This document shows positions 1-64,000 of a DNA stretch of 64,000 nucleotides, piece after piece. Below the pieces are notes generated by a model, which saw nothing but the letters and a program-made list of their open reading frames with translations, had not been told where the DNA came from and made no database searches. The stretch's first letter is position 1. Each line of letters begins with the position of its first letter. Position numbers and translations under genes: made by a program. This DNA comes from Chthoniobacterales bacterium (GTDB lineage Bacteria > Verrucomicrobiota > Verrucomicrobiia > Chthoniobacterales > DASVRZ01): contig JBDSQB010000016.1 of NCBI GenBank assembly GCA_039930045.1, positions 1-64,000 of the forward strand, given 5' to 3'.

Positions 1-1455
1 CATGTGGGCGTCGACGGGGGATTCCTCCGGGTGAACGACAAGCTCAGCGAAATCACGGGCTATCCGCACGCCGAGCTGCTGCAGATTACGTTTCTCGAAC
101 TCACCCTTCCGGAAGACCGGGCCGAGAGCGACGACGCCCGCCGTGCCATGCTCGCCGGTACGCAAGCGGTCTACGTCGCCGAGAAACGGTACCGGCGCAA
201 AGACGGTCGCATTGTGTGGGTCAACGTCGTCACGACGCCGCTGCGCGATTCGACCGGCGCGCCGAAATATTTCATCTCGGTCTTCTCCGATGTCACCGAG
301 CGCAAGCTCCTCCAGGAACAATTCCTCCGGGCGCAGCGCATGGAGAGCATCGGGACACTCGCCGGCGGCATCGCGCACGACCTGAACAATCTCCTCACGC
401 CGATTGTCATGGGGATCGGCCTGCTCCGACGGGAGAATTCCGACCCGGCGAACGAGCCGCTCTTCGACACGATGGAAAAAAGCGCCCAACGCGGCACCAA
501 TCTCGTGAAACAGGTTTTGTCCTTCGCCCGCGGCATCGAGGGCTCGCGGGTGACGATCCACCTCAGCCATCTCATCCGCGAGATCCAGGATTTCGTGCAG
601 AGCACGTTCCCCAAAAATATCCGTTTCGCGGCGAGCGTGCCCAAGGATACCTGGCTGGTGCACGGCGATCCGACCCAGCTCAACCAGGTCCTCCTCAATC
701 TCTGCGTCAACGCCCGCGACGCCATGCCCCAAGGCGGAAGCCTGCGTCTGACGGCGCGAAACTTAAACGTGGACGAACCGTACTCCACGATGCTCCGGAC
801 GGTGCCCGCGGGGCGCTATATCCTGCTCGAAGTCGCCGACACCGGCTGCGGAATTCCGGCCGGCGTGCGCGATCGGATCTTCGAGCCGTTTTTCACCACC
901 AAGGAAATCGGCAAAGGCACCGGCCTCGGACTTTCCACAGCTCTCGGCATTGTCAAAAGCCATGGGGGTTTCATGCGAGTCTATAGCGAGCCTGGCAAAG
1001 GCACCACCTTCCGCATTTATCTGCCCGCGCACACCGAATTCTCCGGGGAACTCCCCAACTCCCGCGAAGATGAAATGCCGCGTGGCAACGGCGAGCTCAT
1101 CCTCGTGGTGGACGACGAACCTTCCGTTCGCCAAATCTCCCAGATGACTCTCGAAGCCTTCGGCTACCGGGTCATCGTCGCGTCCGACGGAGCCGAGGCC
1201 ATTGCGGTTTACGCCACTCGCAGCAACGAGGTCGCCGCCGTCATTACCGATGTGATGATGCCCGGAGTGGACGGCATCGCCGCGATTCAGGTTCTCCTAA
1301 GAATGAACCCGAACCTGCCGATCATCGCCGCCAGCGGACTCACCACCGACAGCCAGAGCGCGCGCGCCACGCAAGTCGGTGTAAAGTATTTCCTCCCCAA
1401 GCCCTGCACCGCCGGCAAGATGCTGCAGATGTTGCGCGACATCTTCACCACCTGA
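1..1455 (+). CDS. Hybrid sensor histidine kinase with PAS, kinase and receiver domains (5' end outside the window)
   Basis: The reading frame is open at the left edge of the window, so the N terminus is missing. Counting from the first in-window start-like codon (GTG at 4), a PAS/PAC domain spans about residues 1-105. The HisKA H-box [11 protein letters not shown] follows, with phospho-acceptor His near residue 125. The HATPase has an N-box (NARDAM), a G1 box (DTGCGIP) and a G2 box (GTGLGLS). A C-terminal receiver spans about 365-483, with Asp in ITDVMMPG near residue 416 and the conserved Lys in LPKPC. This is the usual layout of a cytoplasmic hybrid kinase that autophosphorylates and passes phosphate to its own receiver. 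The signal and the final target are unknown. It converges on tyrS with an 11-bp gap. Confidence 0.9.
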
Positions 1456-1466
1456 GGCGCAGAAAA

Positions 1467-2645
1467 CTATCGAACTCGGATCGCCCGCGTCTTGTCGAGC
1501 TTCAGCACCTGATTCGACTGCAACTCGATCGGGGTTTTCAAATCCGCAATCTTCAGCCCCGCCAGTTGCACGCTGCCGCCTTCGATCAATCGCCGCGCAT
1601 CGCTCTTCGACTTCGTAATCTGAAACCCCCGCTCGTAGGCCGCGACGACTAGATGGATAATGTCCGTTCCCACATCGGCCAGGTCGAGCACGGGCAGCGT
1701 ATCGCTTTCCGCCAGCTTGCGCGCACTGAAGCGCGTCTGGAAATCGGCCACCGCGTGATCCGCATCCGCCGCCGAGTGGAAACGCTCCACCAACCGACGC
1801 GCCAGCGACTTCTTCGCCTCCATCGGATGCTGACTCGGATCGAGTTTTTCAAAGAAAAGCAACTCATACCAACGCGCCATCAACTCGTCGGAAATACTCA
1901 TCACCTTGCCAAACATCGCCACCGGCTCATCGTTCACGCCGATGTAGTTATTCAGACTCTTGCTCATCTTCTGCACGCCATCGAGCCCTTCTAATATCGG
2001 CACCATCAGCGCCACTTGCTGCGGCTGGCCTTCCTCTTTTTGCAAATCGCGCCCGACCAGAATGTTAAACAACTGATCCGTCCCGCCGATCTCCACGTCG
2101 GCATGAATCATCACCGAATCCCACCCTTGCATGATCGGATATTGAATCTCGTGCGCCCGCACCGGCTGATCCTTCGCCATGCGTTCCTTAAAGTCCTCGC
2201 GCTGCAACATCTGCTGCAAAGTCACCCGGCTGTTCAGCTTGATCACCTCCTGAAACGACATCCCCTCAAACCATTCGCCATTAAAGACCGTCTTCGTCCG
2301 TGACCGATCCAAGATTTTGAATGCCTGCTCCGTGTAAGTCTTCGCATTCGCCATCACCGCATCGTGGGTCAGTTGCGGTCTCGTCGTCGAACGCCCGCTC
2401 GGATCGCCAATCATCGACGTAAAATCGCCAATGATCAGGATCGCCTCATGCCCGAGATCTTGAAACTGCCGCAGCTTCGAGAGGGAAACACTGTGACCCA
2501 GGTGAATATCCGGCGCCGTGGGATCGACCCCCAGCTTTACTCTGAGCGGACGCCCGAGTTGCAATTTTTTCAGCAATTCCTCCTCCGATAAAATCTTGGC
2601 GGAACCGACACGGAGCTGGGCGAGTTGTTCTTCGGGAGTAAGCAT
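1467..2645 (-). CDS. tyrS: Tyrosyl-tRNA synthetase
   Basis: This cytoplasmic enzyme charges tRNA-Tyr with tyrosine using ATP. The 392-residue protein has the class I HIGH-type motif as HLGHS in the N-terminal Rossmann domain (after LRVKLGVDPTAPDI) and the KMSKS motif (KMSKSLNN) about two thirds along. An S4-like RNA-binding segment containing IEGGSVQLAG sits near the C terminus. The length and the VDPTAPDIHLGH signature fit the longer TyrZ-like branch. ATG at 2645 gives a normal N terminus. It is divergent from the rhodanese gene, with 113 bp between them. A copy of the dispersed 16-bp word lies in frame near its 3' end (1511-1526). Confidence 0.95.
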   Translation of the reverse strand: MLTPEEQLAQLRVGSAKILSEEELLKKLQLGRPLRVKLGVDPTAPDIHLGHSVSLSKLRQFQDLGHEAILIIGDFTSMIGDPSGRSTTRPQLTHDAVMANAKTYTEQAFKILDRSRTKTVFNGEWFEGMSFQEVIKLNSRVTLQQMLQREDFKERMAKDQPVRAHEIQYPIMQGWDSVMIHADVEIGGTDQLFNILVGRDLQKEEGQPQQVALMVPILEGLDGVQKMSKSLNNYIGVNDEPVAMFGKVMSISDELMARWYELLFFEKLDPSQHPMEAKKSLARRLVERFHSAADADHAVADFQTRFSARKLAESDTLPVLDLADVGTDIIHLVVAAYERGFQITKSKSDARRLIEGGSVQLAGLKIADLKTPIELQSNQVLKLDKTRAIRVR

Positions 2646-2758
2646 GGCGCCGACATTCTGCCCGCAGAACCCTGACGATTTCCACAGATTTTTTCATGAC
2701 TCCGGACGGTGTGCTTCTTCGGTTCTAAGAAACGGTTTGCCTGCCGCGTTGTCACCAC

Positions 2759-3274
2759 ATGAAGCTCCTCATTTCCTCCTTTCTAGCCCTCGGCACTACC
2801 CTCTTTGCCGCCGACCCGATTCCCAATCCTCTCATCGATTACCCCGGCTTCCAGCGCATCGTCACCGAGTCCGCCGCCACCCGCGAGGCGCACCGGCTCA
2901 CCGAGGCGCAATTCCTTCAGGCTATGGCCGAGCCCGGCGTCATCCTGCTCGATGCACGGAGTGCGTCCATGTTTGAGCTGCGGCACATTCGCGGCGCGAT
3001 CAACCTCCCATTTACCGACTTCACCGCCGGGAGCCTTGCCAAAGTCATCCCGTCCCAGGCCAGCAAGATACTCATCTATTGCAACAACAACTTCCTCAAC
3101 AGCCCGCGCGTCTTCGCCTCCAAAATGGCCACCGCCTCCCTCAATCTCTCCACCTACACCTCCCTCGCTTCCTACGGCTACACCAACGTCTTCGAACTCG
3201 GCCCGCTCCTGAAAACAGACACCACTTCCATTCCATTCTCAGGCACAGAAACGCTACCGCCTGCGGCCAAATAA
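2759..3274 (+). CDS. Secreted rhodanese-like domain protein
   Basis: This 171-residue protein starts with a signal peptide (MKLLISSFLALGTTLFA, then AD), so it should be periplasmic. The rhodanese fold is shown by LLDARS near residue 65, the HIRGAINLP segment near 77-84, and the active-site loop IYCNNNFLNSPR with Cys108. Such domains carry a persulfide or serve in thiol-redox or sulfur-transfer roles; the substrate cannot be told here. The loop after the catalytic Cys is CNNNFLNS, not a typical thiosulfate sulfurtransferase loop. It appears monocistronic. Confidence 0.8.
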   Translation: MKLLISSFLALGTTLFAADPIPNPLIDYPGFQRIVTESAATREAHRLTEAQFLQAMAEPGVILLDARSASMFELRHIRGAINLPFTDFTAGSLAKVIPSQASKILIYCNNNFLNSPRVFASKMATASLNLSTYTSLASYGYTNVFELGPLLKTDTTSIPFSGTETLPPAAK

Positions 3275-3571
3275 TGTAAGCCGCCGGGATTAGCCGTTCC
3301 CTTGCGACAGCAAAGCCAGGCAATCGCGCGGGTTCACAATGGGGAAGCCGTGAATTTCCTGGAGAACCATTGGCGAGTGAAAAGCCAGCGCCCTCATTCC
3401 TCCCACGATTAAAAAATACAATGGAATAAATCTGCACCACGTTTCTCAGATGGATGTAGCACAAATGCCGGACTTGTTTCGGCTGCCATCGGTTACCCGA
3501 AGGCTCCGGTTCCCCTCTGTCTGGAGAATTTATGCTGCGCATTAAAAACACAGTCAAAACAAACTCCAAAT

Positions 3572-3922
3572 ATGAAAAACAACCTACTGAAATACAGCTT
3601 CATCGCTGCCTGCATCGCACTCACGCCTGTCGCCAGCCTTCGCGCTGAGGACGCCATGAAACCCGACGGCACCAACCATGAGAAAAACGAAAAAATGCAA
3701 ATGGACGGCTGCATGATGATGAATGGCAAAATGATGGAATGCAAAGGCGGCAAGCAGATGGAAATGACCAAGGACATGGAAATGTCGGACGGCACGAAAG
3801 TCATGAAAGACGGCAGCGTCATGATGAAGGGCGGCAAAACCATGAAGATGAAAGACGGCGACATGATCGGCATGGACGGCAAAATGATGCCTAGAACGCC
3901 AGCCGCCACGATGGCCCACTAA
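3572..3922 (+). CDS. Small secreted Met/Lys/Asp-rich protein, DUF6799-like
   Basis: The protein has 116 residues with an N-terminal signal peptide (about residues 1-25, ending in SLRAED). The mature part consists of short degenerate repeats around DG-x-MMM-x-GKMM, MKDGSVMMKGGK and MKMKDGDM. This resembles the DUF6799 family known from Bacteroidetes and related phyla; that assignment is from memory of the pattern. The function is unknown. The many Met residues in a periplasmic protein could bind soft metals such as Cu(I), but this is only an inference. It is preceded by a 297-bp gap with no evident gene and followed by a strong terminator. Confidence 0.7.
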   Translation: MKNNLLKYSFIAACIALTPVASLRAEDAMKPDGTNHEKNEKMQMDGCMMMNGKMMECKGGKQMEMTKDMEMSDGTKVMKDGSVMMKGGKTMKMKDGDMIGMDGKMMPRTPAATMAH

Positions 3923-3946
3923 GTCAGACACGACCTAACTAAAAAA

Positions 3947-3977
3947 AGCCGGAGCGTCACTGCCCCGGCTTTTTTTT
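3947..3977. terminator. Bidirectional intrinsic terminator
   Basis: Arms AGCCGG (3947-3952) and CCGGCT (3965-3970) form a stem followed by a run of eight T. The upstream side is a run of A, so the hairpin also has a T run on the minus strand. It can end the Met-rich gene and the convergent two-component operon. Confidence 0.85.
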
Positions 3978-4045
3978 ATTTTAGGAATGCGAAGGTCGCC
4001 ATGGGCGAAGCGAATGATGTCGGCTGATGATGAGCGTCCCCCGTT

Positions 4046-4720
4046 TTACTTCACCAGCTTGTAGCCAAACTCGCGGACGGTTAACAGATGCACGGGCTGA
4101 TGCGGATCGCACTCGACCTTCTGCCGCAGCGTGGTGATGAATCGGTCGATGCTCCGGCTCGTGACGCGGTTTTCGTAGCCCCAGACTTTGTTAAAAATCT
4201 CGTCGCGGCTGAAGGCGTGGTTCGGTTTCCTAGCTAGAAAATGGAGCAGCTCAAACTCCTTGGGCGAGAGTTTCACTTCCAATCCATTGCGAGTGAAACG
4301 TCGCGCCGTCATGTCGAGGACGCACGCGCCAAAGGCGATCTGCATTTCCGCCGGCTCGCGGTGACGACGCAGGATGGCTTCGGCCCGCGCGAGCAGTTCC
4401 TTGATGCTAAATGGCTTCGTGACGTATTCGTCCGCGCCGAGATTTAACCCGAGCACGACTTCCGATTCCTGCCCGCGCGCTGTTAGGAAAATGATGGGAG
4501 TTTCGATCCGTTGCTGGCGGAGCAAGCGGCAGATTTCATAGCCATTGATCTTCGGGAGCATGACGTCGAGCACGATGAGATCGGGTTGGCTGTTAGTAGC
4601 GAGTTCGAGTCCACGCTCGCCATCGGATGCCGTGAGCACGCGATGCCCGAGGAAGGCAAAATTATCGCGCAACCCGCGCAGCATCACCGCGTCGTCTTCA
4701 ATCAGGAGAATGGTTTCCAT
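4046..4720 (-). CDS. OmpR-family response regulator
   Basis: The 224-residue protein has an N-terminal receiver (acid pair EDD at 8-10, phospho-acceptor Asp52 in VLDVMLP, Lys in VTKPFS) and a C-terminal winged-helix DNA-binding domain (LSPKEFELLHFLARKPNHAF and the SRSIDRFITTLRQKVE recognition region). It lies 27 bp downstream of a sensor kinase on the same strand, so the two form a two-component system. The target genes and signal are unknown. The gene and its partner are unusually rich in the word GTTAG/CTAAC. Confidence 0.92.
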   Translation of the reverse strand: METILLIEDDAVMLRGLRDNFAFLGHRVLTASDGERGLELATNSQPDLIVLDVMLPKINGYEICRLLRQQRIETPIIFLTARGQESEVVLGLNLGADEYVTKPFSIKELLARAEAILRRHREPAEMQIAFGACVLDMTARRFTRNGLEVKLSPKEFELLHFLARKPNHAFSRDEIFNKVWGYENRVTSRSIDRFITTLRQKVECDPHQPVHLLTVREFGYKLVK

Positions 4721-4747
4721 GTTAGTTAGATGCGAGTTGTACTCCGC

Positions 4748-5965
4748 TCACGCGGTCGGCAGCCAGACGGTGAAGGTGCTGCCTTTGCCGGGCTGACTCT
4801 CGACTGTGATTCGGCCGCGATGCAATTCGACGATGCGTTTCACGATGCTCAAGCCCAGGCCGCAACCTTCCGCGCTGCGGGCGAGGCGGTTGTCGATCTG
4901 GTGGAATCGGTTGAAGATCGCCGCGCGTTCGGCGGGTGCGATGCCGATGCCGTTGTCGCGAATGGAGAAGGTCACGCCGCCGTTTTTGCAGCCGACTAAC
5001 AATGCGATCTCTTTGTTAGGACCCGTGTATTTCCAGGCGTTGTCGAGGAGGTTGTCTAACATGCAGACGAGTGCCGCCGCATCGCCGGGAATGTTAGGAA
5101 GATTCGGTTCCAACTCGCTTCGGTAGCTAGTTCCCTCCGCGTGCCGCCGCTGGCCGAGATTTTCCTCCGCCGCGCTGACCATGTCCGCCGCCGCGATGGA
5201 ACTCGCGGCCAGCCCATCGTTTCCTAACTCGAGTCGCGAGTGAGTGAGAAATTGATCCACCAGACGCGAGAGCCGGGTGTTTTCGCGGGCGAGCAATTCG
5301 AGATATTCCGCCTGATCGGGGCAGCGTCCCTCGCGGATCGTGTCGAGCAGCAGCCGCATCGAGGCGACCGGCGTGCGCAATTCGTGCGCCAGCGTGGCGA
5401 GCGAACTGGTCTTGAGTTCCTGCGTTTTGATCTGCCGCAGAAAGGCCCAGCCCGCGAGCAGCGCGATGAGGATGTTAGCACTAATCGTGAAGATGGCGGT
5501 GCGCGTGTAGCTGTCGATCTGGTCCCGCACCGCCTGCTGGATGAGCGAGCGGTCCGCGGTGTAAAGCTCGACCGTCGCATCCGGCAGCAGCGTCGAAATG
5601 TTCGTGCTCGCCACCGGACTGCCCGTGACTTTGGCAGCACCGGCCAGCAGCGTGCGATCCTTCGCCAGCACCCGGATGCGCACCTCGTGATCGAAGGAAC
5701 GGCGCAGCGCGGCGGCGATGATCTCGGCGGAATGGCTGGGAGCGGCGGCGATTTCGTTCTTCAAAGTCACGCTCAAAGTCCGCGTGGCAATGGAGAGCGA
5801 ATCCTGCCAGGCCGAGGCAATCATATCGCGCGCGGCCTCGCGTTCCTGCTGCACGGTTTCAAACATGAAACGCAGGAGGAGTCCGGTCGGAATGAGCGGC
5901 GCTAGTACTAGCAGCAGCAAGAGCGCGCGAATCTGCCGGGGCTTGATTTCCTGAAGGCTGATCAT
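4748..5965 (-). CDS. Membrane sensor histidine kinase
   Basis: The first gene of the two-component pair. Transmembrane segments are ALLLLLVLAPLIPTGLLLRF near the N terminus and ISANILIALLAGWAFL before the kinase core, with an extracytoplasmic sensor region between. HisKA is TLAHELRTPVASM (His194 from this start). The HATPase has NLLDNAWKYTG, DNGIGIAPAE and GCGLGLSIVKRI. A longer frame begins at ATG 6016. I prefer ATG 5965 because it places the first helix close to the N terminus, but neither start has a clear Shine-Dalgarno sequence. No HAMP domain is evident after the second helix. Confidence 0.88.
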   Translation of the reverse strand: MISLQEIKPRQIRALLLLLVLAPLIPTGLLLRFMFETVQQEREAARDMIASAWQDSLSIATRTLSVTLKNEIAAAPSHSAEIIAAALRRSFDHEVRIRVLAKDRTLLAGAAKVTGSPVASTNISTLLPDATVELYTADRSLIQQAVRDQIDSYTRTAIFTISANILIALLAGWAFLRQIKTQELKTSSLATLAHELRTPVASMRLLLDTIREGRCPDQAEYLELLARENTRLSRLVDQFLTHSRLELGNDGLAASSIAAADMVSAAEENLGQRRHAEGTSYRSELEPNLPNIPGDAAALVCMLDNLLDNAWKYTGPNKEIALLVGCKNGGVTFSIRDNGIGIAPAERAAIFNRFHQIDNRLARSAEGCGLGLSIVKRIVELHRGRITVESQPGKGSTFTVWLPTA

Positions 5966-6041
5966 GAGGGGAACCGGGGAAGTCTGAGACGGAGTGGAAC
6001 ATGAGTCGAGTTCCATCGCACTGTTAGGATCTGGGCAGGGA

Positions 6042-6127
6042 ATTCACACGAAGGCACGGAGAAACACGGAGGGGAGGAGTAGTTGCTCTTTTTCCCATCT
6101 CCCTGTTTCTCCGTGCCTCCGTGTGAA
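6042..6127. repeat. Long imperfect inverted repeat between genes
   Basis: The left arm (6042-6075) contains AGGCACGGAGAAACACGGAG and the right arm (6098-6127) contains CTGTTTCTCCGTGCCTCCGT. The arms pair over about 28 positions with only a few mismatches, leaving a loop of about 20 bases. It lies between the pseudopilin gene and the sensor kinase gene. It resembles the short dispersed palindromic sequences found in many soil bacteria and may also end transcription of the pilin gene. Confidence 0.8.
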
Positions 6128-6135
6128 CCTATATA

Positions 6136-6852
6136 TCAGGGCCTGGCTGGATCGAGCAGGCGCACCGTCGAGCCCATGTATTCCGTCAGCGCCAGAGCGT
6201 CCTTCGTGTCGTCGTTGTAACGGGGAATGATCCGGTCCGCACCCGTGCCCTTGGTTTTCACAATGCTCGTGCTGCCATCGACATTCACCACGACCGCCTT
6301 TACCCCGCCCCAGGTGCCGCCGAAATCGCCCTCCTGATCGGTGTATTTGCCGGTACCATCCGTCCCGCTCACCAGCAACGGCCAGCTCGACACGCTCGTG
6401 GTGGTGAGGCCCTCGATGTAGGAAAATTCATTTTCCCCAGCCTTCACCGCCTCCGTGGCGGGTTCGATCTTGTTATCGCACTTCGCGCCCGTCTTTGAGG
6501 GCGGTGTGACGAAGACCTGCTCATTGTCCAGATAGGCGGGCAGCAGATCGCGAAAGGCGTCGTTCGAGGTGATGATAGGTTCGCCCGCCGCCGTCTTCGT
6601 AACGGGAAACAGTCCATTGGAATCATTGGCATACATGCGCAGCGCCAGGGCGATTTGGCGGCCATTTTGCATCGAGGTGCTCATGCGCGCCGTCTTGATC
6701 GTGGTGGTGTAAACCGGCACCGCAATGCCGACGAGAATGCCGATGATGGTGATGACTACGAGGAGTTCGACCAATGTAAACGCGCCGCTCGGAGTGCGAC
6801 GCAGCGAGACGGAAGCGCGAGGTGTGAGAGTGAGACGGGAATGTGTTTTCAT
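6136..6852 (-). CDS. Prepilin-type N-terminal cleavage/methylation domain protein (pseudopilin-like)
   Basis: The class III signal is GAFTLVELLVVITIIGILVG, where prepilin peptidase would cut after Gly. The following hydrophobic helix is typical of type II secretion pseudopilins and of the many prepilin-like proteins of Verrucomicrobia and Planctomycetes. The rest of the protein (about 200 residues) includes NGRQIALALRMYANDSNG and a soluble globular C-terminal region. I use ATG 6852 (MKTHSR), which gives a short basic leader; ATG 6861 and 6909 are alternatives. No other secretion or pilus genes are nearby, so the partner machinery is not shown. Confidence 0.85.
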   Translation of the reverse strand: MKTHSRLTLTPRASVSLRRTPSGAFTLVELLVVITIIGILVGIAVPVYTTTIKTARMSTSMQNGRQIALALRMYANDSNGLFPVTKTAAGEPIITSNDAFRDLLPAYLDNEQVFVTPPSKTGAKCDNKIEPATEAVKAGENEFSYIEGLTTTSVSSWPLLVSGTDGTGKYTDQEGDFGGTWGGVKAVVVNVDGSTSIVKTKGTGADRIIPRYNDDTKDALALTEYMGSTVRLLDPARP

Positions 6853-7093
6853 GGGATGCATTTTGTTTGGGGTTGTGGACGTCTGGGAGACATCCGATGT
6901 TGCATCCAATGAAGCAGGGCGATGTTACCGATTGGTTACCGCCGCGTCCGTTTTTAGTGATTTCTAAGCTTTGCGCATGTCCTCACCACGGCGAAGCGAC
7001 TTTTCCCCATGCACAGACCATTTCTAACTTCCTAACCTCGCGGTGGCGGAAGGCTTGAGGACTTGCCTCGTGATGGAAATGCAACTCCGCTCT

Positions 7094-8701
7094 TTACTCC
7101 GCCGTGAGGGCGGCGCGGGAGTCGGCGAACTGGCTTTTCTCGATGAAGTAATCGTAGCCGCCGGGATAGCTCTTAATCGTACCGTTGTTTACGTGGATGA
7201 CGCGGTTGGCGAGCTTGCGGATGAAATGCACGTCGTGGCTGATGAAAACCAAAGTCCCGGCGTAGGCTTCGAGGGCGAGGATGAGCGACTCGACGGTGTG
7301 GATGTCGAGGTGGGTCGTCGGCTCGTCCATGAGGAGGAGGTTGGGCGGGTTGACGAGAAATTTGATGAGGTTAAGCCGGCTTTTTTCGCCGCCGCTGAGG
7401 ACTTTGGTTTTCTTGTAGATGTCGTCTTTGCGGAAAAGGAAGGAGCCGAGAATGCCGCGGGCGTCGTCCTCGCGGAGTTCGCCGTTGCTAGCTAATACTT
7501 CGTCGAGCACGGAGGCGTCGGGGTTGAGAGTGTCGGCGCGATATTGGGAGAAGTAGCCGATGACGGCGTTGTGGCCGAGATTGCGGGTGCCGCGTTGAAA
7601 TTCGAGGTTGCCCGCGAGGATCTTGAGCAACGTCGATTTTCCCGCGCCGTTCGGGCCGACGAGCACGGTGCGTTCGCCGCGTTCGATGGTGAGGTCGAGC
7701 CCAGTGTAAACTTTGTGTTCGCCGTAAGCCTGGTGGATGCCTTCGAGGGAAATGGCGCGCTGGCCACCGCGCGGCGGCTCGGGAATGTGGAAGCGGAAGG
7801 GCTTCTTCGGCGGGAGTGGTTTCTCGATTTTTTCCATGCGCTCGATCTGCTTGATCTTGCTCTGGGCTTGTGACGCTTTGGAAGCGACTTGGCGGAAGCG
7901 GTCGTAGAATTCCTGGAGGTTTTCGATTTCTTTCTGCTGGTTTTTGTAGGCGGCGAGTTGCTGATCGTAGGCGGCGTCGCGCTGGGTGAGAAAAGCGGTG
8001 TAGTTGCCGGTGTAGGAAATGAGGCGCTTGTCGGAAATGTCGTAGATTTTCTCAGCGAGATCGTCCATGAACTGGCGGTCGTGCGAGATCATGAGGACGG
8101 CGCCGGAATACGACTTCAAGTGGGCTTGCAACCAGAGGAGGGAAACGAGGTCGAGGTGGTTCGTCGGCTCGTCGAGCAGGAGCAAATCGGGCTCCATCGA
8201 GAGCAGGCGCGACAAGTGCGCGCGCATCACCCAGCCGCCGGACATCTCGCGGGCGGGACGATTGAAATGTTCCTCCTTAAAACCGAGGCCGCGGAGGATT
8301 TTCTTGGCCTTGGCCTCGATCTGCGGATCGATCAACGCCTCGTGCTTGGCGTGCGCTTCGAGGTATTCGGGGCCTTCCACAGTGCCCGCTTTTTCCAATC
8401 GACTGAGAGTCGATTCGAGCGCCTGGATTTCCCCGGCCTGGCCGGTGGCGACTTGCAGAACGGTCTCGTCGCCAATCGGCTCCGACTCCTGCGGGAGATA
8501 GCCGATCATGGTCCATTCATCGCGGTCAATGGCACCGGAGTCGGCCTCGTTTTTGCCGAGAATGACGGAGAACAAAGTGGATTTTCCCGCTCCGTTGGGC
8601 CCAACCAGGGCGACGCGTTCGCCGTAATTGACCTGGAGCGAGGCGTTTTCAAAAAGGGTGCGGCCTCCTACGGAGACTTTGAGATCGCGAATAGTGAGCA
8701 T
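7094..8701 (-). CDS. ABC-F family ATPase
   Basis: A soluble protein of 535 residues with two ABC cassettes and no transmembrane segment. Each cassette has a Walker A (GPNGAGKST), an ABC signature (MSGGWVMRAHLS and LSGGEKSRLNL) and a Walker B (LLLLDEPTNHLDL and LLLMDEPTTHLDI). The inter-domain linker is charged. ABC-F proteins act on the ribosome, for example EttA or Uup in translation; the exact subgroup cannot be fixed by eye. ATG 8701 (MLTIRDLKVSVGG) is the likely start; the frame extends further upstream but that extension does not look like an ABC N terminus. Confidence 0.9.
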   Translation of the reverse strand: MLTIRDLKVSVGGRTLFENASLQVNYGERVALVGPNGAGKSTLFSVILGKNEADSGAIDRDEWTMIGYLPQESEPIGDETVLQVATGQAGEIQALESTLSRLEKAGTVEGPEYLEAHAKHEALIDPQIEAKAKKILRGLGFKEEHFNRPAREMSGGWVMRAHLSRLLSMEPDLLLLDEPTNHLDLVSLLWLQAHLKSYSGAVLMISHDRQFMDDLAEKIYDISDKRLISYTGNYTAFLTQRDAAYDQQLAAYKNQQKEIENLQEFYDRFRQVASKASQAQSKIKQIERMEKIEKPLPPKKPFRFHIPEPPRGGQRAISLEGIHQAYGEHKVYTGLDLTIERGERTVLVGPNGAGKSTLLKILAGNLEFQRGTRNLGHNAVIGYFSQYRADTLNPDASVLDEVLASNGELREDDARGILGSFLFRKDDIYKKTKVLSGGEKSRLNLIKFLVNPPNLLLMDEPTTHLDIHTVESLILALEAYAGTLVFISHDVHFIRKLANRVIHVNNGTIKSYPGGYDYFIEKSQFADSRAALTAE

Positions 8702-8875
8702 GGGGCGGGAAACTACGGGATGAGGCGGAAACCTGAAAGCTGAAACTTGAAAGCGGATGGCACTCATTTCCGCATTAGAAAACTCTAATTCGTCAGAAGC
8801 CATTTCTCTAATCTTTGGCCCGTAGGGTGCGGAAATGAAGAAGCACATTCGGCCAGCCTTGCCTCAGGAAACAGC

Positions 8876-9388
8876 ATGATCTCATTACCCAATCCACTTC
8901 ACCCGGCGATTGTCCATTTTCCCATTGTCCTGATTTTAATCGGGGCGTTGGTGGCGGTGGCCGCCGTTTTTCTACGCCGCTGGAATTTATCCTGGATCGC
9001 GGCCGGGCTTCTGACGTTCGGTGCGCTTGGGTCGTTTGCAGCCACCTGGTCAGGCGACGAAGCCGGGGAAACCGTTGGCAAGCTCTCCCCGCAAGCCGAA
9101 AAGATTCTCGAAGAACATGAGGAATGGGGTGAAATGACGCGCAATGTCGCTCTGGTCGCCGCTTTCCTCGCGGTGGGGACGGTTGCCACGACACGCTTTC
9201 CGAAAGTCGCCCGATCACTCTCGGTCGGGGCGGCACTGACAGCCCTCTGGGCCAGCTACTGCGTGGCGGTGACGGGTCATTACGGCGGTCTGCTCGTTTA
9301 CCAAAACGGCGTCGGAATTACCGCTGTAGCTGACAATTCAATACCTGCCGTTCGGCCTGAGAAGCACGGTGACAAAGACGATGACTAA
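8876..9388 (+). CDS. DUF2231-family integral membrane protein
   Basis: The 170-residue protein begins MISLPNPLHPAIVHFPIVL, where LHPAxVHFP is the hallmark of the DUF2231 family. About four hydrophobic segments follow, with a soluble stretch containing LSPQAEKILEEHEEWGEMTR in the middle. A purine-rich CAGGAA lies just before the ATG. The function of the family is unknown; members often sit beside redox or metal genes. It is 84 bp upstream of a metal-response operon on the same strand, which may or may not be functional linkage. Confidence 0.75.
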   Translation: MISLPNPLHPAIVHFPIVLILIGALVAVAAVFLRRWNLSWIAAGLLTFGALGSFAATWSGDEAGETVGKLSPQAEKILEEHEEWGEMTRNVALVAAFLAVGTVATTRFPKVARSLSVGAALTALWASYCVAVTGHYGGLLVYQNGVGITAVADNSIPAVRPEKHGDKDDD

Positions 9389-9472
9389 GCCTTTCCGACT
9401 GACGGAAACGGCCAGTTCTACTTACAAAACATAAGCTCGCGACCTGTGCCTGAATTCCTTATTTTTGCGAAT

Positions 9473-10150
9473 ATGCGTATCCTCGTCGCTGAAGATGATG
9501 CGAAAGTTCGCTCTCATGTCGTCCATGCCCTCCAGGAGGCGGGCCATGCTGTGGACGAGGCCAAAGACGGCGATGACGCACTCTGGTTATTGAAAGAACA
9601 CCCCTACGATGCGGCTGTGCTGGACATCACGATGCCGGGTCGCGACGGAGTGAGTGTCACCCGCGCCGCCCGGGTGGCTGGATGCACGTGTCCCATTCTC
9701 CTGGCAACAGCGCGGGGAGAGATTCGCGATAAAGTGAGCGGACTCGATGCCGGGGCCGACGACTATATTGTGAAGCCCTTTTCCACCGAGGAGCTGCTCG
9801 CCCGGTTGCGGGCGCTCTATCGTCGGGCACGGCCGGAGATGGAAGTGGTGCTGCGTGTGGCAGACCTCGAAATCGACCTCCGATCCCGGCTGGCGCGACG
9901 TGCGAATCGGGAAATCGTGCTGACCAACCGTGAATTTGCCTTGCTCGAAACCCTCGCCGAAGCGTCACCTCGTCCCGTTTCCAAGACCACGCTCGTCGAA
10001 CGCGTGTGGGATCAACATTTCGACTCCGGCACCAACGTGCTCAATGTTTACGTCAACTACCTGCGTAAAAAAATCGATCTCCCCGGTTGCACCCCGCTGA
10101 TCCAGACGATTCGCGGGGTTGGCTTTGCTCTCCGGGAGGAAACTTCATGA
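9473..10150 (+). CDS. OmpR-family response regulator of a metal-response operon
   Basis: The receiver has acid residues in VAEDDAK, phospho-acceptor Asp51 in VLDITMPG and Lys in IVKPFS. The winged helix contains LTNREFALLETLAEA and the DNA-recognition region NVLNVYVNYLRKKID. ATG 9473 places the receiver at the N terminus; an upstream in-frame ATG at 9446 would add nine residues. Its stop overlaps the ATG of the next gene (ATGA at 10147-10150), so regulator, kinase and ATPase are very likely co-translated. CusR and CzcR-type regulators are the nearest known analogues. Confidence 0.92.
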   Translation: MRILVAEDDAKVRSHVVHALQEAGHAVDEAKDGDDALWLLKEHPYDAAVLDITMPGRDGVSVTRAARVAGCTCPILLATARGEIRDKVSGLDAGADDYIVKPFSTEELLARLRALYRRARPEMEVVLRVADLEIDLRSRLARRANREIVLTNREFALLETLAEASPRPVSKTTLVERVWDQHFDSGTNVLNVYVNYLRKKIDLPGCTPLIQTIRGVGFALREETS

Positions 10151-11199
10151 ACTTCCGGCTGAAGATCGCCGCCTGGTTTACGCTTTCGGTTTTTCTCATC
10201 GTAGCGGTGCTGATTTTTACCGCCCATGCGCACCTTGATGGGGAACTGCGCCATGATCGCAAGGATCCTTCGCATCCGGCATATGCCCAGTGGGTCATCC
10301 ATGGCAGCTACACCAACGCAGAGGTGGAAGACATCCTCGGCGAGCTTCTGCACATCTGGCTTTTGGTGGGCATTCCCCTGGTCGTTGTCAGCGCGGGAGT
10401 GGGTTACTTCCTGGCAATCCGGTCTATTCGCCCGATTCGGCAAATCAACCGCGAACTGGCCAGACTTAATTTTCACTCGCTCGACCGCGGTGTGCATGTT
10501 CCAGAGAAAGATCCCGAACTCAACTCGCTCGCCCAGCACATCAACGACCTCCTCACGCGACTCGGACGCTCCTATCATGAAATGTCGGAGTTTTCCGCTC
10601 AAGTGGCTCATGAACTCCGCAACCCCCTCACGCTGCTGCGGATGCGGCTGGAGTCGGCTGCACCACAATTGCCGGCCGAGTTTTCCGAGGAAATGCAGGA
10701 GGGTTTGCGACACCTTTCCAAGCTGGTCGAACGTTCCTTGCTCGCGGCAAAAGCCGACGGCGGTAAATTGGAAACCCAGGCAGCCAACGTGAATCTGGAC
10801 GCCTTGCTTGATGATTTGCGCGACGGCTACACGCTCCTCTCCGCCGAACGGTCCATTGTTTTGGACTGGCAGGTTGCACCTGCTCTCGTCTGCGTTTCCG
10901 ACCCCGATTTGCTCCGCCAGATTTTGCACAACCTTCTGGGCAATGCTGTTCGCTATGGGCAACACAAAATCTGCCTCAAAGCGTGGGCTTCCGAGTCAAA
11001 AAAGCGTATCATTGTTCAAATCGCGAATCTGACTGGAGACAGCCAACCCACATCCTCCGGCACCGGGATGGGGCTGCGACTCGTTCGAGCACTGGCTCAT
11101 GCCTTGGTTGAGACTCGCTTCAACAACCGTCATACGCCTCGATTTTTTCTAACCCGCCTTTCTCTACCGGCCGCCACAGCGTCCCAATCTTTAACATGA
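10147..11199 (+). CDS. Sensor histidine kinase with degenerate ATPase domain
   Basis: The 350-residue protein has a first transmembrane helix at about 8-28, a short periplasmic loop rich in His and Asp ([18 protein letters not shown]), a second helix at about 70-92 and a HAMP-like linker. HisKA is [13 protein letters not shown] with His155. In the HATPase the N-box is present ([13 protein letters not shown]) and so is a G2-like [13 protein letters not shown]. The G1 box (DxGxG) and the F box are absent: the chain goes from [18 protein letters not shown] straight into G2. The stop overlaps the start of the ATPase gene (ATGA at 11196). His-rich loops often sense divalent metals, which fits the operon. 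Confidence 0.88.
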
Positions 11200-13550
11200 A
11201 ATCAAACCAACCCGAAGACAATACTCCGCATTTCATCACCGATCACACCGGGATCGTCGCTCTGGAGCCTGTCGCTGAGGGCGAAAAAGTGGAGATCGCT
11301 TTCGACCCGGCGCAGCTCTCCGAAGAGGACATTCGCCACATTGCGCTGGAACACATTCATCCGGTGAAGACCGGGATGCAGCGAGTCGTGTTGCGTTTGG
11401 ATGGTGAGGCTTGCGAAGCGGCAGCGGGCAAACTGGAGCGCCGCATTCAAAAAGTCCCCGGCGTGCGACGCGCCACGGCCACTTACATCGGACGCGTGCT
11501 GTGCCTGACCTTCGATTCCGCCATCTCGGGCGAGGCGAGCGTGATGGAAGGTGTGCGTGCCGCCGGAGCCAAAGTCGAGCCTCTCGAAAAACACGCACCG
11601 GGTCCAACTCCTCTCTGGCAACGCCTCCGCACCGGCGATCTCAACGAAGAAATCTCCGTCGCCCTCGGAGTCATTTTCCTCGTTTCGGCCATGCTCGTGA
11701 GTCGCACGATGGGCAAAGGCACATTGACCACCGTTCTCTACGTCTGCGCGTATCTTTTTTGCGGGCAAAACGGCGTCCGCTCGGCCATCGCTTCGCTGCG
11801 CGAAAAGACCCTGGATGTCGATGTCTTGATGGTGCTCGCTGCCTTGGGAGCGGCTGCTGTCGGCGCGCCATTCGAGGGCGCGTTGCTCTTGTTTCTCTTC
11901 AGTTTTTCCAATGTCTTGCAACGCTATGCGCTGGAACGGACACAACGCGCCATCGAGTCGTTGCTCACATTGCGCCCTGACCGCGCCCTGAAAAAAGTCG
12001 GCAACTCCACCGAAGTCGTCGCTGTCGATTCCTTGATTCCGGGCGATGTCGTCGTCGTGCGACCTGGCGAACTTCTTCCGGTCGATGGACGCGTCGAAGA
12101 AGGCAGCAGCAGCATTAACGAATCGAGCCTTACCGGCGAATCCATGCCCGTCGGAAAAGCGACCGGCGACAATGTTTTCGCAGGCACGCTCAACCAGACG
12201 GGTGCGCTGGAAATCGTCGTCACCAAGAAATCCGAAGACTCGACTTTGGCTAAAATGGTCAAGCTCGTCGCCGAGGCGCAGGCCGAGAAATCCGGCACGC
12301 AGCGTTTCCTCGAAAAGGCCGAGCAAGGTTACGCCGCCGGAGTCATCGGCCTCACGATCCTCGTCTTTCTCGTTCCGTGGCTGGGTTTCGGTGAATCCTT
12401 TGCCATCGCTTTTTATCGCGCCATGACCGTGATGGTCGTCGCTTCGCCCTGCGCCCTCGTCATCAGCACACCGGCGACCGTTCTCTCCGCGATCGGTGGC
12501 GCGGCCCGGCGCGGCATTCTCATTAAAGGCGGCGCGCATCTCGAACAAGCGGCCAAGGTCACCATCGTCACCATTGATAAAACAGGCACGCTGACCACGG
12601 GCAAACCGACCGTCACCGACGTCGTTTTGGCCGAAGGCTCGTTCGCCGTGGCCGATGGACGTTTGCCCGGCGAAGCCACCAGCCTGCTTTCCATTTGCGC
12701 GGCACTGGAGGCGAAATCGGAGCATCCGCTCGCCACCGCCATCGTCACGGGAGCGAAAAAATTGAGCCTCACGCTGCCGGTCGCAACCGAGTTCCAATCG
12801 ACTCCCGGCAAAGGGGCGGAGGCAGATATCGATGGCACTCGCTATGTCGTGGGCAGCGAACGCCTTTTCCGGGAACTCGCCGCTGCTGGACGCGAAAATT
12901 TCCAGGCGAGTTCCAGTCTATTGCAAAACAAAGGCAAGACCTGCATCTGGATGGGCGAACGCCAGGGAAAAACGGTCGTGACCCGCGCGGTCTTTGCGTT
13001 GGCCGACACATTGCGCCCCGAAGCCCGACTTCTCACCCAGCAACTCCACGCGCTCGGCATTCAAAAAGTCGTCATGCTTACTGGCGATCAAAAAGGCGTC
13101 GCCGCCGCCATCGCTGCCGAGGCCGGAGTCGATGAATTTCGTGCCGAACTTCTGCCCGAAGACAAAGTCACCGCCATTCGCGAACTGAAAAAAGAGGGAA
13201 TTGTCATGATGATCGGCGACGGCGTCAACGACGCCCCGGCACTCGCCACCTCGCATCTGGGAGTCGCCATGGGAGCCGCCGGAACGGATGTCGCCATGGA
13301 AACGGCCGACGTCGTTCTGATGGGCGACAAATTGGAAAACATCGCCACGCTCCTCGGCACCGCGCGGCAGGCCAAACGCGTGCTCATTCAAAACCTCATC
13401 TTCGCGAGTTCCATCATTATCATCCTGCTCATTTCCGCGCTGGGCTTCCGCCTGCCGCTCCCGCTCGGCGTCGTCGGCCACGAAGGCAGCACAGTGCTGG
13501 TCTGCCTAAACGGACTGCGCCTGTTAGTTTATCGCCCGAAGAAACGCTGA
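11196..13550 (+). CDS. Heavy-metal P1B-4 type translocating ATPase
   Basis: An inner-membrane efflux pump of 784 residues that should export a divalent metal at the cost of ATP. The TGES actuator motif is present, the phosphorylated Asp461 lies in DKTGTLT, and the hinge is [10 protein letters not shown]. The membrane metal motif is S417-P418-C419 rather than CPC, and the last membrane part has HEGST (from His762) before [13 protein letters not shown] plus HEGST/HEGGT is the signature of the P1B-4 group (CoaT/CtpD-like; Co, Zn, Fe or Cd). The N terminus holds an HMA-like fold with a single Cys ([12 protein letters not shown]) in place of CxxC. It is the third gene of the regulator-kinase-ATPase operon. 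Confidence 0.92.
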
Positions 13551-13567
13551 ATCGATTGGAACTCGGA

Positions 13568-15355
13568 TCATTTCCGGAACGAACGCCACCAGCCGTCGTC
13601 GCGGGTGTGCTCGTGGTGCAGACTGCGCATCCGCGTGGAAAGCAGACTGGTGCGACTGAGATAGCCAACGAGTTTTTTCGCATCAGAGCGATCCACCACG
13701 AGCAGCCGCCCGACACCGTGCTGGAGCATCCGCGCCACGGCGTCGTGCATGGATTCCTCGGGATAAGCCGTGACGAGTCGCGTGCTGCCGATATAGCTCA
13801 AACTCGCCTCAGAATTTCCCAACGACCGGAGCAAGTCGTGGCGCGTGACGATTCCCGCAAGCTGCCCGGCGGCATCGACCAGAGGCCAGGCTTGATAGGC
13901 GGAAATCTCCGGGTCGTGACGCGAAATTCTTTCCGCTAGTTCGCCGACTGTGGTGGTCGCTCCGAGCGTGCGAATTTGCGTGTCCATGAGTTGCGCGACG
14001 GTCGCCTGATGAAACACATCCGCCTCAAAGTCGTCTGGAATTTTTAGTCCACGGCGGGCGATTTTCTCAGTCATGATGGAGTTTTTCATCAGCATCCGGG
14101 CCGTCAGAAAAGCCAGCGCCGACCCCGCCAGCAACGGCAGCAAACCATTCGGCTGCAGCGTCGTTTCAAAGGCGAAAACCACCGACGCCAGCAAGGCCCG
14201 CGAAGCTCCCGCAAAGACCGCCGCCATGCCGAGCAAGCTGGCGACCCGCACATCCAGCCCGCTCGCCGGAAATAAGGTTAGGAGAAACGCGCCGAGCACA
14301 TTTCCCGCTCCGCTGCCGATAGTTAGGAGTGGAGCGAGAGTGCCGCCCGAAGTGCCGCTGCCGAGGGAGATCGCCCAGGAAATGAATTTCATCACGCAGA
14401 GAAACGCGATCGCATTCAGCGGCAGGCGATTGCAGAGGATGTCGGAGATATTCGTGTAACCCACGCCTAAAGTGCGCGGCGCAAACCAGCCGATCACGCC
14501 CACCGCGACCGCGCCGATGGCCGGCCACCACATCCAGTGAATCGGTAGCAACTCAAATGCATCCTCGATCCAGTAAACTGCCCTCGTCACGCCGACCGCG
14601 AGCACTCCCATCGCTATCCCGATGAGCGCGTAAAATCCGAGTGCCGTGAGCGACACCGGAGCCAGCGCTGGCATCGCAAAAATCGCCTCCGCTCCCTCGA
14701 AATGGATGCGCATTCCCGCTGCCGTCGCCGCCGCCAGTGCGACGGGCACCACAGAGCGCGGACGAAATTCAAAAAGGAGCAATTCCACCGCTAGCAAGAC
14801 GGCGGAGATCGGGCTGCCGAAGATCGCGGCCATGCCAGCGGCGGCTCCCGCAGCGAGCAGGGTTTTTCGTTCCGCCGCCGTGGTGCTCAGGATCTGGCCA
14901 AGCAACGATCCGATCGCTCCGCCCGTGGCAATGATCGGGCCTTCCGCTCCGAACGGCCCGCCGGTGCCGATGGAAATCGCGGCCGAGATGGGTTTCAGAA
15001 GAACGATGCGCGCCGGGATGCGACTGTGGTTTTCCAGCACCTGCTCCATCGCCTCGGGAATGCCGTGGCCGCGAATCGCCTTCGACCCGTATCGCGCCAT
15101 CAGACCGACTAACAAACCGCCGATCACGGGAACAACGATGACCCATGCGCCGAGATGATTTCCGGCAGGCGAGACAAACTCGGTGGAGATGCGTCCATAG
15201 AAAGAGAGGTTCGTCACCAGCCCGATCAATCGCGTCAAAGCCTGCGCGACAAACGAACTAATCACGCCCAGCACAACCGCAATGGCCGAGATAAAGATGA
15301 AAGTCCGGTGTTCGCTGACCGGCGCTGAGTGCGTGGAAACGTGAGTCGAGTTCAA
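13568..15355 (-). CDS. ClC-family chloride channel/antiporter with CBS pair
   Basis: The protein has 595 residues with about 10-12 membrane helices, followed by a C-terminal CBS pair (from VAQLMDTQIRTLG on). ClC signature segments are GHGIPEAM (96-103), GGPFGAEGPI with the gating Glu138, and GSGTSGGTLAP. The gating Glu is present, so either Cl-/H+ exchange or a gated channel is possible. The ATG overlaps the stop of marR (15352-15355), so this is the second gene of that operon. It converges on the metal ATPase with a 17-bp gap. Confidence 0.92.
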   Translation of the reverse strand: MNSTHVSTHSAPVSEHRTFIFISAIAVVLGVISSFVAQALTRLIGLVTNLSFYGRISTEFVSPAGNHLGAWVIVVPVIGGLLVGLMARYGSKAIRGHGIPEAMEQVLENHSRIPARIVLLKPISAAISIGTGGPFGAEGPIIATGGAIGSLLGQILSTTAAERKTLLAAGAAAGMAAIFGSPISAVLLAVELLLFEFRPRSVVPVALAAATAAGMRIHFEGAEAIFAMPALAPVSLTALGFYALIGIAMGVLAVGVTRAVYWIEDAFELLPIHWMWWPAIGAVAVGVIGWFAPRTLGVGYTNISDILCNRLPLNAIAFLCVMKFISWAISLGSGTSGGTLAPLLTIGSGAGNVLGAFLLTLFPASGLDVRVASLLGMAAVFAGASRALLASVVFAFETTLQPNGLLPLLAGSALAFLTARMLMKNSIMTEKIARRGLKIPDDFEADVFHQATVAQLMDTQIRTLGATTTVGELAERISRHDPEISAYQAWPLVDAAGQLAGIVTRHDLLRSLGNSEASLSYIGSTRLVTAYPEESMHDAVARMLQHGVGRLLVVDRSDAKKLVGYLSRTSLLSTRMRSLHHEHTRDDGWWRSFRK

Positions 15356-15774
15356 TTCGATTCCTCCAGAGTTTGCAGCATGGAGCGCAAGGCTGGCCCG
15401 AGACGCGCCAGCTCGGATTTATGAGCGGAGGAAAGGTTTTCCAGCATTCGCTGTCCCTCCGCCGTAAGCCGGAGCGAGACCTTGCGGCGGTCGCTGGCGT
15501 CTGGCTCCTTGGTAATGAGCCCGGCGCTACGCATGCGTTCGACGAGCCCGACCGCGCTGTGATGTTTGATTTGCAGGTGCGCCGCCACTTCGCCGACTGT
15601 CACCGCCCCGGCTGGCGGACAGGCTCCGATGACTAGCAGCGTCTGGTGTTGTTGTGGGGCGATGCCCTCCGCCAGCGCCGCCTCCTCACTGAAGCGGAGG
15701 AATTCCCTCAGTGCTTTGCGAAACGCGGCCAGCGTCTGATAATCCTGCTGGGAGACTGGCTTCAACCGCGACAT
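15352..15774 (-). CDS. MarR-family transcriptional regulator
   Basis: A 140-residue protein with the MarR winged helix. Helix-turn-helix region: VTVGEVAAHLQIKHHSAVGL; wing: GLITKEPDASDRRKVSLRLT. The N- and C-terminal helices should make the dimer. It precedes the ClC transporter with a 4-bp overlap, so it probably represses its own operon. A candidate operator palindrome lies 12 bp upstream of the ATG. The ligand is unknown. Confidence 0.9.
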   Translation of the reverse strand: MSRLKPVSQQDYQTLAAFRKALREFLRFSEEAALAEGIAPQQHQTLLVIGACPPAGAVTVGEVAAHLQIKHHSAVGLVERMRSAGLITKEPDASDRRKVSLRLTAEGQRMLENLSSAHKSELARLGPALRSMLQTLEESN

Positions 15775-15785
15775 GGGTTCTGGAA

Positions 15786-15806
15786 ATACATCGCGTCACG
15801 ATATAT
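15786..15806. promoter_or_regulatory. Candidate MarR operator
   Basis: ATACATCG (15786-15793), a 5-base spacer and CGATATAT (15799-15806) form an inverted repeat matching at 7 of 8 positions. It sits just upstream of the marR start, the usual place for an autoregulatory MarR site. The assignment rests on position and symmetry only. Confidence 0.45.
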
Positions 15807-15845
15807 CTTGGGCGAGTCAAGTCCAAGAAAAAATCTACGGGACGC

Positions 15846-16232
15846 TCAGGCCGGTTTGCAGTTGAGTTCCATCCAACTGGCAAACTCCGCTTCCGACATT
15901 TCGCGAGCGGCGAGTGCGAGCGTTTTAATCACCGATTCGGCCTCATCGGCGAAGAATTCGCAGCCATTTCTTTCCAGAAAACCGGCACCCAACATGAAGC
16001 CAGTGCGTTTGTTTCCGTCGATGAACGGATGGTTTTTCACGACTCCCGCCGCGTAAGCCGCCGCCATTTCCACTAGGGAAGGTTGCCCGTAGGAAAAAAG
16101 CTGGCGCGGTTTGGCGAGCGCCGATTCGAGCATATTGTCGTCGCGAATCCCGGCCATGCCGCCGTGTTGGGCCAGCATCATATCGTGTAACGCGAGACAC
16201 TCGTCGCGACCAAACCAATACGGTTCAGTCAC
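15846..16232 (-). CDS. doc: Doc-type (Fic/Doc fold) toxin
   Basis: A 128-residue protein with the death-on-curing core HPFIDGNKR (His68-Arg76). In Doc toxins this core phosphorylates EF-Tu and arrests translation. The N-terminal GGMAGIRDDNMLESALAKP and AAAYAAGVVKNHPF segments are typical of chromosomal Doc proteins. Its start overlaps the antitoxin stop (16229-16232). The core is intact, so it may be active. Confidence 0.9.
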   Translation of the reverse strand: MTEPYWFGRDECLALHDMMLAQHGGMAGIRDDNMLESALAKPRQLFSYGQPSLVEMAAAYAAGVVKNHPFIDGNKRTGFMLGAGFLERNGCEFFADEAESVIKTLALAAREMSEAEFASWMELNCKPA

Positions 16233-16456
16233 TTGGCGAGTTCCCGCAGAGTGTTGCGATAGCGCCGGCTCAAATTCTCAAACACCGCCATCGATTTGGC
16301 GAAATCCGCATTGCCGGTGGTTAGTCGCAAGCCGTCTTTGGCATCGGTGAGCGTAATCGTATCGCCTTCCTGAGCGTTAAGCTGCGCTAGAGCTTCCTTT
16401 GGGAGAACGAGGCCGACGGAGTTGCCGATTTTGCGGAGCTTCAGTTCGAGGATCAT
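16229..16456 (-). CDS. AbrB/MazE-type antitoxin partner of Doc
   Basis: A 75-residue protein with a SpoVT-AbrB swapped-hairpin domain at the N terminus (KLRKIGNSVGLVLPKEAL, then EGDTITL) and a C-terminal helix (SMAVFENLSRRYRNTLREL) that should wrap the toxin. This gene order, antitoxin first with a 4-bp overlap, is standard for toxin-antitoxin pairs. Classical Phd-Doc uses a Phd-fold antitoxin; here it is AbrB-like, a known alternative partner. Confidence 0.87.
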   Translation of the reverse strand: MILELKLRKIGNSVGLVLPKEALAQLNAQEGDTITLTDAKDGLRLTTGNADFAKSMAVFENLSRRYRNTLRELAK

Positions 16457-16477
16457 CTGCTGAACGTAGGCACGAAT

Positions 16478-16485
16478 GTTATAAC
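16478..16485. promoter_or_regulatory. Palindrome upstream of the toxin-antitoxin pair
   Basis: GTTATAAC is a perfect 8-bp palindrome 22 bp upstream of the antitoxin ATG. AbrB-type antitoxins usually bind A/T-rich palindromes near their promoter. No convincing -35/-10 pair could be placed, so this is only a candidate operator. Confidence 0.3.
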
Positions 16486-16504
16486 GTCAAACTCTTCCTC
16501 GAAT

Positions 16505-16891
16505 TTAGCGCACGCCAGCGACTTGGAAGCCTTCGGATTCGAGTAGCATTCGTATCTTCGCCACTTGATCGCCCTGAATTTCGATCCGGCGATCTTTCAC
16601 CGTGCCGCCGCAACCGCAGGCGGCGCGGAGTTTTTTCGCGACGCGCTCGATTACGCTCGCAGGCAGATGCGTGGCGAAATCCTGCACGACGACCACCGTT
16701 TTTCCGCCGCGATGCGCCGTTTCTCTCTGGAGAACGACTCGGCCCAATTTCCAGACGGGGTCCACGGGAGTTGCATTCGACTCTGACGGTCCGGGTGGAA
16801 GTGAGTCGAGTTGCAGTCCACTGAAAGCCGGGTTCAGCCCGCCCGACTGCGGCTGGTCTGTGGGAATGCGATGCGGCGCGGGACGTTTCAT
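16505..16891 (-). CDS. yciH: SUI1/eIF1-like translation factor (YciH)
   Basis: A 128-residue protein with a C-terminal SUI1 fold: GRVVLQRETAHRGGKTVVVV, then KKLRAACGCGGTVKDRRIEI and IQGDQ. Bacterial YciH resembles eukaryotic eIF1 and affects initiation fidelity or inhibits translation under stress. The first 45 residues are Pro-rich and probably disordered. The ATG overlaps the stop of the upstream lipoprotein gene (TGATG at 16889-16893), so the two are translationally coupled. Two copies of the dispersed 16-bp word occur inside (16768-16783 and 16808-16822). Confidence 0.9.
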   Translation of the reverse strand: MKRPAPHRIPTDQPQSGGLNPAFSGLQLDSLPPGPSESNATPVDPVWKLGRVVLQRETAHRGGKTVVVVQDFATHLPASVIERVAKKLRAACGCGGTVKDRRIEIQGDQVAKIRMLLESEGFQVAGVR

Positions 16892-17517
16892 CAGCGCAAA
16901 TCGGTGGTGAGCCGAACCTCGGAAACTTTGTCGAGTCCAATGATCGCCTGCAACGCGGCGATCGCCTGGTCTGCAGTCAATTCCGGGCTGCCGAGGACGA
17001 CGCTGCCGGAGTTGCAGCTATATTTCCAAGTCGTGGCGCGCAGGCCAGCCGCCGACTGGAGCCGCGCGTGAATGCCCGAGGTAATGATCGCGTCCTCCAT
17101 CAGCGACGGCGGTGAATCGCTCAGGCTCAGACGGCGCATCGGAGTCACCCGCCATTCGCGGGCGGAAAGCCGGGTCACACGCCAATTGGAAATCTCGGAC
17201 GGCAGATCAGCCGAACGTCGTTTGACCTGCGTGTCTTGAGTCGGTGGCGCGGGTTGGGGAACCATCTGCCGCGTCACCGGATGACCCGACGGTTGGAGCG
17301 GAATCGGGGCCGGAATGGCCGGCTCCTGCGCCAGCGTCGGCTTCTTCCCTGGAGCGAGAAAAGCATTCGCCGGCGACCCATTGGCTTGGGCAGCGGTTTG
17401 CGCGGGAGATTTTTTCCCATTCGTCTGGCAGCCTGCAAGTGAGAGCAGGAGGATGAACAGGAAAGTGAGCGCGCGGATTTTCTGAATGGACGCTGAGCGG
17501 GGCGGTGTGTTTACCAT
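16891..17517 (-). CDS. Lipoprotein with a BON-like C-terminal domain
   Basis: From ATG 17517 the protein starts MVNTPPRSASIQK and has a lipobox (LLLSLAGC), so it should be lipidated and envelope-bound. A Pro/Gln-rich linker spans about residues 40-105. The last 60 residues (SGIHARLQSAAGL, a short beta pair with GSVVLGSPE, then AIAALQAIIGLDKVSEV) resemble a BON domain, which binds membrane lipid or glycan. That assignment is by pattern only. An ATG at 17631 is also in frame but would bury the signal. The start region overlaps the divergent LysM gene. Confidence 0.65.
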   Translation of the reverse strand: MVNTPPRSASIQKIRALTFLFILLLSLAGCQTNGKKSPAQTAAQANGSPANAFLAPGKKPTLAQEPAIPAPIPLQPSGHPVTRQMVPQPAPPTQDTQVKRRSADLPSEISNWRVTRLSAREWRVTPMRRLSLSDSPPSLMEDAIITSGIHARLQSAAGLRATTWKYSCNSGSVVLGSPELTADQAIAALQAIIGLDKVSEVRLTTDLR

Positions 17518-17524
17518 GAGAGTG

Positions 17525-18241
17525 ATGCAAGGAAGTCTGAAACGAGAACACCGGTGGCGCAGCGTTTCACACCTGACTGGGATCGCCGTCATTTTATTCA
17601 GCTTCACTGCCTGTGAGCAAGTCGTCCGCAAGCACGACGCAAAATTATTGCAGGAAGCCAGTCAGGCCAACCAGCGCGGGGATTATGTCGCGGCGCTGAA
17701 TCTTTACGAGGCTGCCCTCGACGACTCCACCGCCTCCGCCGACATCCATTTCCAGATGGCGCTCATCTGCGAAACGAAATTGCACGACCCCCTCGCGGCG
17801 CTCTTTCACTTCCGGCGCTGCGAACACGTCTTCCCGCGAGGGCCGCACGCTGCCGAGGCCCGGAAATCCTGCGAACGCCTTGAGCCCATGGTCGTCAGTG
17901 CGCTTTCCAAGGAAAACATGCTCTCCAAAACGGACGCCGTCATCCTGAAAAACGAAGCGCAGACCCTCCGCAAACAAATCCTCCAACTCAAGGCTCAGCT
18001 CGCCGCCGTGCCGCGCCCGGTCGCTGATAAAAACGCCAAAAACTCCGAGCCCGACCCCGAGTTGCTCAAGAAAATGGGCGGCCGCACCTACGTCGTCGAG
18101 CCCGGCGACACCCTGGAAAAAATCTCGCGCAAACTCTACAAAAACAAAGGCCGCATCCAGGACCTCGCCGACGCTAACATCAACAACCTGCCCAATCCGA
18201 AGAAACTCCAAGTCGGCCAGACCCTCATCGTCCCGCCGTAG
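17525..18241 (+). CDS. LysM-domain envelope protein with TPR-like region
   Basis: From ATG 17525 the N terminus is basic and hydrophobic and ends in FSFTACEQ, a possible lipobox. A helical, TPR-like stretch follows (HDAKLLQEASQANQRGDYV, then ALNLYEAAL), then a coiled-coil-like segment (KNEAQTLRKQILQLKAQLAA). The C-terminal 50 residues form a LysM domain (YVVEPGDTLEKISRKLYKN, then LQVGQTLIVPP) that should bind peptidoglycan. Other in-frame ATGs are at 17486 and 17516. The divergent lipoprotein starts at 17517, so the 5' ends touch or overlap. Confidence 0.8.
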   Translation: MQGSLKREHRWRSVSHLTGIAVILFSFTACEQVVRKHDAKLLQEASQANQRGDYVAALNLYEAALDDSTASADIHFQMALICETKLHDPLAALFHFRRCEHVFPRGPHAAEARKSCERLEPMVVSALSKENMLSKTDAVILKNEAQTLRKQILQLKAQLAAVPRPVADKNAKNSEPDPELLKKMGGRTYVVEPGDTLEKISRKLYKNKGRIQDLADANINNLPNPKKLQVGQTLIVPP

Positions 18242-18314
18242 AGAGGGAATCTGTTGACGCTGCGGGACGAAATGATAGTAAATCTGCTGCCCCAGCCAAG
18301 CGTTCCTTTATCCC

Positions 18315-19319
18315 GTGACCACTTCTTCTCAAAAAACAGCGATCATTGCTGCGTCGGTGTTGTCGGTGCTCGGGTTTTTTCAACTGGTCGTCGTGGTTAT
18401 CGTTCTGGTCCGCCATCCCAATGGAACTCCGATCGCAACGGCAGTTCGCCCAGATTCGACTTTAACTCCGGTCGCTCCGACAGCTTCGGCGACAGCCAGG
18501 AAAACTCCGGTGCCTGCAGACGCGGCCAACATCGGTCCTGATAACACGCCCGATCTGCCAGAGGCGGCGGTGGCTCCGTCGGAGGTCGATATTTTGGTCA
18601 AGCGCGCGACCGACATTCGGGCGAAGGGCGACATGACCGGCACGCTCGCCAGCCTGCGCGATGCGCAGAAGTTGTATCCCGATAATCCGAAAATCGTCGC
18701 CGAGTTTGCCACGACTTACGAGCAAATGGGCCTCGTGGACAAGGCGCTCGCCCAGTGGAAGCGCGTGGCGGATTTCGGCGACAAAGCGGGGGATCTCTAT
18801 GGTGTCGCCGCCGAAAAAGTGCACGCCGGACTGTCTCCGAAAGAGCCGCTCTCCGGGCGCGACGAGGAGGGATTGCAACTCGGCTCGACTCTGGGTTTTA
18901 CGGATGTGCAGAAGAATTACGAAAGCTCGGGCGATGCCGAAAAGGTGAGCCTGCGCATGGGGATCAAGGCCCGCTCGGGTGCGGCGATCACGGCGTCGGA
19001 TGTGAATATTCAGGCGATGTTTTACGATTTGGTGGACAACAAGGACGTGCAGCCGACCGATCCGCACGCGACTCGTGTGACATCGGAATGGCTGACGGTG
19101 CCCGCCGATTGGAAAGAGGACGGCGTGGAGGTGCTGAAGGTGCGTTATGAGCAAAAACCTCCCGCGTCCGGCGAGAAACCTGCTGTGGAAAGAAAATATC
19201 TCGGCTATATCATCCGGGTTTACTATGAAAATGAATTGCAGGATGTGATGGCGGACCCGGTCCGTCTCCTCCAGACTTTTCCACCCCCTGTTAGTTTGCA
19301 GAAAGAAATCCCCCAATGA
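18315..19319 (+). CDS. Single-pass membrane protein with TPR-like region, function unknown
   Basis: The GTG start at 18315 gives a short N terminus followed by one transmembrane helix (about 8-32: TAIIAASVLSVLGFFQLVVV). A Thr/Pro/Ala-rich linker and a helical TPR-like part (ASLRDAQKLYPDNPKIVAEF and MGLVDKALAQWKRVAD) follow. The C-terminal half (about 175-330) looks beta-rich and includes SLRMGIKARSGAAITASDVN. I do not recognise this domain. The stop overlaps the start of the large receiver/pseudokinase gene (ATGA at 19316), which suggests the two products work together. Confidence 0.75.
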   Translation: MTTSSQKTAIIAASVLSVLGFFQLVVVVIVLVRHPNGTPIATAVRPDSTLTPVAPTASATARKTPVPADAANIGPDNTPDLPEAAVAPSEVDILVKRATDIRAKGDMTGTLASLRDAQKLYPDNPKIVAEFATTYEQMGLVDKALAQWKRVADFGDKAGDLYGVAAEKVHAGLSPKEPLSGRDEEGLQLGSTLGFTDVQKNYESSGDAEKVSLRMGIKARSGAAITASDVNIQAMFYDLVDNKDVQPTDPHATRVTSEWLTVPADWKEDGVEVLKVRYEQKPPASGEKPAVERKYLGYIIRVYYENELQDVMADPVRLLQTFPPPVSLQKEIPQ

Positions 19320-21724
19320 AGATACTGGTCGTCGATGATGAAGAAATCATAGTGGAGTCATTGGTCGAAATCATTCGATCCTACGGAGATTTCACGGTGG
19401 AGGGTGTGTTGAGCGGTCCCGATGCGCTGGCCAAGGTGGATGAAATGGGCGGCATCGATCTGCTGATCACGGATGTGGTGATGGATCGGATGGATGGTTT
19501 TGCGCTGCGCGATGTGCTGCGAAGGATGCACCCCAAGTTGCATGTGATTTTTGTGACGGGCTATGATTTGAGCGACTACGCGGCAAACGTGGGCGAGGCG
19601 TTGATCCTGTCGAAGCCGATCCAGTCCACGGCGATTTTGCAGGAAGTCCACCGTGTATGGGAGGAGATCGAGGGATTGGGCGTGGGTTCTACGCAACCCG
19701 AGCCCTCCACGGCGGTGTTTGCCGCGCCGACGAGCACGGCGGAACTGACACCGGTGATCAAGGCGGAGCCGACGGCGGCAACCTCGACCGATCTGCGGGC
19801 GCTGGTGCAGAAGCAGGGTTTCACGGGGCAGCTCGATCAATTTCAGCTCGTGGACATTATTCAAATGTGCTGCATGAGCCGGCGCACGGGGCGTCTGCGC
19901 GTGTCGCATGGGGTGGAGAGCGGCATTATTTATCTGAGGGAAGGAAACATGACGCACTGCATCGTCGGCGATCTGCGCGGCGAGCACGGCGTGTATAAAA
20001 TCATCGGCTGGGACGTGGGGCAGTTTACCTTCGAATACGGCATGGTGCCCGAGGAGCAGACGATCATGGTGGGCTGGGAACATCTCGTGATGGAAGGCTG
20101 CCGCCGCCGCGACGAGAGCGGGGAGGGGCAGGAGATGCTCACCGAGGCCGAGCGCAGCCTGGTCGGCAAAGTTTTGGGCGATTATGAAGTCGTCCGCAAG
20201 CTGGGCGAGGGCCGCTGGGGCGAAACTTACGAGGCGATCCAGGCTTCCGTGCGCCGTCCGGTAGCGATGAAAGTCCTGCGCGCCGATCTGGCGAACGAAG
20301 GCAGCATGGTCCAGGAATTTGTGGCCGACGCCAGCACAAAGGCGAACGTGCAACATCCGTCGATCGTGTCGGTCTTCGAGGCTGGGCAATCCAATGGGCT
20401 CTATTTCTACACTCGCGAATATATCGACGGGGCGACTCTGGCAGATTATCAGGCGCAGGGAGCGGTGATCGACGACCAGACAGCGTTGAAAGTCATCCGG
20501 GTCGTGGCGGAGGCGTTGTCCTATCTCAGCCAGGGGAAAGTGCCGCGCAGCCTGCTTTCGGCGAAAAGCATTTACATCGCCAATGACGGCCGTCCGCGCC
20601 TGGCGAATCTGGCTCATGTGAGGCACGATTCCGAGGCTGTCGTGCAACGGGAAATCCAGGAGTTGTCCCGAATCGTGAGCGCTACCATGCAAGGCGCGGT
20701 CGGGGCGTCGCCCGGGATGCGGGCGATGCTGTCACGGATGCGGATCGACGGCGCGGGCGGGTTCCTTTCCTATGGCGCTCTGCTGCAAGGGGTGAAAGCA
20801 CTCGAACCCAACGTCGTCCCGGCGGAGGCCTTTAAGATGAACGAGCGCGACCGCGCCGCGATCAAGGCGGTCGAGGCCGCCAAGAAACAGCAAAAGCGCA
20901 CGATGCTCTACTCGACCATAGGGATGTTCATTCTGCTCTGGCTGGTCGCAGGGACGTTCTACGTGAAGTTCATCCGCCCGCGCTCGAAGGTGACCAACGT
21001 TCTCGTGAAAGTCCCCGCCGGGCCATTCATTTATCAGGACGGCAAGACCCTCAGCCTGCCCGATTTCTGGATCGACAAATACGAGGTGACCATCGCGCAA
21101 TACGCCGCTTTCCTGGAAGCGTTGGAGAAAAATCCCACGACGAAATACGACGCGCCGAGCCAGCCGAAAGGCAAGTCGCACACGCCGAAGGATTGGGAGC
21201 GTTTCTATGTGCAGGCGCGCAAGGCGAAGACGTTTGAGTTTGCCCCGATCAACCTCGATACCCCGATTTTTAACGTCGATTGGTACGACGCCTACGCCTT
21301 TGCCAAATGGGCCGGACGCCGTCTGCCGACCGAGCAGGAATGGGAAAAAGCCGCCCGCGGTCCAAACGGCAATCTCTACGCCTGGGGCAACACCTTCGAC
21401 ACATCGAAATTGAACTCAAGCGCCGACTACAATAGCGATCCGCGCGTCGAGGGAACCAAGGACGGCTACAATCGCTGGGCTCCGGTCGATAAACATCCCA
21501 CCGATAAGAGCGAATATGGCGCGCTCGACATGACGGGTAACGTCTCCGAATGGACCGCCTCTACGGAGCGCGTGATGGGATTCGACACGCCGGTGATTCG
21601 CGGCGGTTCCTTCCGGTTGCCCGATTACGAATTGACCAAGCGACGACTGGACCTTTTGCAGGAACAAGCGACCATGTCGGTGGGTTTCCGGACTGTCTCG
21701 GACACGCCGCCCGCCGCCAAATAG
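19316..21724 (+). CDS. Receiver-PATAN-pseudokinase-TM-FGE-like fusion protein
   Basis: An 802-residue fusion. Residues 1-122: response receiver with Asp53 (LLITDVVMD) and Lys in LSKPIQ. About 165-260: DUF4388/PATAN domain (GFTGQLDQFQLVDIIQMC, IIYLREGNMTHCIVG). About 288-500: Ser/Thr kinase fold with Gly loop GEGRWGETY and Lys319 (VAMKVL). In place of HRDLKP it has P410-R411-S412-L-L-S, and in place of DFG it has N431-L-A, so both catalytic Asp residues are missing. About 530-553: one transmembrane helix. About 562-802: FGE/SUMF1-like fold (PDFWIDKYEVT, GRRLPTEQEWEKAARG, LDMTGNVSEWTA, IRGGSF, VGFRTVSD) with no Cys, so it cannot be a formylglycine-generating oxidase. The cytoplasmic part probably senses phosphorylation and the outer part binds a ligand; this is inference. 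Confidence 0.88.
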   Translation: MKILVVDDEEIIVESLVEIIRSYGDFTVEGVLSGPDALAKVDEMGGIDLLITDVVMDRMDGFALRDVLRRMHPKLHVIFVTGYDLSDYAANVGEALILSKPIQSTAILQEVHRVWEEIEGLGVGSTQPEPSTAVFAAPTSTAELTPVIKAEPTAATSTDLRALVQKQGFTGQLDQFQLVDIIQMCCMSRRTGRLRVSHGVESGIIYLREGNMTHCIVGDLRGEHGVYKIIGWDVGQFTFEYGMVPEEQTIMVGWEHLVMEGCRRRDESGEGQEMLTEAERSLVGKVLGDYEVVRKLGEGRWGETYEAIQASVRRPVAMKVLRADLANEGSMVQEFVADASTKANVQHPSIVSVFEAGQSNGLYFYTREYIDGATLADYQAQGAVIDDQTALKVIRVVAEALSYLSQGKVPRSLLSAKSIYIANDGRPRLANLAHVRHDSEAVVQREIQELSRIVSATMQGAVGASPGMRAMLSRMRIDGAGGFLSYGALLQGVKALEPNVVPAEAFKMNERDRAAIKAVEAAKKQQKRTMLYSTIGMFILLWLVAGTFYVKFIRPRSKVTNVLVKVPAGPFIYQDGKTLSLPDFWIDKYEVTIAQYAAFLEALEKNPTTKYDAPSQPKGKSHTPKDWERFYVQARKAKTFEFAPINLDTPIFNVDWYDAYAFAKWAGRRLPTEQEWEKAARGPNGNLYAWGNTFDTSKLNSSADYNSDPRVEGTKDGYNRWAPVDKHPTDKSEYGALDMTGNVSEWTASTERVMGFDTPVIRGGSFRLPDYELTKRRLDLLQEQATMSVGFRTVSDTPPAAK

Positions 21725-21733
21725 TTTTCCCCT

Positions 21734-22585
21734 ATGTTTAATCGTCTTCTCATTCTGCTGGCAGTCGTTTGCCTCGGCCAGACCGCTAGCGGTCAGATGC
21801 AAGTCTCCCTCGAGATGACGCGCTCGCTCTACATGATGAACGAGCCCGTGCTGGCAAAAATCTCCATCACCAACCTCAGCGGACGCGACCAGAATTTCGC
21901 CGACGCGCCGGGGAAACCGTGGTTCAGCTTCGAGATTTTTGCGGGCAAGGACAGCCTGATTCCGCCGGTGAATCCCGATTATCACCTTGGCGAACTCTAC
22001 GTTCCGACGGGGAAAACCGTCACCCGCAATATCAATGTAACTCCGCTCTACGGCCTCCAGGAATACGGGCCGCACAGCATTCGCGCCGTGCTTTACGACA
22101 AGGACAAGGACCAGTATTACACCTCGGCGCGCCGGGCGTTTGAGATCACCGAGGGCCTCCTCCTCTGGAAACAAAGCGTCGGAGTTCCCGCGGAAAACAG
22201 CACGCACACTTACTCGCTGCTCACCCATCGACTGCCGGCGGAAAACCGCCTCTACGTCCGCATCATCGACGACACCGGGAGCCGGGTTGTTTCCTGTTTT
22301 TCCATCGGACGCGTCCTCTCTTTTTCGCCGCCCGAGCACGTTCTCGACAGCCAGAATAATCTCCACGTCCTGCAAATGGTCGGGCCGAAGGCGTATCTCT
22401 ACACCTCGATCACGCCCAATGGGGACATCGTTTCCCGCGACCCTTACATTGATGGCCGGTCCAATCCGCATCTCGTTCGCAATGAAAATGGCGAGGTGCG
22501 CGTGCGTGGCGGCAAGATGGAGTCGGCCGTGCCTGCGGAAAAGAAACGCAACATTCCGCGTCTCTCGGATCGTCCTCACATCTAG
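21734..22585 (+). CDS. Secreted protein of unknown function
   Basis: A 283-residue protein with a signal peptide (MFNRLLILLAVVCLGQTASG, then QMQV). The next about 130 residues look like an immunoglobulin-like beta domain (VLAKISITNLSGRDQNFADA, and TVTRNINVTPLYGL). A second region about 150-260 contains SLLTHRLPAENRLYVRIIDD and VLDSQNNLHVLQMVG. I do not recognise a family. It starts 9 bp after the pseudokinase fusion and lies just before an amidase, so it is likely part of the same envelope operon. Confidence 0.7.
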   Translation: MFNRLLILLAVVCLGQTASGQMQVSLEMTRSLYMMNEPVLAKISITNLSGRDQNFADAPGKPWFSFEIFAGKDSLIPPVNPDYHLGELYVPTGKTVTRNINVTPLYGLQEYGPHSIRAVLYDKDKDQYYTSARRAFEITEGLLLWKQSVGVPAENSTHTYSLLTHRLPAENRLYVRIIDDTGSRVVSCFSIGRVLSFSPPEHVLDSQNNLHVLQMVGPKAYLYTSITPNGDIVSRDPYIDGRSNPHLVRNENGEVRVRGGKMESAVPAEKKRNIPRLSDRPHI

Positions 22586-22683
22586 CGAGTCACAGGAAAA
22601 TAGAGGAAGTGGCGACTCCCATCTTGACCCTGCGGACATTTCCACGGATAGGAGAACGTCCTGACGGCGCGGCTGTTCGGGGC

Positions 22684-23319
22684 ATGGCCAATCTCATGAA
22701 TCGCGCACGACTCCTCACCTTCCTCGCGGGCATCCTGCTCGCCTTCGGCTGGCTGCCAAATCTACAGGCCGATTCGCTGCGCAACTTCAGCACCGTCGTC
22801 ATCGACGCGGGCCACGGCGGCCACGATCGCGGCGGCATCCCAGGCAACTACGTCACCGAGAAAACCGTCAATCTCGACGTCGCCGCGCGTCTCTCGCAGA
22901 AACTCCGCGCTGCCGGTCTGCGCACCGTCATGACCCGCTCCGACGACACTTTCATTCCGCTCAGTGGCCGGGTCGCCGCCGCCAACTATCGTTCGGGTTG
23001 CATCTTCGTCTCAGTCCACTTCAACTCCGCTCCAAACCGCGACGCGCGCGGCATCGAGACCTACTTTTATTCGTCGAAATCCTACCCGCTCGCCGCCGCC
23101 ATTCATCGCCGGGTCATCACGGTGGCCGCCGAGGACCGCCACATTCGCCAGCGCGGTTACTACGTTTTGAGAAACTGCCGGGCGCCTGCGGTGCTGGTCG
23201 AATGCGGCTTCCTCACCAACCGCGAGGACGGGCGGCTCGCCCTCAGCGCCAGCTACCGCGACCGGCTCGCCAGCGAAATCTCGCGGGGCATCCTCGCCGC
23301 CCGCCGGAGCAGTTACTAG
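22684..23319 (+). CDS. N-acetylmuramoyl-L-alanine amidase, Amidase_3 family
   Basis: A secreted zinc amidase that cuts the bond between the stem peptide and muramic acid in peptidoglycan. After a signal peptide (about residues 5-30, ending near NLQAD) the catalytic domain shows VVIDAGHGGHD (zinc His), TEKTVNLDVA (zinc Glu), SVHFNS (zinc His) and VLVECGFLTN (catalytic Glu). No cell-wall-binding repeat is present. ATG 22684 is my choice; ATG 22696 is close and an upstream GTG at 22609 would bury the signal peptide. It ends the envelope cluster that also holds a LysM protein. Confidence 0.88.
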   Translation: MANLMNRARLLTFLAGILLAFGWLPNLQADSLRNFSTVVIDAGHGGHDRGGIPGNYVTEKTVNLDVAARLSQKLRAAGLRTVMTRSDDTFIPLSGRVAAANYRSGCIFVSVHFNSAPNRDARGIETYFYSSKSYPLAAAIHRRVITVAAEDRHIRQRGYYVLRNCRAPAVLVECGFLTNREDGRLALSASYRDRLASEISRGILAARRSSY

Positions 23320-23327
23320 GCGGAGTT

Positions 23328-23347
23328 GGCATCTGAGGACAGATGCC
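23328..23347. repeat. Short palindromic element, copy 1
   Basis: GGCATCTG, loop AGGA, CAGATGCC: a perfect 8-bp hairpin followed by TTCCACGG. Related copies with the same loop and a C/T-TCCAAGG-like tail lie at 25810 and 25868, and a decayed one at 46060. Confidence 0.8.
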
Positions 23348-23418
23348 TTCCACGGCGTCTTCTAACATTTTTCACTTTTATCATCGACCACGCCCCCGCC
23401 GTTTCCTAGAAGAGCGGC

Positions 23419-23712
23419 ATGGCACTCCCCTCTGGTCAGCAACGCACGGCATTTCTGCATTACCTCATGGCGCAACAGCTTCGGCTTTCGATCTTTTGCG
23501 CGCTGACATTTCTCGTCGTCCTCCTCGGGTTGCCTCTGGCGAACTATTTTCTGCCCGACCTGATGGCGACGCGGGTTTTCGGTTTTACCCTGACTTGGTT
23601 TGTCTTGGGCATCGCATTTTTCCCGTTCGTCTGGGTCATTTCTTATTACTTCATCCGCCGCTCCCTCGCTCTCGAAGCCGAGGAAGTTTCCAAGGCGTCC
23701 AATAAAATCTAA
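23419..23712 (+). CDS. DUF485-family small membrane protein
   Basis: A 97-residue protein with two transmembrane helices (LSIFCALTFLVVLLGLPLAN and GFTLTWFVLGIAFFPFVWVI). This is the YjcH-type DUF485 protein that is usually encoded directly before acetate-type sodium:solute symporters. The gap to the symporter is 11 bp, so they should be one operon. Its role is thought to be accessory to the transporter. Confidence 0.87.
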   Translation: MALPSGQQRTAFLHYLMAQQLRLSIFCALTFLVVLLGLPLANYFLPDLMATRVFGFTLTWFVLGIAFFPFVWVISYYFIRRSLALEAEEVSKASNKI

Positions 23713-23723
23713 CTCCCCTCATC

Positions 23724-25490
23724 ATGCATTTCCCCCTGGCTGCCGCTGCGATCGATCCGTGGATCGTGGTTTTCTCTCTCGTCACCGTCGCGATCACGAT
23801 CTACATGGGCTTTCGCTCAGCGAAAACGTCCAAGACCGCCGGTGATTTCTTCGTCGCCGGACGTAGCGTTTCCGTCGGCTGGAACGCTTCCGCCATCAGC
23901 GGCGAATACCTTTCTGCGGCGAGTTTCATGGGTATCGCGGGAATGGTCATGTCCAGCGGCTACGACGCGCTTTGGTATCCGGTTTGTTACGCTTGCGGCT
24001 ATTTGTTTTTGCTCCTCTTCATCGCCGGACCGCTCCGTCGCTTCGGGGCTTACACGATTCCCGATTTCGCCGAGGGGCGTTTCGATTCGCCTCTTTTCCG
24101 CAAGATCGCCGTCGTCTTCGTGCTCTTTATCGGCTTTTTCTACACCATGCCGCAGATGAAAGGCGCGGGGACCACACTCGCCTACATCTTCCCCGGCATG
24201 CCGTATTGGGGCGGCGTCGCATTGGTTGGCGGCGTCATCACCCTCAACGTCTCCTTGGGCGGCATGAAAGGCATCACGCTCGTCCAGGCGCTGCAATACT
24301 GGATGAAACTTTTCGCCATCACAGTGCCGATCTTCGTCCTGATGTTCGTCTATGGCGGGTATAACAAAAACCTCGGAGCCAACGCTTCTGCACAAACTCC
24401 CGCAGCCATCGTCCAGAACGTCGATCGCAAGCCCCTCGTCGAAAAAGCCCCCAAGGACGAAGCCTGGATCGCCCCCTTCGGACCGCTCACCACCAAGGCC
24501 GCCAAAGCCGCGCACCTCAGTCCCGAGCAATCCCGCCCTTACTCCCTTCTCTACACTTACAGCCTCATCATCGCCTTGGTCTGCGGCACTGCCGGTCTGC
24601 CCCACATCCTCGTCCGCTTCTACACCAACCCCGACGGCGTCGCCGCCAAACGCACCACCATGTGGGTCATGATCCTCATCGGCGTCTTCTACGTATTCCC
24701 GCCCGTCTTTGGCGTCATCGGACGCAACCTCATGCCCGAGCTTTACACCGGCCTCACCGGCATCAAAGGCACCGACCAAGTCGTGCTCAAACTCCCCACT
24801 TTGATCCGGGAAAAATACGGCGTCCTCGGCTCCATCCTCAGCGGCATCACCTGCGCGGGAGCTTTCGCCGCCTTCATGAGCACCTTTAGTGGACTCCTCG
24901 TTTCCATGACTGGCGCCCTCGCTCACGACGTTTACGGGCGGATGCTGCGTCCGAATTCCACTCCCGAGCAGCGGATGAGAGCCTTCAAAGTCGCCGCCGT
25001 CCTCATCGGTGCCATCTCCGTCATCCTCGGCTGCTTCGTCGAACCCCTTGAGATTAACTTCATGGTCGGCCAGGCCTTCGCCATCGCCGCCGCCAGTTAC
25101 TTTCCACTCCTCTTCATGAGCGTCTGGTGGCGTGGAATGACCATGGCCGGAGCCGCCACCGGCATGTTGACCGGCGGTATCTGCGCCCTCATCGCCGCCG
25201 CCCTTACCAACGCCAGCAACCTCTCCCTCGACAAAGGCCCCATGGGCCACGTCTTTGCCGGATTCGCCCCCCTCAACCCCTTCTGGGCCCAGCACCCACT
25301 CCTGCGCATCCTCTGCGAGCAACCCGCCATCTGGACCGTCCCCCTCGCCATCGGATTGATGGTCATAGTCAGCAAAGCCACCGCCGCCAAAGTCCCCGGA
25401 GACGTCGAGACCAAAATGCTCGTCCTGCACGCCCCCGAAGCCCTCGGCTACCGCCAGGACTACATCGCCGAGCACACCGGCGGACATTAA
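23724..25490 (+). CDS. Sodium:solute symporter, ActP (acetate/monocarboxylate) type
   Basis: An inner-membrane Na+-coupled transporter of 588 residues with about 13 helices. It begins with a hydrophobic helix and RSAKTSKTAGDFFVAGRSVS, the conserved SSSF N-terminal signature, followed by WNASAISGEYLSAASFMGIA. A soluble insertion of about 60 residues lies near residues 215-275. The DUF485 gene directly upstream and the acs gene elsewhere in the window fit acetate uptake. The exact substrate is inference. Confidence 0.88.
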   Translation: MHFPLAAAAIDPWIVVFSLVTVAITIYMGFRSAKTSKTAGDFFVAGRSVSVGWNASAISGEYLSAASFMGIAGMVMSSGYDALWYPVCYACGYLFLLLFIAGPLRRFGAYTIPDFAEGRFDSPLFRKIAVVFVLFIGFFYTMPQMKGAGTTLAYIFPGMPYWGGVALVGGVITLNVSLGGMKGITLVQALQYWMKLFAITVPIFVLMFVYGGYNKNLGANASAQTPAAIVQNVDRKPLVEKAPKDEAWIAPFGPLTTKAAKAAHLSPEQSRPYSLLYTYSLIIALVCGTAGLPHILVRFYTNPDGVAAKRTTMWVMILIGVFYVFPPVFGVIGRNLMPELYTGLTGIKGTDQVVLKLPTLIREKYGVLGSILSGITCAGAFAAFMSTFSGLLVSMTGALAHDVYGRMLRPNSTPEQRMRAFKVAAVLIGAISVILGCFVEPLEINFMVGQAFAIAAASYFPLLFMSVWWRGMTMAGAATGMLTGGICALIAAALTNASNLSLDKGPMGHVFAGFAPLNPFWAQHPLLRILCEQPAIWTVPLAIGLMVIVSKATAAKVPGDVETKMLVLHAPEALGYRQDYIAEHTGGH

Positions 25491-25576
25491 GCGCTCCTTC
25501 GGAAGCCGGATATTGATAGCAGACTCAAGGTCGAGGCGTTTCTTGCAAAGGCGAATCGCATGCTTATCGTCTGGCC

Positions 25577-25804
25577 ATGTCACACGAAGCGCGGATTTTG
25601 TTTCAAACCCTCTTCACGGTGGGTTTTGTAGTCACCTTGCTGGCGGCGGTCTGGCTGGTGAAGAACGACCAGAAACTCTTCGGTCACAACCCCGATATTC
25701 CGGGCGATCACGCCAGCGGGCGCACTTACAACAAGACCATGGTCTGGGCAATCTGGGCGCATGTGGCGGTGCTGACCGGCGCGTTTGCGCTCTACCTGCA
25801 TTAG
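25577..25804 (+). CDS. Small two-helix membrane protein of unknown function
   Basis: A 75-residue protein with two hydrophobic helices (TLFTVGFVVTLLAAVWLV and MVWAIWAHVAVLTGAFALYL) joined by a polar loop (KNDQKLFGHNPDIPGDHASG). I do not recognise a family. It is 86 bp downstream of the ActP-type symporter on the same strand and may be part of that operon. Codon use and the open frame look like a real gene. Confidence 0.6.
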   Translation: MSHEARILFQTLFTVGFVVTLLAAVWLVKNDQKLFGHNPDIPGDHASGRTYNKTMVWAIWAHVAVLTGAFALYLH

Positions 25805-25809
25805 GCCCG

Positions 25810-25887
25810 CATCTGGGGACAGATGTCCTCCAAGGGAGCAGATGCCAGCCGCAGACCTTCCTTGGAGGGCACTTGTCCTCAAGTGCC
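25810..25887. repeat. Pair of short palindromic elements, copies 2 and 3, head to head
   Basis: Copy 2 is CATCTG-GGGA-CAGATG (25810-25825) followed by TCCTCCAAGG. Copy 3 is GGCACTTG-TCCT-CAAGTGCC (25868-25887), the reverse orientation, preceded by CCTTGGAGG. The tails CCTCCAAGG and CCTTGGAGG are inverted to each other, so the pair makes a larger symmetric element. It lies upstream of cysI. Confidence 0.8.
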
Positions 25888-25972
25888 TCGGCTCGGCTCC
25901 CCCTGCAAATGGACCGGCTGTGAATAAAAACTAGGTCATCCGCCATTTTTGAGTATTATTAACGCCCATTTT

Positions 25973-27685
25973 ATGAGCACTGAAACACCCGCCGCCTCGA
26001 AGCCTCTCAACGCCAACGAAGGCATCAAAGTCGCCTCCAACCTCCTTCGCGGCACCATTGCTGAGGATCTGGCCGACACCTCGACCGGGGCCATTTCCGA
26101 GCAAAACGGCCAGCTCACCAAATTCCACGGCATGTATTTGCAGGACGATCGCGACCTGCGCAATGCCCTTAAAAAAGTCGGAAAGGAAAAGGCATTCGCC
26201 TTCATGCTCCGCGTCCGTCTGCCCGGAGGTCGCGCCACGCCCGGGCAATGGATTGCCCTCGACACGCTCGCCGGAGAAATGGCCTCGCCATCGCTCCGTC
26301 TCACCACGAGGCAGACATTCCAGTTCCATGGGATTCTAAAGGGCAACGTGAAGGCGCTCGTCCAGCGGATGCACCGGGTGTTATTGGACTCGATTGCCGC
26401 CTGCGGCGACGTCAACCGCAACGTCATGGCTCCGCCGAACCCCGAATACAGCGGCGTCTCCCGCAAGGTTTACGATCAGGCCGTCGCCTGGAGCGAATTC
26501 GCGCTGCCGAAGACGCACGCCTATCACGAGATTTATCTGGATGAGGAATTGGTCGCTGGCGGCGAGGCCGAGCCGATGTATGGCCCGACCTATCTCCCGC
26601 GCAAATTCAAGACCGCCTTTGTGCTCCCGCCATCGAACGACGTGGATATTTTTTCCCAGGACTTGGGTTTCATTGCCATCGTCGAGCACGGCGAGGTCGT
26701 CGGTTACAACGTCACCGTCGGCGGCGGACTCGGCATGAGCCACGGCAACGCCGAAACATTTCCTCGCCTGGCCGATGTCCTCGGTTTCATCACGCCAGAG
26801 AAGGTCAACGCCATCGGCGAGGCCGTGCTCGTCACCCAGCGCGATTACGGTGATCGCACCAATCGCAAGCACGCCCGCTTGAAATACACCATCGAAGATC
26901 GCGGCATCGAGTGGTTTAAGGGCGAGGTCGAACTCCGCTCCGGGATCCAGTTTGAGCCCGCACGGGAGTTCCATTTCACCACCATCGAAGACCCGCACGG
27001 CTGGCACGAATGCGCCGACCACACGTGGTTCTACGGCCTGCACATTTTGAGCGGACGCATCAAGGACATCCCCGGCTGGTCCATGAAGACCGCGTTGCGC
27101 GAGATCGCGGAACTCCTCAACGGCACCACCGCTGATTTCCGTCTCACTCCGTCGCAAAACCTGAGCATTTCCGGCGTCACGGCTGAGAAAAAGGACGAGA
27201 TCGACGCCATTCTCGCCAAGCACAGCCTCACTCGCGAAAACCACCACACCAAGCTGCGCCTGAACGCGCTCTCCTGCGTCGCACTGCCCACCTGCGGGCT
27301 GGCCCTGGCCGAGAGCGAGCGCATTCTGCCCCAGCTTTTGGAGAAATTCGAAGTCGTCCTCGACGAGGCTGGCCTGCGGGAGGACGCCATCAGCTTGCGC
27401 ATCACGGGCTGCCCGAATGGCTGCGCCCGCCCGTATCTTGCCGAGATCGGCTTGGTCGGTCGCGCGCCCAACAAATACGCGCTCTACCTCGGGGCGAGTT
27501 ACAATGGAACGCGACTCAACCGCCTTGTTTCCCCGAGCGTGACCCTCGACGACGCCGTCGCTTTGGTGACGCCGATCATCAAGCGCTACGCCTTGGAGCG
27601 GAATGCTGGCGAAGGTTTCGGAGACTTCTGCGACCGCTCCGTGCTCCCCGCCGACGCCACCTTCCACAGCATCGGGACGGTGTAG
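25973..27685 (+). CDS. cysI: Sulfite reductase hemoprotein (CysI-type)
   Basis: A cytoplasmic siroheme and 4Fe-4S enzyme reducing sulfite to sulfide. ATG 25973 (MSTETPAASKPLN) gives 570 residues, normal for CysI. The cluster-siroheme ligands are all present: CVALPTC (Cys435 and Cys441) and GCPNGCARP (Cys480 and Cys484). The N-terminal half carries the two ferredoxin-like halves seen in sulfite and nitrite reductases (QLTKFHGMYLQDDRDLR, SLRLTTRQTFQFHGIL). The CX5C and CX3C pattern with CARPYLAEIGLVG favours CysI over NirA. No CysJ flavoprotein is near, so the electron donor is encoded elsewhere. Confidence 0.9.
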   Translation: MSTETPAASKPLNANEGIKVASNLLRGTIAEDLADTSTGAISEQNGQLTKFHGMYLQDDRDLRNALKKVGKEKAFAFMLRVRLPGGRATPGQWIALDTLAGEMASPSLRLTTRQTFQFHGILKGNVKALVQRMHRVLLDSIAACGDVNRNVMAPPNPEYSGVSRKVYDQAVAWSEFALPKTHAYHEIYLDEELVAGGEAEPMYGPTYLPRKFKTAFVLPPSNDVDIFSQDLGFIAIVEHGEVVGYNVTVGGGLGMSHGNAETFPRLADVLGFITPEKVNAIGEAVLVTQRDYGDRTNRKHARLKYTIEDRGIEWFKGEVELRSGIQFEPAREFHFTTIEDPHGWHECADHTWFYGLHILSGRIKDIPGWSMKTALREIAELLNGTTADFRLTPSQNLSISGVTAEKKDEIDAILAKHSLTRENHHTKLRLNALSCVALPTCGLALAESERILPQLLEKFEVVLDEAGLREDAISLRITGCPNGCARPYLAEIGLVGRAPNKYALYLGASYNGTRLNRLVSPSVTLDDAVALVTPIIKRYALERNAGEGFGDFCDRSVLPADATFHSIGTV

Positions 27686-27689
27686 TTTC

Positions 27690-27793
27690 GGGAGCGCACG
27701 CGTCTCGCGTGCTCCATTGGGCGTCTCGCCCAATGGGTGAATCCAGCTTCCCGGCGAGACGCCGGCAAGGACACGCGAGACGCGTGCGCTCCC
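27690..27793. repeat. Cloverleaf-like palindromic element between convergent genes
   Basis: Outer arms 27690-27711 and 27772-27793 are perfect 22-bp reverse complements. Inside are two more perfect hairpins: CATTGGGCG-TCT-CGCCCAATG (27715-27735) and CCGGCG-AGA-CGCCGG (27751-27765). Each outer arm also folds alone (GCACGCG-TCT-CGCGTGC). All four units share the core GCG-TCT-CGC or its complement. It lies between cysI and the exonuclease gene and its last base is part of the exonuclease stop codon. Confidence 0.88.
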
Positions 27794-28728
27794 TAGAACG
27801 TAAATTCGCCTTGGCCTTTTGCTGGAGTTGAAACAGCGGCGTTGCCTAGTTTCGCGGCCTCGGTTTCGATCTCGGCGGTGAGACCTTTGAATTCGCATTT
27901 CCGCATCTCGGCGATCCACTCGGGATATTTCGGCGAGATGGTCAATTTCTCCAGCGGCAGGGGCAGGGGAAGATCAAGGTCGAGGCGGACCATTTCGCAG
28001 TTTTGCTCGATCTGGGCTCGGGAGCTGATGATTTTCTCGCGGACTTTTTCGCTGGCAATGGCGCTGGGGTTGTCGAGCATGGCGCCGATGCTGCCGAATT
28101 GCTGAATGAGTTGCGTGGCGGTCTTCGGGCCGATGCCGGAGACGCCGGGGATGTTGTCCACGCTGTCGCCGATGAGAGCGAGAATGTCGCCAATCTGCGG
28201 AGGAGCGACGCCCCATTTTTTCAAGACAGCGTCGGGTCCGAGCAAGGCGTGCGGGTCGGTGGGCTGGGCGAGGTCGGTTTTGTTCGTCGAATAGACGTGG
28301 ACGAGCGGTCCGACGAGTTGGAAGAGGTCTTTGTCGTTGGTAGCCAGGAGAGTTTCGTAACCCATATCGCGGGCGGCGACGGCGTAGCTGGCCATGAGGT
28401 CGTCGGCTTCGTGGCCTTCGAGTCCGAGGCTGGCGAGACCCATCATCGGAACGAGATCGCGGATGAGCCCGAGTTGGGGAATCATGTCGCCGGGCATCTC
28501 GGTGCGCTGGGCTTTGTAGTCGGGTTGCAACTGGGTGCGACGTTCGGGAAGTCCCTCGTCCCAGATGACGGCGGCGAGGTCGGGCTGGAGGTCTTTGAGC
28601 ATTTTCCGCACGGTCTTGACGAAGCCATAGACGGCGTTGGTCGGAGTCCCGGCGGAATTCGTCAGGCCGCGAATGGCGAAAAACGAGCGGTAAACGTAGT
28701 AATGCCCGTCGATGAGAAGCAGCTTCAT
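27793..28728 (-). CDS. Stand-alone 5'-3' exonuclease/flap nuclease (PolI N-terminal type)
   Basis: ATG 28728 (MKLLLIDGHYYVYRSFFAI) gives 311 residues matching the 5'-3' exonuclease domain of DNA polymerase I without the polymerase. Metal-binding acids appear in LLLIDGHYY, AAVIWDEGLPERR, LEGHEADDLMA and LATNDKDLFQLV. The helix-3-turn-helix DNA-binding element is DNIPGVSGIGPKTATQLI. Such free-standing proteins process flaps or RNA primers. A full polA is not in this window, so a duplication cannot be excluded. The frame extends upstream to 28776, but that part does not look like the family. Confidence 0.88.
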   Translation of the reverse strand: MKLLLIDGHYYVYRSFFAIRGLTNSAGTPTNAVYGFVKTVRKMLKDLQPDLAAVIWDEGLPERRTQLQPDYKAQRTEMPGDMIPQLGLIRDLVPMMGLASLGLEGHEADDLMASYAVAARDMGYETLLATNDKDLFQLVGPLVHVYSTNKTDLAQPTDPHALLGPDAVLKKWGVAPPQIGDILALIGDSVDNIPGVSGIGPKTATQLIQQFGSIGAMLDNPSAIASEKVREKIISSRAQIEQNCEMVRLDLDLPLPLPLEKLTISPKYPEWIAEMRKCEFKGLTAEIETEAAKLGNAAVSTPAKGQGEFTF

Positions 28729-28741
28729 GCGAGTTGCTTGT

Positions 28742-29365
28742 TTATGGCACGGGGGTGACGGAGACGGTGCCCTCAAGTCCGGGCTGGCCCTTGACGGCGG
28801 CGGTGATGAGGTAGGTGTTGCCTGCCGTCATGGTGCGGGTGGGGACGGCTTCGTTGTACTCCAAGCGCTCGCCGGGGTTGATCGTGAGGACGCTCACCTC
28901 TTGGGCAAACGTGCGGTTGGTCGAATAGGAGTAGAAGATTTTTCCATCGATGTTGCGTCCGGTGATCTCGATGCGCTGACTGGTGGGGAAGGTGAGCGAA
29001 ACCATCGTGCTGGTGTAATTGGTGACCAAAATGCGGAGGCCGAGCTGGCTGGTGCCGTGGAGCGACGGCGCGGCGGAGTCGGGTTCGACGGTGACTTGAA
29101 TGCCTTTCAGGCGGGCAGTGGACGCGGAGTCATTTTTGGCGAACGGATGCAGCACGCGCCAGCCGAGGCCGTGCTTCGGAGCGGGCTGGAAAGCAGTCGC
29201 GGCAGCCGACGGAGCGGGGGCGGGTTCGCTGCGGGCGAACGGATGCAAAATGCGCCAGCCGAGGCCGTGCTCTCCGGGCGGATGATATTTGGGAGCCTTG
29301 GGTTCGGTGGAGCAGGCGGCGAGGCCAAGCAGAAGGAGGGCGAAAACGGAAGAGCGGACTTGCAT
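28742..29365 (-). CDS. Lipoprotein with duplicated HGLGWR-LHPFA motif
   Basis: From ATG 29365 the 207-residue protein has a lipobox (LLLLGLAACSTE). Residues about 32-75 hold two copies of a short motif, HGLGWRILHPFA and HGLGWRVLHPFA, separated by an Ala/Pro-rich spacer. The C-terminal 110 residues look like a beta-sandwich (LRILVTNYTSTMVSLTFPTS, NPGERLEYNEAVPT). I do not recognise the domain, but it resembles BsuPI-like or intracellular-proteinase-inhibitor folds in pattern. It is 13 bp upstream of the exonuclease gene on the same strand. Confidence 0.7.
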   Translation of the reverse strand: MQVRSSVFALLLLGLAACSTEPKAPKYHPPGEHGLGWRILHPFARSEPAPAPSAAATAFQPAPKHGLGWRVLHPFAKNDSASTARLKGIQVTVEPDSAAPSLHGTSQLGLRILVTNYTSTMVSLTFPTSQRIEITGRNIDGKIFYSYSTNRTFAQEVSVLTINPGERLEYNEAVPTRTMTAGNTYLITAAVKGQPGLEGTVSVTPVP

Positions 29366-29428
29366 TCCAATCGGATACACAAATGGGTTGGAGGTTGCAA
29401 TGGAGTTCGATTTCGCGGACAAGAGACC

Positions 29429-29914
29429 ATGCGCCGTTTCCTCCTGTTCCCTCTGCTCGTCGTGCTCGGCCTGGCCTCCATCGCCGGAGCGAAAAAATCG
29501 CCGCAGGTGATCGTCCGCTTTTACGCTGAGGTCGCGGAAAACAATGGCGATACCTTTGGCACACCAGTGCCGCTGCTCGATGGGTCGGGTTCCATTCGAG
29601 TCTCGAAGATCGCCACTGTCTCGGAGCAGGACATCGTGGCGTTCACTCCCTTTCAAAATGCCGACGGCTCGATCGGTGCTTACTTTTACCTCGATGAACA
29701 CGGCCAGCTCCTCCTCGAAACGCTCAGCATGGAGCAGCGGGGGAAGGTGCTCGTGGCGCTCGTCAATGGCCGTCATGTCGCCGATCTGCTCATCGACAAA
29801 CGCATCAGCGACGGGATCGCGGTCATTCCCGCCGGACTGACTCCGCAGGATCTCGATCTCATGCGCAAGAAGATGAAATTGCGCGAGAGTCGCAATGCGG
29901 CTGTGAAAACGTAG
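29429..29914 (+). CDS. Small secreted protein resembling the SecD P1 head
   Basis: ATG 29429 gives 161 residues with a signal peptide (MRRFLLFPLLVVLGLASIAG, then AKKS). The remainder includes VRFYAEVAENNG, GAYFYLDEHGQLLLETLSME, GKVLVALVNGRHVADLLID and VIPAGLTPQDLDLMRKKMK. This order (substrate-facing strand, LVNGRHV, then a helical pair after a GLT turn) looks like the P1 head of SecD. No SecD membrane region is present, so it is a free periplasmic version of that fold. The function is unknown. Confidence 0.65.
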   Translation: MRRFLLFPLLVVLGLASIAGAKKSPQVIVRFYAEVAENNGDTFGTPVPLLDGSGSIRVSKIATVSEQDIVAFTPFQNADGSIGAYFYLDEHGQLLLETLSMEQRGKVLVALVNGRHVADLLIDKRISDGIAVIPAGLTPQDLDLMRKKMKLRESRNAAVKT

Positions 29915-29967
29915 CAGGTTGAACTGACCCAAAGGCGGGAAAATTTTGCCCCCGGAGGCATCGTCCC

Positions 29968-29996
29968 TTGACGCATCGCCGCCGGTCGGGTATTTG
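29968..29996 (+). promoter_or_regulatory. Putative sigma-70 type promoter of nusA
   Basis: TTGACG (29968-29973), a 17-base spacer and TATTTG (29991-29996). The spacing is ideal. Transcription would begin about 30003, upstream of the hairpin at 30019 and 70 bp before the nusA ATG. Confidence 0.6.
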
Positions 29997-30018
29997 TAGG
30001 CCAGTTGATCGAGTGAGC

Positions 30019-30047
30019 AGAGTGGGAACGACTTCCCACTCTTTTTT
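30019..30047 (+). terminator. Intrinsic terminator in the nusA leader (possible attenuator)
   Basis: Perfect 10-bp stem AGAGTGGGAA (30019-30028) and TTCCCACTCT (30033-30042) with loop CGAC, followed by T at 30043-30047. It lies between the putative promoter and the nusA ATG (30071), only 24 bp before the ATG. There is little room for another promoter after it. Confidence 0.85.
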
Positions 30048-30070
30048 GTCTCGACACGAAATTTCAAATC

Positions 30071-31318
30071 ATGAACGCCGAGCTTATTGCCTATATCGAC
30101 CACCTGGAACGCGACAAAGGGATCAACCGCAGCGTCGTTCTGGAAGCTTTGCAGACCGCGTTGTTGTCCGCTTCTCGCCGTTCCGTCGGTCCTGCCCGCG
30201 AAATGCGCATCGACATCGATCCGAAAACGGGCGCCATCAAGGCACTGGCCAACCTGATCGTGGCCGATCCGGTGATGAATGAGCACGAGCAAATCTCGAT
30301 CACGAAAGCCCAACGGATTAAGAAAGACGCGCATGTCGGCGAGGTCATTGAGGTGGAAGTCACCCCTAAGGATTTTGGTCGTGTCGCCGCGCAGACCTGC
30401 CGCCAGACCATGCTGCAACGCATCCGGCTCGCGGAAAAAGAGAACCTTTACGACGAGTTTAAGGATCGCGCCGGAGAGATCGTCAGCGGGACAGTTCGCC
30501 GGTTCGAGCGTTCCGACGTGATCATCGACTTGGGCAAGTTTGAGGCGATCATGCCTCAGCGTGAACGGGTTACGACGGAAGATTACAACATCGGCGACCG
30601 CATTCGTGCTTACGTCGTTGCCGTGGAAAACGGAGCCCGCGGCCCGGAAATCATTCTTTCCCGCAGCCATCCCAATTTTATCCGCCGTCTCTTTGAACTT
30701 GAAGTCAGCGAAATCGCCGACCGCACGGTCGAGATCAAAGCCATCGCTCGCGAAGCCGGTTTCCGAGCGAAAGTCGCCGTTCACAGCAGCATCGACAAAG
30801 TGGACCCGGTCGGTTCCTGCGTCGGAATGCGTGGCAGTCGCGTGAAAAACATCGTCCGCGAACTCAACAACGAAAAAGTGGATATCATCCGCTGGAGCGC
30901 CGACCCCAAGGAGTTCGTTCTCGAGGCTCTCAAGCCGGCCAAGGTCAAAAACATCGTCATCGACGAGACCAAGAAAGCCATGCAAATCACCGTGGACGAG
31001 GATCAGCTTTCCCTCGCCATCGGCAAGCGCGGCCAGAATGCCCGCCTCACCTCGCGCCTAACTGGCTGGGAGATCAATATTTCCAAAGGCGAATCCGCCG
31101 CCGACGTCTTCGAGCATCGCGTCTCCGCTGCCGCGAAAGCACTGGCCACACCGCTGGGCATCGAGGAATCCGTTGCGCGTCAACTGGTTACGGGTGGCGT
31201 CAGCACACTCGAAATGCTGGCCGACCTAGAAGCAGAGGACATTGCCGGCATCCTCGGAATCGATCCCGAAGCCGCAGCCCCGATCCTCGAAGCCGCCAAA
31301 AAAGCACGCGGCGAATGA
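30071..31318 (+). CDS. nusA: Transcription termination/antitermination factor NusA
   Basis: A 415-residue RNA polymerase-binding protein. Order: N-terminal domain (MNAELIAYIDHLERDKG to about 130), S1 domain (GEIVSGTVRRFERSDVIIDL, about 137-200), two KH domains with GMRGSRVKNIVRELNNEKVD and QLSLAIGKRGQNARLTS, then a helix-hairpin-helix tail (IEESVARQLVTGGVSTLEML and IAGILGIDPE). It acts in pausing, termination and antitermination. The usual rimP gene is not directly upstream. It heads the nusA-infB-rbfA-nrnA-truB-ribF operon and has a terminator in its own leader. Confidence 0.96.
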   Translation: MNAELIAYIDHLERDKGINRSVVLEALQTALLSASRRSVGPAREMRIDIDPKTGAIKALANLIVADPVMNEHEQISITKAQRIKKDAHVGEVIEVEVTPKDFGRVAAQTCRQTMLQRIRLAEKENLYDEFKDRAGEIVSGTVRRFERSDVIIDLGKFEAIMPQRERVTTEDYNIGDRIRAYVVAVENGARGPEIILSRSHPNFIRRLFELEVSEIADRTVEIKAIAREAGFRAKVAVHSSIDKVDPVGSCVGMRGSRVKNIVRELNNEKVDIIRWSADPKEFVLEALKPAKVKNIVIDETKKAMQITVDEDQLSLAIGKRGQNARLTSRLTGWEINISKGESAADVFEHRVSAAAKALATPLGIEESVARQLVTGGVSTLEMLADLEAEDIAGILGIDPEAAAPILEAAKKARGE

Positions 31319-31373
31319 AACCGCTACCCTCTCACGAGGTGGCAGCAAAAAAGCACTTACTAAAATTTTCTGA

Positions 31374-33605
31374 ATGGCAACACGAGCAACAACCAAATCC
31401 AGCTCTCCGACGAAGTCCTCTGGCAAACCGCCATTAGGCAAGAAGCACGTTCCGCACGCTGCTCCTGAAAAAACGGCTCCCGCCGAGCCTGTCACACCGG
31501 CTGTTCCTGTCGTCGCCGAGGATCTGATTTCTCCCAAGAAAAAGAAGGTGATCTCGGCCGATGCCATCAAGCCAACGGTTCGCATCGGTGCCGCGCCCAT
31601 TCACAAGCCGAAGCCCGTCGCTCACGCTCCGGTCGCACCTGCGCCGAAAGCTCAGGCCGTTTCTCTGATCGACGCCAAGCCCGCCAAAAGCGGCGACGAA
31701 AAAAAACATCGTCACACATTGCCGCCGATCTCGCGGATCACTGGTGCCAGCACGCCGGTGGCCGAAGTGGTCCCAGCGCCCGTCGCTCCTGTGGAAAATG
31801 CCGAACCGGAAGTTTCTGAGTCGGGTGAGATCATTATCCACATCAAGCCGCCGATCATCGTCAAGGAACTGGCGACGCAGCTCAAACTCCGCCCGTTCGA
31901 GGTCATCAAAGACCTCATGGCGATGGGTATTTTTGCGAACATCAACCAAACCATCGAGCCCGACACGGCGGCGGCGGTCTGCAAGTTGCATGGAGCGATT
32001 TTTGAAGTCGAGAAACGCGAAAAAGGCGGCGGCGTCCACAAGGCCGAGGTCGTCATCGTTGCGCCACCCGCTCCCGTCGAAGTCCAGGAGGACGAACTCG
32101 TCCCGCGCCCACCGGTCATCACATTTATGGGCCATGTCGATCACGGCAAGACCTCGTTGATGGACGCCATTCGCAAAACTCGCGTTGCCGCTGGTGAAGC
32201 GGGCGGAATCACCCAGCACATCGGCGCGTATTCCGTCGAGCGGAACGGCCATAAAATCACTTTCCTCGATACTCCAGGCCACGCCGCTTTTACCCAGATG
32301 CGCGCTCGTGGAGCGAATCTTACCGACATCGTCGTGCTCGTCGTCGCCGCTGATGACGGTCTGATGCCGCAGACGATCGAGGCGATCAACCACGCCAAGG
32401 CTGCCAAGGTCAAAATCGTCGTTGCGATCAACAAAATCGATCTTCCTTCCGCCAACGTGGACCGCGTGAAAACGCAACTTCAGGACAAGGGTCTGCAACC
32501 CGAGGATTGGGGCGGCGATACGATCTGCGTTCCCGTCTCCGCAACGAAGGGCAAAGGCATCGACGAACTGCTCGAGCTCGTGCTTCTCGAAGCCGAAGTC
32601 CTCGAATTGCGAGCTGACCCGAAATCCGCCGCTCGCGGCACCGTCATTGAATCGCAAGTCGAAACGGGCCGCGGTCCGACCGCCACCATTTTAGTGCAAG
32701 TCGGCACGCTCAAATTGGGTGATCCATTCATCTGCGGAAATTTCTCTGGCAAAGTCAAAGCGATGACCATCGACACCGGTGCCTCTGTAAAAACAGCCGG
32801 CCCCTCGACTCCGGTCAAAGTCCTCGGCTTCACCGGCGTTCCCGCTTCAGGCGACGAATTTCTTGTCATGGAAACCGAAAAAGCCGCCAAGGCTCTCGGG
32901 GAAGAACGCCTCCATTCCGTTCGCCAGACGAAGCTCGCCGCCCCGGCGCGTGCCACGCTGGAAAACCTTTTCGACGCGATGGCCGACGAGCAGCACAAGC
33001 TCATCGAGATTATTCTCAAGTGCGATGTGCACGGCTCCCTGGAAGCCGTTTCCTCCTCGTTGAACGACATCAAGAGCAAGAAAATCAACCTGCGCATCAT
33101 CCACAGCGGCGTCGGTCCGATTACCGAATCCGACGTGCTTTTGGCGACCGCATCGAATGCCGTCATCATTGGTTTCAACGTCAAAGTCGAGAACTCCGCA
33201 GCCAACTCGGCTCGTCGGGAAGACGTTCAGATCAAGCTGTTTAGCATCATTTACGAGCTCATCGACCAAGTGAAGGAAGCCATGGTCGGCCTGCTCGATC
33301 CAGAGACTCGTGAAGCCATCGTTGGCCATGCCGAGGTCAAGCAAGTGTTCGATCTCACCCGCGGCACGGTCGCCGGTTGTATCGTCACCGACGGACGCAT
33401 CGTTCGCACCGGACGCGCCCGCGTTCTGCGGCGCAAACAGGCAGTGTTCGACGGCTCGATGTCCACGCTGCGCCGGTTTACGGACGAGGTTAAAGAGGTC
33501 CGCAACGGTCTCGAGTGCGGCATCAAGCTGGCCAACTACGACGAATATCAAGAGGGCGACATCATCGAGTGTTACACCCTCGAGAAGTTCACCCAGAAGC
33601 TCTAG
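31374..33605 (+). CDS. infB: Translation initiation factor IF-2
   Basis: A 743-residue GTPase that brings initiator tRNA to the 30S subunit. An Ala/Pro/Lys-rich disordered N terminus (about 1-150) is followed by the IF2N-like element ([20 protein letters not shown]). The G domain has GHVDHGKTS (G1), DTPGHAAF (G3) and NKIDLP (G4). Domains II-IV follow, with [17 protein letters not shown] and ending in LEKFTQKL. It is 55 bp after nusA and belongs to the same operon. Confidence 0.96.
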
Positions 33606-33649
33606 TTTTCATGGGAGTTGCAGTCCATTCTGCGCTCCCCCTATTAGCC

Positions 33650-34045
33650 ATGAACCATCGTCTTCAGCGCGTGCAGGAGCTCATCAAACGCGAGCTCAGC
33701 GACATCATCCAGCGGCATATCCGTTTCGATGGCGTCATCGTCACGATCAACGAAGTCGATATCACGCCCGATCTGAAGCAGGCGCACGTCTTCATTTCCG
33801 CCCTTGGCGGCACGGGGCAAACGACGAATTACCAGAGCATTCTTCACAAGCTGGAGAGCAATCGAAAAATGCTTCAGCAGGAAATGAGCAAGCGCGTGGT
33901 CATCAAATACACACCGCATTTGCACTTCAAATTCGACACCACCGCCGAACGCGCGACGCGGATTTTCTCGATTCTCGAGGAACTCGACAGCGAGGGCAAT
34001 CCCACGGGAGTTCCATCGGAATCTGAGGACCGCGAGGATTCGTGA
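33650..34045 (+). CDS. rbfA: Ribosome-binding factor A
   Basis: ATG 33650 (MNHRLQRVQELIKRELSDII) gives 131 residues, normal for RbfA. This small KH-like protein binds the 30S subunit and helps 16S rRNA maturation at the 5' end. The diagnostic ITINEVDITPDLKQAHVFIS-type strand and the C-terminal FKFDTTAERATRIFSILEEL helix are present (split here into short pieces). It follows infB by 44 bp, with a copy of the 16-bp word (33615-33630) in the gap. Its stop overlaps the GTG start of nrnA. Confidence 0.93.
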   Translation: MNHRLQRVQELIKRELSDIIQRHIRFDGVIVTINEVDITPDLKQAHVFISALGGTGQTTNYQSILHKLESNRKMLQQEMSKRVVIKYTPHLHFKFDTTAERATRIFSILEELDSEGNPTGVPSESEDREDS

Positions 34046-35028
34046 ACGCCACCTTTGCCGAGATTGGCGACGCGATCGCACGCCACCAGAAGTTCCTTGT
34101 CCTGAGTCACATGCGACCCGACGGAGACGCCCTCGGCTGCGAGATTGCGATAACGCTCGCCTTGCAAAAACTTGGCAAAGATGTCACCGCTTGGAACGAA
34201 GACGGGATGCTCGCCAAACTGCGTTTCTTGCCCGGTTCTGACTCCGTCGCCAAGCCGACTGAAACTCCGCTGGATTTCGACGTTGTCCTCGTGCTCGACA
34301 CTGCTGTGCAAGAGCGTGTTGGAACTCCGCTCAAAAGCATCGGCAGCGCTAAAATCTGGATCAACATCGATCACCACCACAGCAACCCGGAATACGGCGA
34401 TTTGAGTTACATCGACTCGAAAGCACCAGCGACGGGTCAGATTTTGTTCGAGCTGTTCACCGCTCTGGGCTGGGAAATCGACGCAGCGATGGCGGAAAAT
34501 TTGTTCGTCGCCATCTCGACCGACACCGGCTCGTTTCAATATCCCTCGACCACGGCGCGCACTTACGAGATTGGCGCGGAACTCATCAAACGTGGGGCCG
34601 ATGTCGGTCGCATCTCTCGTGATCTTTACGACAGTTACCCACTGCGACGCATCCAGCTTTTGCGGTCGCTGCTCAACGAACTAACCTTTTCCAGCGACAA
34701 CCGCGTTGCCAGCTTCGCTCTCACCCAAGCTGCCGCGCAATCCATCGGCGTCATTCCCGAGGACAATGAGGGTCTCATCGACCACATTCGCGCCGTCGAA
34801 GGCGTCATCGTCGCCATCTTTTTCGAGGAGCTTTCCGGAAAAGACTCGGGTCGCATTCGTATCAGCATGCGCTCGAAAGACCCGAAAGTCAGCGTTTCCG
34901 CCATTTGCCAGCAATTTGGCGGCGGCGGACATATTTTGGCCGCCGGAGCCCGCATGCGCGGCACGCTCGACGACGTCCGCCGACAAGTTTTAGAAACCAC
35001 AGATCATGAAATCCGCAGCCACGCTTGA
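34042..35028 (+). CDS. nrnA: Bifunctional oligoribonuclease/PAP phosphatase NrnA (DHH family)
   Basis: A 328-residue DHH/DHHA1 phosphoesterase that degrades nano-RNAs and can remove phosphate from pAp. Metal-binding motifs are SHMRPDGDALG (DHH motif I), LVLDTAVQ, IDHHHSN (DHH motif III) and ISTDTGSFQYPST. The DHHA1 part ends with FGGGGHILAAGARM. It starts at GTG 34042, with TGA of rbfA overlapping, and its 3' end overlaps truB by 23 bp. The place in this operon is the standard one in many bacteria. Confidence 0.93.
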   Translation: MNATFAEIGDAIARHQKFLVLSHMRPDGDALGCEIAITLALQKLGKDVTAWNEDGMLAKLRFLPGSDSVAKPTETPLDFDVVLVLDTAVQERVGTPLKSIGSAKIWINIDHHHSNPEYGDLSYIDSKAPATGQILFELFTALGWEIDAAMAENLFVAISTDTGSFQYPSTTARTYEIGAELIKRGADVGRISRDLYDSYPLRRIQLLRSLLNELTFSSDNRVASFALTQAAAQSIGVIPEDNEGLIDHIRAVEGVIVAIFFEELSGKDSGRIRISMRSKDPKVSVSAICQQFGGGGHILAAGARMRGTLDDVRRQVLETTDHEIRSHA

Positions 35029-35728
35029 CGGCGTTCTCCTCGTCGATAAATCCTCCGAAATGACCTCGCACGACGTCGTCGCGATTGCGCGCCGCACGTT
35101 TTCCATGACGAAGGTCGGCCATTGCGGCACGCTTGATCCGCTCGCGACTGGATTGCTCATCGTCGTCCTTGGCAAAGGCACCAAAATACAGGATCTCCTG
35201 ATGGCAGAGGACAAGGAATACGTTGGCAGTATGAAGCTCGGCGAAACGACCGACAGCCAGGACGCCGACGGCGAAATCCTCGAAATGAAGCCCGTCCCAG
35301 AGTTGGATGGAACTCAAATCGAAGCCGCCTTCGCTAAGTTTGATGGCGATTTTTACCAGTTGCCACCGATGGTTTCCGCGATCAAACAACAGGGCGTGCC
35401 TCTTTATAAACTTGCGCGCCAGGGCAAAACGGTCGAGCGCGAGAAGCGTTTCGTCCACGTTTACGCGCACCAGATCAATCGCGTGGAACTCCCCGTGATC
35501 GACTTTCGCGTCGTTTGCTCGAAGGGTTTCTACGTTCGCACTTACGCGCACGACATTGGAGCGGAACTCGGCTGCGGCGCGCATTTGCAGGCGTTGCGCC
35601 GAACGAAATCGGGCAAATTTAACCTCGATCGCGCGGTCACGGTCGACCAATTGAAAAACAGCTCGCTCGACGAATTGCTCTCGAAAGTCATCAGTCTGCC
35701 CGAAGTCTCTCGCATGCGCGGAGCGTAG
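35006..35728 (+). CDS. truB: tRNA pseudouridine(55) synthase
   Basis: The enzyme makes pseudouridine 55 in the T-psi-C arm of tRNA. The 240-residue protein has the catalytic motif HCGTLDPLATGLL with Asp44, and DGVLLVDKSSEMTSHDVV at the N terminus. The YQLPPMVSAIKQQGVPLYKL and YVRTYAHDIG segments are typical of TruB. It lacks a long PUA tail, which fits its length. It overlaps nrnA by 23 bp and abuts ribF with no gap. Confidence 0.95.
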   Translation: MKSAATLDGVLLVDKSSEMTSHDVVAIARRTFSMTKVGHCGTLDPLATGLLIVVLGKGTKIQDLLMAEDKEYVGSMKLGETTDSQDADGEILEMKPVPELDGTQIEAAFAKFDGDFYQLPPMVSAIKQQGVPLYKLARQGKTVEREKRFVHVYAHQINRVELPVIDFRVVCSKGFYVRTYAHDIGAELGCGAHLQALRRTKSGKFNLDRAVTVDQLKNSSLDELLSKVISLPEVSRMRGA

Positions 35729-36667
35729 ATGAACGCGCTCCGCCGCATCGCCGATCTTGCAGAATTGCCCGGGCCGCTTGCGCTCGGCATCGGAGTTTTC
35801 GACGGAGTGCATCTGGGGCATCAGGCGGTGATCGATTGCACGCTAGCCTCGGCGCGTGAGTCGGATGGAACTCCGGTCATCGTCACTTTCGACCCGCATC
35901 CGGCGCGGGTTTTGCGCCCGGAAAATCCGCCGCGGCTGCTCACTTCGACTGCGCACAAGCTGCAACTCCTCGCCGCCGCCGGTGTCGAAAACGTCCTGCT
36001 CGTGGAGTTCAACCGCGAGTTTGCCAGCCATTCGCCGGGCGATTTCATTCGTTTGCTGGCGACTCATTCAAAGGCACTGAAGTCGATTTGCGTCGGCGAG
36101 GATTGGGCTTTCGGACGCAATCGCAGCGGCAATGTGGAGTTTCTGCGAGAGCAGGGGAACGAGTTGGATTTCCATGTGATCGCCGTTCCACCGGTGAAGA
36201 TCGATGGGGAAATTGTCAGCAGCACGCTGATTCGCCGTGCCGTCGAGGCCGGTGACATCAATCTCGCCGCGCAATATCTGGGGCGCCCTTACACCATTTT
36301 GGGAACCGTCGTAAATGGACTTGAACTCGGGCGCACCATCGGTTTTCCGACCGCGAATCTAAGCGCGCACAACGAGCAATTTCCCCCCAATGGCGTTTAC
36401 GCGATCCGCGCCAGAGTCGGCTCTGACTCGCATGAGGGCGTCGCCAATATCGGCGTTCGTCCCACGGTTAAAGACGCCGCGCCCGGACGTTTGCTGGAGG
36501 TGCATCTCTTCGACTTCGATGGCGATCTCTATGGTCAGGACATCGAGGTTTCCTTTCAAAAATTCCTCCGCGCCGAGGAGAAATTTGCCAGTCTCGAAGC
36601 TTTGCGCGCCCAGATTGCCTGCGACAGCGCCACGGCCCGCGATTATTTCGCTGCCGGGGGAAAATAG
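35729..36667 (+). CDS. ribF: Bifunctional riboflavin kinase/FAD synthetase
   Basis: A 312-residue enzyme that phosphorylates riboflavin and adenylates FMN to FAD. The N-terminal FAD synthetase has GIGVFDGVHLGHQAVI and VTFDPHPARV; ISSTLIRRAV-like VSSTLIRRAVEAGDI follows. The C-terminal riboflavin kinase has GRTIGFPTANL and PPNGVYAIRA. The end KFASLEALRAQIACDSATAR matches the family. It is the last gene of the nusA operon before a 104-bp gap. Confidence 0.94.
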   Translation: MNALRRIADLAELPGPLALGIGVFDGVHLGHQAVIDCTLASARESDGTPVIVTFDPHPARVLRPENPPRLLTSTAHKLQLLAAAGVENVLLVEFNREFASHSPGDFIRLLATHSKALKSICVGEDWAFGRNRSGNVEFLREQGNELDFHVIAVPPVKIDGEIVSSTLIRRAVEAGDINLAAQYLGRPYTILGTVVNGLELGRTIGFPTANLSAHNEQFPPNGVYAIRARVGSDSHEGVANIGVRPTVKDAAPGRLLEVHLFDFDGDLYGQDIEVSFQKFLRAEEKFASLEALRAQIACDSATARDYFAAGGK

Positions 36668-36771
36668 TTGTCGCCAACTGGGGGAATCCCGATTATTCGT
36701 GCTGCATCGCGGCCAAACCCGTGAGACTTCCGGAAATCTGAATGTCAGTTTTCCGGCGCAGATATTATCCA

Positions 36772-38283
36772 ATGCAATATCCTTCCGGTCCCAATGATGG
36801 GCAGACTGGCGATCTGCAGCTTCCCACTCCCTCGCCTACAAATTCGTCCAAGCGGGCGAAAAAAACTCCAGGCCGCATCAAGAATTACGTTCTCGATACC
36901 AACGTCCTGCTCCACGATCCGAACAGCCTGCATCGTTTCGAGGACAACCACGTCTGGATTCCCGTCGAAGTCCTGACCGAGCTCGACAAATTTAAGAACG
37001 AGCAAAACGAGCGAGGTGCCAACGCCCGCACCGTGCATCGCACGCTTTCCCAAATTTTTGGCCACAACCGTCCCGCCGTCATCAAGGGCGCGACCATGCC
37101 CAACGGCGGCAGCATTCGCATCGCGGTGAATGATCGCGTCGCGAACAAGCCCGACACCAAGCTGAAGCGGTTCCAAACGCTCTTTCCCGAGAGCGGCATC
37201 ACCGACAATCGCATCATCGCCAGCGCCCTCGAAATCGAACGCCGCTGCCTTGATGGTAGCCCCACGATTTTGGTCACCAAAGACCTCAACATGCTCCTCA
37301 AGGCGCTCGCCATCGGATTGGAAGCCGAGGATTATCTCAACGACAAAGTCGAGACCGAGAACATTGATTCGCAGCTCGCCACCATCGAGGTCGCGGCCCA
37401 CGAATTGCAGCGGTTTGGCAGCTCCCGCGTGCTCACGATTTCCGACAAGCGGACCCGCGACCTGCTGCTCAACGAATACGTTCTCCTCGCCGTCGATGAC
37501 AACAAAATGCTCCCGGCGCGTCACATCGGCGACGGCATTTTCAAGCGGCTGACCATTCCCGCCGGGCTCGAAATCCCCAAAGGCATCACGCTCAAACCCG
37601 CCAACGCCGGCCAGCAATGCCTCCTCGACGCGCTCCTCGATCCCACGATTTCACTCGTCACCTGCTACGGGCAGGCCGGCACCGGCAAGACGCTCATGGC
37701 CGTCGCCGCCGGGCTCTACGCGACCTACGGCAACATCTATAATGGCATCACGGTCAGCCGCCCGGTCGTCGCGATGGGCGATACCCTGGGCTTCCTCCCC
37801 GGCACCCTCGACGAAAAAATGCGGCCCTGGTTGCAATCCATTTACGACGCCTTCGACGTTCTCCTGCCCCAGCGCTCCTTCCATGGCGAAGGCAAGAATG
37901 GCAAAATCAAAAAACTCCCCGAATCTTCTGCCGGCATGCCGCAAATGAAGCCCTACGAGAAGTTGATCGAGCAGGGACTCGTGGAAATCGAGGCGCTTTG
38001 CTACATCCGCGGACGCTCCATTCCGAATCGGTTCTTCGTTCTCGACGAGGCGCAGCAAATCACCCCGTTGGAAGCGAAAACGGTCGTCACCCGCATGTCG
38101 CGCGGCTCGAAGCTCGTGATGGTCGGCGACCCGGCGCAGATCGATCATCCCTATGTGGACAGCCATTCCAATGGGCTCGTCTTCACCCGCGACCGGTTGA
38201 AAGGCCAAGCCATCACCGCGCACGTCACACTCTCCAAAGGCGAGCGCAGCCCGCTTGCCGACATCGGCGCGAATCTGATGTAA
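36772..38283 (+). CDS. PIN-PhoH family ATPase (PhoH2/YlaK type)
   Basis: ATG 36772 (MQYPSGPNDG) gives 503 residues; an upstream ATG at 36742 is possible. A PIN ribonuclease domain (NYVLDTNVLLHDPNSLHRFE, then EVLTELDKFKNE) is followed by a PhoH ATPase with Walker A GQAGTGKTLMA and Walker B VLDEAQQITPLEAK. PIN plus PhoH proteins act as RNA helicase/nucleases and are often toxin-like in actinobacteria, but stand alone here. The RNA target is unknown. It lies after ribF, so co-transcription is possible. Confidence 0.9.
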   Translation: MQYPSGPNDGQTGDLQLPTPSPTNSSKRAKKTPGRIKNYVLDTNVLLHDPNSLHRFEDNHVWIPVEVLTELDKFKNEQNERGANARTVHRTLSQIFGHNRPAVIKGATMPNGGSIRIAVNDRVANKPDTKLKRFQTLFPESGITDNRIIASALEIERRCLDGSPTILVTKDLNMLLKALAIGLEAEDYLNDKVETENIDSQLATIEVAAHELQRFGSSRVLTISDKRTRDLLLNEYVLLAVDDNKMLPARHIGDGIFKRLTIPAGLEIPKGITLKPANAGQQCLLDALLDPTISLVTCYGQAGTGKTLMAVAAGLYATYGNIYNGITVSRPVVAMGDTLGFLPGTLDEKMRPWLQSIYDAFDVLLPQRSFHGEGKNGKIKKLPESSAGMPQMKPYEKLIEQGLVEIEALCYIRGRSIPNRFFVLDEAQQITPLEAKTVVTRMSRGSKLVMVGDPAQIDHPYVDSHSNGLVFTRDRLKGQAITAHVTLSKGERSPLADIGANLM

Positions 38284-38490
38284 CTCCTGTTGGAGATACA
38301 TAAAGAGGCTTCCAAATCGGCCACTGTGAGCTAAATAGCTCCAGATAAATCCCCGTTGTCTGCCCGGTCGATACTTTAATCAACTGAATAATGAACTGTA
38401 TTGCATGGCCACATGGGGGTAGGCCTTTCTTGAATGGCTAATGGCATCTTCACTGCTTGGTCGGAAACAACATTTAAGCCAACCGACTCC

Positions 38491-39897
38491 ATGAAATCCA
38501 ACCGCATCACCATTTGCACGACTCAACCTGTTCTCTCTAAAATCATCCTCGCCAGCATTATTGCTGTCAGCGGCCAATTTTCTGTCTCGACGATGAACGC
38601 AACAGCCAGAACATGGAATAACGCGGGAATAGACTTTAACACTGCCACCAACTGGACTACTACGACTCCAGGACTGGGAGATGTAGCCCAATTTAATGCG
38701 GTCGAAACCGTGCAGCCTAATCTTAGCGCGTCTCTTTCAATTGCCGGCCTTTATTTTAGCGGCACTGGCTCCTCTGGATATGATCTGACTAATACTAACA
38801 GCGCTGTTCTCACACTTACTGGCTACAGCACAACCGGCTCAGGGGGCACATCCAATTCAAGCGCCGCAGCCATCCGCTCCGAAATTACTTCTGGCACAAA
38901 CACGATCGATGCTCCTTTGGTGATTGCACCTGCGGTCGTTCCCAACTCATCAATATTTTACCAAGCGAACGGAGGCACGCTAGTCGTAAATGGCCCTGTA
39001 TCGGGCGGAACCAATTTGAGCTTGAAGGGAACGAGCGGCGGAATCATCCAACTCAACGGGGGAAATGCCTTTGCAACCGGCTCCATAGATACTGCAGGTA
39101 TAGTTGTAGTTGTGGGCAACGACAGCGGCTTGGGCAGCGGGACGTTTTCTGTTAATAGCACGGCGTCACTACAAGCTGGTGGTGCCAGCCGAACTCTCTC
39201 GAATAATATTGTTCTCGCAGGCAGTACGACACTCAGCGGCAGTAACGCTTTCACTCTCAACGGCACTGTCACCAGTTCTGGTTCCAATAGCCGCAGTCTC
39301 ACGGTCAGCAATACGGGCGGGGCTATCATTGGAGGGAACTTGGTCCTTCAAGAAGCCACTGCGACAGGCCGAACTTTTACGATCCTCGGCACCTCCGCAG
39401 TATCCGTAAATGGCGTGGTGCAGGATGGAGGAACAGGGCCAGCGATACTGAAATACACCGGCTCCAGCACACTGACACTTAGTAACGCCAACACTTATTC
39501 GGGAGGCACCCAGATGACCGTAACGGGTAGCACGATCATCGCCAATAGCGATGGAGCCTTGGGCGCGGGGAATGTCACGTTGACCATTGCTGGTGCGACG
39601 TTGACTCTGCAAAATGGCACTACTCAAAACTACATCAGCGACAGCGCTACGCTGAGCCTCTTAACAGGAGATACAGTTAATCTGAGTTTTCTAGGCACCG
39701 ACACTGTTTCCTCGCTAATAATCGATGCCACAGCACAAGCTGCCGGAATCTATAACGCCACCACAAATCCGGGCCTTTTCATCGGCACGGGTTCCATTAC
39801 TGTGGTTCCCGAGCCTTCTACCTACGCAATGCTGTTGAGTGGTGCTGGGCTGATGATCCTGATGGCTCGCCGCAAGCGTGCTGAGGCTCGCATCTAA
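38491..39897 (+). CDS. PEP-CTERM protein with autotransporter-type beta repeats
   Basis: From ATG 38491 the 468-residue protein has a signal peptide (PVLSKIILASIIAVSG). Repeats rich in Gly, Ser, Thr and Asn resemble autotransporter-associated beta-strand repeats (TLSNANTYSGGTQMTVTGST, and NTIDAPLVIAPAV). The C terminus VPEPSTYAMLLSGAGLMIL followed by ARRKRAEARI is a PEP-CTERM exosortase sorting tag with a hydrophobic anchor and basic tail. It is probably exported and anchored in the outer envelope. Its base composition is visibly lower in GC than its neighbours. No exosortase gene is in the window. ATG 38434 is also in frame. Confidence 0.9.
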   Translation: MKSNRITICTTQPVLSKIILASIIAVSGQFSVSTMNATARTWNNAGIDFNTATNWTTTTPGLGDVAQFNAVETVQPNLSASLSIAGLYFSGTGSSGYDLTNTNSAVLTLTGYSTTGSGGTSNSSAAAIRSEITSGTNTIDAPLVIAPAVVPNSSIFYQANGGTLVVNGPVSGGTNLSLKGTSGGIIQLNGGNAFATGSIDTAGIVVVVGNDSGLGSGTFSVNSTASLQAGGASRTLSNNIVLAGSTTLSGSNAFTLNGTVTSSGSNSRSLTVSNTGGAIIGGNLVLQEATATGRTFTILGTSAVSVNGVVQDGGTGPAILKYTGSSTLTLSNANTYSGGTQMTVTGSTIIANSDGALGAGNVTLTIAGATLTLQNGTTQNYISDSATLSLLTGDTVNLSFLGTDTVSSLIIDATAQAAGIYNATTNPGLFIGTGSITVVPEPSTYAMLLSGAGLMILMARRKRAEARI

Positions 39898-39921
39898 ATC
39901 GCTCAGTTTTTTCAAACAAAG

Positions 39922-39948
39922 GCGGTTGCGAAAGTGGCCGCTTTTTTT
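39922..39948 (+). terminator. Intrinsic terminator of the PEP-CTERM gene
   Basis: GCGGTT (39922-39927) pairs with GGCCGC (39936-39941), including two G-T pairs, and is followed by seven T. It lies 24 bp after the stop codon and just before the convergent L,D-transpeptidase gene. Confidence 0.65.
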
Positions 39949-39956
39949 GTTTCCGG

Positions 39957-40409
39957 TTAGGGTGCAATGTCGAGGGACGTGCCCGTTTCCACTAATGCAA
40001 AGAGATCGGCCATCATCGTATTTGTCAGCCGGATGCAGCCGTGGCTGGTCGGGAGTCCGAGTTGATCCTCGTGATTGGTGCCGTGCAGATAAATGTAGCG
40101 GCTGCGCGTGTTGGCGTTTTCGGGATCAACGCCGTCCAGCCAGAGAATGCGCGTGGTAATCTGGTCGTCGGGTGAATGCGGATCGGCCAGTGCTCCCGTG
40201 ATCTGGCGACTGCGAAAGACACTCCCGAGCGGCGCACCGGCCCCGATCTTTTCCGCGATGACGAAATTTCCGAGCGGAGTTCGATTGCTATTGGGCTTGC
40301 TGCCGGTGCCGACGAAGGACGATGAAATGGCGCAGGCAAAGACCGGACTTCCATTGCGATGGAGCGTGAGCCGCTGTCGCCGAAGATTGATCTCGATGTG
40401 CGTATCCAT
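39957..40409 (-). CDS. L,D-transpeptidase (YkuD family)
   Basis: A 150-residue YkuD domain that makes 3-3 cross-links in peptidoglycan or attaches proteins to it. The active site is HGTNHEDQLGLPTSHGCIRL, with His109, His123 and nucleophile Cys125. The N-terminal half is beta-rich (INLRRQRLTLHRNG) as in the family. No signal peptide is visible from ATG 40409, which is unusual for an extracytoplasmic enzyme, so the true start or the export route is unclear. Confidence 0.9.
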   Translation of the reverse strand: MDTHIEINLRRQRLTLHRNGSPVFACAISSSFVGTGSKPNSNRTPLGNFVIAEKIGAGAPLGSVFRSRQITGALADPHSPDDQITTRILWLDGVDPENANTRSRYIYLHGTNHEDQLGLPTSHGCIRLTNTMMADLFALVETGTSLDIAP

Positions 40410-40503
40410 GCAGGCAATTTAACATCGGCTGGCGGCGGCAGGCGAGGCCTCAAGTTTCCACTTTTCGCAGCGCGGTTTCAGCTTTACCTTCGCAACCCGA
40501 TTT

Positions 40504-41505
40504 ATGAGCAAGTCCTATCATGTAGCCATTGTGGGCGCAACCGGAGCCGTAGGGATCGAAATGATCCGCGTGCTGGAGCGCCGCAATTTCCCCGTCGCTA
40601 AACTCACCCTGCTGGCCTCGGCCCGTTCCGCTGGCAAGACGCTCACCTTCAAGGGCGAGCCTATCGTCGTGCAGGAGCTCACGGAAAACTCTTTCGTCGG
40701 AGTGGACATCGCGCTTTTCTCCGCTGGCGGCGGCATCTCGAAACAATACGCGCCGCACGCCGTGGCTGCCGACGCCGTCGTGGTGGATAATTCCTCCGCC
40801 TTCCGCATGGACCCAAACGTCCCGCTGGTCATCCCCGAAATCAACGGAGCCGACGCCGCGCAGCATCGCGGGATCATTGCCAACCCAAATTGCACCACCG
40901 CGGTCACGCTCATGGCGCTGCATCCGCTGCACGAAGCGTTTGGCGTCACGCGCGTCTGGGCGTCGAGCTATCAGGCCGTCTCCGGCACCGGCGCGGCGGC
41001 GATCATCGAGCTCGAGGAGCAGGTGAAGGCCATTGTGGCAGGCACTGAGATTCCGCGCAGCGTTTACCCGTATCAAATCGCCTTCAACGCGCTCCCTCAG
41101 GTCGATTCCTTTCTCGACGATGGCTACACGAAGGAGGAGATGAAAATGCAATACGAAGGCCGCCGCATCCTGCATCATTCGCGCTTCAAAGCCTCGGTCA
41201 CCTGTGTGCGCGTGCCGGTTTATCGAGCGCATTCCGTGGCGATCAGCGCTGAGTTTGAGCGCCCGGTGTCCTTGGACAAAGCCTACGCCGCGCTGCGCCA
41301 GGCACCGGGCCTCAAAGTCACCGACGATCCGGCGAACCAAAAATATCCAATGCCCATCTTCACCGCTGGCCAGGACGATTGCGAAGTGGGCCGACTCCGA
41401 CTCGATTGTGCGCTGGACAACGGCCTCGCCTTCTGGGTTAGCGGCGATCAGATCTTGAAAGGCGCCGCGCTCAACGCCGTGCAAATCGCCGAGCTGCTGG
41501 TGTAG
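40504..41505 (+). CDS. asd: Aspartate-semialdehyde dehydrogenase
   Basis: A 333-residue NADP-dependent enzyme that reduces beta-aspartyl phosphate, the branch-point step to lysine/diaminopimelate, threonine and methionine. The N-terminal NADP loop is GATGAVGIEM. The catalytic Cys130 lies in NPNCTTAV. QAVSGTGAAAIIEL is the expected substrate region. The next gene is 17 bp downstream on the same strand, with a copy of the dispersed word in the gap. Confidence 0.95.
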   Translation: MSKSYHVAIVGATGAVGIEMIRVLERRNFPVAKLTLLASARSAGKTLTFKGEPIVVQELTENSFVGVDIALFSAGGGISKQYAPHAVAADAVVVDNSSAFRMDPNVPLVIPEINGADAAQHRGIIANPNCTTAVTLMALHPLHEAFGVTRVWASSYQAVSGTGAAAIIELEEQVKAIVAGTEIPRSVYPYQIAFNALPQVDSFLDDGYTKEEMKMQYEGRRILHHSRFKASVTCVRVPVYRAHSVAISAEFERPVSLDKAYAALRQAPGLKVTDDPANQKYPMPIFTAGQDDCEVGRLRLDCALDNGLAFWVSGDQILKGAALNAVQIAELLV

Positions 41506-41522
41506 ATTCGAGTTCCATCGCC

Positions 41523-42710
41523 ATGAGCCGCTTTGCCTATCTGCTGGAGCGGTATCCGGCGTTCACGCAGACGTTCATCGTCCGGGAAGTCGAGGAAATG
41601 CGGCGACAGGGTGTCGGGGCTCCGGTCGTTTCCCTGCGGTCAGCGGAGGAAAATGTCCAGTCGAGTTCCAACGTTATCTACGCGCCCGAATCCGACGCTC
41701 TCGTTGCCGAAATCAAACGCCGTCGCGCTGCTGCCGAACTTCCAAAAAAGATCAACCAGCGCCTCGAAGCCTGGGGCAAGGAACCTGACAAACTCCGTCT
41801 TTACGAAGCCATCTGGACCGGGGATCTCCTGCAAAAACGCGGCATCCGCCATGTTCACGTCCACTTTGCCGGACTCGCCGCGCGCACGGCCTGCCTGATG
41901 AAGGAACTCTACGGCATCACCTACAGTTTCACCGGACACGCGCAGGATATTTTCTGCAAAACGGAGCACACCATCGACCTCGGACGCCTTATTCGCGAGG
42001 CCAGCGCCGTCATCACCGTCGCCGATTTCAGCGCGAAACATCTCCAGCACACCTACCCCGCAATGGTTAGGAAAATCCATCGCGTTTACAACGGACTCGC
42101 CCTCCCGGAAACGCCACCGGAGCGTCGGCCTGGCTCGCCGCCGCTGATTCTTTCCGTGGGGCGGCTGATCGCCAAAAAGGGTTTCGCCGACCTCATCGCC
42201 GCCTGCGTCATTTTGAAAACGAGCGGAGTTCCATTCCAATGTCAGATCGTCGGCGACGGGCCGCTGGAAGACGAATTGCAGGCGCAAATTTCTGAGTCGA
42301 GCTTGAGCGAAATGGTCACGCTCACCGGTCCGAAATCGCAGTCGGAAATCTCCGCGCTCCTCGACCAAACCCAAGTCTTCGCCCTCGCCGCCGTCGTTCT
42401 GTCCGATGGCGACAGCGATAATTTGCCCACCGTCATTACCGAGGCGATGGCGCATGGAGTTCCAGTCGTTTCCACTCGAGTCGCGGGCATTCCCGAGCAG
42501 GTGGACGATGGAAAAACTGGCTTCCTCGTCTCCCCCGGCGATGTGGCTGCGTTCGCGGAGAAGTTGAAAATCCTCCTCACAGATAACACCCTAACTCAGG
42601 TCTTCGGCCCCGCCGCTTTCGCCAGGGCGCAGTCGGAATTTTCCCTCACAGCGACCGTCAGTCAGCTTCGCAAATTCGTCGTCCCCACGCCGTGGTGGAA
42701 GATTTGCTAA
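41523..42710 (+). CDS. GT4-family glycosyltransferase
   Basis: A 395-residue protein. The N-terminal LERYPAFTQTFIVREVEEM segment is typical of GT4 enzymes in polysaccharide pathways such as the WcaL-type. The C-terminal Rossmann fold has SVGRLIAKKGFADLI, IVGDGPLEDEL and the nucleotide-sugar site TVITEAMAHGVPVV. It adds a sugar to an unknown acceptor. No other polysaccharide genes are directly beside it. Its 3' end overlaps the stop region of the convergent ankyrin lipoprotein gene by 4 bp. Confidence 0.88.
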   Translation: MSRFAYLLERYPAFTQTFIVREVEEMRRQGVGAPVVSLRSAEENVQSSSNVIYAPESDALVAEIKRRRAAAELPKKINQRLEAWGKEPDKLRLYEAIWTGDLLQKRGIRHVHVHFAGLAARTACLMKELYGITYSFTGHAQDIFCKTEHTIDLGRLIREASAVITVADFSAKHLQHTYPAMVRKIHRVYNGLALPETPPERRPGSPPLILSVGRLIAKKGFADLIAACVILKTSGVPFQCQIVGDGPLEDELQAQISESSLSEMVTLTGPKSQSEISALLDQTQVFALAAVVLSDGDSDNLPTVITEAMAHGVPVVSTRVAGIPEQVDDGKTGFLVSPGDVAAFAEKLKILLTDNTLTQVFGPAAFARAQSEFSLTATVSQLRKFVVPTPWWKIC

Positions 42711-43978
42711 CGTCCAATCGTAAACGTCTGACCCGTCTTCGTTTCCTTCAGCACGACCTGCTCCTCGCGCAGATCGAGCACCACGTAACGCCGGTTGCCA
42801 TCGTTCGGCAATGTTAGTTCCTCGCCCACGCGTAAGTGCTGCGATTCATCGGAAAACGGCAATTTCACCTCGGCATACGACGCGCTCGCCGGCGGACGAA
42901 TCCCCGGAATGAGCCGGATTTTCTGCCCGCCTTTGTCTGTGACTAACAAATCGCTGCCATCATACGGATGCCCGTCCTTATCGACCGATTTCCGGGCGCG
43001 CACTTGAGTTACAGTCCAATCGCCGACCACATCGCCCGCCTTCGCTTTTTGCGGAGTTCCATTCTTATCTAACAGAACCGCAGAGTCCTCTTCCACCTTG
43101 TCCAACGAATACGGCAGGCTCTCGCGATGATAACCCTTCCAGGTGAGTTTGGCCGCAGCGGGCGGATGCGACGATGGATCGATCGGACTCGTGTCGGCGA
43201 GGAATTCCTCACTGTTAGGAAAGCCGTCGTTGTCGCTGTCCTTTTTGAAAATGTTAGCATCGTTCAGATCGAGCCCGAACTTCTTCCACCACGACTCCTC
43301 GGATGAGGCCCGCATTGCCTTCAGATCCTTCAACAACGCCTCGCGTCCAGCGAGGTTAGGAGTCGGCACGGGAGTCGCGGCGGTTAAGACGGGAGTTACA
43401 TTCGACTGTGGCTCCGCGCCAGCATCGAGCAGGAGTTTTTCGAGGGCTTTATTGCCCGACTTTCTAGCATAGGTCAGCGAGGTTAGACCCTCCGGACTCA
43501 TTGCATCCACCTCGGCTCCGGCCTTGAGCAGCGTCTGGGCCGACTCGGTGTGACCCAGCAAACTCGCCAGTAACAACCCACGGTCCAGATCGTCCTTGGA
43601 ACTCTCCGCCAGCATCTGCACCGCATCGACCTTGTTTCCGTAGATTGCCTTCATCAGCGGCGTCCAGCCTTCCTTGTCCTTTTGATCGTAGGCTACGTTT
43701 TGTTTTCCTAACAACTTAATCACCTCGGTGGCGTTGTTTTCGGCGGCTCCGATCAGCGCGGTCGAGCCATTGTTAGTTGCGGTGTTCACATCCATTCCGG
43801 CGTCGAGAAAAAGCCCGACGGCCTTCTCATCCCCGGCTCGGGCGGCGCGAACGAAATCCTCCGCGTTGAACTGGTAGTTCATCTTCAGCAAATCCGATTT
43901 CGCGTGGCCCGAGTCGCGTCCGCATCCTGCTAACAATGCGAGCGCCATAACTAGCGCGAAGGATTTGTGGAGTCTCAT
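42707..43978 (-). CDS. Ankyrin-repeat lipoprotein with calcium-type DxDxDG segment
   Basis: ATG 43978 (MRLHKSFALVMALALLAGC) has a lipobox. Ankyrin repeats cover about residues 25-190 (TALIGAAENNATEVIKLL, WTPLMKAIYGNKVDAVQML). After a linker there is DSDNDGFPNSEEFLADTSP, a thrombospondin type-3-like calcium motif common in Verrucomicrobia. The C-terminal 130 residues (KLTWKGYHRESLPYSLDKVE and the end EVKLPFSDESQHLRVGEEL) resemble a domain of the Amuc_1099-type pilus-like proteins, a weak match by eye. The start overlaps the glgE stop by 4 bp, so glgE and this gene form an operon. Confidence 0.75.
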   Translation of the reverse strand: MRLHKSFALVMALALLAGCGRDSGHAKSDLLKMNYQFNAEDFVRAARAGDEKAVGLFLDAGMDVNTATNNGSTALIGAAENNATEVIKLLGKQNVAYDQKDKEGWTPLMKAIYGNKVDAVQMLAESSKDDLDRGLLLASLLGHTESAQTLLKAGAEVDAMSPEGLTSLTYARKSGNKALEKLLLDAGAEPQSNVTPVLTAATPVPTPNLAGREALLKDLKAMRASSEESWWKKFGLDLNDANIFKKDSDNDGFPNSEEFLADTSPIDPSSHPPAAAKLTWKGYHRESLPYSLDKVEEDSAVLLDKNGTPQKAKAGDVVGDWTVTQVRARKSVDKDGHPYDGSDLLVTDKGGQKIRLIPGIRPPASASYAEVKLPFSDESQHLRVGEELTLPNDGNRRYVVLDLREEQVVLKETKTGQTFTIGR

Positions 43979-45948
43979 GCAAGTCGGCGAATGCGGAGAA
44001 TATGCGCCGGTTTCGAGTCCGGGTCCAGCTTCACAAACTGCCGCACACCCGTCCAAGTGAAGCGGTCGCCGGAGAGAAGATCCTCGGCGAGAAACGGCTC
44101 ATTTGTGGCGATGCCCCACTCGCGCAGCGGGAGTTCGATGAAGCCCGACTGCGAATAGTTAGGATCGAGGTTGACGATGGTTAGGAGAATGTTATCACCG
44201 GCCAGCGTGCGCTTGCTGTAGGCCAGCAGCTGTTCGTTTTCGATCCGTGCGAAACGCAGGTTGGCGTAGATCTGAAACGCGCGGTTTTTGTGCCGGATTC
44301 GGTTCAAGCTCGTGATCAAATCCTTGATGTTTCCCGGCGCGTTCCAGTCGCGTTCCTTCCACTGATACTTCTCGGAGTAGTTATATTCCTCCTTGTTAGG
44401 ATAGGGCTCATTCTCGCATAACTCGAAGCCGCTGTAGATGCCATAGATCGGCGACAGCGTGGCCGCTAATATCGCGCGAATCTTGAACATCGAGCGCGGC
44501 GCATTTTGCAAATGCAGCGGGAGAATGTCGGGCGTGTTCGGCCACAAGTTGGCCCGGAAACATTCCTTCATATCGGTCTGGGTCAGCTCGGTGAAATACT
44601 CGGTGAGTTCCGCCTTGCTCACGCGCCAGGTGAAGTAGGTGTAGCCCTGGGTGAAGCCCGCCTTCGCCAGCGCCTTCATCATCTTCGGCTTGGTAAAGGC
44701 CTCGCTTAGGAAAATAGTATCGGGATACTGAGTTCTAACCTCGCTGATGACAAACTCCCAGAACGCCACGGGCTTGGTGTGGGGATTGTCCACGCGGAAG
44801 GTTTTCACACCGTGGCCGCACCAGAAAAGAATAATGTCGCGCATCTCCTGCCAGAGATTTTTCCAATCCTTGCAATAGAAGTTCAGCGGATAAACATCCT
44901 CGTATTTCTTCGGCGGATTTTCCGCGTACTTGATCGTGCCATCGGGCCGCTTGAAGAACCAATCTGGATGCTCCGCGACGTAGGGATGATCGGGCGAACT
45001 GTTAATCGCGAAGTCGAGGGCGACTTCCATTCCTCTCTTCGCGATCTCGCCGACTAACCAATCGAAATCTTCCAGCGTTCCCAGCTCCGGCGCGACATCC
45101 TTGTGACCGCCCCCGTTTGGACAACCCTGATGCCGGTTGCCGATGGCGTAGGGCACGCCCGGTTCGCCCGGCTCGCAGGTCGTCGAGTTGTTTTTGCCCT
45201 TGCGATTCGAGAGACCGATGGGATGAATCGGCGGGAAATAGATCACGTCGAATCCCATCGCTTTCGCATCGTCAATGCGCGGCAGACAATCGCGGAACGT
45301 CGAGCCGCGGTCGGCGCGACCCTCGGCGTTGCGGGGAAAAAATTCATACCACGCCGCAAAACCCGCGCGTTTCCGATCCACGACGACGCTCACATAAGGC
45401 TTCAACTCGGTTGAAAGCGAGCGGTCCTGGTAATGCGTCATCAGCGCGATCAGCTCCGTGTTCTCGGAAATGCGGAACACCTCGTCATTCGCACCGAGCC
45501 GGATGCGGTCGGAGAAACGCTTCAGGATCTTCTTGTCGGCGGGCGAGCGGGCCTGTTTCGACGCCGCATCGACGATGGCCGCGCCCTCGAGAATTTCGCT
45601 GGTCAGCTCCGTCAGACCGCCGTGAAATTTTTTCTCAAATTCGTGCTGCCACGTCTGAAAAAGATCGGTCCACGCCTCGATCGTTACCTCGTAGGTCGCG
45701 TTCTCGAAGAACGAACAAGTCCCCTCCCAGCGATCATTGACGAGGGGGCGCATGACGGTTTGAAACCAATTTGCGTCGCCCAGTTTCCGCCACTTCAGGC
45801 GGGCGGTGAGAATGTCGTGCCCGTCGCGAAAAATATCCGCGCTGAGGGTGAGATCATCACCGACGAGGCGCTTGAGGGGATAAAGCCCGCCATCGAGCAG
45901 CGGCGAGACATTTTCAATGACGACAGTGGTGCGGGTGGTCGGGATCAC
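43975..45948 (-). CDS. glgE: Alpha-1,4-glucan:maltose-1-phosphate maltosyltransferase GlgE
   Basis: A GH13_3 enzyme of 657 residues that transfers maltose from maltose-1-phosphate to glucan. The amylase-type barrel has FDVIYFPPIHPIG, NRHQGCPNGGGHKDVAPELG and EVALDFAINSSPDHP. The nucleophile Asp387 is in FRVDNPHTKP and the acid/base Glu416 is in FLSEAF. The N-terminal domain starts RTTVVIENVSPLLDGG. No treS, pep2, glgM or glgB lies nearby, so maltose-1-phosphate must come from elsewhere. It is rich in the GTTAGGA word. Confidence 0.92.
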   Translation of the reverse strand: MIPTTRTTVVIENVSPLLDGGLYPLKRLVGDDLTLSADIFRDGHDILTARLKWRKLGDANWFQTVMRPLVNDRWEGTCSFFENATYEVTIEAWTDLFQTWQHEFEKKFHGGLTELTSEILEGAAIVDAASKQARSPADKKILKRFSDRIRLGANDEVFRISENTELIALMTHYQDRSLSTELKPYVSVVVDRKRAGFAAWYEFFPRNAEGRADRGSTFRDCLPRIDDAKAMGFDVIYFPPIHPIGLSNRKGKNNSTTCEPGEPGVPYAIGNRHQGCPNGGGHKDVAPELGTLEDFDWLVGEIAKRGMEVALDFAINSSPDHPYVAEHPDWFFKRPDGTIKYAENPPKKYEDVYPLNFYCKDWKNLWQEMRDIILFWCGHGVKTFRVDNPHTKPVAFWEFVISEVRTQYPDTIFLSEAFTKPKMMKALAKAGFTQGYTYFTWRVSKAELTEYFTELTQTDMKECFRANLWPNTPDILPLHLQNAPRSMFKIRAILAATLSPIYGIYSGFELCENEPYPNKEEYNYSEKYQWKERDWNAPGNIKDLITSLNRIRHKNRAFQIYANLRFARIENEQLLAYSKRTLAGDNILLTIVNLDPNYSQSGFIELPLREWGIATNEPFLAEDLLSGDRFTWTGVRQFVKLDPDSKPAHILRIRRLA

Positions 45949-46059
45949 GAGATAAGGAAATCAAAAAGGAGAACGCAGGGCAAGGCGCGACTGGCCGCTC
46001 CGAGTTCCCTCCGCCGCCGTTCGGCGAATCTGCCTTATGCCGCATGTTACCAGCGCTCA

Positions 46060-46087
46060 GGCATTTGAGGACAACCGCCCTCCAGAG
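46060..46087. repeat. Decayed copy of the short palindromic element
   Basis: GGCATTTG-AGGA-CAACCGCC followed by CTCCAGAG. The left arm and loop match the elements at 23328 and 25868, but the right arm is changed so the hairpin is mostly lost. It lies between glgE and dinB. Confidence 0.55.
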
Positions 46088-46108
46088 ACTGGCTGGCTAT
46101 TTCCAGGC

Positions 46109-47164
46109 TCAGTCGAGTTCCAGTTCCATCTGGGGAATGGCGTCGGGGTCTTGGAAGCGGACTCCGACTCCCATCAGGCGGACGGGTTTGCCGGTGCGGG
46201 CGTGACCTTCCCGGAGCAAGGATAGATACGACTGGAACTCGGGCGCGAGTCCGGCGCGATCCACGCTGGTGCGGGTGAAGTCGCTGAATTTCAGCTTCAG
46301 GAAAATGCCGGCGATGGGCGGGAGATCCTTCTTGGAAGCGAGGTCGGTTTGCAGTTCCTCGAAGAGAGCGGGCAGGCGCTCGATACAGGCGTCGAGCGTG
46401 TCGAGGTTGATGGAATAAGTGCGCTCGGTGCTGAGGGATTTGCGTTCGCGATGGGGTTCGACGGGGCGTTCGTCGTAGCCGCGGCAGAGCTGGTAAAGTT
46501 CAAGGCCAAATTTGCCGAAGAGCTGGGCCATTTCAATGCGGCTGAACGCTTGGAGCTGGCCGCAGGTGGTGACGCCAAGTTTCTCGAGTTTGTCGGCGCT
46601 GACCCGGCCGATGCCCCAGATGCGTTTGACGGGTAGCGTGTCCATGAACGCCGGGATGTCGTCGGGGCGGATTTGGAATTGGCCGTTGGGTTTGCGCCAG
46701 TCGGAGGCGATTTTGGCGAGGAGCTTATTGGGCGCGATGCCGGCGGAGGCGGGGAGTTTTGTTTTTTGAAAGATCTGCCGCCGGATGACGTAGGCGAGCG
46801 CGGCGGGATCGCCGTTATGCGCGGTGACGTCGAGGTAGGCTTCGTCGAGGGAGAGGGGCTCGACGAGCGGGGTGTGGCGGCGGAGGATGGCGCGAATCGT
46901 CTCGGACTCGGCCCGGTAAACGTCGAAGCGGGTGGGGAGGAGGATGAGTTGCGGGCATTTTTGCAGGGCCTGAAACGTGGGCATGGCGGAGTGGCAGCCG
47001 TATTTGCGCGCCTCGTAGTTGCAGGTGGTGAGGACGCCGCGCTGGGAGCTGGTGCCGCCGACGGCGACGGGGAGCCCGGCGAGTTCGGGGCGGTCGCGGA
47101 TTTCGATGGAGGCGTAGAAGGCGTCCATGTCGAGGTGGATGATTTTGCGTTCGGCGACGGACAC
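46109..47164 (-). CDS. dinB: DNA polymerase IV (Y family)
   Basis: A translesion polymerase. The GTG start at 47164 (MSVAERKIIHLDMDAFYAS) gives 351 residues, the family norm; the open frame continues upstream to 47506 without matching the family. Catalytic acids are in LDMDAFYAS and SLDEAYLDVT. The palm/finger region has VAVGGTSSQRGVLTTCNYEA and KIASDWRKPNGQ. The little-finger region ends with RLMGVGVRF. It is divergent from the following gene with only 57 bp between. Confidence 0.93.
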   Translation of the reverse strand: MSVAERKIIHLDMDAFYASIEIRDRPELAGLPVAVGGTSSQRGVLTTCNYEARKYGCHSAMPTFQALQKCPQLILLPTRFDVYRAESETIRAILRRHTPLVEPLSLDEAYLDVTAHNGDPAALAYVIRRQIFQKTKLPASAGIAPNKLLAKIASDWRKPNGQFQIRPDDIPAFMDTLPVKRIWGIGRVSADKLEKLGVTTCGQLQAFSRIEMAQLFGKFGLELYQLCRGYDERPVEPHRERKSLSTERTYSINLDTLDACIERLPALFEELQTDLASKKDLPPIAGIFLKLKFSDFTRTSVDRAGLAPEFQSYLSLLREGHARTGKPVRLMGVGVRFQDPDAIPQMELELD

Positions 47165-47221
47165 GAGCGACGTTAGCACAGGAAACGTGGATATTAATGG
47201 AACTCCGCTGTAAATAGGGTC

Positions 47222-47824
47222 GTGGCTTCCCTCATCCAGCATTCCGTGCAACATCCGGGCCGTGGGTTGCACTCCAACTCGGGAGTCGGCGACTGGCATT
47301 TCCAGAATGTGCGTGTGGTGGGTCGGCCGATTCGCATGGAAGTCGAACGGAACCCGAACCCGGCGATGCGGGATCATTTTTGGATCACGATCAGCGTGGC
47401 GGAGGTGGGGCCGGTGTTGCTGACGGTAAATACGATGTCGCTGCGGAATGCGCGCGCGGGATTCGACGACCGCATCCGCGTGGGCCGGGTGCGCTGTGCG
47501 TTTCATCGGCCGCCGACCGGGGGAATGTCGCGTTCGCGGCTGCTGAATTACGCGTCAATCGAGTCGAACTCTAATGTGTTTTACGAAGTTTATGAGAGGG
47601 ATGCGCTGGAAAACCTGCTGCGCGAACAGACGGAACGCGCGACCTGGGTGCAAGCCTGGGGTGTGGCCTTCGAGCGGCGCTCGCTCGGGGTGCATCAGAT
47701 TCATTGCCGCCGGGCGAGCTGCGCTGTGGCGGAGGATTTGCAGCAGATGGACGGAGCGCTGCGGTTTTATCGGGAGAGCGAGGGCGTGGCGGAGATGCTG
47801 CTCTTTAAGTATTGCGGGCAGTAG
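47222..47824 (+). CDS. Hypothetical protein
   Basis: A 200-residue protein from GTG 47222. I do not recognise a domain. It appears soluble and mixed alpha/beta: VVGRPIRMEVERNPNPAMRD, an Arg-rich segment (LRNARAGFDDRIRVGRVRC) and a C-terminal helix (CAVAEDLQQMDGALRFYRES). It begins 57 bp from divergent dinB, so they may share a promoter region. The codon bias looks normal. The start is uncertain. Confidence 0.5.
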   Translation: MASLIQHSVQHPGRGLHSNSGVGDWHFQNVRVVGRPIRMEVERNPNPAMRDHFWITISVAEVGPVLLTVNTMSLRNARAGFDDRIRVGRVRCAFHRPPTGGMSRSRLLNYASIESNSNVFYEVYERDALENLLREQTERATWVQAWGVAFERRSLGVHQIHCRRASCAVAEDLQQMDGALRFYRESEGVAEMLLFKYCGQ

Positions 47825-47851
47825 TTTCTCCCGGATGTGGGGAAATCCCGC

Positions 47852-47879
47852 TTGACTATCGGCGAAGTAGTTTTAGTCT
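47852..47879 (+). promoter_or_regulatory. Putative rpsT promoter
   Basis: TTGACT (47852-47857), 16-base spacer and TAGTCT (47874-47879), 23 bp before the rpsT ATG. Spacing is acceptable; the -10 is weak. Confidence 0.45.
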
Positions 47880-47901
47880 TCGCGTCCCACAAACTCTTTT
47901 T

Positions 47902-48165
47902 ATGGCCAATACCAAATCCGCTGCTAAACGCGCCCGTCAAACCATCGTTCGCACCCAACGCAATCGTGCGATTGTTTCCGGTGTGAAGAATCAACAAAAA
48001 CGCGTCCGCGCAGCCATCGCCGGTGGCAAGAAAGACGTCGCCCTCGCCGAGTCGATCAAGCTCGCCTCCGTTCTCGACAAAGCCGCCAAGCGTGGCGCGA
48101 TTCACACGAACGCCGCCAGCCGCCAGAAAAGCCGCACCACCAAGGCCATCGTCGCCCTGGCTTGA
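47902..48165 (+). CDS. rpsT: 30S ribosomal protein S20
   Basis: ATG 47902 (MANTKSAAKRARQTIVRTQR) gives an 87-residue, Lys/Arg/Ala-rich helical protein, the typical size and composition of S20. It binds 16S rRNA early in 30S assembly. Some annotators might extend it to ATG 47812, but that adds unrelated residues. It appears monocistronic with its own terminator. Confidence 0.95.
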   Translation: MANTKSAAKRARQTIVRTQRNRAIVSGVKNQQKRVRAAIAGGKKDVALAESIKLASVLDKAAKRGAIHTNAASRQKSRTTKAIVALA

Positions 48166-48218
48166 TTTTCCATCCGCACGTCCTGCAGCGTCCTTGAGAC
48201 GTTGCCAGTTTTAGAAAT

Positions 48219-48247
48219 GCCCCTCGATTCGCTTCGAGGGGCGTTTT
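48219..48247. terminator. Intrinsic terminator of rpsT
   Basis: GCCCCTCGA (48219-48227) and TCGAGGGGC (48234-48242) form a perfect 9-bp stem, followed by GTTTT. It overlaps the end of the convergent gene at 48246. Confidence 0.8.
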
Positions 48248-48575
48248 AGTTTCCCGTGAAAATCACCGTAATGTCGTAAGTCGTCCCGCAGGCCGACCGC
48301 TGGCAATCCACCACGATCGCCTCGGACCGCAACGAATCGTCGTTATCCGAGGCCGCCGGCGCAAAATCCACCAGCAATACCGCCCCGATATTGTGCCGCA
48401 CCTTTGAGGAAAAACACATTCCCTCGTCACATAGACTCACCTCCACCGCCTCGTGGCTGGCCCTAGCCTCGCTTTCGCATGGGTTATTCGTACCAGCGCC
48501 AGCAGAGATCACTTTGGGGGCCACCATGGACGAGTGGCGCGGCCCTTTTTTCGTGAATATACGATTGACTTCCAT
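48246..48575 (-). CDS. Small hypothetical protein, weakly PilZ-like
   Basis: A 109-residue protein. The strand pattern EAVEVSLCDEGMCFSSKV, NIGAVLLVDF and EAIVVDCQRSACGTTYDITV is compatible with a PilZ-type beta barrel that binds c-di-GMP, but the RxxxR and (D/N)xSxxG motifs are not clear. I give this as a possibility only. It is convergent with rpsT and divergent from tcdA. Confidence 0.45.
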   Translation of the reverse strand: MEVNRIFTKKGPRHSSMVAPKVISAGAGTNNPCESEARASHEAVEVSLCDEGMCFSSKVRHNIGAVLLVDFAPAASDNDDSLRSEAIVVDCQRSACGTTYDITVIFTGN

Positions 48576-48684
48576 GCGAGCGGTTTCCCCAGTAAACGAT
48601 GGAAAAAAATAGCACTCGGCATCGCTCTGTCAAACGGCTCGACCGATCTAATTTCCTGTCGCACATTCCTTTGCAACTCCGCTG

Positions 48685-49473
48685 ATGACCCCGCCCACGC
48701 CTGATTTTGACCGTTTCGGAGGCATCGCCCGCCTCTATGGAAAGGCCGCGCTGGAGACGCTGGCGGCGTCGCATGTGGCGATCATCGGCGTCGGTGGCGT
48801 GGGCTCCTGGACTGCCGAGGCGCTGGTTCGCTCTGGTGTCGGAGGGCTGACTTTGATTGATCTCGACGACGTTTGCGTGACGAATGTGAACCGCCAGTTG
48901 CCCGCGCTCGACGGCGAAATCGGCAGATCCAAGGCTGAGGTCATCGCCGAGCGAATGAGGAAGATCAACCCCAGATTGCAGTGCAACTCGATTCTGGAAT
49001 TTCTCACCGAAACCAATGCCGACCGGTTGCTCTCCAGCGATTTTCAATTCGTCATCGACGCCGTGGACCGCATGTCGATCAAAGCGCTGATTATTGCAAA
49101 ATGTGTTGAGCGCCAGATCCCGGTGCTCACCGTCGGCGGGGCGGGCGGACGGCGCGATCTGACTCAGATCAAAATCGGCGACCTCGGCATCACCGGCGGC
49201 GATTTGCTTCTGAAGCAGGTGCGCAAAAAACTCCGGCGCGACTACGGCTGGAGCCGGGGCGAAGGGAACGATTATGGCGTCGCCGCCGTCTATTCCGCCG
49301 AGCCGCAAATGTTCCCCTGGGCCAACGGTGATGTCTGCGCCACCAAGGAGCCGGAGTCGAATCTAACCATGGATTGCGCGAGCGGTTTTGGCGCGGCGTG
49401 CTTCGTCACCGGTGCGTTTGGATTTGCGGCAGCAGGCGAGGTGGTTAGACGACTAACCTTGCGTTCGAGTTAG
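48685..49473 (+). CDS. tcdA: tRNA threonylcarbamoyladenosine dehydratase
   Basis: A 262-residue ThiF/E1-like enzyme of the CsdL/TcdA branch that cyclises t6A37 to ct6A37 in tRNA using ATP. The family start is FDRFGGIARLYGKAALETL. The nucleotide loop is GVGGVGSWTAEALVRSG and the E1-like region is LIDLDDVCVTNVNRQLPAL. The C-terminal half has DAVDRMSIKALIIAKCVER. Its 3' end overlaps the convergent AMP-ligase gene by 21 bp. Confidence 0.9.
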   Translation: MTPPTPDFDRFGGIARLYGKAALETLAASHVAIIGVGGVGSWTAEALVRSGVGGLTLIDLDDVCVTNVNRQLPALDGEIGRSKAEVIAERMRKINPRLQCNSILEFLTETNADRLLSSDFQFVIDAVDRMSIKALIIAKCVERQIPVLTVGGAGGRRDLTQIKIGDLGITGGDLLLKQVRKKLRRDYGWSRGEGNDYGVAAVYSAEPQMFPWANGDVCATKEPESNLTMDCASGFGAACFVTGAFGFAAAGEVVRRLTLRSS

Positions 49474-50817
49474 ATAGGATGCAGCCAGTTCGCGGCGGCT
49501 GATTTTTCCACGCTCATTCACCGGGATTTGTTCCAGCAGCCAGACATCGGAGGGAACTTGCCATGGGGCGAGGATGTTGCGACAAATGGTTAGGATTTTT
49601 TCGCGACTAACATGGCTCGTTTCCACAATGGCAACGGCTAGTTCGCCGCGCCGTTCGTGCGGCACTCCGCAAACAATCGCGCGCGAAACCCCAGGGATTT
49701 TTTCGATAATCGTCTCCACGGTTTGCGGGTCGAGTTTCTTGCCCGTGATGTTAATAAAATCGGACACGCGGCCCGTGATGCGAAAGCCCCACGATGTTAG
49801 TTCGACCAGATCGGATGGACGGAAAATTCCCTCCAGCAGCGAATCGTTTTCAGTCGCGGGAAAGTAACCCAGCCCGACGGCGGCGCTGCGGACGGCGATC
49901 CTTTCGTTTTCCAATTCGACTTCCACTCCACTCATCGGCTGACCGACGAAACCCTGTGGCAGATCGACTTCCTGGCTGGCGTCGTAGCAGATCCCACCGC
50001 ATTCCGACGCGCCATAAAACGAATGAATCTTGCGCCCATTTTGCGAATGAAATTCCCGGGCAACTTCGCTGGATAAAGGAGCGCCTGCCGTGATGCAAAG
50101 TCTCACAGTCGGCGGCAAGGTAAGGTTAAGTCGTGTCAGACTTTGATAGAGAACGGGAATGCCCGCGAGCACGGTGGCGCGCGTGTTAGTCAGCCCGGCT
50201 AACATCGCCTGCGGAAGGTTGTCCTGCGAAATGACGAGCGGTATGCCGAAGGTTAGGAGCGGTGTTAGGAGATTGCTGAAACCGTAGGAGTGCGAGAGGG
50301 GGACAGCGCCGTAGTTAACATCGGATTCCAGCAGTCCCATCGTCGCGAAGATGTTGTCGGAATCGGCCAGAATCTGCGCCAGCGTAAAGGCGATCAGGCG
50401 CGGAGTTCCAGTCGTTCCCGAGGTGACTTTGAGCAGACTCGTGTCGCTGGAAAAAGCCCCATTCGACTCTAACTCGAATCTGGAAATTTTTGAGTCGAGT
50501 AAGAGCGCACTGGCACCGGCGGTTTGCAAAATCTGTCGGGTTAGCTCCTCGCGTAACGAGGCGTCGAGCGGCAGCGCGATCTGATTGTTTCTCCAAATCG
50601 CCAGCAACACCGCCGGCCACGCGGGATGATTGCCGAGTTGGATTCCTATCACGGCGATTGCCGGAAACGCGGTCAGCTTTTCCTGCCAGACGCCGCTCTC
50701 TCGCTCGATTCCGGCAAACGTCGCCAAAACACTTCCATCGGCCGCAAAAAGCGCAGGTTGGTTCGCCTTTTTCTCCAAAACGAGCGACCAGCGTTCCAGC
50801 AACGTGAGAGATGACAT
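49453..50817 (-). CDS. AMP-dependent acyl-CoA synthetase/ligase-like protein
   Basis: ATG 50817 (MSSLTLLERWSLVLEKKANQ) gives 454 residues, short for the family. The AMP-binding signature VTSGTTGTPRLIAFT is present, then YGASECGGICYD and GFRITGRVSDFINITGKKLD in the C-terminal part, and a Lys near the end (ERGKISRREL). It should adenylate a carboxylic acid, but the substrate is unknown. It overlaps tcdA at the 3' end. GTG at 50838 is also in frame. The gene is rich in GTTAG words. Confidence 0.82.
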   Translation of the reverse strand: MSSLTLLERWSLVLEKKANQPALFAADGSVLATFAGIERESGVWQEKLTAFPAIAVIGIQLGNHPAWPAVLLAIWRNNQIALPLDASLREELTRQILQTAGASALLLDSKISRFELESNGAFSSDTSLLKVTSGTTGTPRLIAFTLAQILADSDNIFATMGLLESDVNYGAVPLSHSYGFSNLLTPLLTFGIPLVISQDNLPQAMLAGLTNTRATVLAGIPVLYQSLTRLNLTLPPTVRLCITAGAPLSSEVAREFHSQNGRKIHSFYGASECGGICYDASQEVDLPQGFVGQPMSGVEVELENERIAVRSAAVGLGYFPATENDSLLEGIFRPSDLVELTSWGFRITGRVSDFINITGKKLDPQTVETIIEKIPGVSRAIVCGVPHERRGELAVAIVETSHVSREKILTICRNILAPWQVPSDVWLLEQIPVNERGKISRRELAASYLTRTQG

Positions 50818-50914
50818 CGCTGCGATTTTCCCCACCACCCGCTAACTGACAAGGTGGAATTTTCATTTTGGAGATTGTCTCCGAGGGAAGTTTGGTGGAA
50901 TTGTTAGCACCCCT

Positions 50915-52861
50915 ATGAGCAAACCCCCCGCCGGCCACACCGAAGAGAATCGCGTTTTCAAACCCTCGAAAGAGTTTTCCAAGGCCGCGCGAATCGGTTC
51001 GCTGGCTGAATACAAGGCGTTGCACGCCGAATCCATCTCGAAGCCGGAGAAATTCTGGGCGCGCGAGGCGAAGGAGTTGATCTCCTGGGATGCAAAATGG
51101 TCGAAGGTGCTTGATTGGAAACTGCCCTTTGCGAAGTGGTTTGTCGGCGGGAAGCTGAATGCCTCTTACAATTGCGTGGATCGTCACGTGGAGAATGGCC
51201 GCAAGAACAAGGCGGCGATTATTTGGGAGGGCGAGCCGGGCGAGAAGCGGACGTTAACTTACCAGCAACTCCAGCGCGAGGTGTGCAAATTTGCCAACGT
51301 CCTCAAGCGCAATGGCATCAAAAAAGGCGACCGCGTGATTATCTACCTGCCCCAGATTCCCGAGGCGGCGATCGCCATGCTGGCTTGTGCGCGAATCGGC
51401 GCAGTGCATTGCGTGGTTTTCGGGGGATTTAGCGCGGAAAGTATCAAGGATCGGATTAACGACAGCGGCGCGACGGCGGTGATCACGGCGGACGGCAGCT
51501 ATCGGCGCGGGTCGATTGTTCCGCTGAAGAAAAACGTCGATGACGCTCTGAAAACTCTCGATGTCATCAAGCGCGTGATCGTTTTTCGTCGCGCCCATAA
51601 CGAGATTCACATCGAGGAAGGTCGCGACGTCTGGTGGCATCGGGAAATGGAATACGTCGATGCCACTTGCCCGGCGGTGGCACTCGATAGCGAGCATCCG
51701 CTTTTCATTCTTTACACGAGCGGATCGACGGGGAAGCCGAAGGGGATTTTACACACGACAGGCGGGTATCTGGTGGGCACGAGTTGCACGATGAAATATG
51801 CCTTCGACCTGCGCGACGACGACATTTACTGGTGCACCGCCGACGTGGGCTGGATCACGGGTCACAGTTATATGGTCTATGGTCCGCTGGCGGTGGGCGC
51901 GACGGTTTTGATGTATGAAGGTGCGCCAAACTGGCCGGAGCAGGATCGTTTCTGGAAGATCATCGAAGAATACAGCGTCACCATTTTTTACACGGCACCG
52001 ACAGCGATTCGGAGCTTCATCAAATGGGGCGACGAATGGGTGACGAAACGTGATTTGAGTTCCATTCGACTCTTGGGAACGGTCGGTGAGCCGATCAATC
52101 CGGAAGCCTGGATGTGGTATCACAAGATGATCGGTGGCGAGCGTTGCCCTATCGTGGACACATGGTGGCAGACGGAGACGGGCGCTCTAATGATTACGCC
52201 GCTGCCGGGTGCGATTGCCACGAAACCAGGGACGGCGACGCTGCCATTCTTCGGCGTGGATGCCGCGATTGTGGACGACAATGGAGTGGAAGTCGGACCT
52301 AACGTTGGCGGCAAACTGGTCATTCGCAAGCCCTGGCCGTCCATGCTGCGCACGATCTACGGCGACAAGGCGCGTTACAAAAAACAGTATTGGACCGAAG
52401 TAAAAAATTACTATTTCACCGGCGACGGTGCGCATCGCGACAAGGATGGCTATTTCTGGATCGAAGGGCGCATCGACGACGTTCTCAATGTCGCGGGTCA
52501 CCGACTCGGGACCGCCGAAGTCGAAAGCGCGATTGTTTCGCATCATTCCGTGGCAGAAGCTGCCGTGGTGGGCCGCCCAGATGAGATCAAGGGCCAGGGC
52601 GTGGTCGCATTCGTCACACTGAAGGAAGGCCAGGAAGCTACCAAACATCTCAAGGAACTGATCCGCAAACATGTGGGCGAGGTCATCGGACCCATCGCCA
52701 AACCGGACGAAATTCGTTTCGCCGATGCTTTGCCAAAGACGCGCAGTGGAAAAATCATGCGTCGCCTCCTCAAGCAAATCGCCGGAGGTGGTGCGGTCAC
52801 GGGCGACACCACGACTTTGGAAGATCTAAGCATCCTGGCGAAACTCGCCAAAAGCGAATAG
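50915..52861 (+). CDS. acs: Acetyl-CoA synthetase
   Basis: A 648-residue enzyme making acetyl-CoA from acetate, ATP and CoA. Motifs are [20 protein letters not shown] (ATP/Mg loop), [17 protein letters not shown], and the C-terminal catalytic Lys in [13 protein letters not shown]. It has the ACS N-terminal extension ([20 protein letters not shown]). It fits the ActP-type symporter gene for acetate use. Its transcription appears to stop at the hairpins after the stop codon. Confidence 0.95.
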
Positions 52862-52883
52862 GGAACTCCCGCTCGAAGAAGAG

Positions 52884-52931
52884 GCCGCGACTCCTGTTTG
52901 TGAGCGCGGCGCACGGTTGCCTGTGCTTTTT
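52884..52931 (+). terminator. Double hairpin terminator after acs
   Basis: First stem: GCCGCG (52884-52889) with CGCGGC (52905-52910). Second: GCAC (52911-52914) and GTGC (52923-52926), with inner GG/CC pairing, followed by TTTTT. It begins about 22 bp after the acs stop codon. Confidence 0.65.
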
Positions 52932-53072
52932 ACCTACTCGCCATTGGGCGTAGCCGGGACGAAAATAATTCGTGTCGGAGCCAGCGGTTTTTAAGTCGCA
53001 CAGGCACAGCCACTAACGCCGAATGGCGGGCGATTAGATGTCATCGGGACAGCGCGACGCTGGCGAAAACAT

Positions 53073-53102
53073 TTGTCTGGCATCCATATATTGTGGTCTA
53101 AT
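53073..53102 (+). promoter_or_regulatory. Putative nrdJ promoter
   Basis: TTGTCT (53073-53078), 18-base spacer and TCTAAT (53097-53102). The first NrdR box lies in the spacer. The rest of the 327-bp gap between acs and nrdJ holds the acs terminator, this promoter and the NrdR and DnaA sites; nothing else is evident. Confidence 0.5.
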
Positions 53103-53126
53103 TTGGGAAGCGCCCCATATGGAGTG
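53084..53126 (+). promoter_or_regulatory. Two NrdR-box-like sites 31 bp apart
   Basis: Box 1 is CCATATATTGTG (53084-53095) and box 2 is CCATATGGAGTG (53115-53126). Against the NrdR core CwAtATaTwGtg, box 1 matches at 11 of 12 positions and box 2 at 9 of 12. The start-to-start distance of 31 bp is three helical turns, the known NrdR spacing. They lie upstream of the class II ribonucleotide reductase gene, the expected target of NrdR. Confidence 0.8.
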
Positions 53127-53127
53127 G

Positions 53128-53147
53128 TTATCCCCAGCTTATTCACA
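53128..53147 (+). promoter_or_regulatory. Two DnaA-box-like 9-mers
   Basis: TTATCCCCA (53128-53136; one change from TTATCCACA) and TTATTCACA (53139-53147; fits TTWTNCACA). Their starts are 11 bp apart, one helical turn, and they lie directly after NrdR box 2 and 42 bp before the nrdJ ATG. In E. coli, DnaA binds the nrdAB promoter, so a similar link is possible. Confidence 0.6.
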
Positions 53148-53188
53148 AGCTTGCCCTTTCCCCAAAACAACAAACCCATACCGTTACC

Positions 53189-56100
53189 ATGATCCAATTA
53201 GAGTCCGACGTCGAAGCCACTGAAGCCACCCAAGAAACCGTTCCAAGTCGCAGTGTGGCGCCGACGAAGCGCACGCCGACGCCTCGCCAGGGTCTCAAAT
53301 TTAGCCGGGCATTTTCCACTGAGGGCGTCTCGCCTTTTGACGAGATTGAGTGGGAATTTCGCACAGCCGAGATCACCGATGACGGTGGTAAAACCATCTT
53401 CAGGCAGGAAAATGTCGAAGTCCCGAAAAGCTGGAGTGCGCTCGCCACGAAAATCGCCGTCTCCAAGTATTTTTACGGCGACATCGCCCGCGGCACCGAT
53501 CCCTATGCGGGCGGTCGCGAAAACTCGATACGCCAGCTCATCCACCGCGTCACTCGCACGATCACCGATTGCGGGATTAAAGATGGCTATTTCGCGGACG
53601 ACGAGAGCGCAGAAATTTTCTACAACGAACTCACCTGGCTGACCCTCAACCAGTATGGAGCCTTCAATTCTCCCGTCTGGTTCAACGTCGGGCTTCATCA
53701 TCAATACGGCGTCGGCAAAGAGGCGGGACAAGGCAACTGGTTTTTCAATCACGTCACCGGCCAGGCCGAACGCGCCTCCACTCAATACGAATATCCCCAA
53801 GGCAGCGCCTGCTTCATTCAATCGGTGGCTGACAACATGGAAGACATCATGCGCCTGGCTCACAGCGAAGCCATGCTCTTCAAATATGGCAGCGGCACCG
53901 GCAGCGACCTCTCCACCCTCCGCTCGACTCGGGAGAAACTTTCCGGCGGCGGCAAACCGAGTGGCCCGCTCTCGTTTCTGAAAATATACGATCAAGTCGC
54001 CGCGACCGTGAAATCTGGCGGTAAAACCCGGCGCGCAGCCAAAATGAACACCCTCAAGGACTGGCATCCGGACATTGAGGAATTCATCGCCGCCAAGCAA
54101 AAGGAAGAGCGCAAAGCTTGGGCGCTCATCGAACAGGGCTACGACGGTTCCTACAACGGCGAAGCCTACGGGAGCGTAATGTATCAGAACGAAAACCTCA
54201 CCGTCCGCGCCAGCGACGAATTCATGCAAGCCGCCATCGAGGGCCGCGAATGGTGGACCAAGCGTGTGACCGACGGCCAGCCATGTGAACGCAAGGACGC
54301 CCGCACCATTCTGCGCGGCATCGCCGAGGGCACGCACGTTTGCGGCGACCCCGGAATGCAATTCGATACCACGATTCATAAATGGCACACTTGCAAAGGC
54401 ACCGGGCGGCAGAATTCCACCAACCCGTGCTCCGAATACCTCTTCCTAGATAACACCGCCTGCAATCTGGCCTCGCTGAATCTCGTCAAATACAAAAAGG
54501 CCGATGGCGCCTTCAACATCGAGCGAATGAAAGACGCCGTGCGCCTCTTCATCACCGCACAGGAAATCATTGTCGATAACGCCTCGTATCCGACCAAGGA
54601 AATCGCCGAAAATAGCCACATCTTCCGCACTTTGGGCCTCGGCTACGCCAACCTCGGTGCCCTCATCATGAGCTACGGACTCGGCTACGACTCCGATGGC
54701 GGCCGCGCTCTCGCCGGAGCCATTACCAGCGTCATGACCGGCCATGCTTACGAGCAGAGCGCCGTCATTGCCCAAGCCATGGGACCGTTTCCGGGTTACC
54801 GGGATTCCCGAGCCACGGGAGTGGAAAAAACGGTTGCGCCGGACAACGTCGCCCCCATGCTCGAAGTGATCGAGTTGCATCGCGCCAGCGTCGCGGACAT
54901 CGCCGTTTCCGACGAATTCAGCTACCTCAAAGACGAGGCCCTCGCCACATGGGATAAGGCGGTCAGCGCAGGCCGCCGGCACGGTTATCGCAACGCACAG
55001 GTCACCGTCCTGGCCCCCACCGGCACCATCGGATTTCTGATGGATTGCGACACGACCGGTATCGAACCCGACATTGCTCTCGTAAAATACAAACTCCTCG
55101 CAGGCGGTGGAATGTTGAAAATCGTCAACCAGACCGTCACTCCCGCGCTTCAGAAGCTGGGCTACAGCCCCGAAGAGATCGCGGGCATTATTGCCCACAT
55201 CGACGCTCACGACACGATCGAGGATGTGACGGACGACGATGGTGGCCTCATCAAATCTGGACTGAAGAGCGAGCACGTCTCGATCTTTGACTGCGCCTTT
55301 AAGCCACACAAAGGCACTCGGAGCCTGCATTACATGGCTCATCTGCGTATGATGGCGGCGGCTCAACCTTTCTTAAGCGGCGCAATCAGCAAAACCGTCA
55401 ACCTCCCGGAAACCGCCACGGTTGATGAGATCGTCCACACCTATGTCGAAGGCTGGAAACTCGGCCTCAAAGCCATCGCTATCTACCGCGACGGCTCGAA
55501 ACGTTCCGCTCCGCTCAACGTCAAAAAAACCAAAGACATGGGCGGCATCGAATTCAACGCGCCGATTTCAGTAGGCGCTCTCGCCGACCTCGACTCCGAA
55601 CTTGTCAGCAAAAACGAAATGCAGGCGCGCATTCTCGACTTGGAAAACGAACTCGCCAAAGCCCGCGCCAAGATCGGACAGCCGAGTCGCAATCGACTCA
55701 CCGACACCCGCATGTCGCTCACCCACAAGTTCGAGATCGCCGGTCACGAAGGTTACATCACCGTCGGCCTTTACGAGAACGGCGAGCCCGGCGAACTCTT
55801 CATCCAGATGTCCAAGGAAGGCAGCACGATTGGCGGCCTCATGGACACCGTGGCCACCCTCACCAGCCTTTCCCTGCAATACGGAGTGCCGCTGGAAAGC
55901 CTCGTCAAAAAATTCGCCTACCAACGCTACGAACCGAGCGGCTTCACAAAAAATCGCGACATTCGCAACGCCACCAGCATCACCGATTACGTCTTCCGCT
56001 GGCTCGGCTGCCAGTTCATCAAAGGTTACCGCGAAGCCACCAGCCCGCGTGAAACACAGCCCGAGCTGGCCATGAAAGAACTCTCCGAAATGGAGAAAAA

Positions 56101-56356
56101 AGCCGTCAATCGTCCCGTTGCCAGCCTGTCCCGCACGGCAGAACGCGAAATCATGGATGTCCTGACCAACCGCGTAAACAGCGAAGGCACCCCGGAAAGT
56201 CTTATCGGCAGCAACACCCACGCAGATCGGGTCAAGGAAGCTCTCGGCAACATGTTCATGGACGTCATTTGCAGCAACTGCGGCAGCAACAAAGTCATCC
56301 GTGCCGGAGCTTGCGGCTGCTGCACCGAATGCGGCACCAGCCAGGGCTGCAGCTAA
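53189..56356 (+). CDS. nrdJ: Class II (B12-dependent) ribonucleoside-diphosphate reductase
   Basis: A 1055-residue reductase using adenosylcobalamin to make dNDPs without oxygen. The N-terminal region (GLKFSRAFSTEGVSPFDEIE) has no ATP-cone-like segment visible. The catalytic core has FNSPVWFNVG, the active-site region NPCSEYLFLDNTACNLASLN and LAPTGTIGFLMDCDTTGIEP. The C terminus has a TSCPase-like extension and a Cys-rich zinc ribbon (CSNCGSNKVIRAGACGCCTE and CGTSQGC). Its promoter carries NrdR and DnaA-type sites. No cobalamin riboswitch was recognised upstream. Confidence 0.95.
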   Translation: MIQLESDVEATEATQETVPSRSVAPTKRTPTPRQGLKFSRAFSTEGVSPFDEIEWEFRTAEITDDGGKTIFRQENVEVPKSWSALATKIAVSKYFYGDIARGTDPYAGGRENSIRQLIHRVTRTITDCGIKDGYFADDESAEIFYNELTWLTLNQYGAFNSPVWFNVGLHHQYGVGKEAGQGNWFFNHVTGQAERASTQYEYPQGSACFIQSVADNMEDIMRLAHSEAMLFKYGSGTGSDLSTLRSTREKLSGGGKPSGPLSFLKIYDQVAATVKSGGKTRRAAKMNTLKDWHPDIEEFIAAKQKEERKAWALIEQGYDGSYNGEAYGSVMYQNENLTVRASDEFMQAAIEGREWWTKRVTDGQPCERKDARTILRGIAEGTHVCGDPGMQFDTTIHKWHTCKGTGRQNSTNPCSEYLFLDNTACNLASLNLVKYKKADGAFNIERMKDAVRLFITAQEIIVDNASYPTKEIAENSHIFRTLGLGYANLGALIMSYGLGYDSDGGRALAGAITSVMTGHAYEQSAVIAQAMGPFPGYRDSRATGVEKTVAPDNVAPMLEVIELHRASVADIAVSDEFSYLKDEALATWDKAVSAGRRHGYRNAQVTVLAPTGTIGFLMDCDTTGIEPDIALVKYKLLAGGGMLKIVNQTVTPALQKLGYSPEEIAGIIAHIDAHDTIEDVTDDDGGLIKSGLKSEHVSIFDCAFKPHKGTRSLHYMAHLRMMAAAQPFLSGAISKTVNLPETATVDEIVHTYVEGWKLGLKAIAIYRDGSKRSAPLNVKKTKDMGGIEFNAPISVGALADLDSELVSKNEMQARILDLENELAKARAKIGQPSRNRLTDTRMSLTHKFEIAGHEGYITVGLYENGEPGELFIQMSKEGSTIGGLMDTVATLTSLSLQYGVPLESLVKKFAYQRYEPSGFTKNRDIRNATSITDYVFRWLGCQFIKGYREATSPRETQPELAMKELSEMEKKAVNRPVASLSRTAEREIMDVLTNRVNSEGTPESLIGSNTHADRVKEALGNMFMDVICSNCGSNKVIRAGACGCCTECGTSQGCS

Positions 56357-56498
56357 GTCCGCGCTTCATCCCGCTCCTCAAAAACGTCAGCAGCGTCAGC
56401 TTCGGCATTTCGTGCCTAAGTTGCTGATTGATTGTGCGTGCACGCCCTTGCAATCTCTCCTGCCCGCGTAAATTCTTTGCCCACACCATCCCTATTTT

Positions 56499-58358
56499 AT
56501 GTCCACCACAGCCACACCCGAACGCCACGAATTCCAAGCCGAGATCTCCCAGCTCCTCGACATCGTCATTCACTCCCTCTACACCGACAAAGAAATCTTC
56601 GTCCGCGAACTCATTTCCAACGCCGCCGACGCCATCGAGAAGCTCAAATTCCTCCAGACTTCCGGCAAATCCGTCTTCCAACCCGATCTGGAAACCAAAA
56701 TCTCCATCGCCACCGACGACACCGCGCACACCATCGCCTTCACCGACACCGGCCTCGGCATGACCCACGATGAACTCATCGAAAACCTCGGCACCATCGC
56801 GCATTCGGGTTCCAAGGCATTCTTAAAACAACTCACCGAAAACAAAGGCGACACCAGCCTCATCGGACAGTTTGGCGTCGGCTTCTACGCCGCCTTCATG
56901 GTCGCCGACAAAGTCTCCGTTTACTCCCGCTCCTACGAAACCGAAGGCGACAACGCCCAGGGCTGGTGCTGGACCTCCGACGGCAAAGGCGGCTACGACC
57001 TCGAACCTGCCGACGACCTCCCGCGCGGCACCAAAATCGTCGTCCACCTCAAAGAAGACGAAAAACAATTCGCCACCAAATACACCATCGAGAGCGTCAT
57101 CAAACGCTACTCCAACTTCGTCAGCGCCCCGATCGAACTCAACGGCGACAAAGTCAACACCGTCAAAGCCATCTGGAGCCGTAGCAAAAGCGAAATCACC
57201 GACGAGGAATACAAGGAATTTTTCCACTTCATCTCGCACGAATCCACCGACCCGCTTTACCGGCTCCACTTCAACGCCGACGCCCCGATTTCGATCCAGT
57301 CGCTCCTCTTCGTCCCCGAGCGCAACATGGAAAAAATCACCATGACCCGCGCCGAGTCCGACGTCAGCCTTTACTCGAAGCGCGTCCTCATCACGCCCAA
57401 AGCCAAGTCCCTTTTCCCCGAATGGCTGCGCTTCCTGAAAGGCGTCGTCGATAGCGAAGACCTCCCGCTCAACATCTCCCGCGAGACCATGCAGGACTCG
57501 TCGTTGATGCAAAAACTCAACAAAGTCATCACCGGACGGTTCCTTAAATTCCTCGGCGAAGAAGCCACCAACGACCCCGAAAAATACGCCAAATTTTTTG
57601 CCGAATTTGGCAACTGCATCAAGGAAGGCGCCGTCAACGACTACGCCCACCGCGAGCCACTCTCCAAGCTCCTCCGCTTCGAAAGCAGCTTCACCCAAAA
57701 GGGGAAAGTCACCTCCCTCGCCGACTACGTCAGCCGCATGAAAGACGGCCAGACCGAGATCTACTACGTCCTCGCCCCGAACCGCGAAAACGCCGAGACC
57801 AGCCCCTACTACGAGGGCCTCAAGGCCAAGGGCTACGAATGCCTCTTCCTCGCCGACCCCTGGGACGAATTCGTCATGGACCACCTCCGCAACTTCGACG
57901 GCAAAGACCTCAAACCCGCCGAGAAAGCCCAGATCGAAGTGGAACCCGACTCCACCGCCGACGCCCTTAGCGCCGACGCCGCCACCGGCCTCGCCACCTT
58001 CTTCCAGGAAACCCTCGGAGCCGACCGCGTCAACGAAGTCCGCGTCTCCAAACGCCTCGCCGACAGCCCCGCCGTCGCCCTCGAAAGCGACAAAATGCTC
58101 ACCAGCTCCATGCGCCGCATGATGAAACAAATGAACCCCGGTGGCATGGACATGCCCGACGGCAAACCCGACTTCGAGATCAACCCGCGCCACCCCGTCA
58201 TCGTCCGCCTCGAAGCCATGCGCGCCAAAGACGCCGACCTCGCCGCCAAAGTCGCCGAGCAAATCTTCGACAGCTCCCTGGCCGCCGCCGGCATGTTGGA
58301 AGACCCCAGAGCCATGCTAAAACGCATGAACGACCTCATGGAAAAACTCCTCGCCTAA
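56499..58358 (+). CDS. htpG: Chaperone protein HtpG (Hsp90)
   Basis: A 619-residue ATP-dependent chaperone. The GHKL ATPase domain starts with EISQLLDIVIHSLYTDKEIF, then ELISNAADAIEKL and DTGLGMTHDELIENLGTIAHS. The middle domain has LFVPERNMEKITMTRAESDV and LFPEWLRFLKGVVDSEDLPL. The C terminus carries the dimerisation region (SSMRRMMKQMNPGGMDMPDG). It is 142 bp after nrdJ and is probably transcribed separately. ATG 56499 is the natural start. Confidence 0.95.
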   Translation: MSTTATPERHEFQAEISQLLDIVIHSLYTDKEIFVRELISNAADAIEKLKFLQTSGKSVFQPDLETKISIATDDTAHTIAFTDTGLGMTHDELIENLGTIAHSGSKAFLKQLTENKGDTSLIGQFGVGFYAAFMVADKVSVYSRSYETEGDNAQGWCWTSDGKGGYDLEPADDLPRGTKIVVHLKEDEKQFATKYTIESVIKRYSNFVSAPIELNGDKVNTVKAIWSRSKSEITDEEYKEFFHFISHESTDPLYRLHFNADAPISIQSLLFVPERNMEKITMTRAESDVSLYSKRVLITPKAKSLFPEWLRFLKGVVDSEDLPLNISRETMQDSSLMQKLNKVITGRFLKFLGEEATNDPEKYAKFFAEFGNCIKEGAVNDYAHREPLSKLLRFESSFTQKGKVTSLADYVSRMKDGQTEIYYVLAPNRENAETSPYYEGLKAKGYECLFLADPWDEFVMDHLRNFDGKDLKPAEKAQIEVEPDSTADALSADAATGLATFFQETLGADRVNEVRVSKRLADSPAVALESDKMLTSSMRRMMKQMNPGGMDMPDGKPDFEINPRHPVIVRLEAMRAKDADLAAKVAEQIFDSSLAAAGMLEDPRAMLKRMNDLMEKLLA

Positions 58359-58365
58359 CCCGTTG

Positions 58366-58427
58366 TAGCGGCGGTCTATGACCGCCGTTCCTCGCGCCAT
58401 TGGTCAAGCGGTCACAGACCGCCGCTA
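58366..58427. repeat. Paired palindromic repeat of the GCGGTC family
   Basis: Two inverted arms of 20 bp (58366-58385 and 58408-58427) match at 19 of 20. Each arm folds by itself: CGGCGGTC-TAT-GACCGCCG and GCGGTC-ACA-GACCGC. It lies between the convergent htpG and hydrolase genes. Confidence 0.8.
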
Positions 58428-58441
58428 GATTCTCCCGTCCT

Positions 58442-58565
58442 CGTTCCCAAGTTGCACTTGGGAACGCATTTATCCCGGAAGCTCTGCTTCCCCTTCAGAC
58501 GCGCCACCAACGAGCGAAGCCTAGTTTTCAAAACATCAACATTCCCAAGTGCAACGTGGGAACGA
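58442..58565. repeat. Composite palindromic element of the CGTTCCCAAG family
   Basis: First unit CGTTCCCAAG-TTGCA-CTTGGGAACG (58442-58466), perfect 10-bp stem. Then GGAAGC-TCT-GCTTCC (58477-58491). A third unit (58542-58565) is a near reverse copy of the first. The whole element has inverted outer units and an inner hairpin, like REP-type or RAYT-mobilised elements. Confidence 0.8.
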
Positions 58566-58597
58566 GAAAATCCCCATTCGCACGCCGCGGTTCTGAA

Positions 58598-60241
58598 TTA
58601 CGGCACGAGGGAGATCGCCTGCTCGACGGGCTCGGCGGTTTGCACTTTCGGGTCGAGCGAGCGGCCCCATTGCCAGGCGATGACGGTGATCGTTACCGGG
58701 AATTTCGCTCGCGGCGGAAGCGCGGTGAGTTTCAAGGTATTGCCGTCGATGGTGGCGGGACCTTCGCGGACGAAATAATACACGGGCAACCCGGAGTCGG
58801 CGGTGGCGGTGAGTTGGATTGCACTGGCGGTGCGGTGGATTTGCGCAGGCAGATGGAAGTCGATTTTCTGCGGCTGCCCGTCGGCGTTGCGAACAGGAAT
58901 TTGCAGGGTGGATTGCTGCACGGGACGCTTAAACTTCGCATCCCCCGGCCAGGTGGCCACGAACCAGGCGTCGTTCCCACGGCGGTCGCCGAGGAGGGAA
59001 CTGCGATTCAAATCCAGTATCCAGGTATCGGCGGAAATCTGACGCACGGGGCCGGTGATCCGACGGATTTCCACGGGCGGATTGCCCGCGGGTTTCTCAA
59101 TGATCTCGCCCTCTTTTTTGCCGGTCCAGCGGGTGGGGCGTCCGCCAGGAACCGTGTCGATGAATGCGCCCGTGAGATGAAAAGTCACTCCGTCGGCCTC
59201 GGGCAAAAACTTCAGCCAGACCTGCGGGTGGGTGCCCGGACGTTGGGGAACGACTTCGCCGTTTTGCACGTAACCCACCAAGGCTGCCTGTCCGCGATGC
59301 TTTTTCTGGAAAGCTTCCGCCGCTTGGGCGATCTCGCCGTCGAAATACCAGAAGGCTTGCGCCGGGTCGCCCTTGTATTCGCCGACCGGGGCGGCGGGTG
59401 CGGACGGATCTGTGTTGATCTGGTAACGGTCCACCAGCCAGCCGGTTTTCGTGGGATCGATCGCGTTCAAAGTCACCGGGCCGACTTTGGGAGTAATCTG
59501 CGGCAGCCGGTATTGCGCGGCTTTTCTGAGATAGAGCGCGAGAAATTCCACCTTCTCGTCGGTGGCGGCAAAGTGGCCGTCCGCCGGGCAGCCGAGTCCG
59601 CTGAGCGGCATCTGCGGGTGGTCGGCCTTGGTTTTAAGACCGCGCGACATGGATTCATCGGCCCACTCGTATTCGCCGGCGGTGACGAGGCCGGGCACGG
59701 TATCCACGCTGCGTCCGGCGACTTGAGGGGCCTCTTTTACATCGGGAACATAAGGCCACTGGCCGCTGAATGAGATGCCGGCCAGCACGCGCTCCGGCTT
59801 CCAGGCGGCGATATACCACGGGGTGGAGGCGGCGGCGGAATGCCCGACCGGCACGAGCGGTGCGGTCGTGAGTTCTGTGTAACCCGATTGAGTGGCCAGC
59901 GCCTGGAGCATGGCGTCGAAACGCTCGCCCGCGCCGAGATCGAACCGGAAGTTGCGATCGAATCCCGGTGCGACCCACACCTCGGCGAAGCCCAGATCAG
60001 CGGCGGCTTTGCGGAAAGTGGGATGCTCCAACACGCCTTCCTCCTCCATGTTGTTATGGCCGAAGATGACGCCGCGCACGCGTTGGCAATTCGGCGGAAT
60101 CCAGAGGTAGGCACGGGGTTGCTCGGTCTGCCCCGCCATCGGCGGCACGGGGACGGACCATTGCCACTCGGCGGCAGGAGCGACAGTGGGAAGGGTAAAA
60201 AGAAAGACCGCAAGCCAGCGGCAGAGGGGAGTGAGGTTCAT
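58598..60241 (-). CDS. Secreted alpha/beta-hydrolase-like protein
   Basis: ATG 60241 (MNLTPLCRWLAVFLFTLPTV) gives 547 residues with a signal peptide ending near APAAEW. The N-terminal half is a hydrolase fold: VIFGHNNMEEEG and the nucleophile elbow VGHSAAASTPWYIAAW with Ser as the likely nucleophile, then LAGISFSGQWPY. The C-terminal third is beta-rich (DTWILDLNRSSLLGDRRGND, AVTITVIAWQW-like end). I could not identify the acid and His of the triad with certainty, nor the substrate. It may act on a plant or microbial polymer; that is speculation. Confidence 0.75.
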   Translation of the reverse strand: MNLTPLCRWLAVFLFTLPTVAPAAEWQWSVPVPPMAGQTEQPRAYLWIPPNCQRVRGVIFGHNNMEEEGVLEHPTFRKAAADLGFAEVWVAPGFDRNFRFDLGAGERFDAMLQALATQSGYTELTTAPLVPVGHSAAASTPWYIAAWKPERVLAGISFSGQWPYVPDVKEAPQVAGRSVDTVPGLVTAGEYEWADESMSRGLKTKADHPQMPLSGLGCPADGHFAATDEKVEFLALYLRKAAQYRLPQITPKVGPVTLNAIDPTKTGWLVDRYQINTDPSAPAAPVGEYKGDPAQAFWYFDGEIAQAAEAFQKKHRGQAALVGYVQNGEVVPQRPGTHPQVWLKFLPEADGVTFHLTGAFIDTVPGGRPTRWTGKKEGEIIEKPAGNPPVEIRRITGPVRQISADTWILDLNRSSLLGDRRGNDAWFVATWPGDAKFKRPVQQSTLQIPVRNADGQPQKIDFHLPAQIHRTASAIQLTATADSGLPVYYFVREGPATIDGNTLKLTALPPRAKFPVTITVIAWQWGRSLDPKVQTAEPVEQAISLVP

Positions 60242-60371
60242 ATCGGAGGGGATCGGGTTTGTAAGGAGAGATGGGGATTTTAGTGTCACTGCGCGGCGAC
60301 TGGAAACCTAGCTGCGGCTGACTGACGCGGTTTAGATTTATTCGATTCATTCTGGGCACGGGGCGTGCTGA

Positions 60372-61202
60372 ATGTTTACGGAAACCCCACAAAAACAATC
60401 CATGCATCTTCATAGAAACATCACTCCCAATGGAGTCGCCAAAAGTCTACTCGCCTTCATTGCCTTTTTGGTGATCGCAGATTTGATCGTGGTCTTTCTC
60501 GAATATGTCGATGGCTACAAGACGGCGCTGGGTTTCGTGCCGCTCTTCGACATGGATGTGGAGTTTAATTTGCCGAGCCTTTACTCGACGTTCGGCATTC
60601 TTCTGTGCGCCTTTACCCTGTTTCACATCGGGAAAATCGCCGCCGCCGACCGCAGTTCCGAGAGCCGCTATTGGCGGGCGATGGGCGGGGTCTTTGTCTA
60701 TCTCGCGCTCGATGAATTGATCAGCATCCACGAGCGGCTGGACGGCGTGGTCTCGCATTTTCTCGGGCACAAGATTCATCACCACGAGGGGCCGCTCTGG
60801 GTGCTGCCTTACGCGGTTTTGCTGATTTGTTTCGGGCTCTATTTCATTCGCTTCTACCTGCGGCTGCCCACGGAAACGAAGATCCAGTTTTGCCTCTCGG
60901 GCGTGATCTACGTGTCGGGCGCGGTCGGCGTGGAGATTCTCGGCAACCCCTTCGACAATCACCCGATGGCCGGCTTCATAAAGGGGCTCTATTCCACCCT
61001 CGAGGAGACGATGGAAATGGTCGGCATGGTAATGTTTCTGCGGGCCTTGCTAATTTACCTCGCCAACCACACCCGGAGCGCGAGCCACACTTTGACCTTC
61101 CATCTTCAGGGGAAAAACACGCCGCCGCCAAGAGAGCTGGACGATCTTTTCGAGACCAAAGCCGTGCGCCAGCCTGCGGAGCGGAAAACGGCGGGCGTCT
61201 GA
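60372..61202 (+). CDS. Polytopic membrane protein of unknown function
   Basis: A 276-residue protein with about six hydrophobic segments (from AKSLLAFIAFLVIADLIVVF on). Conserved-looking polar residues lie in or beside helices: ALDELISIHERLDG, KIHHHEGPLW, VGVEILG and STLEETMEMVG. These His and Glu/Asp residues could bind a metal, but I do not know the family. ATG 60372 is the annotated start; ATG 60402 (MHLHRNITPNG) is an alternative. It starts 130 bp from the divergent hydrolase gene. Confidence 0.6.
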   Translation: MFTETPQKQSMHLHRNITPNGVAKSLLAFIAFLVIADLIVVFLEYVDGYKTALGFVPLFDMDVEFNLPSLYSTFGILLCAFTLFHIGKIAAADRSSESRYWRAMGGVFVYLALDELISIHERLDGVVSHFLGHKIHHHEGPLWVLPYAVLLICFGLYFIRFYLRLPTETKIQFCLSGVIYVSGAVGVEILGNPFDNHPMAGFIKGLYSTLEETMEMVGMVMFLRALLIYLANHTRSASHTLTFHLQGKNTPPPRELDDLFETKAVRQPAERKTAGV

Positions 61203-61252
61203 GAAAATAATCCGTGGCGTCGGCGCGGGTCCGTCGTTATTTGTGGAGAGCG

Positions 61253-62005
61253 ATGCAACTCGACTCCCTAGTTCACCACCTCGACGCCGAGTTGCGCACC
61301 GGCGAAATTGCCGACTGGTCGGGCGCGTTGAATGGATTGCAACTCGAGAACGACGGGAGTGTGAATCGGATTGGCGCGGCGGTGGATGCCACGCTGCCGG
61401 TGATCGAAAAAGCCATCGGAATGGGAGTCGATTGCCTGCTGGTGCATCACGGGCTTTTCTGGGCGGGAGCGCAGCCGGTGCGGGGCGCGCTCTACCGGAA
61501 ATTTAAGGCGGCCATGGACGCGAATCTCGCCATTTACAGCTCCCACCTGCCGCTCGACTTGCATCCGACTCTGGGGAATAACATTCAGCTCGCAACCCGC
61601 CTCGGGCTGACTCAGCTCGCGCCATTCTTTCCTGAAAAAGGGCAGCTCATCGGCATTCGCGGCGTCTGCGAGATGCATCGCGACGAACTCATCGTTCTCC
61701 TCGAAGAAACGCTTGGAACCCGCCCGCACCTCGCTCCCGGCGGACCCGCCATCGTCCGGGAAGTCGGGATTGTGACCGGCGGCGCGGGAGCCGAAATCGC
61801 CCGCGCGGCTGCCGCCGGACTCGACACGTTTATCACCGGAGAGGGGCCGCATCACAGTTACGGGATGGCCGAAGAGCTGGGTCTGAATCTTTTCTACGGC
61901 GGTCATTATGCGACCGAGACCTTTGGCGTGAAGGCGCTCGCCCGGCATGTCGCGGTGACCTTCGATCTCCCGTGGCAATTCATCGATCACCCGACCGGCC
62001 TGTGA
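61253..62005 (+). CDS. Nif3-like dinuclear metal-centre protein
   Basis: ATG 61253 (MQLDSLVHHLDAELRTGEIA) gives 250 residues of the Nif3/YbgI fold, sometimes called GTP cyclohydrolase I type 2. Metal-binding motifs are DCLLVHHGLFW near residue 60, YSSHLPLDLHPTLGNN near 100, and HHSYGMAEELGLNLFYGGHY near the end. The exact reaction is still debated. The TGA overlaps the GTG start of the next lipoprotein gene. Two copies of the dispersed word lie in the first 30 codons (61254 and 61338). Confidence 0.88.
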   Translation: MQLDSLVHHLDAELRTGEIADWSGALNGLQLENDGSVNRIGAAVDATLPVIEKAIGMGVDCLLVHHGLFWAGAQPVRGALYRKFKAAMDANLAIYSSHLPLDLHPTLGNNIQLATRLGLTQLAPFFPEKGQLIGIRGVCEMHRDELIVLLEETLGTRPHLAPGGPAIVREVGIVTGGAGAEIARAAAAGLDTFITGEGPHHSYGMAEELGLNLFYGGHYATETFGVKALARHVAVTFDLPWQFIDHPTGL

Positions 62006-62199
62006 AATTTCTCGTTCTCAGTCTCATTGCACTCTTGCTGGCTGGTTGCGAGACCGACCCGGAGTCGCGCGATTTCTTTTACTCGGGCTGGATGCATCCG
62101 CAACAGGGCTCCGACGAGCGGATGTATGGCAAAAAAGGCCCGCCGCCAAACGAGGGTGGACGCTCCATGGAATCGCTGGATGAAGTTCCCAGCCGATAG
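62002..62199 (+). CDS. Small lipoprotein
   Basis: GTG at 62002 gives 65 residues with a signal and a lipobox (VKFLVLSLIALLLAGC then ETD). The mature part (RDFFYSGWMHPQQGSDERMY, GKKGPPPNEGG) is short and charged. It overlaps the TGA of the Nif3 gene (GTGA) and the ATG of the glycosylase by 20 bp. The function is unknown. ATG 61972 is also in frame but gives no clear signal. Confidence 0.6.
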   Translation: MKFLVLSLIALLLAGCETDPESRDFFYSGWMHPQQGSDERMYGKKGPPPNEGGRSMESLDEVPSR

Positions 62200-62782
62200 C
62201 GCGCCGTTGCCGCGGGCGTTTTTTCAGCGCGATCCGCTGGTCTGCGCACGCGAAATGATCGGCTGCGAACTGGTCTGGGACGAGTGCCGCGGCCGAATCG
62301 TCGAGACGGAGGCGTATGCGGAATTTGGCGACGAGGCGTGCCACACGTTTGCGCGTCAGTCGGCGCGGAAATTCATCGCGGAGCAACCACCGGGAGCGGC
62401 TTACGTTTACCAAAATTACGGCATTCACTGGCTGCTGAATGTTCTCATCAAAGGCGGGCAGGGGAATGGCTTCGTGCTCATCCGCGCGATCGAGCCGACG
62501 CAGGGAATCGAGAAAATGCGCGAGCGCCGCAAGCTGGAGCCGGTGCGCCAGCTTTGCTCCGGGCCGGGAAAACTGACGGTCGCCTTCGGGATCGGGCGCG
62601 CCGAGCACGGGTTCGATCTTTGCAGTGATCCGAGTCACGCCTTTTACTCGTCGCAGAGTGCGATGGAAGTCGAATCAGACGTTCGAGTCGGCATCACGAA
62701 GGCTGCGCATTTCCCCTGGCGCTTTGTCGAGCGCGGCTCGCCGTTTCTGAGTGTGAAGGTGAAGTCCGGCATCACCCCATAA
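62180..62782 (+). CDS. DNA-3-methyladenine glycosylase, AAG/MPG family
   Basis: ATG 62180 (MKFPADSAPLPRAFFQRDPL) gives 200 residues. Family motifs are VARELIG-like VCAREMIGCELVWDE, VETEAYAEFGDEACH, AAYVYQNYGIHWLLNVL and CSGPGKLTVAFGI. It flips out alkylated bases (3-methyladenine, hypoxanthine) and cleaves the glycosidic bond. It overlaps the upstream lipoprotein gene by 20 bp. Confidence 0.9.
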   Translation: MKFPADSAPLPRAFFQRDPLVCAREMIGCELVWDECRGRIVETEAYAEFGDEACHTFARQSARKFIAEQPPGAAYVYQNYGIHWLLNVLIKGGQGNGFVLIRAIEPTQGIEKMRERRKLEPVRQLCSGPGKLTVAFGIGRAEHGFDLCSDPSHAFYSSQSAMEVESDVRVGITKAAHFPWRFVERGSPFLSVKVKSGITP

Positions 62783-62787
62783 AAAGA

Positions 62788-62819
62788 CCGGGGCAATCCC
62801 CGTAAAGAGATTGCCCCGG
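62788..62819. terminator. Bidirectional intrinsic terminator
   Basis: Perfect 11-bp stem CCGGGGCAATC (62788-62798) with GATTGCCCCGG (62809-62819). On the minus strand it is followed by a T-rich run (TCTTTTT), so it can end the small lipoprotein gene; it also lies 5 bp after the glycosylase stop. Confidence 0.75.
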
Positions 62820-62838
62820 CGAAATCAGTGGTAACGAT

Positions 62839-62964
62839 TTACTTGGACATACCGGTCGTCGATGCGCCGGTGGTGCTCATCGTTTCCTTCTTGTGTGCAC
62901 ACGCGCCTAGGCTGAGTGCGCTCGCTGCGATAGCAACGATTGCGAGAATTTTGATAGTTTTCAT
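62839..62964 (-). CDS. Short lipoprotein (41 residues) with a strong ribosome-binding site
   Basis: ATG 62964 (MKTIKILAIVAIAASALSLG, then AC) gives a 41-residue peptide with a lipobox and a short Thr/Ser/Met-rich tail (HKKETMSTTGASTTGMSK). An AAGGAGG Shine-Dalgarno sequence lies on the minus strand at 62980-62974, 9 bases upstream of the ATG. A longer frame from 63036 exists but has no good ribosome site. It resembles short entericidin-like lipoproteins in size only. Confidence 0.75.
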   Translation of the reverse strand: MKTIKILAIVAIAASALSLGACAHKKETMSTTGASTTGMSK

Positions 62965-62973
62965 AGTTATTTC

Positions 62974-62980
62974 CCTCCTT
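62974..62980 (-). promoter_or_regulatory. Consensus ribosome-binding site of the 41-residue lipoprotein
   Basis: AAGGAGG on the minus strand, nine bases from the ATG at 62964. It is unusually strong compared with most genes here, which lack a clear Shine-Dalgarno sequence, and it fixes the start. Confidence 0.8.
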
Positions 62981-63169
62981 TCTTGAGCGGGTAGCTCGGT
63001 GACAGATTTAGGGGCTGCCAGTGGGACTGACAACACTTAATTCCAAATCTTTCACCTAACCATCGCGTGAAAAGAAAAATGGGGCCCTCTTTTTTTTCCA
63101 AAATGGGGTTGTTCTTTCCTGACAAACTCCGCCATCTTGCGCAGTGCCACGGCCCTGGCATTCCTTATT

Positions 63170-63709
63170 ATGCAAGAAGATCTCTCCAAAGTCCTCCTTC
63201 ACACCTCCACCATTTTCGCGCGGCTCGATGAAATGGCGGCCACCCTCACCGAGGAATACGCCGGGCGCGAGCTCACTGTGCTTTGCCTGATGAGCGGTGC
63301 CTTCATGTTCGGCGCCGACCTCCTGCGCCGCATCCCGCTGCCCTTGCGCATTATCTGTCTCAGCGTCTCGTCCTACCACGGCGGCACGTCCACGAGTGGC
63401 CAAGTTACCTTCCAGGCCGCCATGCCCGACCTGGAGGGCCGCCATGTTCTCATCATCGACGACATCCTCGACACCGGGCTGACTTTGAGCTGCCTCCGGG
63501 AAAAAATCTTCCGCGAAACGCACACCCTCAGCACGAAGATCTGCGTCCTGCTTCGCAAAAACACTGGCGCTGACCGTCCCATCGAGGCGGATTACGTCGG
63601 GTTCGACATTCCGAATGAATTCGTCGTCGGCTACGGTCTCGATTTCCAGGAGAAATACCGCAACCTCCCGTTCATCGGCGTCCTCCGAAACGAAGTCGCC
63701 GGTCTGTGA
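63170..63709 (+). CDS. hpt: Hypoxanthine phosphoribosyltransferase
   Basis: ATG 63170 (MQEDLSKVLLHTSTIFARLD) gives 179 residues. The PRPP-binding signature is VLIIDDILDTGLTL, and the conserved strand CLMSGAFMFGADLLRRIPLP precedes it. The C-terminal YVGFDIPNEFVVGYGLDFQE is typical of HPRT. It salvages hypoxanthine and guanine to IMP and GMP. ATG 63137 lies in frame but would add an odd extension. The TGA overlaps the GTG of moaD. Confidence 0.93.
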   Translation: MQEDLSKVLLHTSTIFARLDEMAATLTEEYAGRELTVLCLMSGAFMFGADLLRRIPLPLRIICLSVSSYHGGTSTSGQVTFQAAMPDLEGRHVLIIDDILDTGLTLSCLREKIFRETHTLSTKICVLLRKNTGADRPIEADYVGFDIPNEFVVGYGLDFQEKYRNLPFIGVLRNEVAGL

Positions 63710-63951
63710 CCATTCGAATTCAATTCTTTTCGCGGCTGCGGGAGATTGGCGGTTCAGCCGTGCTCGAACGCGAAGTGGCACCCGGCACCACCGTCGGAGC
63801 GGCCTTGGCCGAGTTGGAGCGCGATCTGCCGAAACTGGCCGACTGGCAGGGGAAACTCCTCCTCGCCGTCGGAGTCGAATTTGCCCCGCACGACCAGATT
63901 TTGCAGGCAAACGATCTCCTTAGTGTGATGCCACCCGTCCAGGGCGGCTGA
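63706..63951 (+). CDS. moaD: Molybdopterin synthase small subunit (MoaD, ThiS fold)
   Basis: An 81-residue ubiquitin-like protein from GTG 63706. It has the beta-grasp strands (TIRIQFFSRLREIGG, LLLAVGVEF) and ends in a double glycine (PPVQGG), which would be thiocarboxylated to carry sulfur for molybdopterin. The start overlaps the hpt stop (GTGA). The ORF that begins 12 bp later is cut by the window edge and may be the next gene of the pathway. Confidence 0.85.
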   Translation: MTIRIQFFSRLREIGGSAVLEREVAPGTTVGAALAELERDLPKLADWQGKLLLAVGVEFAPHDQILQANDLLSVMPPVQGG

Positions 63952-63963
63952 TTTTTTTCCCCA

Positions 63964-64000
63964 ATGATTGCTGCCACACTCCAGCCACATCCGGCGATGA
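63964..64000 (+). CDS. Start of a gene cut by the window edge
   Basis: ATG at 63964 opens a frame (MIAATLQPHPAM) that runs off the end of the window. It starts 12 bp after moaD, where moaE or another molybdopterin gene is often found. Too short to identify. Confidence 0.35.
   Translation, partial: MIAATLQPHPAM

What the first reader, a model, noticed from the sequence alone, without database searches (positions are those of the whole stretch)
19316..21724. Transmembrane receiver-PATAN-pseudokinase with a Cys-free FGE-like outer domain
One chain joins a two-component receiver, a PATAN domain, a kinase fold, a membrane helix and an FGE/SUMF1 fold. The kinase keeps the ATP-binding Lys319 but lacks both catalytic Asp residues (S412 in the HRD position, N431 in the DFG position). 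The FGE-like part has no Cys at all. Neither enzyme activity is expected, so the protein looks like a phosphorylation-sensing scaffold that signals across the membrane. The start overlaps a membrane-anchored TPR-like gene, and a secreted protein and an amidase follow, which suggests an envelope-control unit.
Basis: partly seen in the sequence, partly recalled or inferred. Interest (0 to 1): 0.75.

Follow-up and report, generated by a model that had tools for sequence, protein, structure and literature searches.

The report
Membrane pseudokinase with inactive FGE domain
This gene encodes a membrane-spanning protein built from worn-out enzyme parts, a dead protein kinase inside the cell and a dead formylglycine-enzyme fold outside, which recurs across the bacterial phylum Verrucomicrobiota between the same two envelope genes and therefore looks like their regulator or scaffold rather than an enzyme.

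Summary
Window 19316-21724 encodes an 802-residue receiver-PATAN-kinase-TM-FGE chain. The kinase lacks the HRD and DFG aspartates and, more decisively, the whole activation segment: 14-18 residues from DFG to helix F, against 30-52 in intact kinases of the same genome. None of 87 orthologues is intact. The FGE part lacks both catalytic Cys columns in all 87, but so do the genome's other FGE hits.

Phosphorylation sensing is not shared by the family: the full receiver site survives in 18 of 70 members, though it is intact here. The amidase is an occasional neighbour (8 of 80 loci).

The TPR gene (U1) lies upstream in 72 of 76 loci. In the order, U1 occurs in 79, the secreted-protein gene (D1) in 78 and X in 51 of 97 genomes, X never without D1. 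X is sometimes reduced to receiver-PATAN, or missing, while U1-D1 stays. Best reading: a non-catalytic transmembrane adaptor of a U1-D1 envelope module.

The parts
19316..21724 (+). Gene X: receiver-PATAN-pseudokinase-TM-FGE-like protein, 802 aa
   Evidence: orthologues; model
19316..19675 (+). Receiver domain (residues 1-120); phosphorylation site intact here (D7, D8, D53, T81, K100)
   Evidence: Pfam Response_reg E 5.8e-17; site tally
19799..20119 (+). PATAN/DUF4388 domain (about residues 162-268)
   Evidence: Pfam DUF4388 E 4.8e-20
20177..20815 (+). Pseudokinase domain (about residues 288-500): K319 kept, L413 for HRD Asp, N431 for DFG Asp, activation segment deleted
20900..20974 (+). Single transmembrane helix (about residues 529-553)
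   Evidence: Hydrophobic stretch; helix 510-553 in the model
21002..21706 (+). FGE-like domain (about residues 563-797), no Cys
   Evidence: Pfam FGE-sulfatase E 1.2e-40; column tally; PDB relatives
18315..19319 (+). U1: TM helix, TPR, C-terminal beta-sandwich; overlaps the start of X by 4 bases
   Evidence: TPR_19, sub-threshold; 34 of 45 orthologues match TPR_19; model; next to X in 72 of 76 loci
21734..22585 (+). D1: secreted protein, signal peptide and N-terminal Ig-like region by sequence; no Pfam family
   Evidence: homologue just downstream in 50 of 80 loci, in 78 of 97 genomes of the order
22609..23319 (+). N-acetylmuramoyl-L-alanine amidase (Amidase_3); optional neighbour
   Evidence: Pfam E 7.5e-47; in 8 of 80 loci

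Best explanation
X is a non-catalytic, single-pass membrane adaptor that works on a conserved envelope module made of U1 (membrane-anchored, TPR plus beta-sandwich, inferred periplasmic) and D1 (secreted, Ig-like). Shown: X is a pseudokinase without activation segment in the whole family; its FGE-like part lacks the catalytic Cys pair; within the order surveyed, full X occurs only in genomes with D1 and almost only with U1, and lies between them; U1-D1 persists where X lacks its FGE part, its kinase or its receiver, or is missing. Inferred: the FGE-like domain docks U1 and/or D1 outside the membrane, as the Cys-less FGE fold of PorK docks PorN; the pseudokinase is a cytoplasmic docking platform; in clades with an intact receiver, this one included, Asp phosphorylation and the PATAN domain tune the platform, and the state is passed through the TM helix to U1-D1.
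For: Kinase: HRD Asp in 2 of 87, DFG Asp in 0 of 87 (Asn in 84), APE absent in all, DFG-to-helix-F length 14-18 against 30-52. In a larger set (114 rows, a few genes counted twice) DFG Asp is 0 and HRD Asp 2. The kinase fold remains. FGE: no Cys at the two catalytic columns (residues 768 and 773) in 87 of 87; it is the best conserved part, mean top-residue frequency 0.59 against 0.43 for the kinase. Operon: U1 adjacent in 72 of 76, D1 just downstream in 50 of 80. Order survey of 97 genomes: X 51, U1 79, D1 78; all 51 X genomes have D1 and 48 have U1; 65 of 66 same-contig U1-D1 pairs lie within 4 kb on one strand. Between U1 and D1, X is receiver-PATAN only in G018 and G036, receiver-PATAN-pseudokinase without TM/FGE in G440, receiver-pseudokinase-TM in G019, pseudokinase-TM-FGE without receiver in G407 (L114), and missing in G007 and in most of family f13. 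Precedents: PorK, a Cys-less FGE fold acting as docking hub (PMC12421860); MviN and EssB, transmembrane pseudokinase scaffolds (PMC12599244).
Against: No interaction was tested, and adjacency does not prove a complex. The roles of U1 and D1 are unknown; their periplasmic placement rests on a TM helix and a signal peptide. Direction of change (loss or gain of parts of X) was not inferred from a rooted tree. Lys319 is kept here and in about half the family, so nucleotide binding is not excluded. The count of genomes without X depends on an E-value cut-off: G440, counted as without X, has a shortened X. In G440 the DFG column reads Asp (LADIA, by eye), although its HRD reads HAP and the segment is short. 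Family f4 has PATAN-TM-FGE proteins with neither U1 nor D1, so relatives of the outer part exist outside the module.
Confidence: 0.6

Rival explanations
1. Structural part of an envelope or secretion machine: X is a fixed structural subunit (as EssB in type VII or PorK in type IX secretion), not a signalling protein, and the receiver is a docking relic.
For: FGE-like core is the most conserved part; receiver site lost in most members; EssB and PorK precedents.
Against: X is absent from many genomes that keep U1-D1, which does not fit an essential structural subunit; no further conserved gene family beside the unit came out of similarity clustering; NCBIfam GldK far below cut-off, 58 against 350 bits.
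Confidence: 0.2
2. Outside-in sensor: the FGE-like domain binds a periplasmic ligand (sugar, peptidoglycan fragment or peptide) and the pseudokinase passes this to a cytoplasmic partner; U1 and D1 present the ligand.
For: The FGE/C-type-lectin fold is often a binding fold (general knowledge); strongly conserved motifs in the FGE part; variable cytoplasmic side.
Against: No ligand known and no conserved cytoplasmic effector gene beside the unit; in G018 and G036 the part of X that is present is the cytoplasmic receiver-PATAN, not the outer domain.
Confidence: 0.15
3. Nucleotide-binding pseudokinase switch: Lys319 binds ATP and nucleotide binding sets the conformation.
For: Glycine loop and Lys319 intact in this protein; Lys in 40 of 87.
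Against: The Lys state changes at least 7 times on the tree and the glycine loop is degraded in most members, so it cannot be a shared mechanism.
Confidence: 0.05

Closest known systems
MviN/MurJ pseudokinase of Mycobacterium tuberculosis and the ActPs3 family (PMC12599244)
   Same: Bacterial transmembrane protein with a cytoplasmic pseudokinase, catalytic motifs degraded, activation loop deleted; many ActPs3 members have a TM after the kinase.
   Different: No receiver, PATAN or FGE-like part; a different phylum; MviN is a peptidoglycan-synthesis transmembrane protein; VAIK Lys kept in X here.
EssB/YukC of type VII secretion (PMC12599244)
   Same: Cytoplasmic pseudokinase in a transmembrane protein; scaffold without catalysis; shortened activation loop.
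   Different: No FGE-like outer domain and no receiver; belongs to a secretion system not seen here.
PorK/GldK of type IX secretion (PMC12421860)
   Same: FGE-like fold without the catalytic Cys pair, used as a docking hub in the envelope.
   Different: Outer-membrane-associated ring protein with large insertions; no kinase, no cytoplasmic part; NCBIfam GldK model matched far below cut-off.
PATAN-domain response regulators (PixE, LsiR, PixG; PMC7690835)
   Same: Receiver and PATAN domain in one chain; the receiver-PATAN-only forms in family f8 look like them.
   Different: The known ones act on or are thought to act on the type IV pilus apparatus; they carry no pseudokinase, TM or FGE-like part.
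SUMF2 (pFGE)
   Same: Best PDB sequence match of the FGE-like part (E 1.3e-23); from general knowledge a paralogue without FGE activity.
   Different: Animal protein without kinase or cytoplasmic part.
Bacterial kinases fused to FGE-type domains, for example the kinase-TM-FGE-type protein of this genome (G000:C7, L107)
   Same: Kinase, TM and FGE-type domain in one chain.
   Different: That one keeps HRD and an Asp in the DFG position (AHRDIKP...LADIG); X does not.

Membership tests
Hanks-type Ser/Thr kinase (active) | Kinase fold | tested here: met
   Pfam 5.1e-13; Foldseek to PknA/PknB E 1e-14
Hanks-type Ser/Thr kinase (active) | VAIK lysine and alpha-C glutamate | tested here: inconclusive
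   K319 present, D338 in the Glu column
Hanks-type Ser/Thr kinase (active) | HRD catalytic Asp | tested here: not met
   L413 here; Asp in 2 of 87
Hanks-type Ser/Thr kinase (active) | DFG Asp and activation segment with APE | tested here: not met
   N431; 0 of 87 with Asp; APE absent in all, segment 14-18 aa
Formylglycine-generating enzyme | FGE fold | tested here: met
   Pfam 1.2e-40; SUMF1 and SUMF2 in PDB search
Formylglycine-generating enzyme | Two active-site Cys | tested here: not met
   No Cys in the domain here; no Cys at residues 768 and 773 in any of 87. The placement of the human Cys columns is mine, from the GGS motif
PATAN response regulator | Phosphorylatable receiver plus PATAN domain | tested here: met
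   (D7, D8, D53, T81, K100)
ActPs3 / MviN pseudokinase | All motifs degraded, activation loop deleted, TM C-terminal to the kinase | tested here: inconclusive
   Activation-segment deletion and C-terminal TM are met, but the VAIK Lys is kept here
ActPs3 / MviN pseudokinase | Family-specific residues (dimer interface, bulky active-site residues) | not tested
   No ActPs3 profile was at hand; this is a resemblance, not membership
PorK/GldK | GldK profile at curated cut-off | tested here: not met
   58.3 against 350 bits, NCBIfam TIGR03525
EssB / type VII secretion | EssB profile match and T7SS genes beside it | tested here: inconclusive
   No EssB family among the Pfam matches; no T7SS search made

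The most novel reading that the evidence does not exclude
U1-X-D1 is an undescribed Verrucomicrobiota envelope apparatus in which a pseudokinase-TM-FGE-like protein carries a cytoplasmic receiver/PATAN signal to a periplasmic docking hub, with the kinase and FGE catalytic sites given up throughout and the receiver site given up repeatedly.
Probability: 0.35. Interest if true: 0.7.

Novelty: new variant of a known kind. Interest (0 to 1): 0.5.

Why it matters
Few bacterial pseudokinases have a known job. This family spans several families and orders of Verrucomicrobiota and comes with fixed neighbours, so partner and function can be tested directly. The natural series of forms between U1 and D1 (full, no receiver, no FGE, receiver-PATAN only, missing) is a ready-made set of domain deletions. 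It also joins two separately described kinds of repurposed enzyme fold, pseudokinase and Cys-less FGE, in one membrane protein.

Tried and rejected
Intact kinase in the same family: looked for in 87 distinct members, then in the widest set including long variants of 1000-1480 aa; none found. Catalytic FGE: rejected on the Cys columns. Membership in T9SS GldK: rejected on score. An amidase operon as the general context: rejected, 8 of 80 loci. Other conserved neighbours beyond U1 and D1: similarity clustering of flanking ORFs in 45 loci gave only clade-specific or antisense clusters. Phylum survey with 388 genomes: only three candidates per genome were scored, so its low tally (16) was not used. 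A first count of D1 by ORF start or domain start missed copies whose open frame begins inside X; the tblastn and genome counts are used instead. Papers: searches on pseudokinase with formylglycine-generating, on Verrucomicrobia with Ser/Thr kinase and sulfatase-modifying, and on Verrucomicrobia with pseudokinase gave no description of this family; the 2025 review of bacterial pseudokinase families contains neither FGE nor Verrucomicrobi-. Only open-licence papers were searchable. U1 fold search: only its TPR part matched plausibly (designed TPRs and P. aeruginosa LpoP, TM to target 0.6-0.8), not the beta-sandwich. My recollection that chlamydial Pkn1 carries an FGE-type domain was not tested; the review read does not mention it. 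Promoter and terminator pattern scan gave nothing usable.

Full report
1. The observation. The ORF 19316-21724 (+) encodes 802 residues. Pfam finds a receiver (3-111), DUF4388, also called PATAN (170-267), a partial protein kinase match (290-408) and an FGE-sulfatase domain (579-794), all far above chance. The AlphaFold2 model built on 71 orthologues has mean pLDDT 89, with low-confidence linkers between domains and one long helix at 510-553 that holds the hydrophobic membrane stretch. Foldseek puts the middle part on mycobacterial PknA/PknB; the outer part is closest by sequence in the PDB to SUMF2, CalU17 and SUMF1.

2. The kinase. I aligned 87 distinct orthologues from two searches with four kinases of the same genome that keep HRD and a DFG-position aspartate. 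In the family the DFG Asp is never present and is Asn in 84 of 87; HRD Asp is present in 2; the APE Glu is absent in all. The stretch from DFG to helix F is 14-18 residues against 30-52 in the four intact kinases, so the activation segment is deleted. A wider set of 114 rows, which includes long variants of other families and a few genes fetched twice, agrees. One further shortened copy (G440, L144) reads Asp in the DFG position but HAP for HRD; this was read by eye. The VAIK Lys is kept in 40 of 87 and changes state at least 7 times on the tree.

3. The FGE-like part. No member has Cys in the two columns that correspond to the catalytic pair (residues 768 and 773). Other columns hold Cys in some members, for example residue 649 in 35 of 87. 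The domain is the best conserved part of the chain. The three other FGE-type hits read in this genome also lack the pair, by eye, so Cys loss is not special here. Cryo-EM of PorK shows that a Cys-less FGE fold can be a docking hub whose former substrate groove binds a partner (PMC12421860).

4. The receiver. The focal protein keeps all five key residues. In the family 18 of 70 receivers do; 24 have Glu at the phospho-Asp column, 24 Asp, the rest other residues, with at least 9 changes on the tree. In L113 and L114 the receiver is gone. Phosphorylation may matter in this clade but is not the common function.

5. The neighbourhood. The upstream gene U1 overlaps X by 4 bases; D1 starts 10 bases after X. 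Among 80 named loci of Chthoniobacterales, Verrucomicrobiales and others, U1 homologues are adjacent or nearly so in 64 by tblastn and D1 homologues in 50; the amidase is found in 8. With a profile, U1 is adjacent in 72 of 76 loci with enough upstream DNA. U1 has an N-terminal TM helix, TPRs and a C-terminal beta-sandwich. D1 has a signal peptide and an Ig-like N-terminal pattern by eye; Pfam gives only insignificant Ig-like hits.

6. Which gene depends on which. In 97 genomes of the order, full X is present in 51, U1 in 79, D1 in 78. Every genome with X has D1; 48 have U1, and in two of the three others X lies at a contig end. Twenty-six genomes have U1 and D1 without full X. In 65 of 66 cases with both on one contig and strand they lie within 4 kb. 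What lies between them varies: the full chain; pseudokinase-TM-FGE without receiver (L114); receiver-pseudokinase-TM without FGE (G019); receiver-PATAN-pseudokinase without TM (G440); receiver-PATAN alone (G018, G036); nothing (G007, G452, most of family f13). Family f4 lacks U1 and D1 and has a PATAN-TM-FGE protein without kinase. So in gene content X goes with the module, while the module does without X. Whether the short forms are losses or earlier states was not settled with a rooted tree.

7. Mechanism. Shown: pseudokinase, Cys-less FGE-like part, fixed neighbours, one-way dependence in gene content. Inferred: membrane topology, docking of U1/D1 by the FGE-like domain, docking of a cytoplasmic partner by the pseudokinase, tuning by the receiver and PATAN where intact. 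I put the adaptor model at 0.6 and keep a structural-subunit role and an outside-in sensor as rivals.

8. Known kinds. Transmembrane pseudokinase scaffolds (MviN, EssB; PMC12599244), Cys-less FGE docking hubs (PorK) and PATAN regulators (PMC7690835) are each known. I found no description of this family or of the U1-X-D1 unit in the papers searchable here. I rate it a new variant of a known kind.

Noticed in passing
L108-L111 (G013, G003, G021, G030; family f4): PATAN-TM-FGE proteins of 424-473 aa without kinase, whose FGE part is 41-44% identical to this one; no U1 or D1 found in these genomes.
   Followed up: partly
L128:1585-4692 and L097:8172-11279: Next to an X copy lies a second receiver...FGE protein of 1036 aa with a GPRGGCGQT stretch that looks like a MinD/CpaE-type P-loop after the receiver (by eye, not tested).
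   Followed up: no
L120 and L121 (G478, G502): X variants of 1466-1478 aa with about 900 residues before the pseudokinase; Pfam finds at most a weak receiver there.
   Followed up: partly
G000:C7:32500-36000 (L107): Same genome has a kinase-TM-FGE-type protein that keeps HRD and the DFG-position Asp.
   Followed up: partly
window 15846-16232 (-): Small Fic/Doc-like ORF with HPFIDGNKRTG motif (by eye), possibly a death-on-curing type toxin, beside a MarR-like ORF (15352-15774).
   Followed up: no
window 17486-18241 (+): TPR plus LysM protein just upstream of U1 (LysM E 8e-12); not found in any of the 80 named loci.
   Followed up: partly
window 20606-20608 (residue 431) and the same column family-wide: The DFG Asp column is Asn in 84 of 87 members, a conserved non-catalytic residue whose role is unexplained.
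   Followed up: partly
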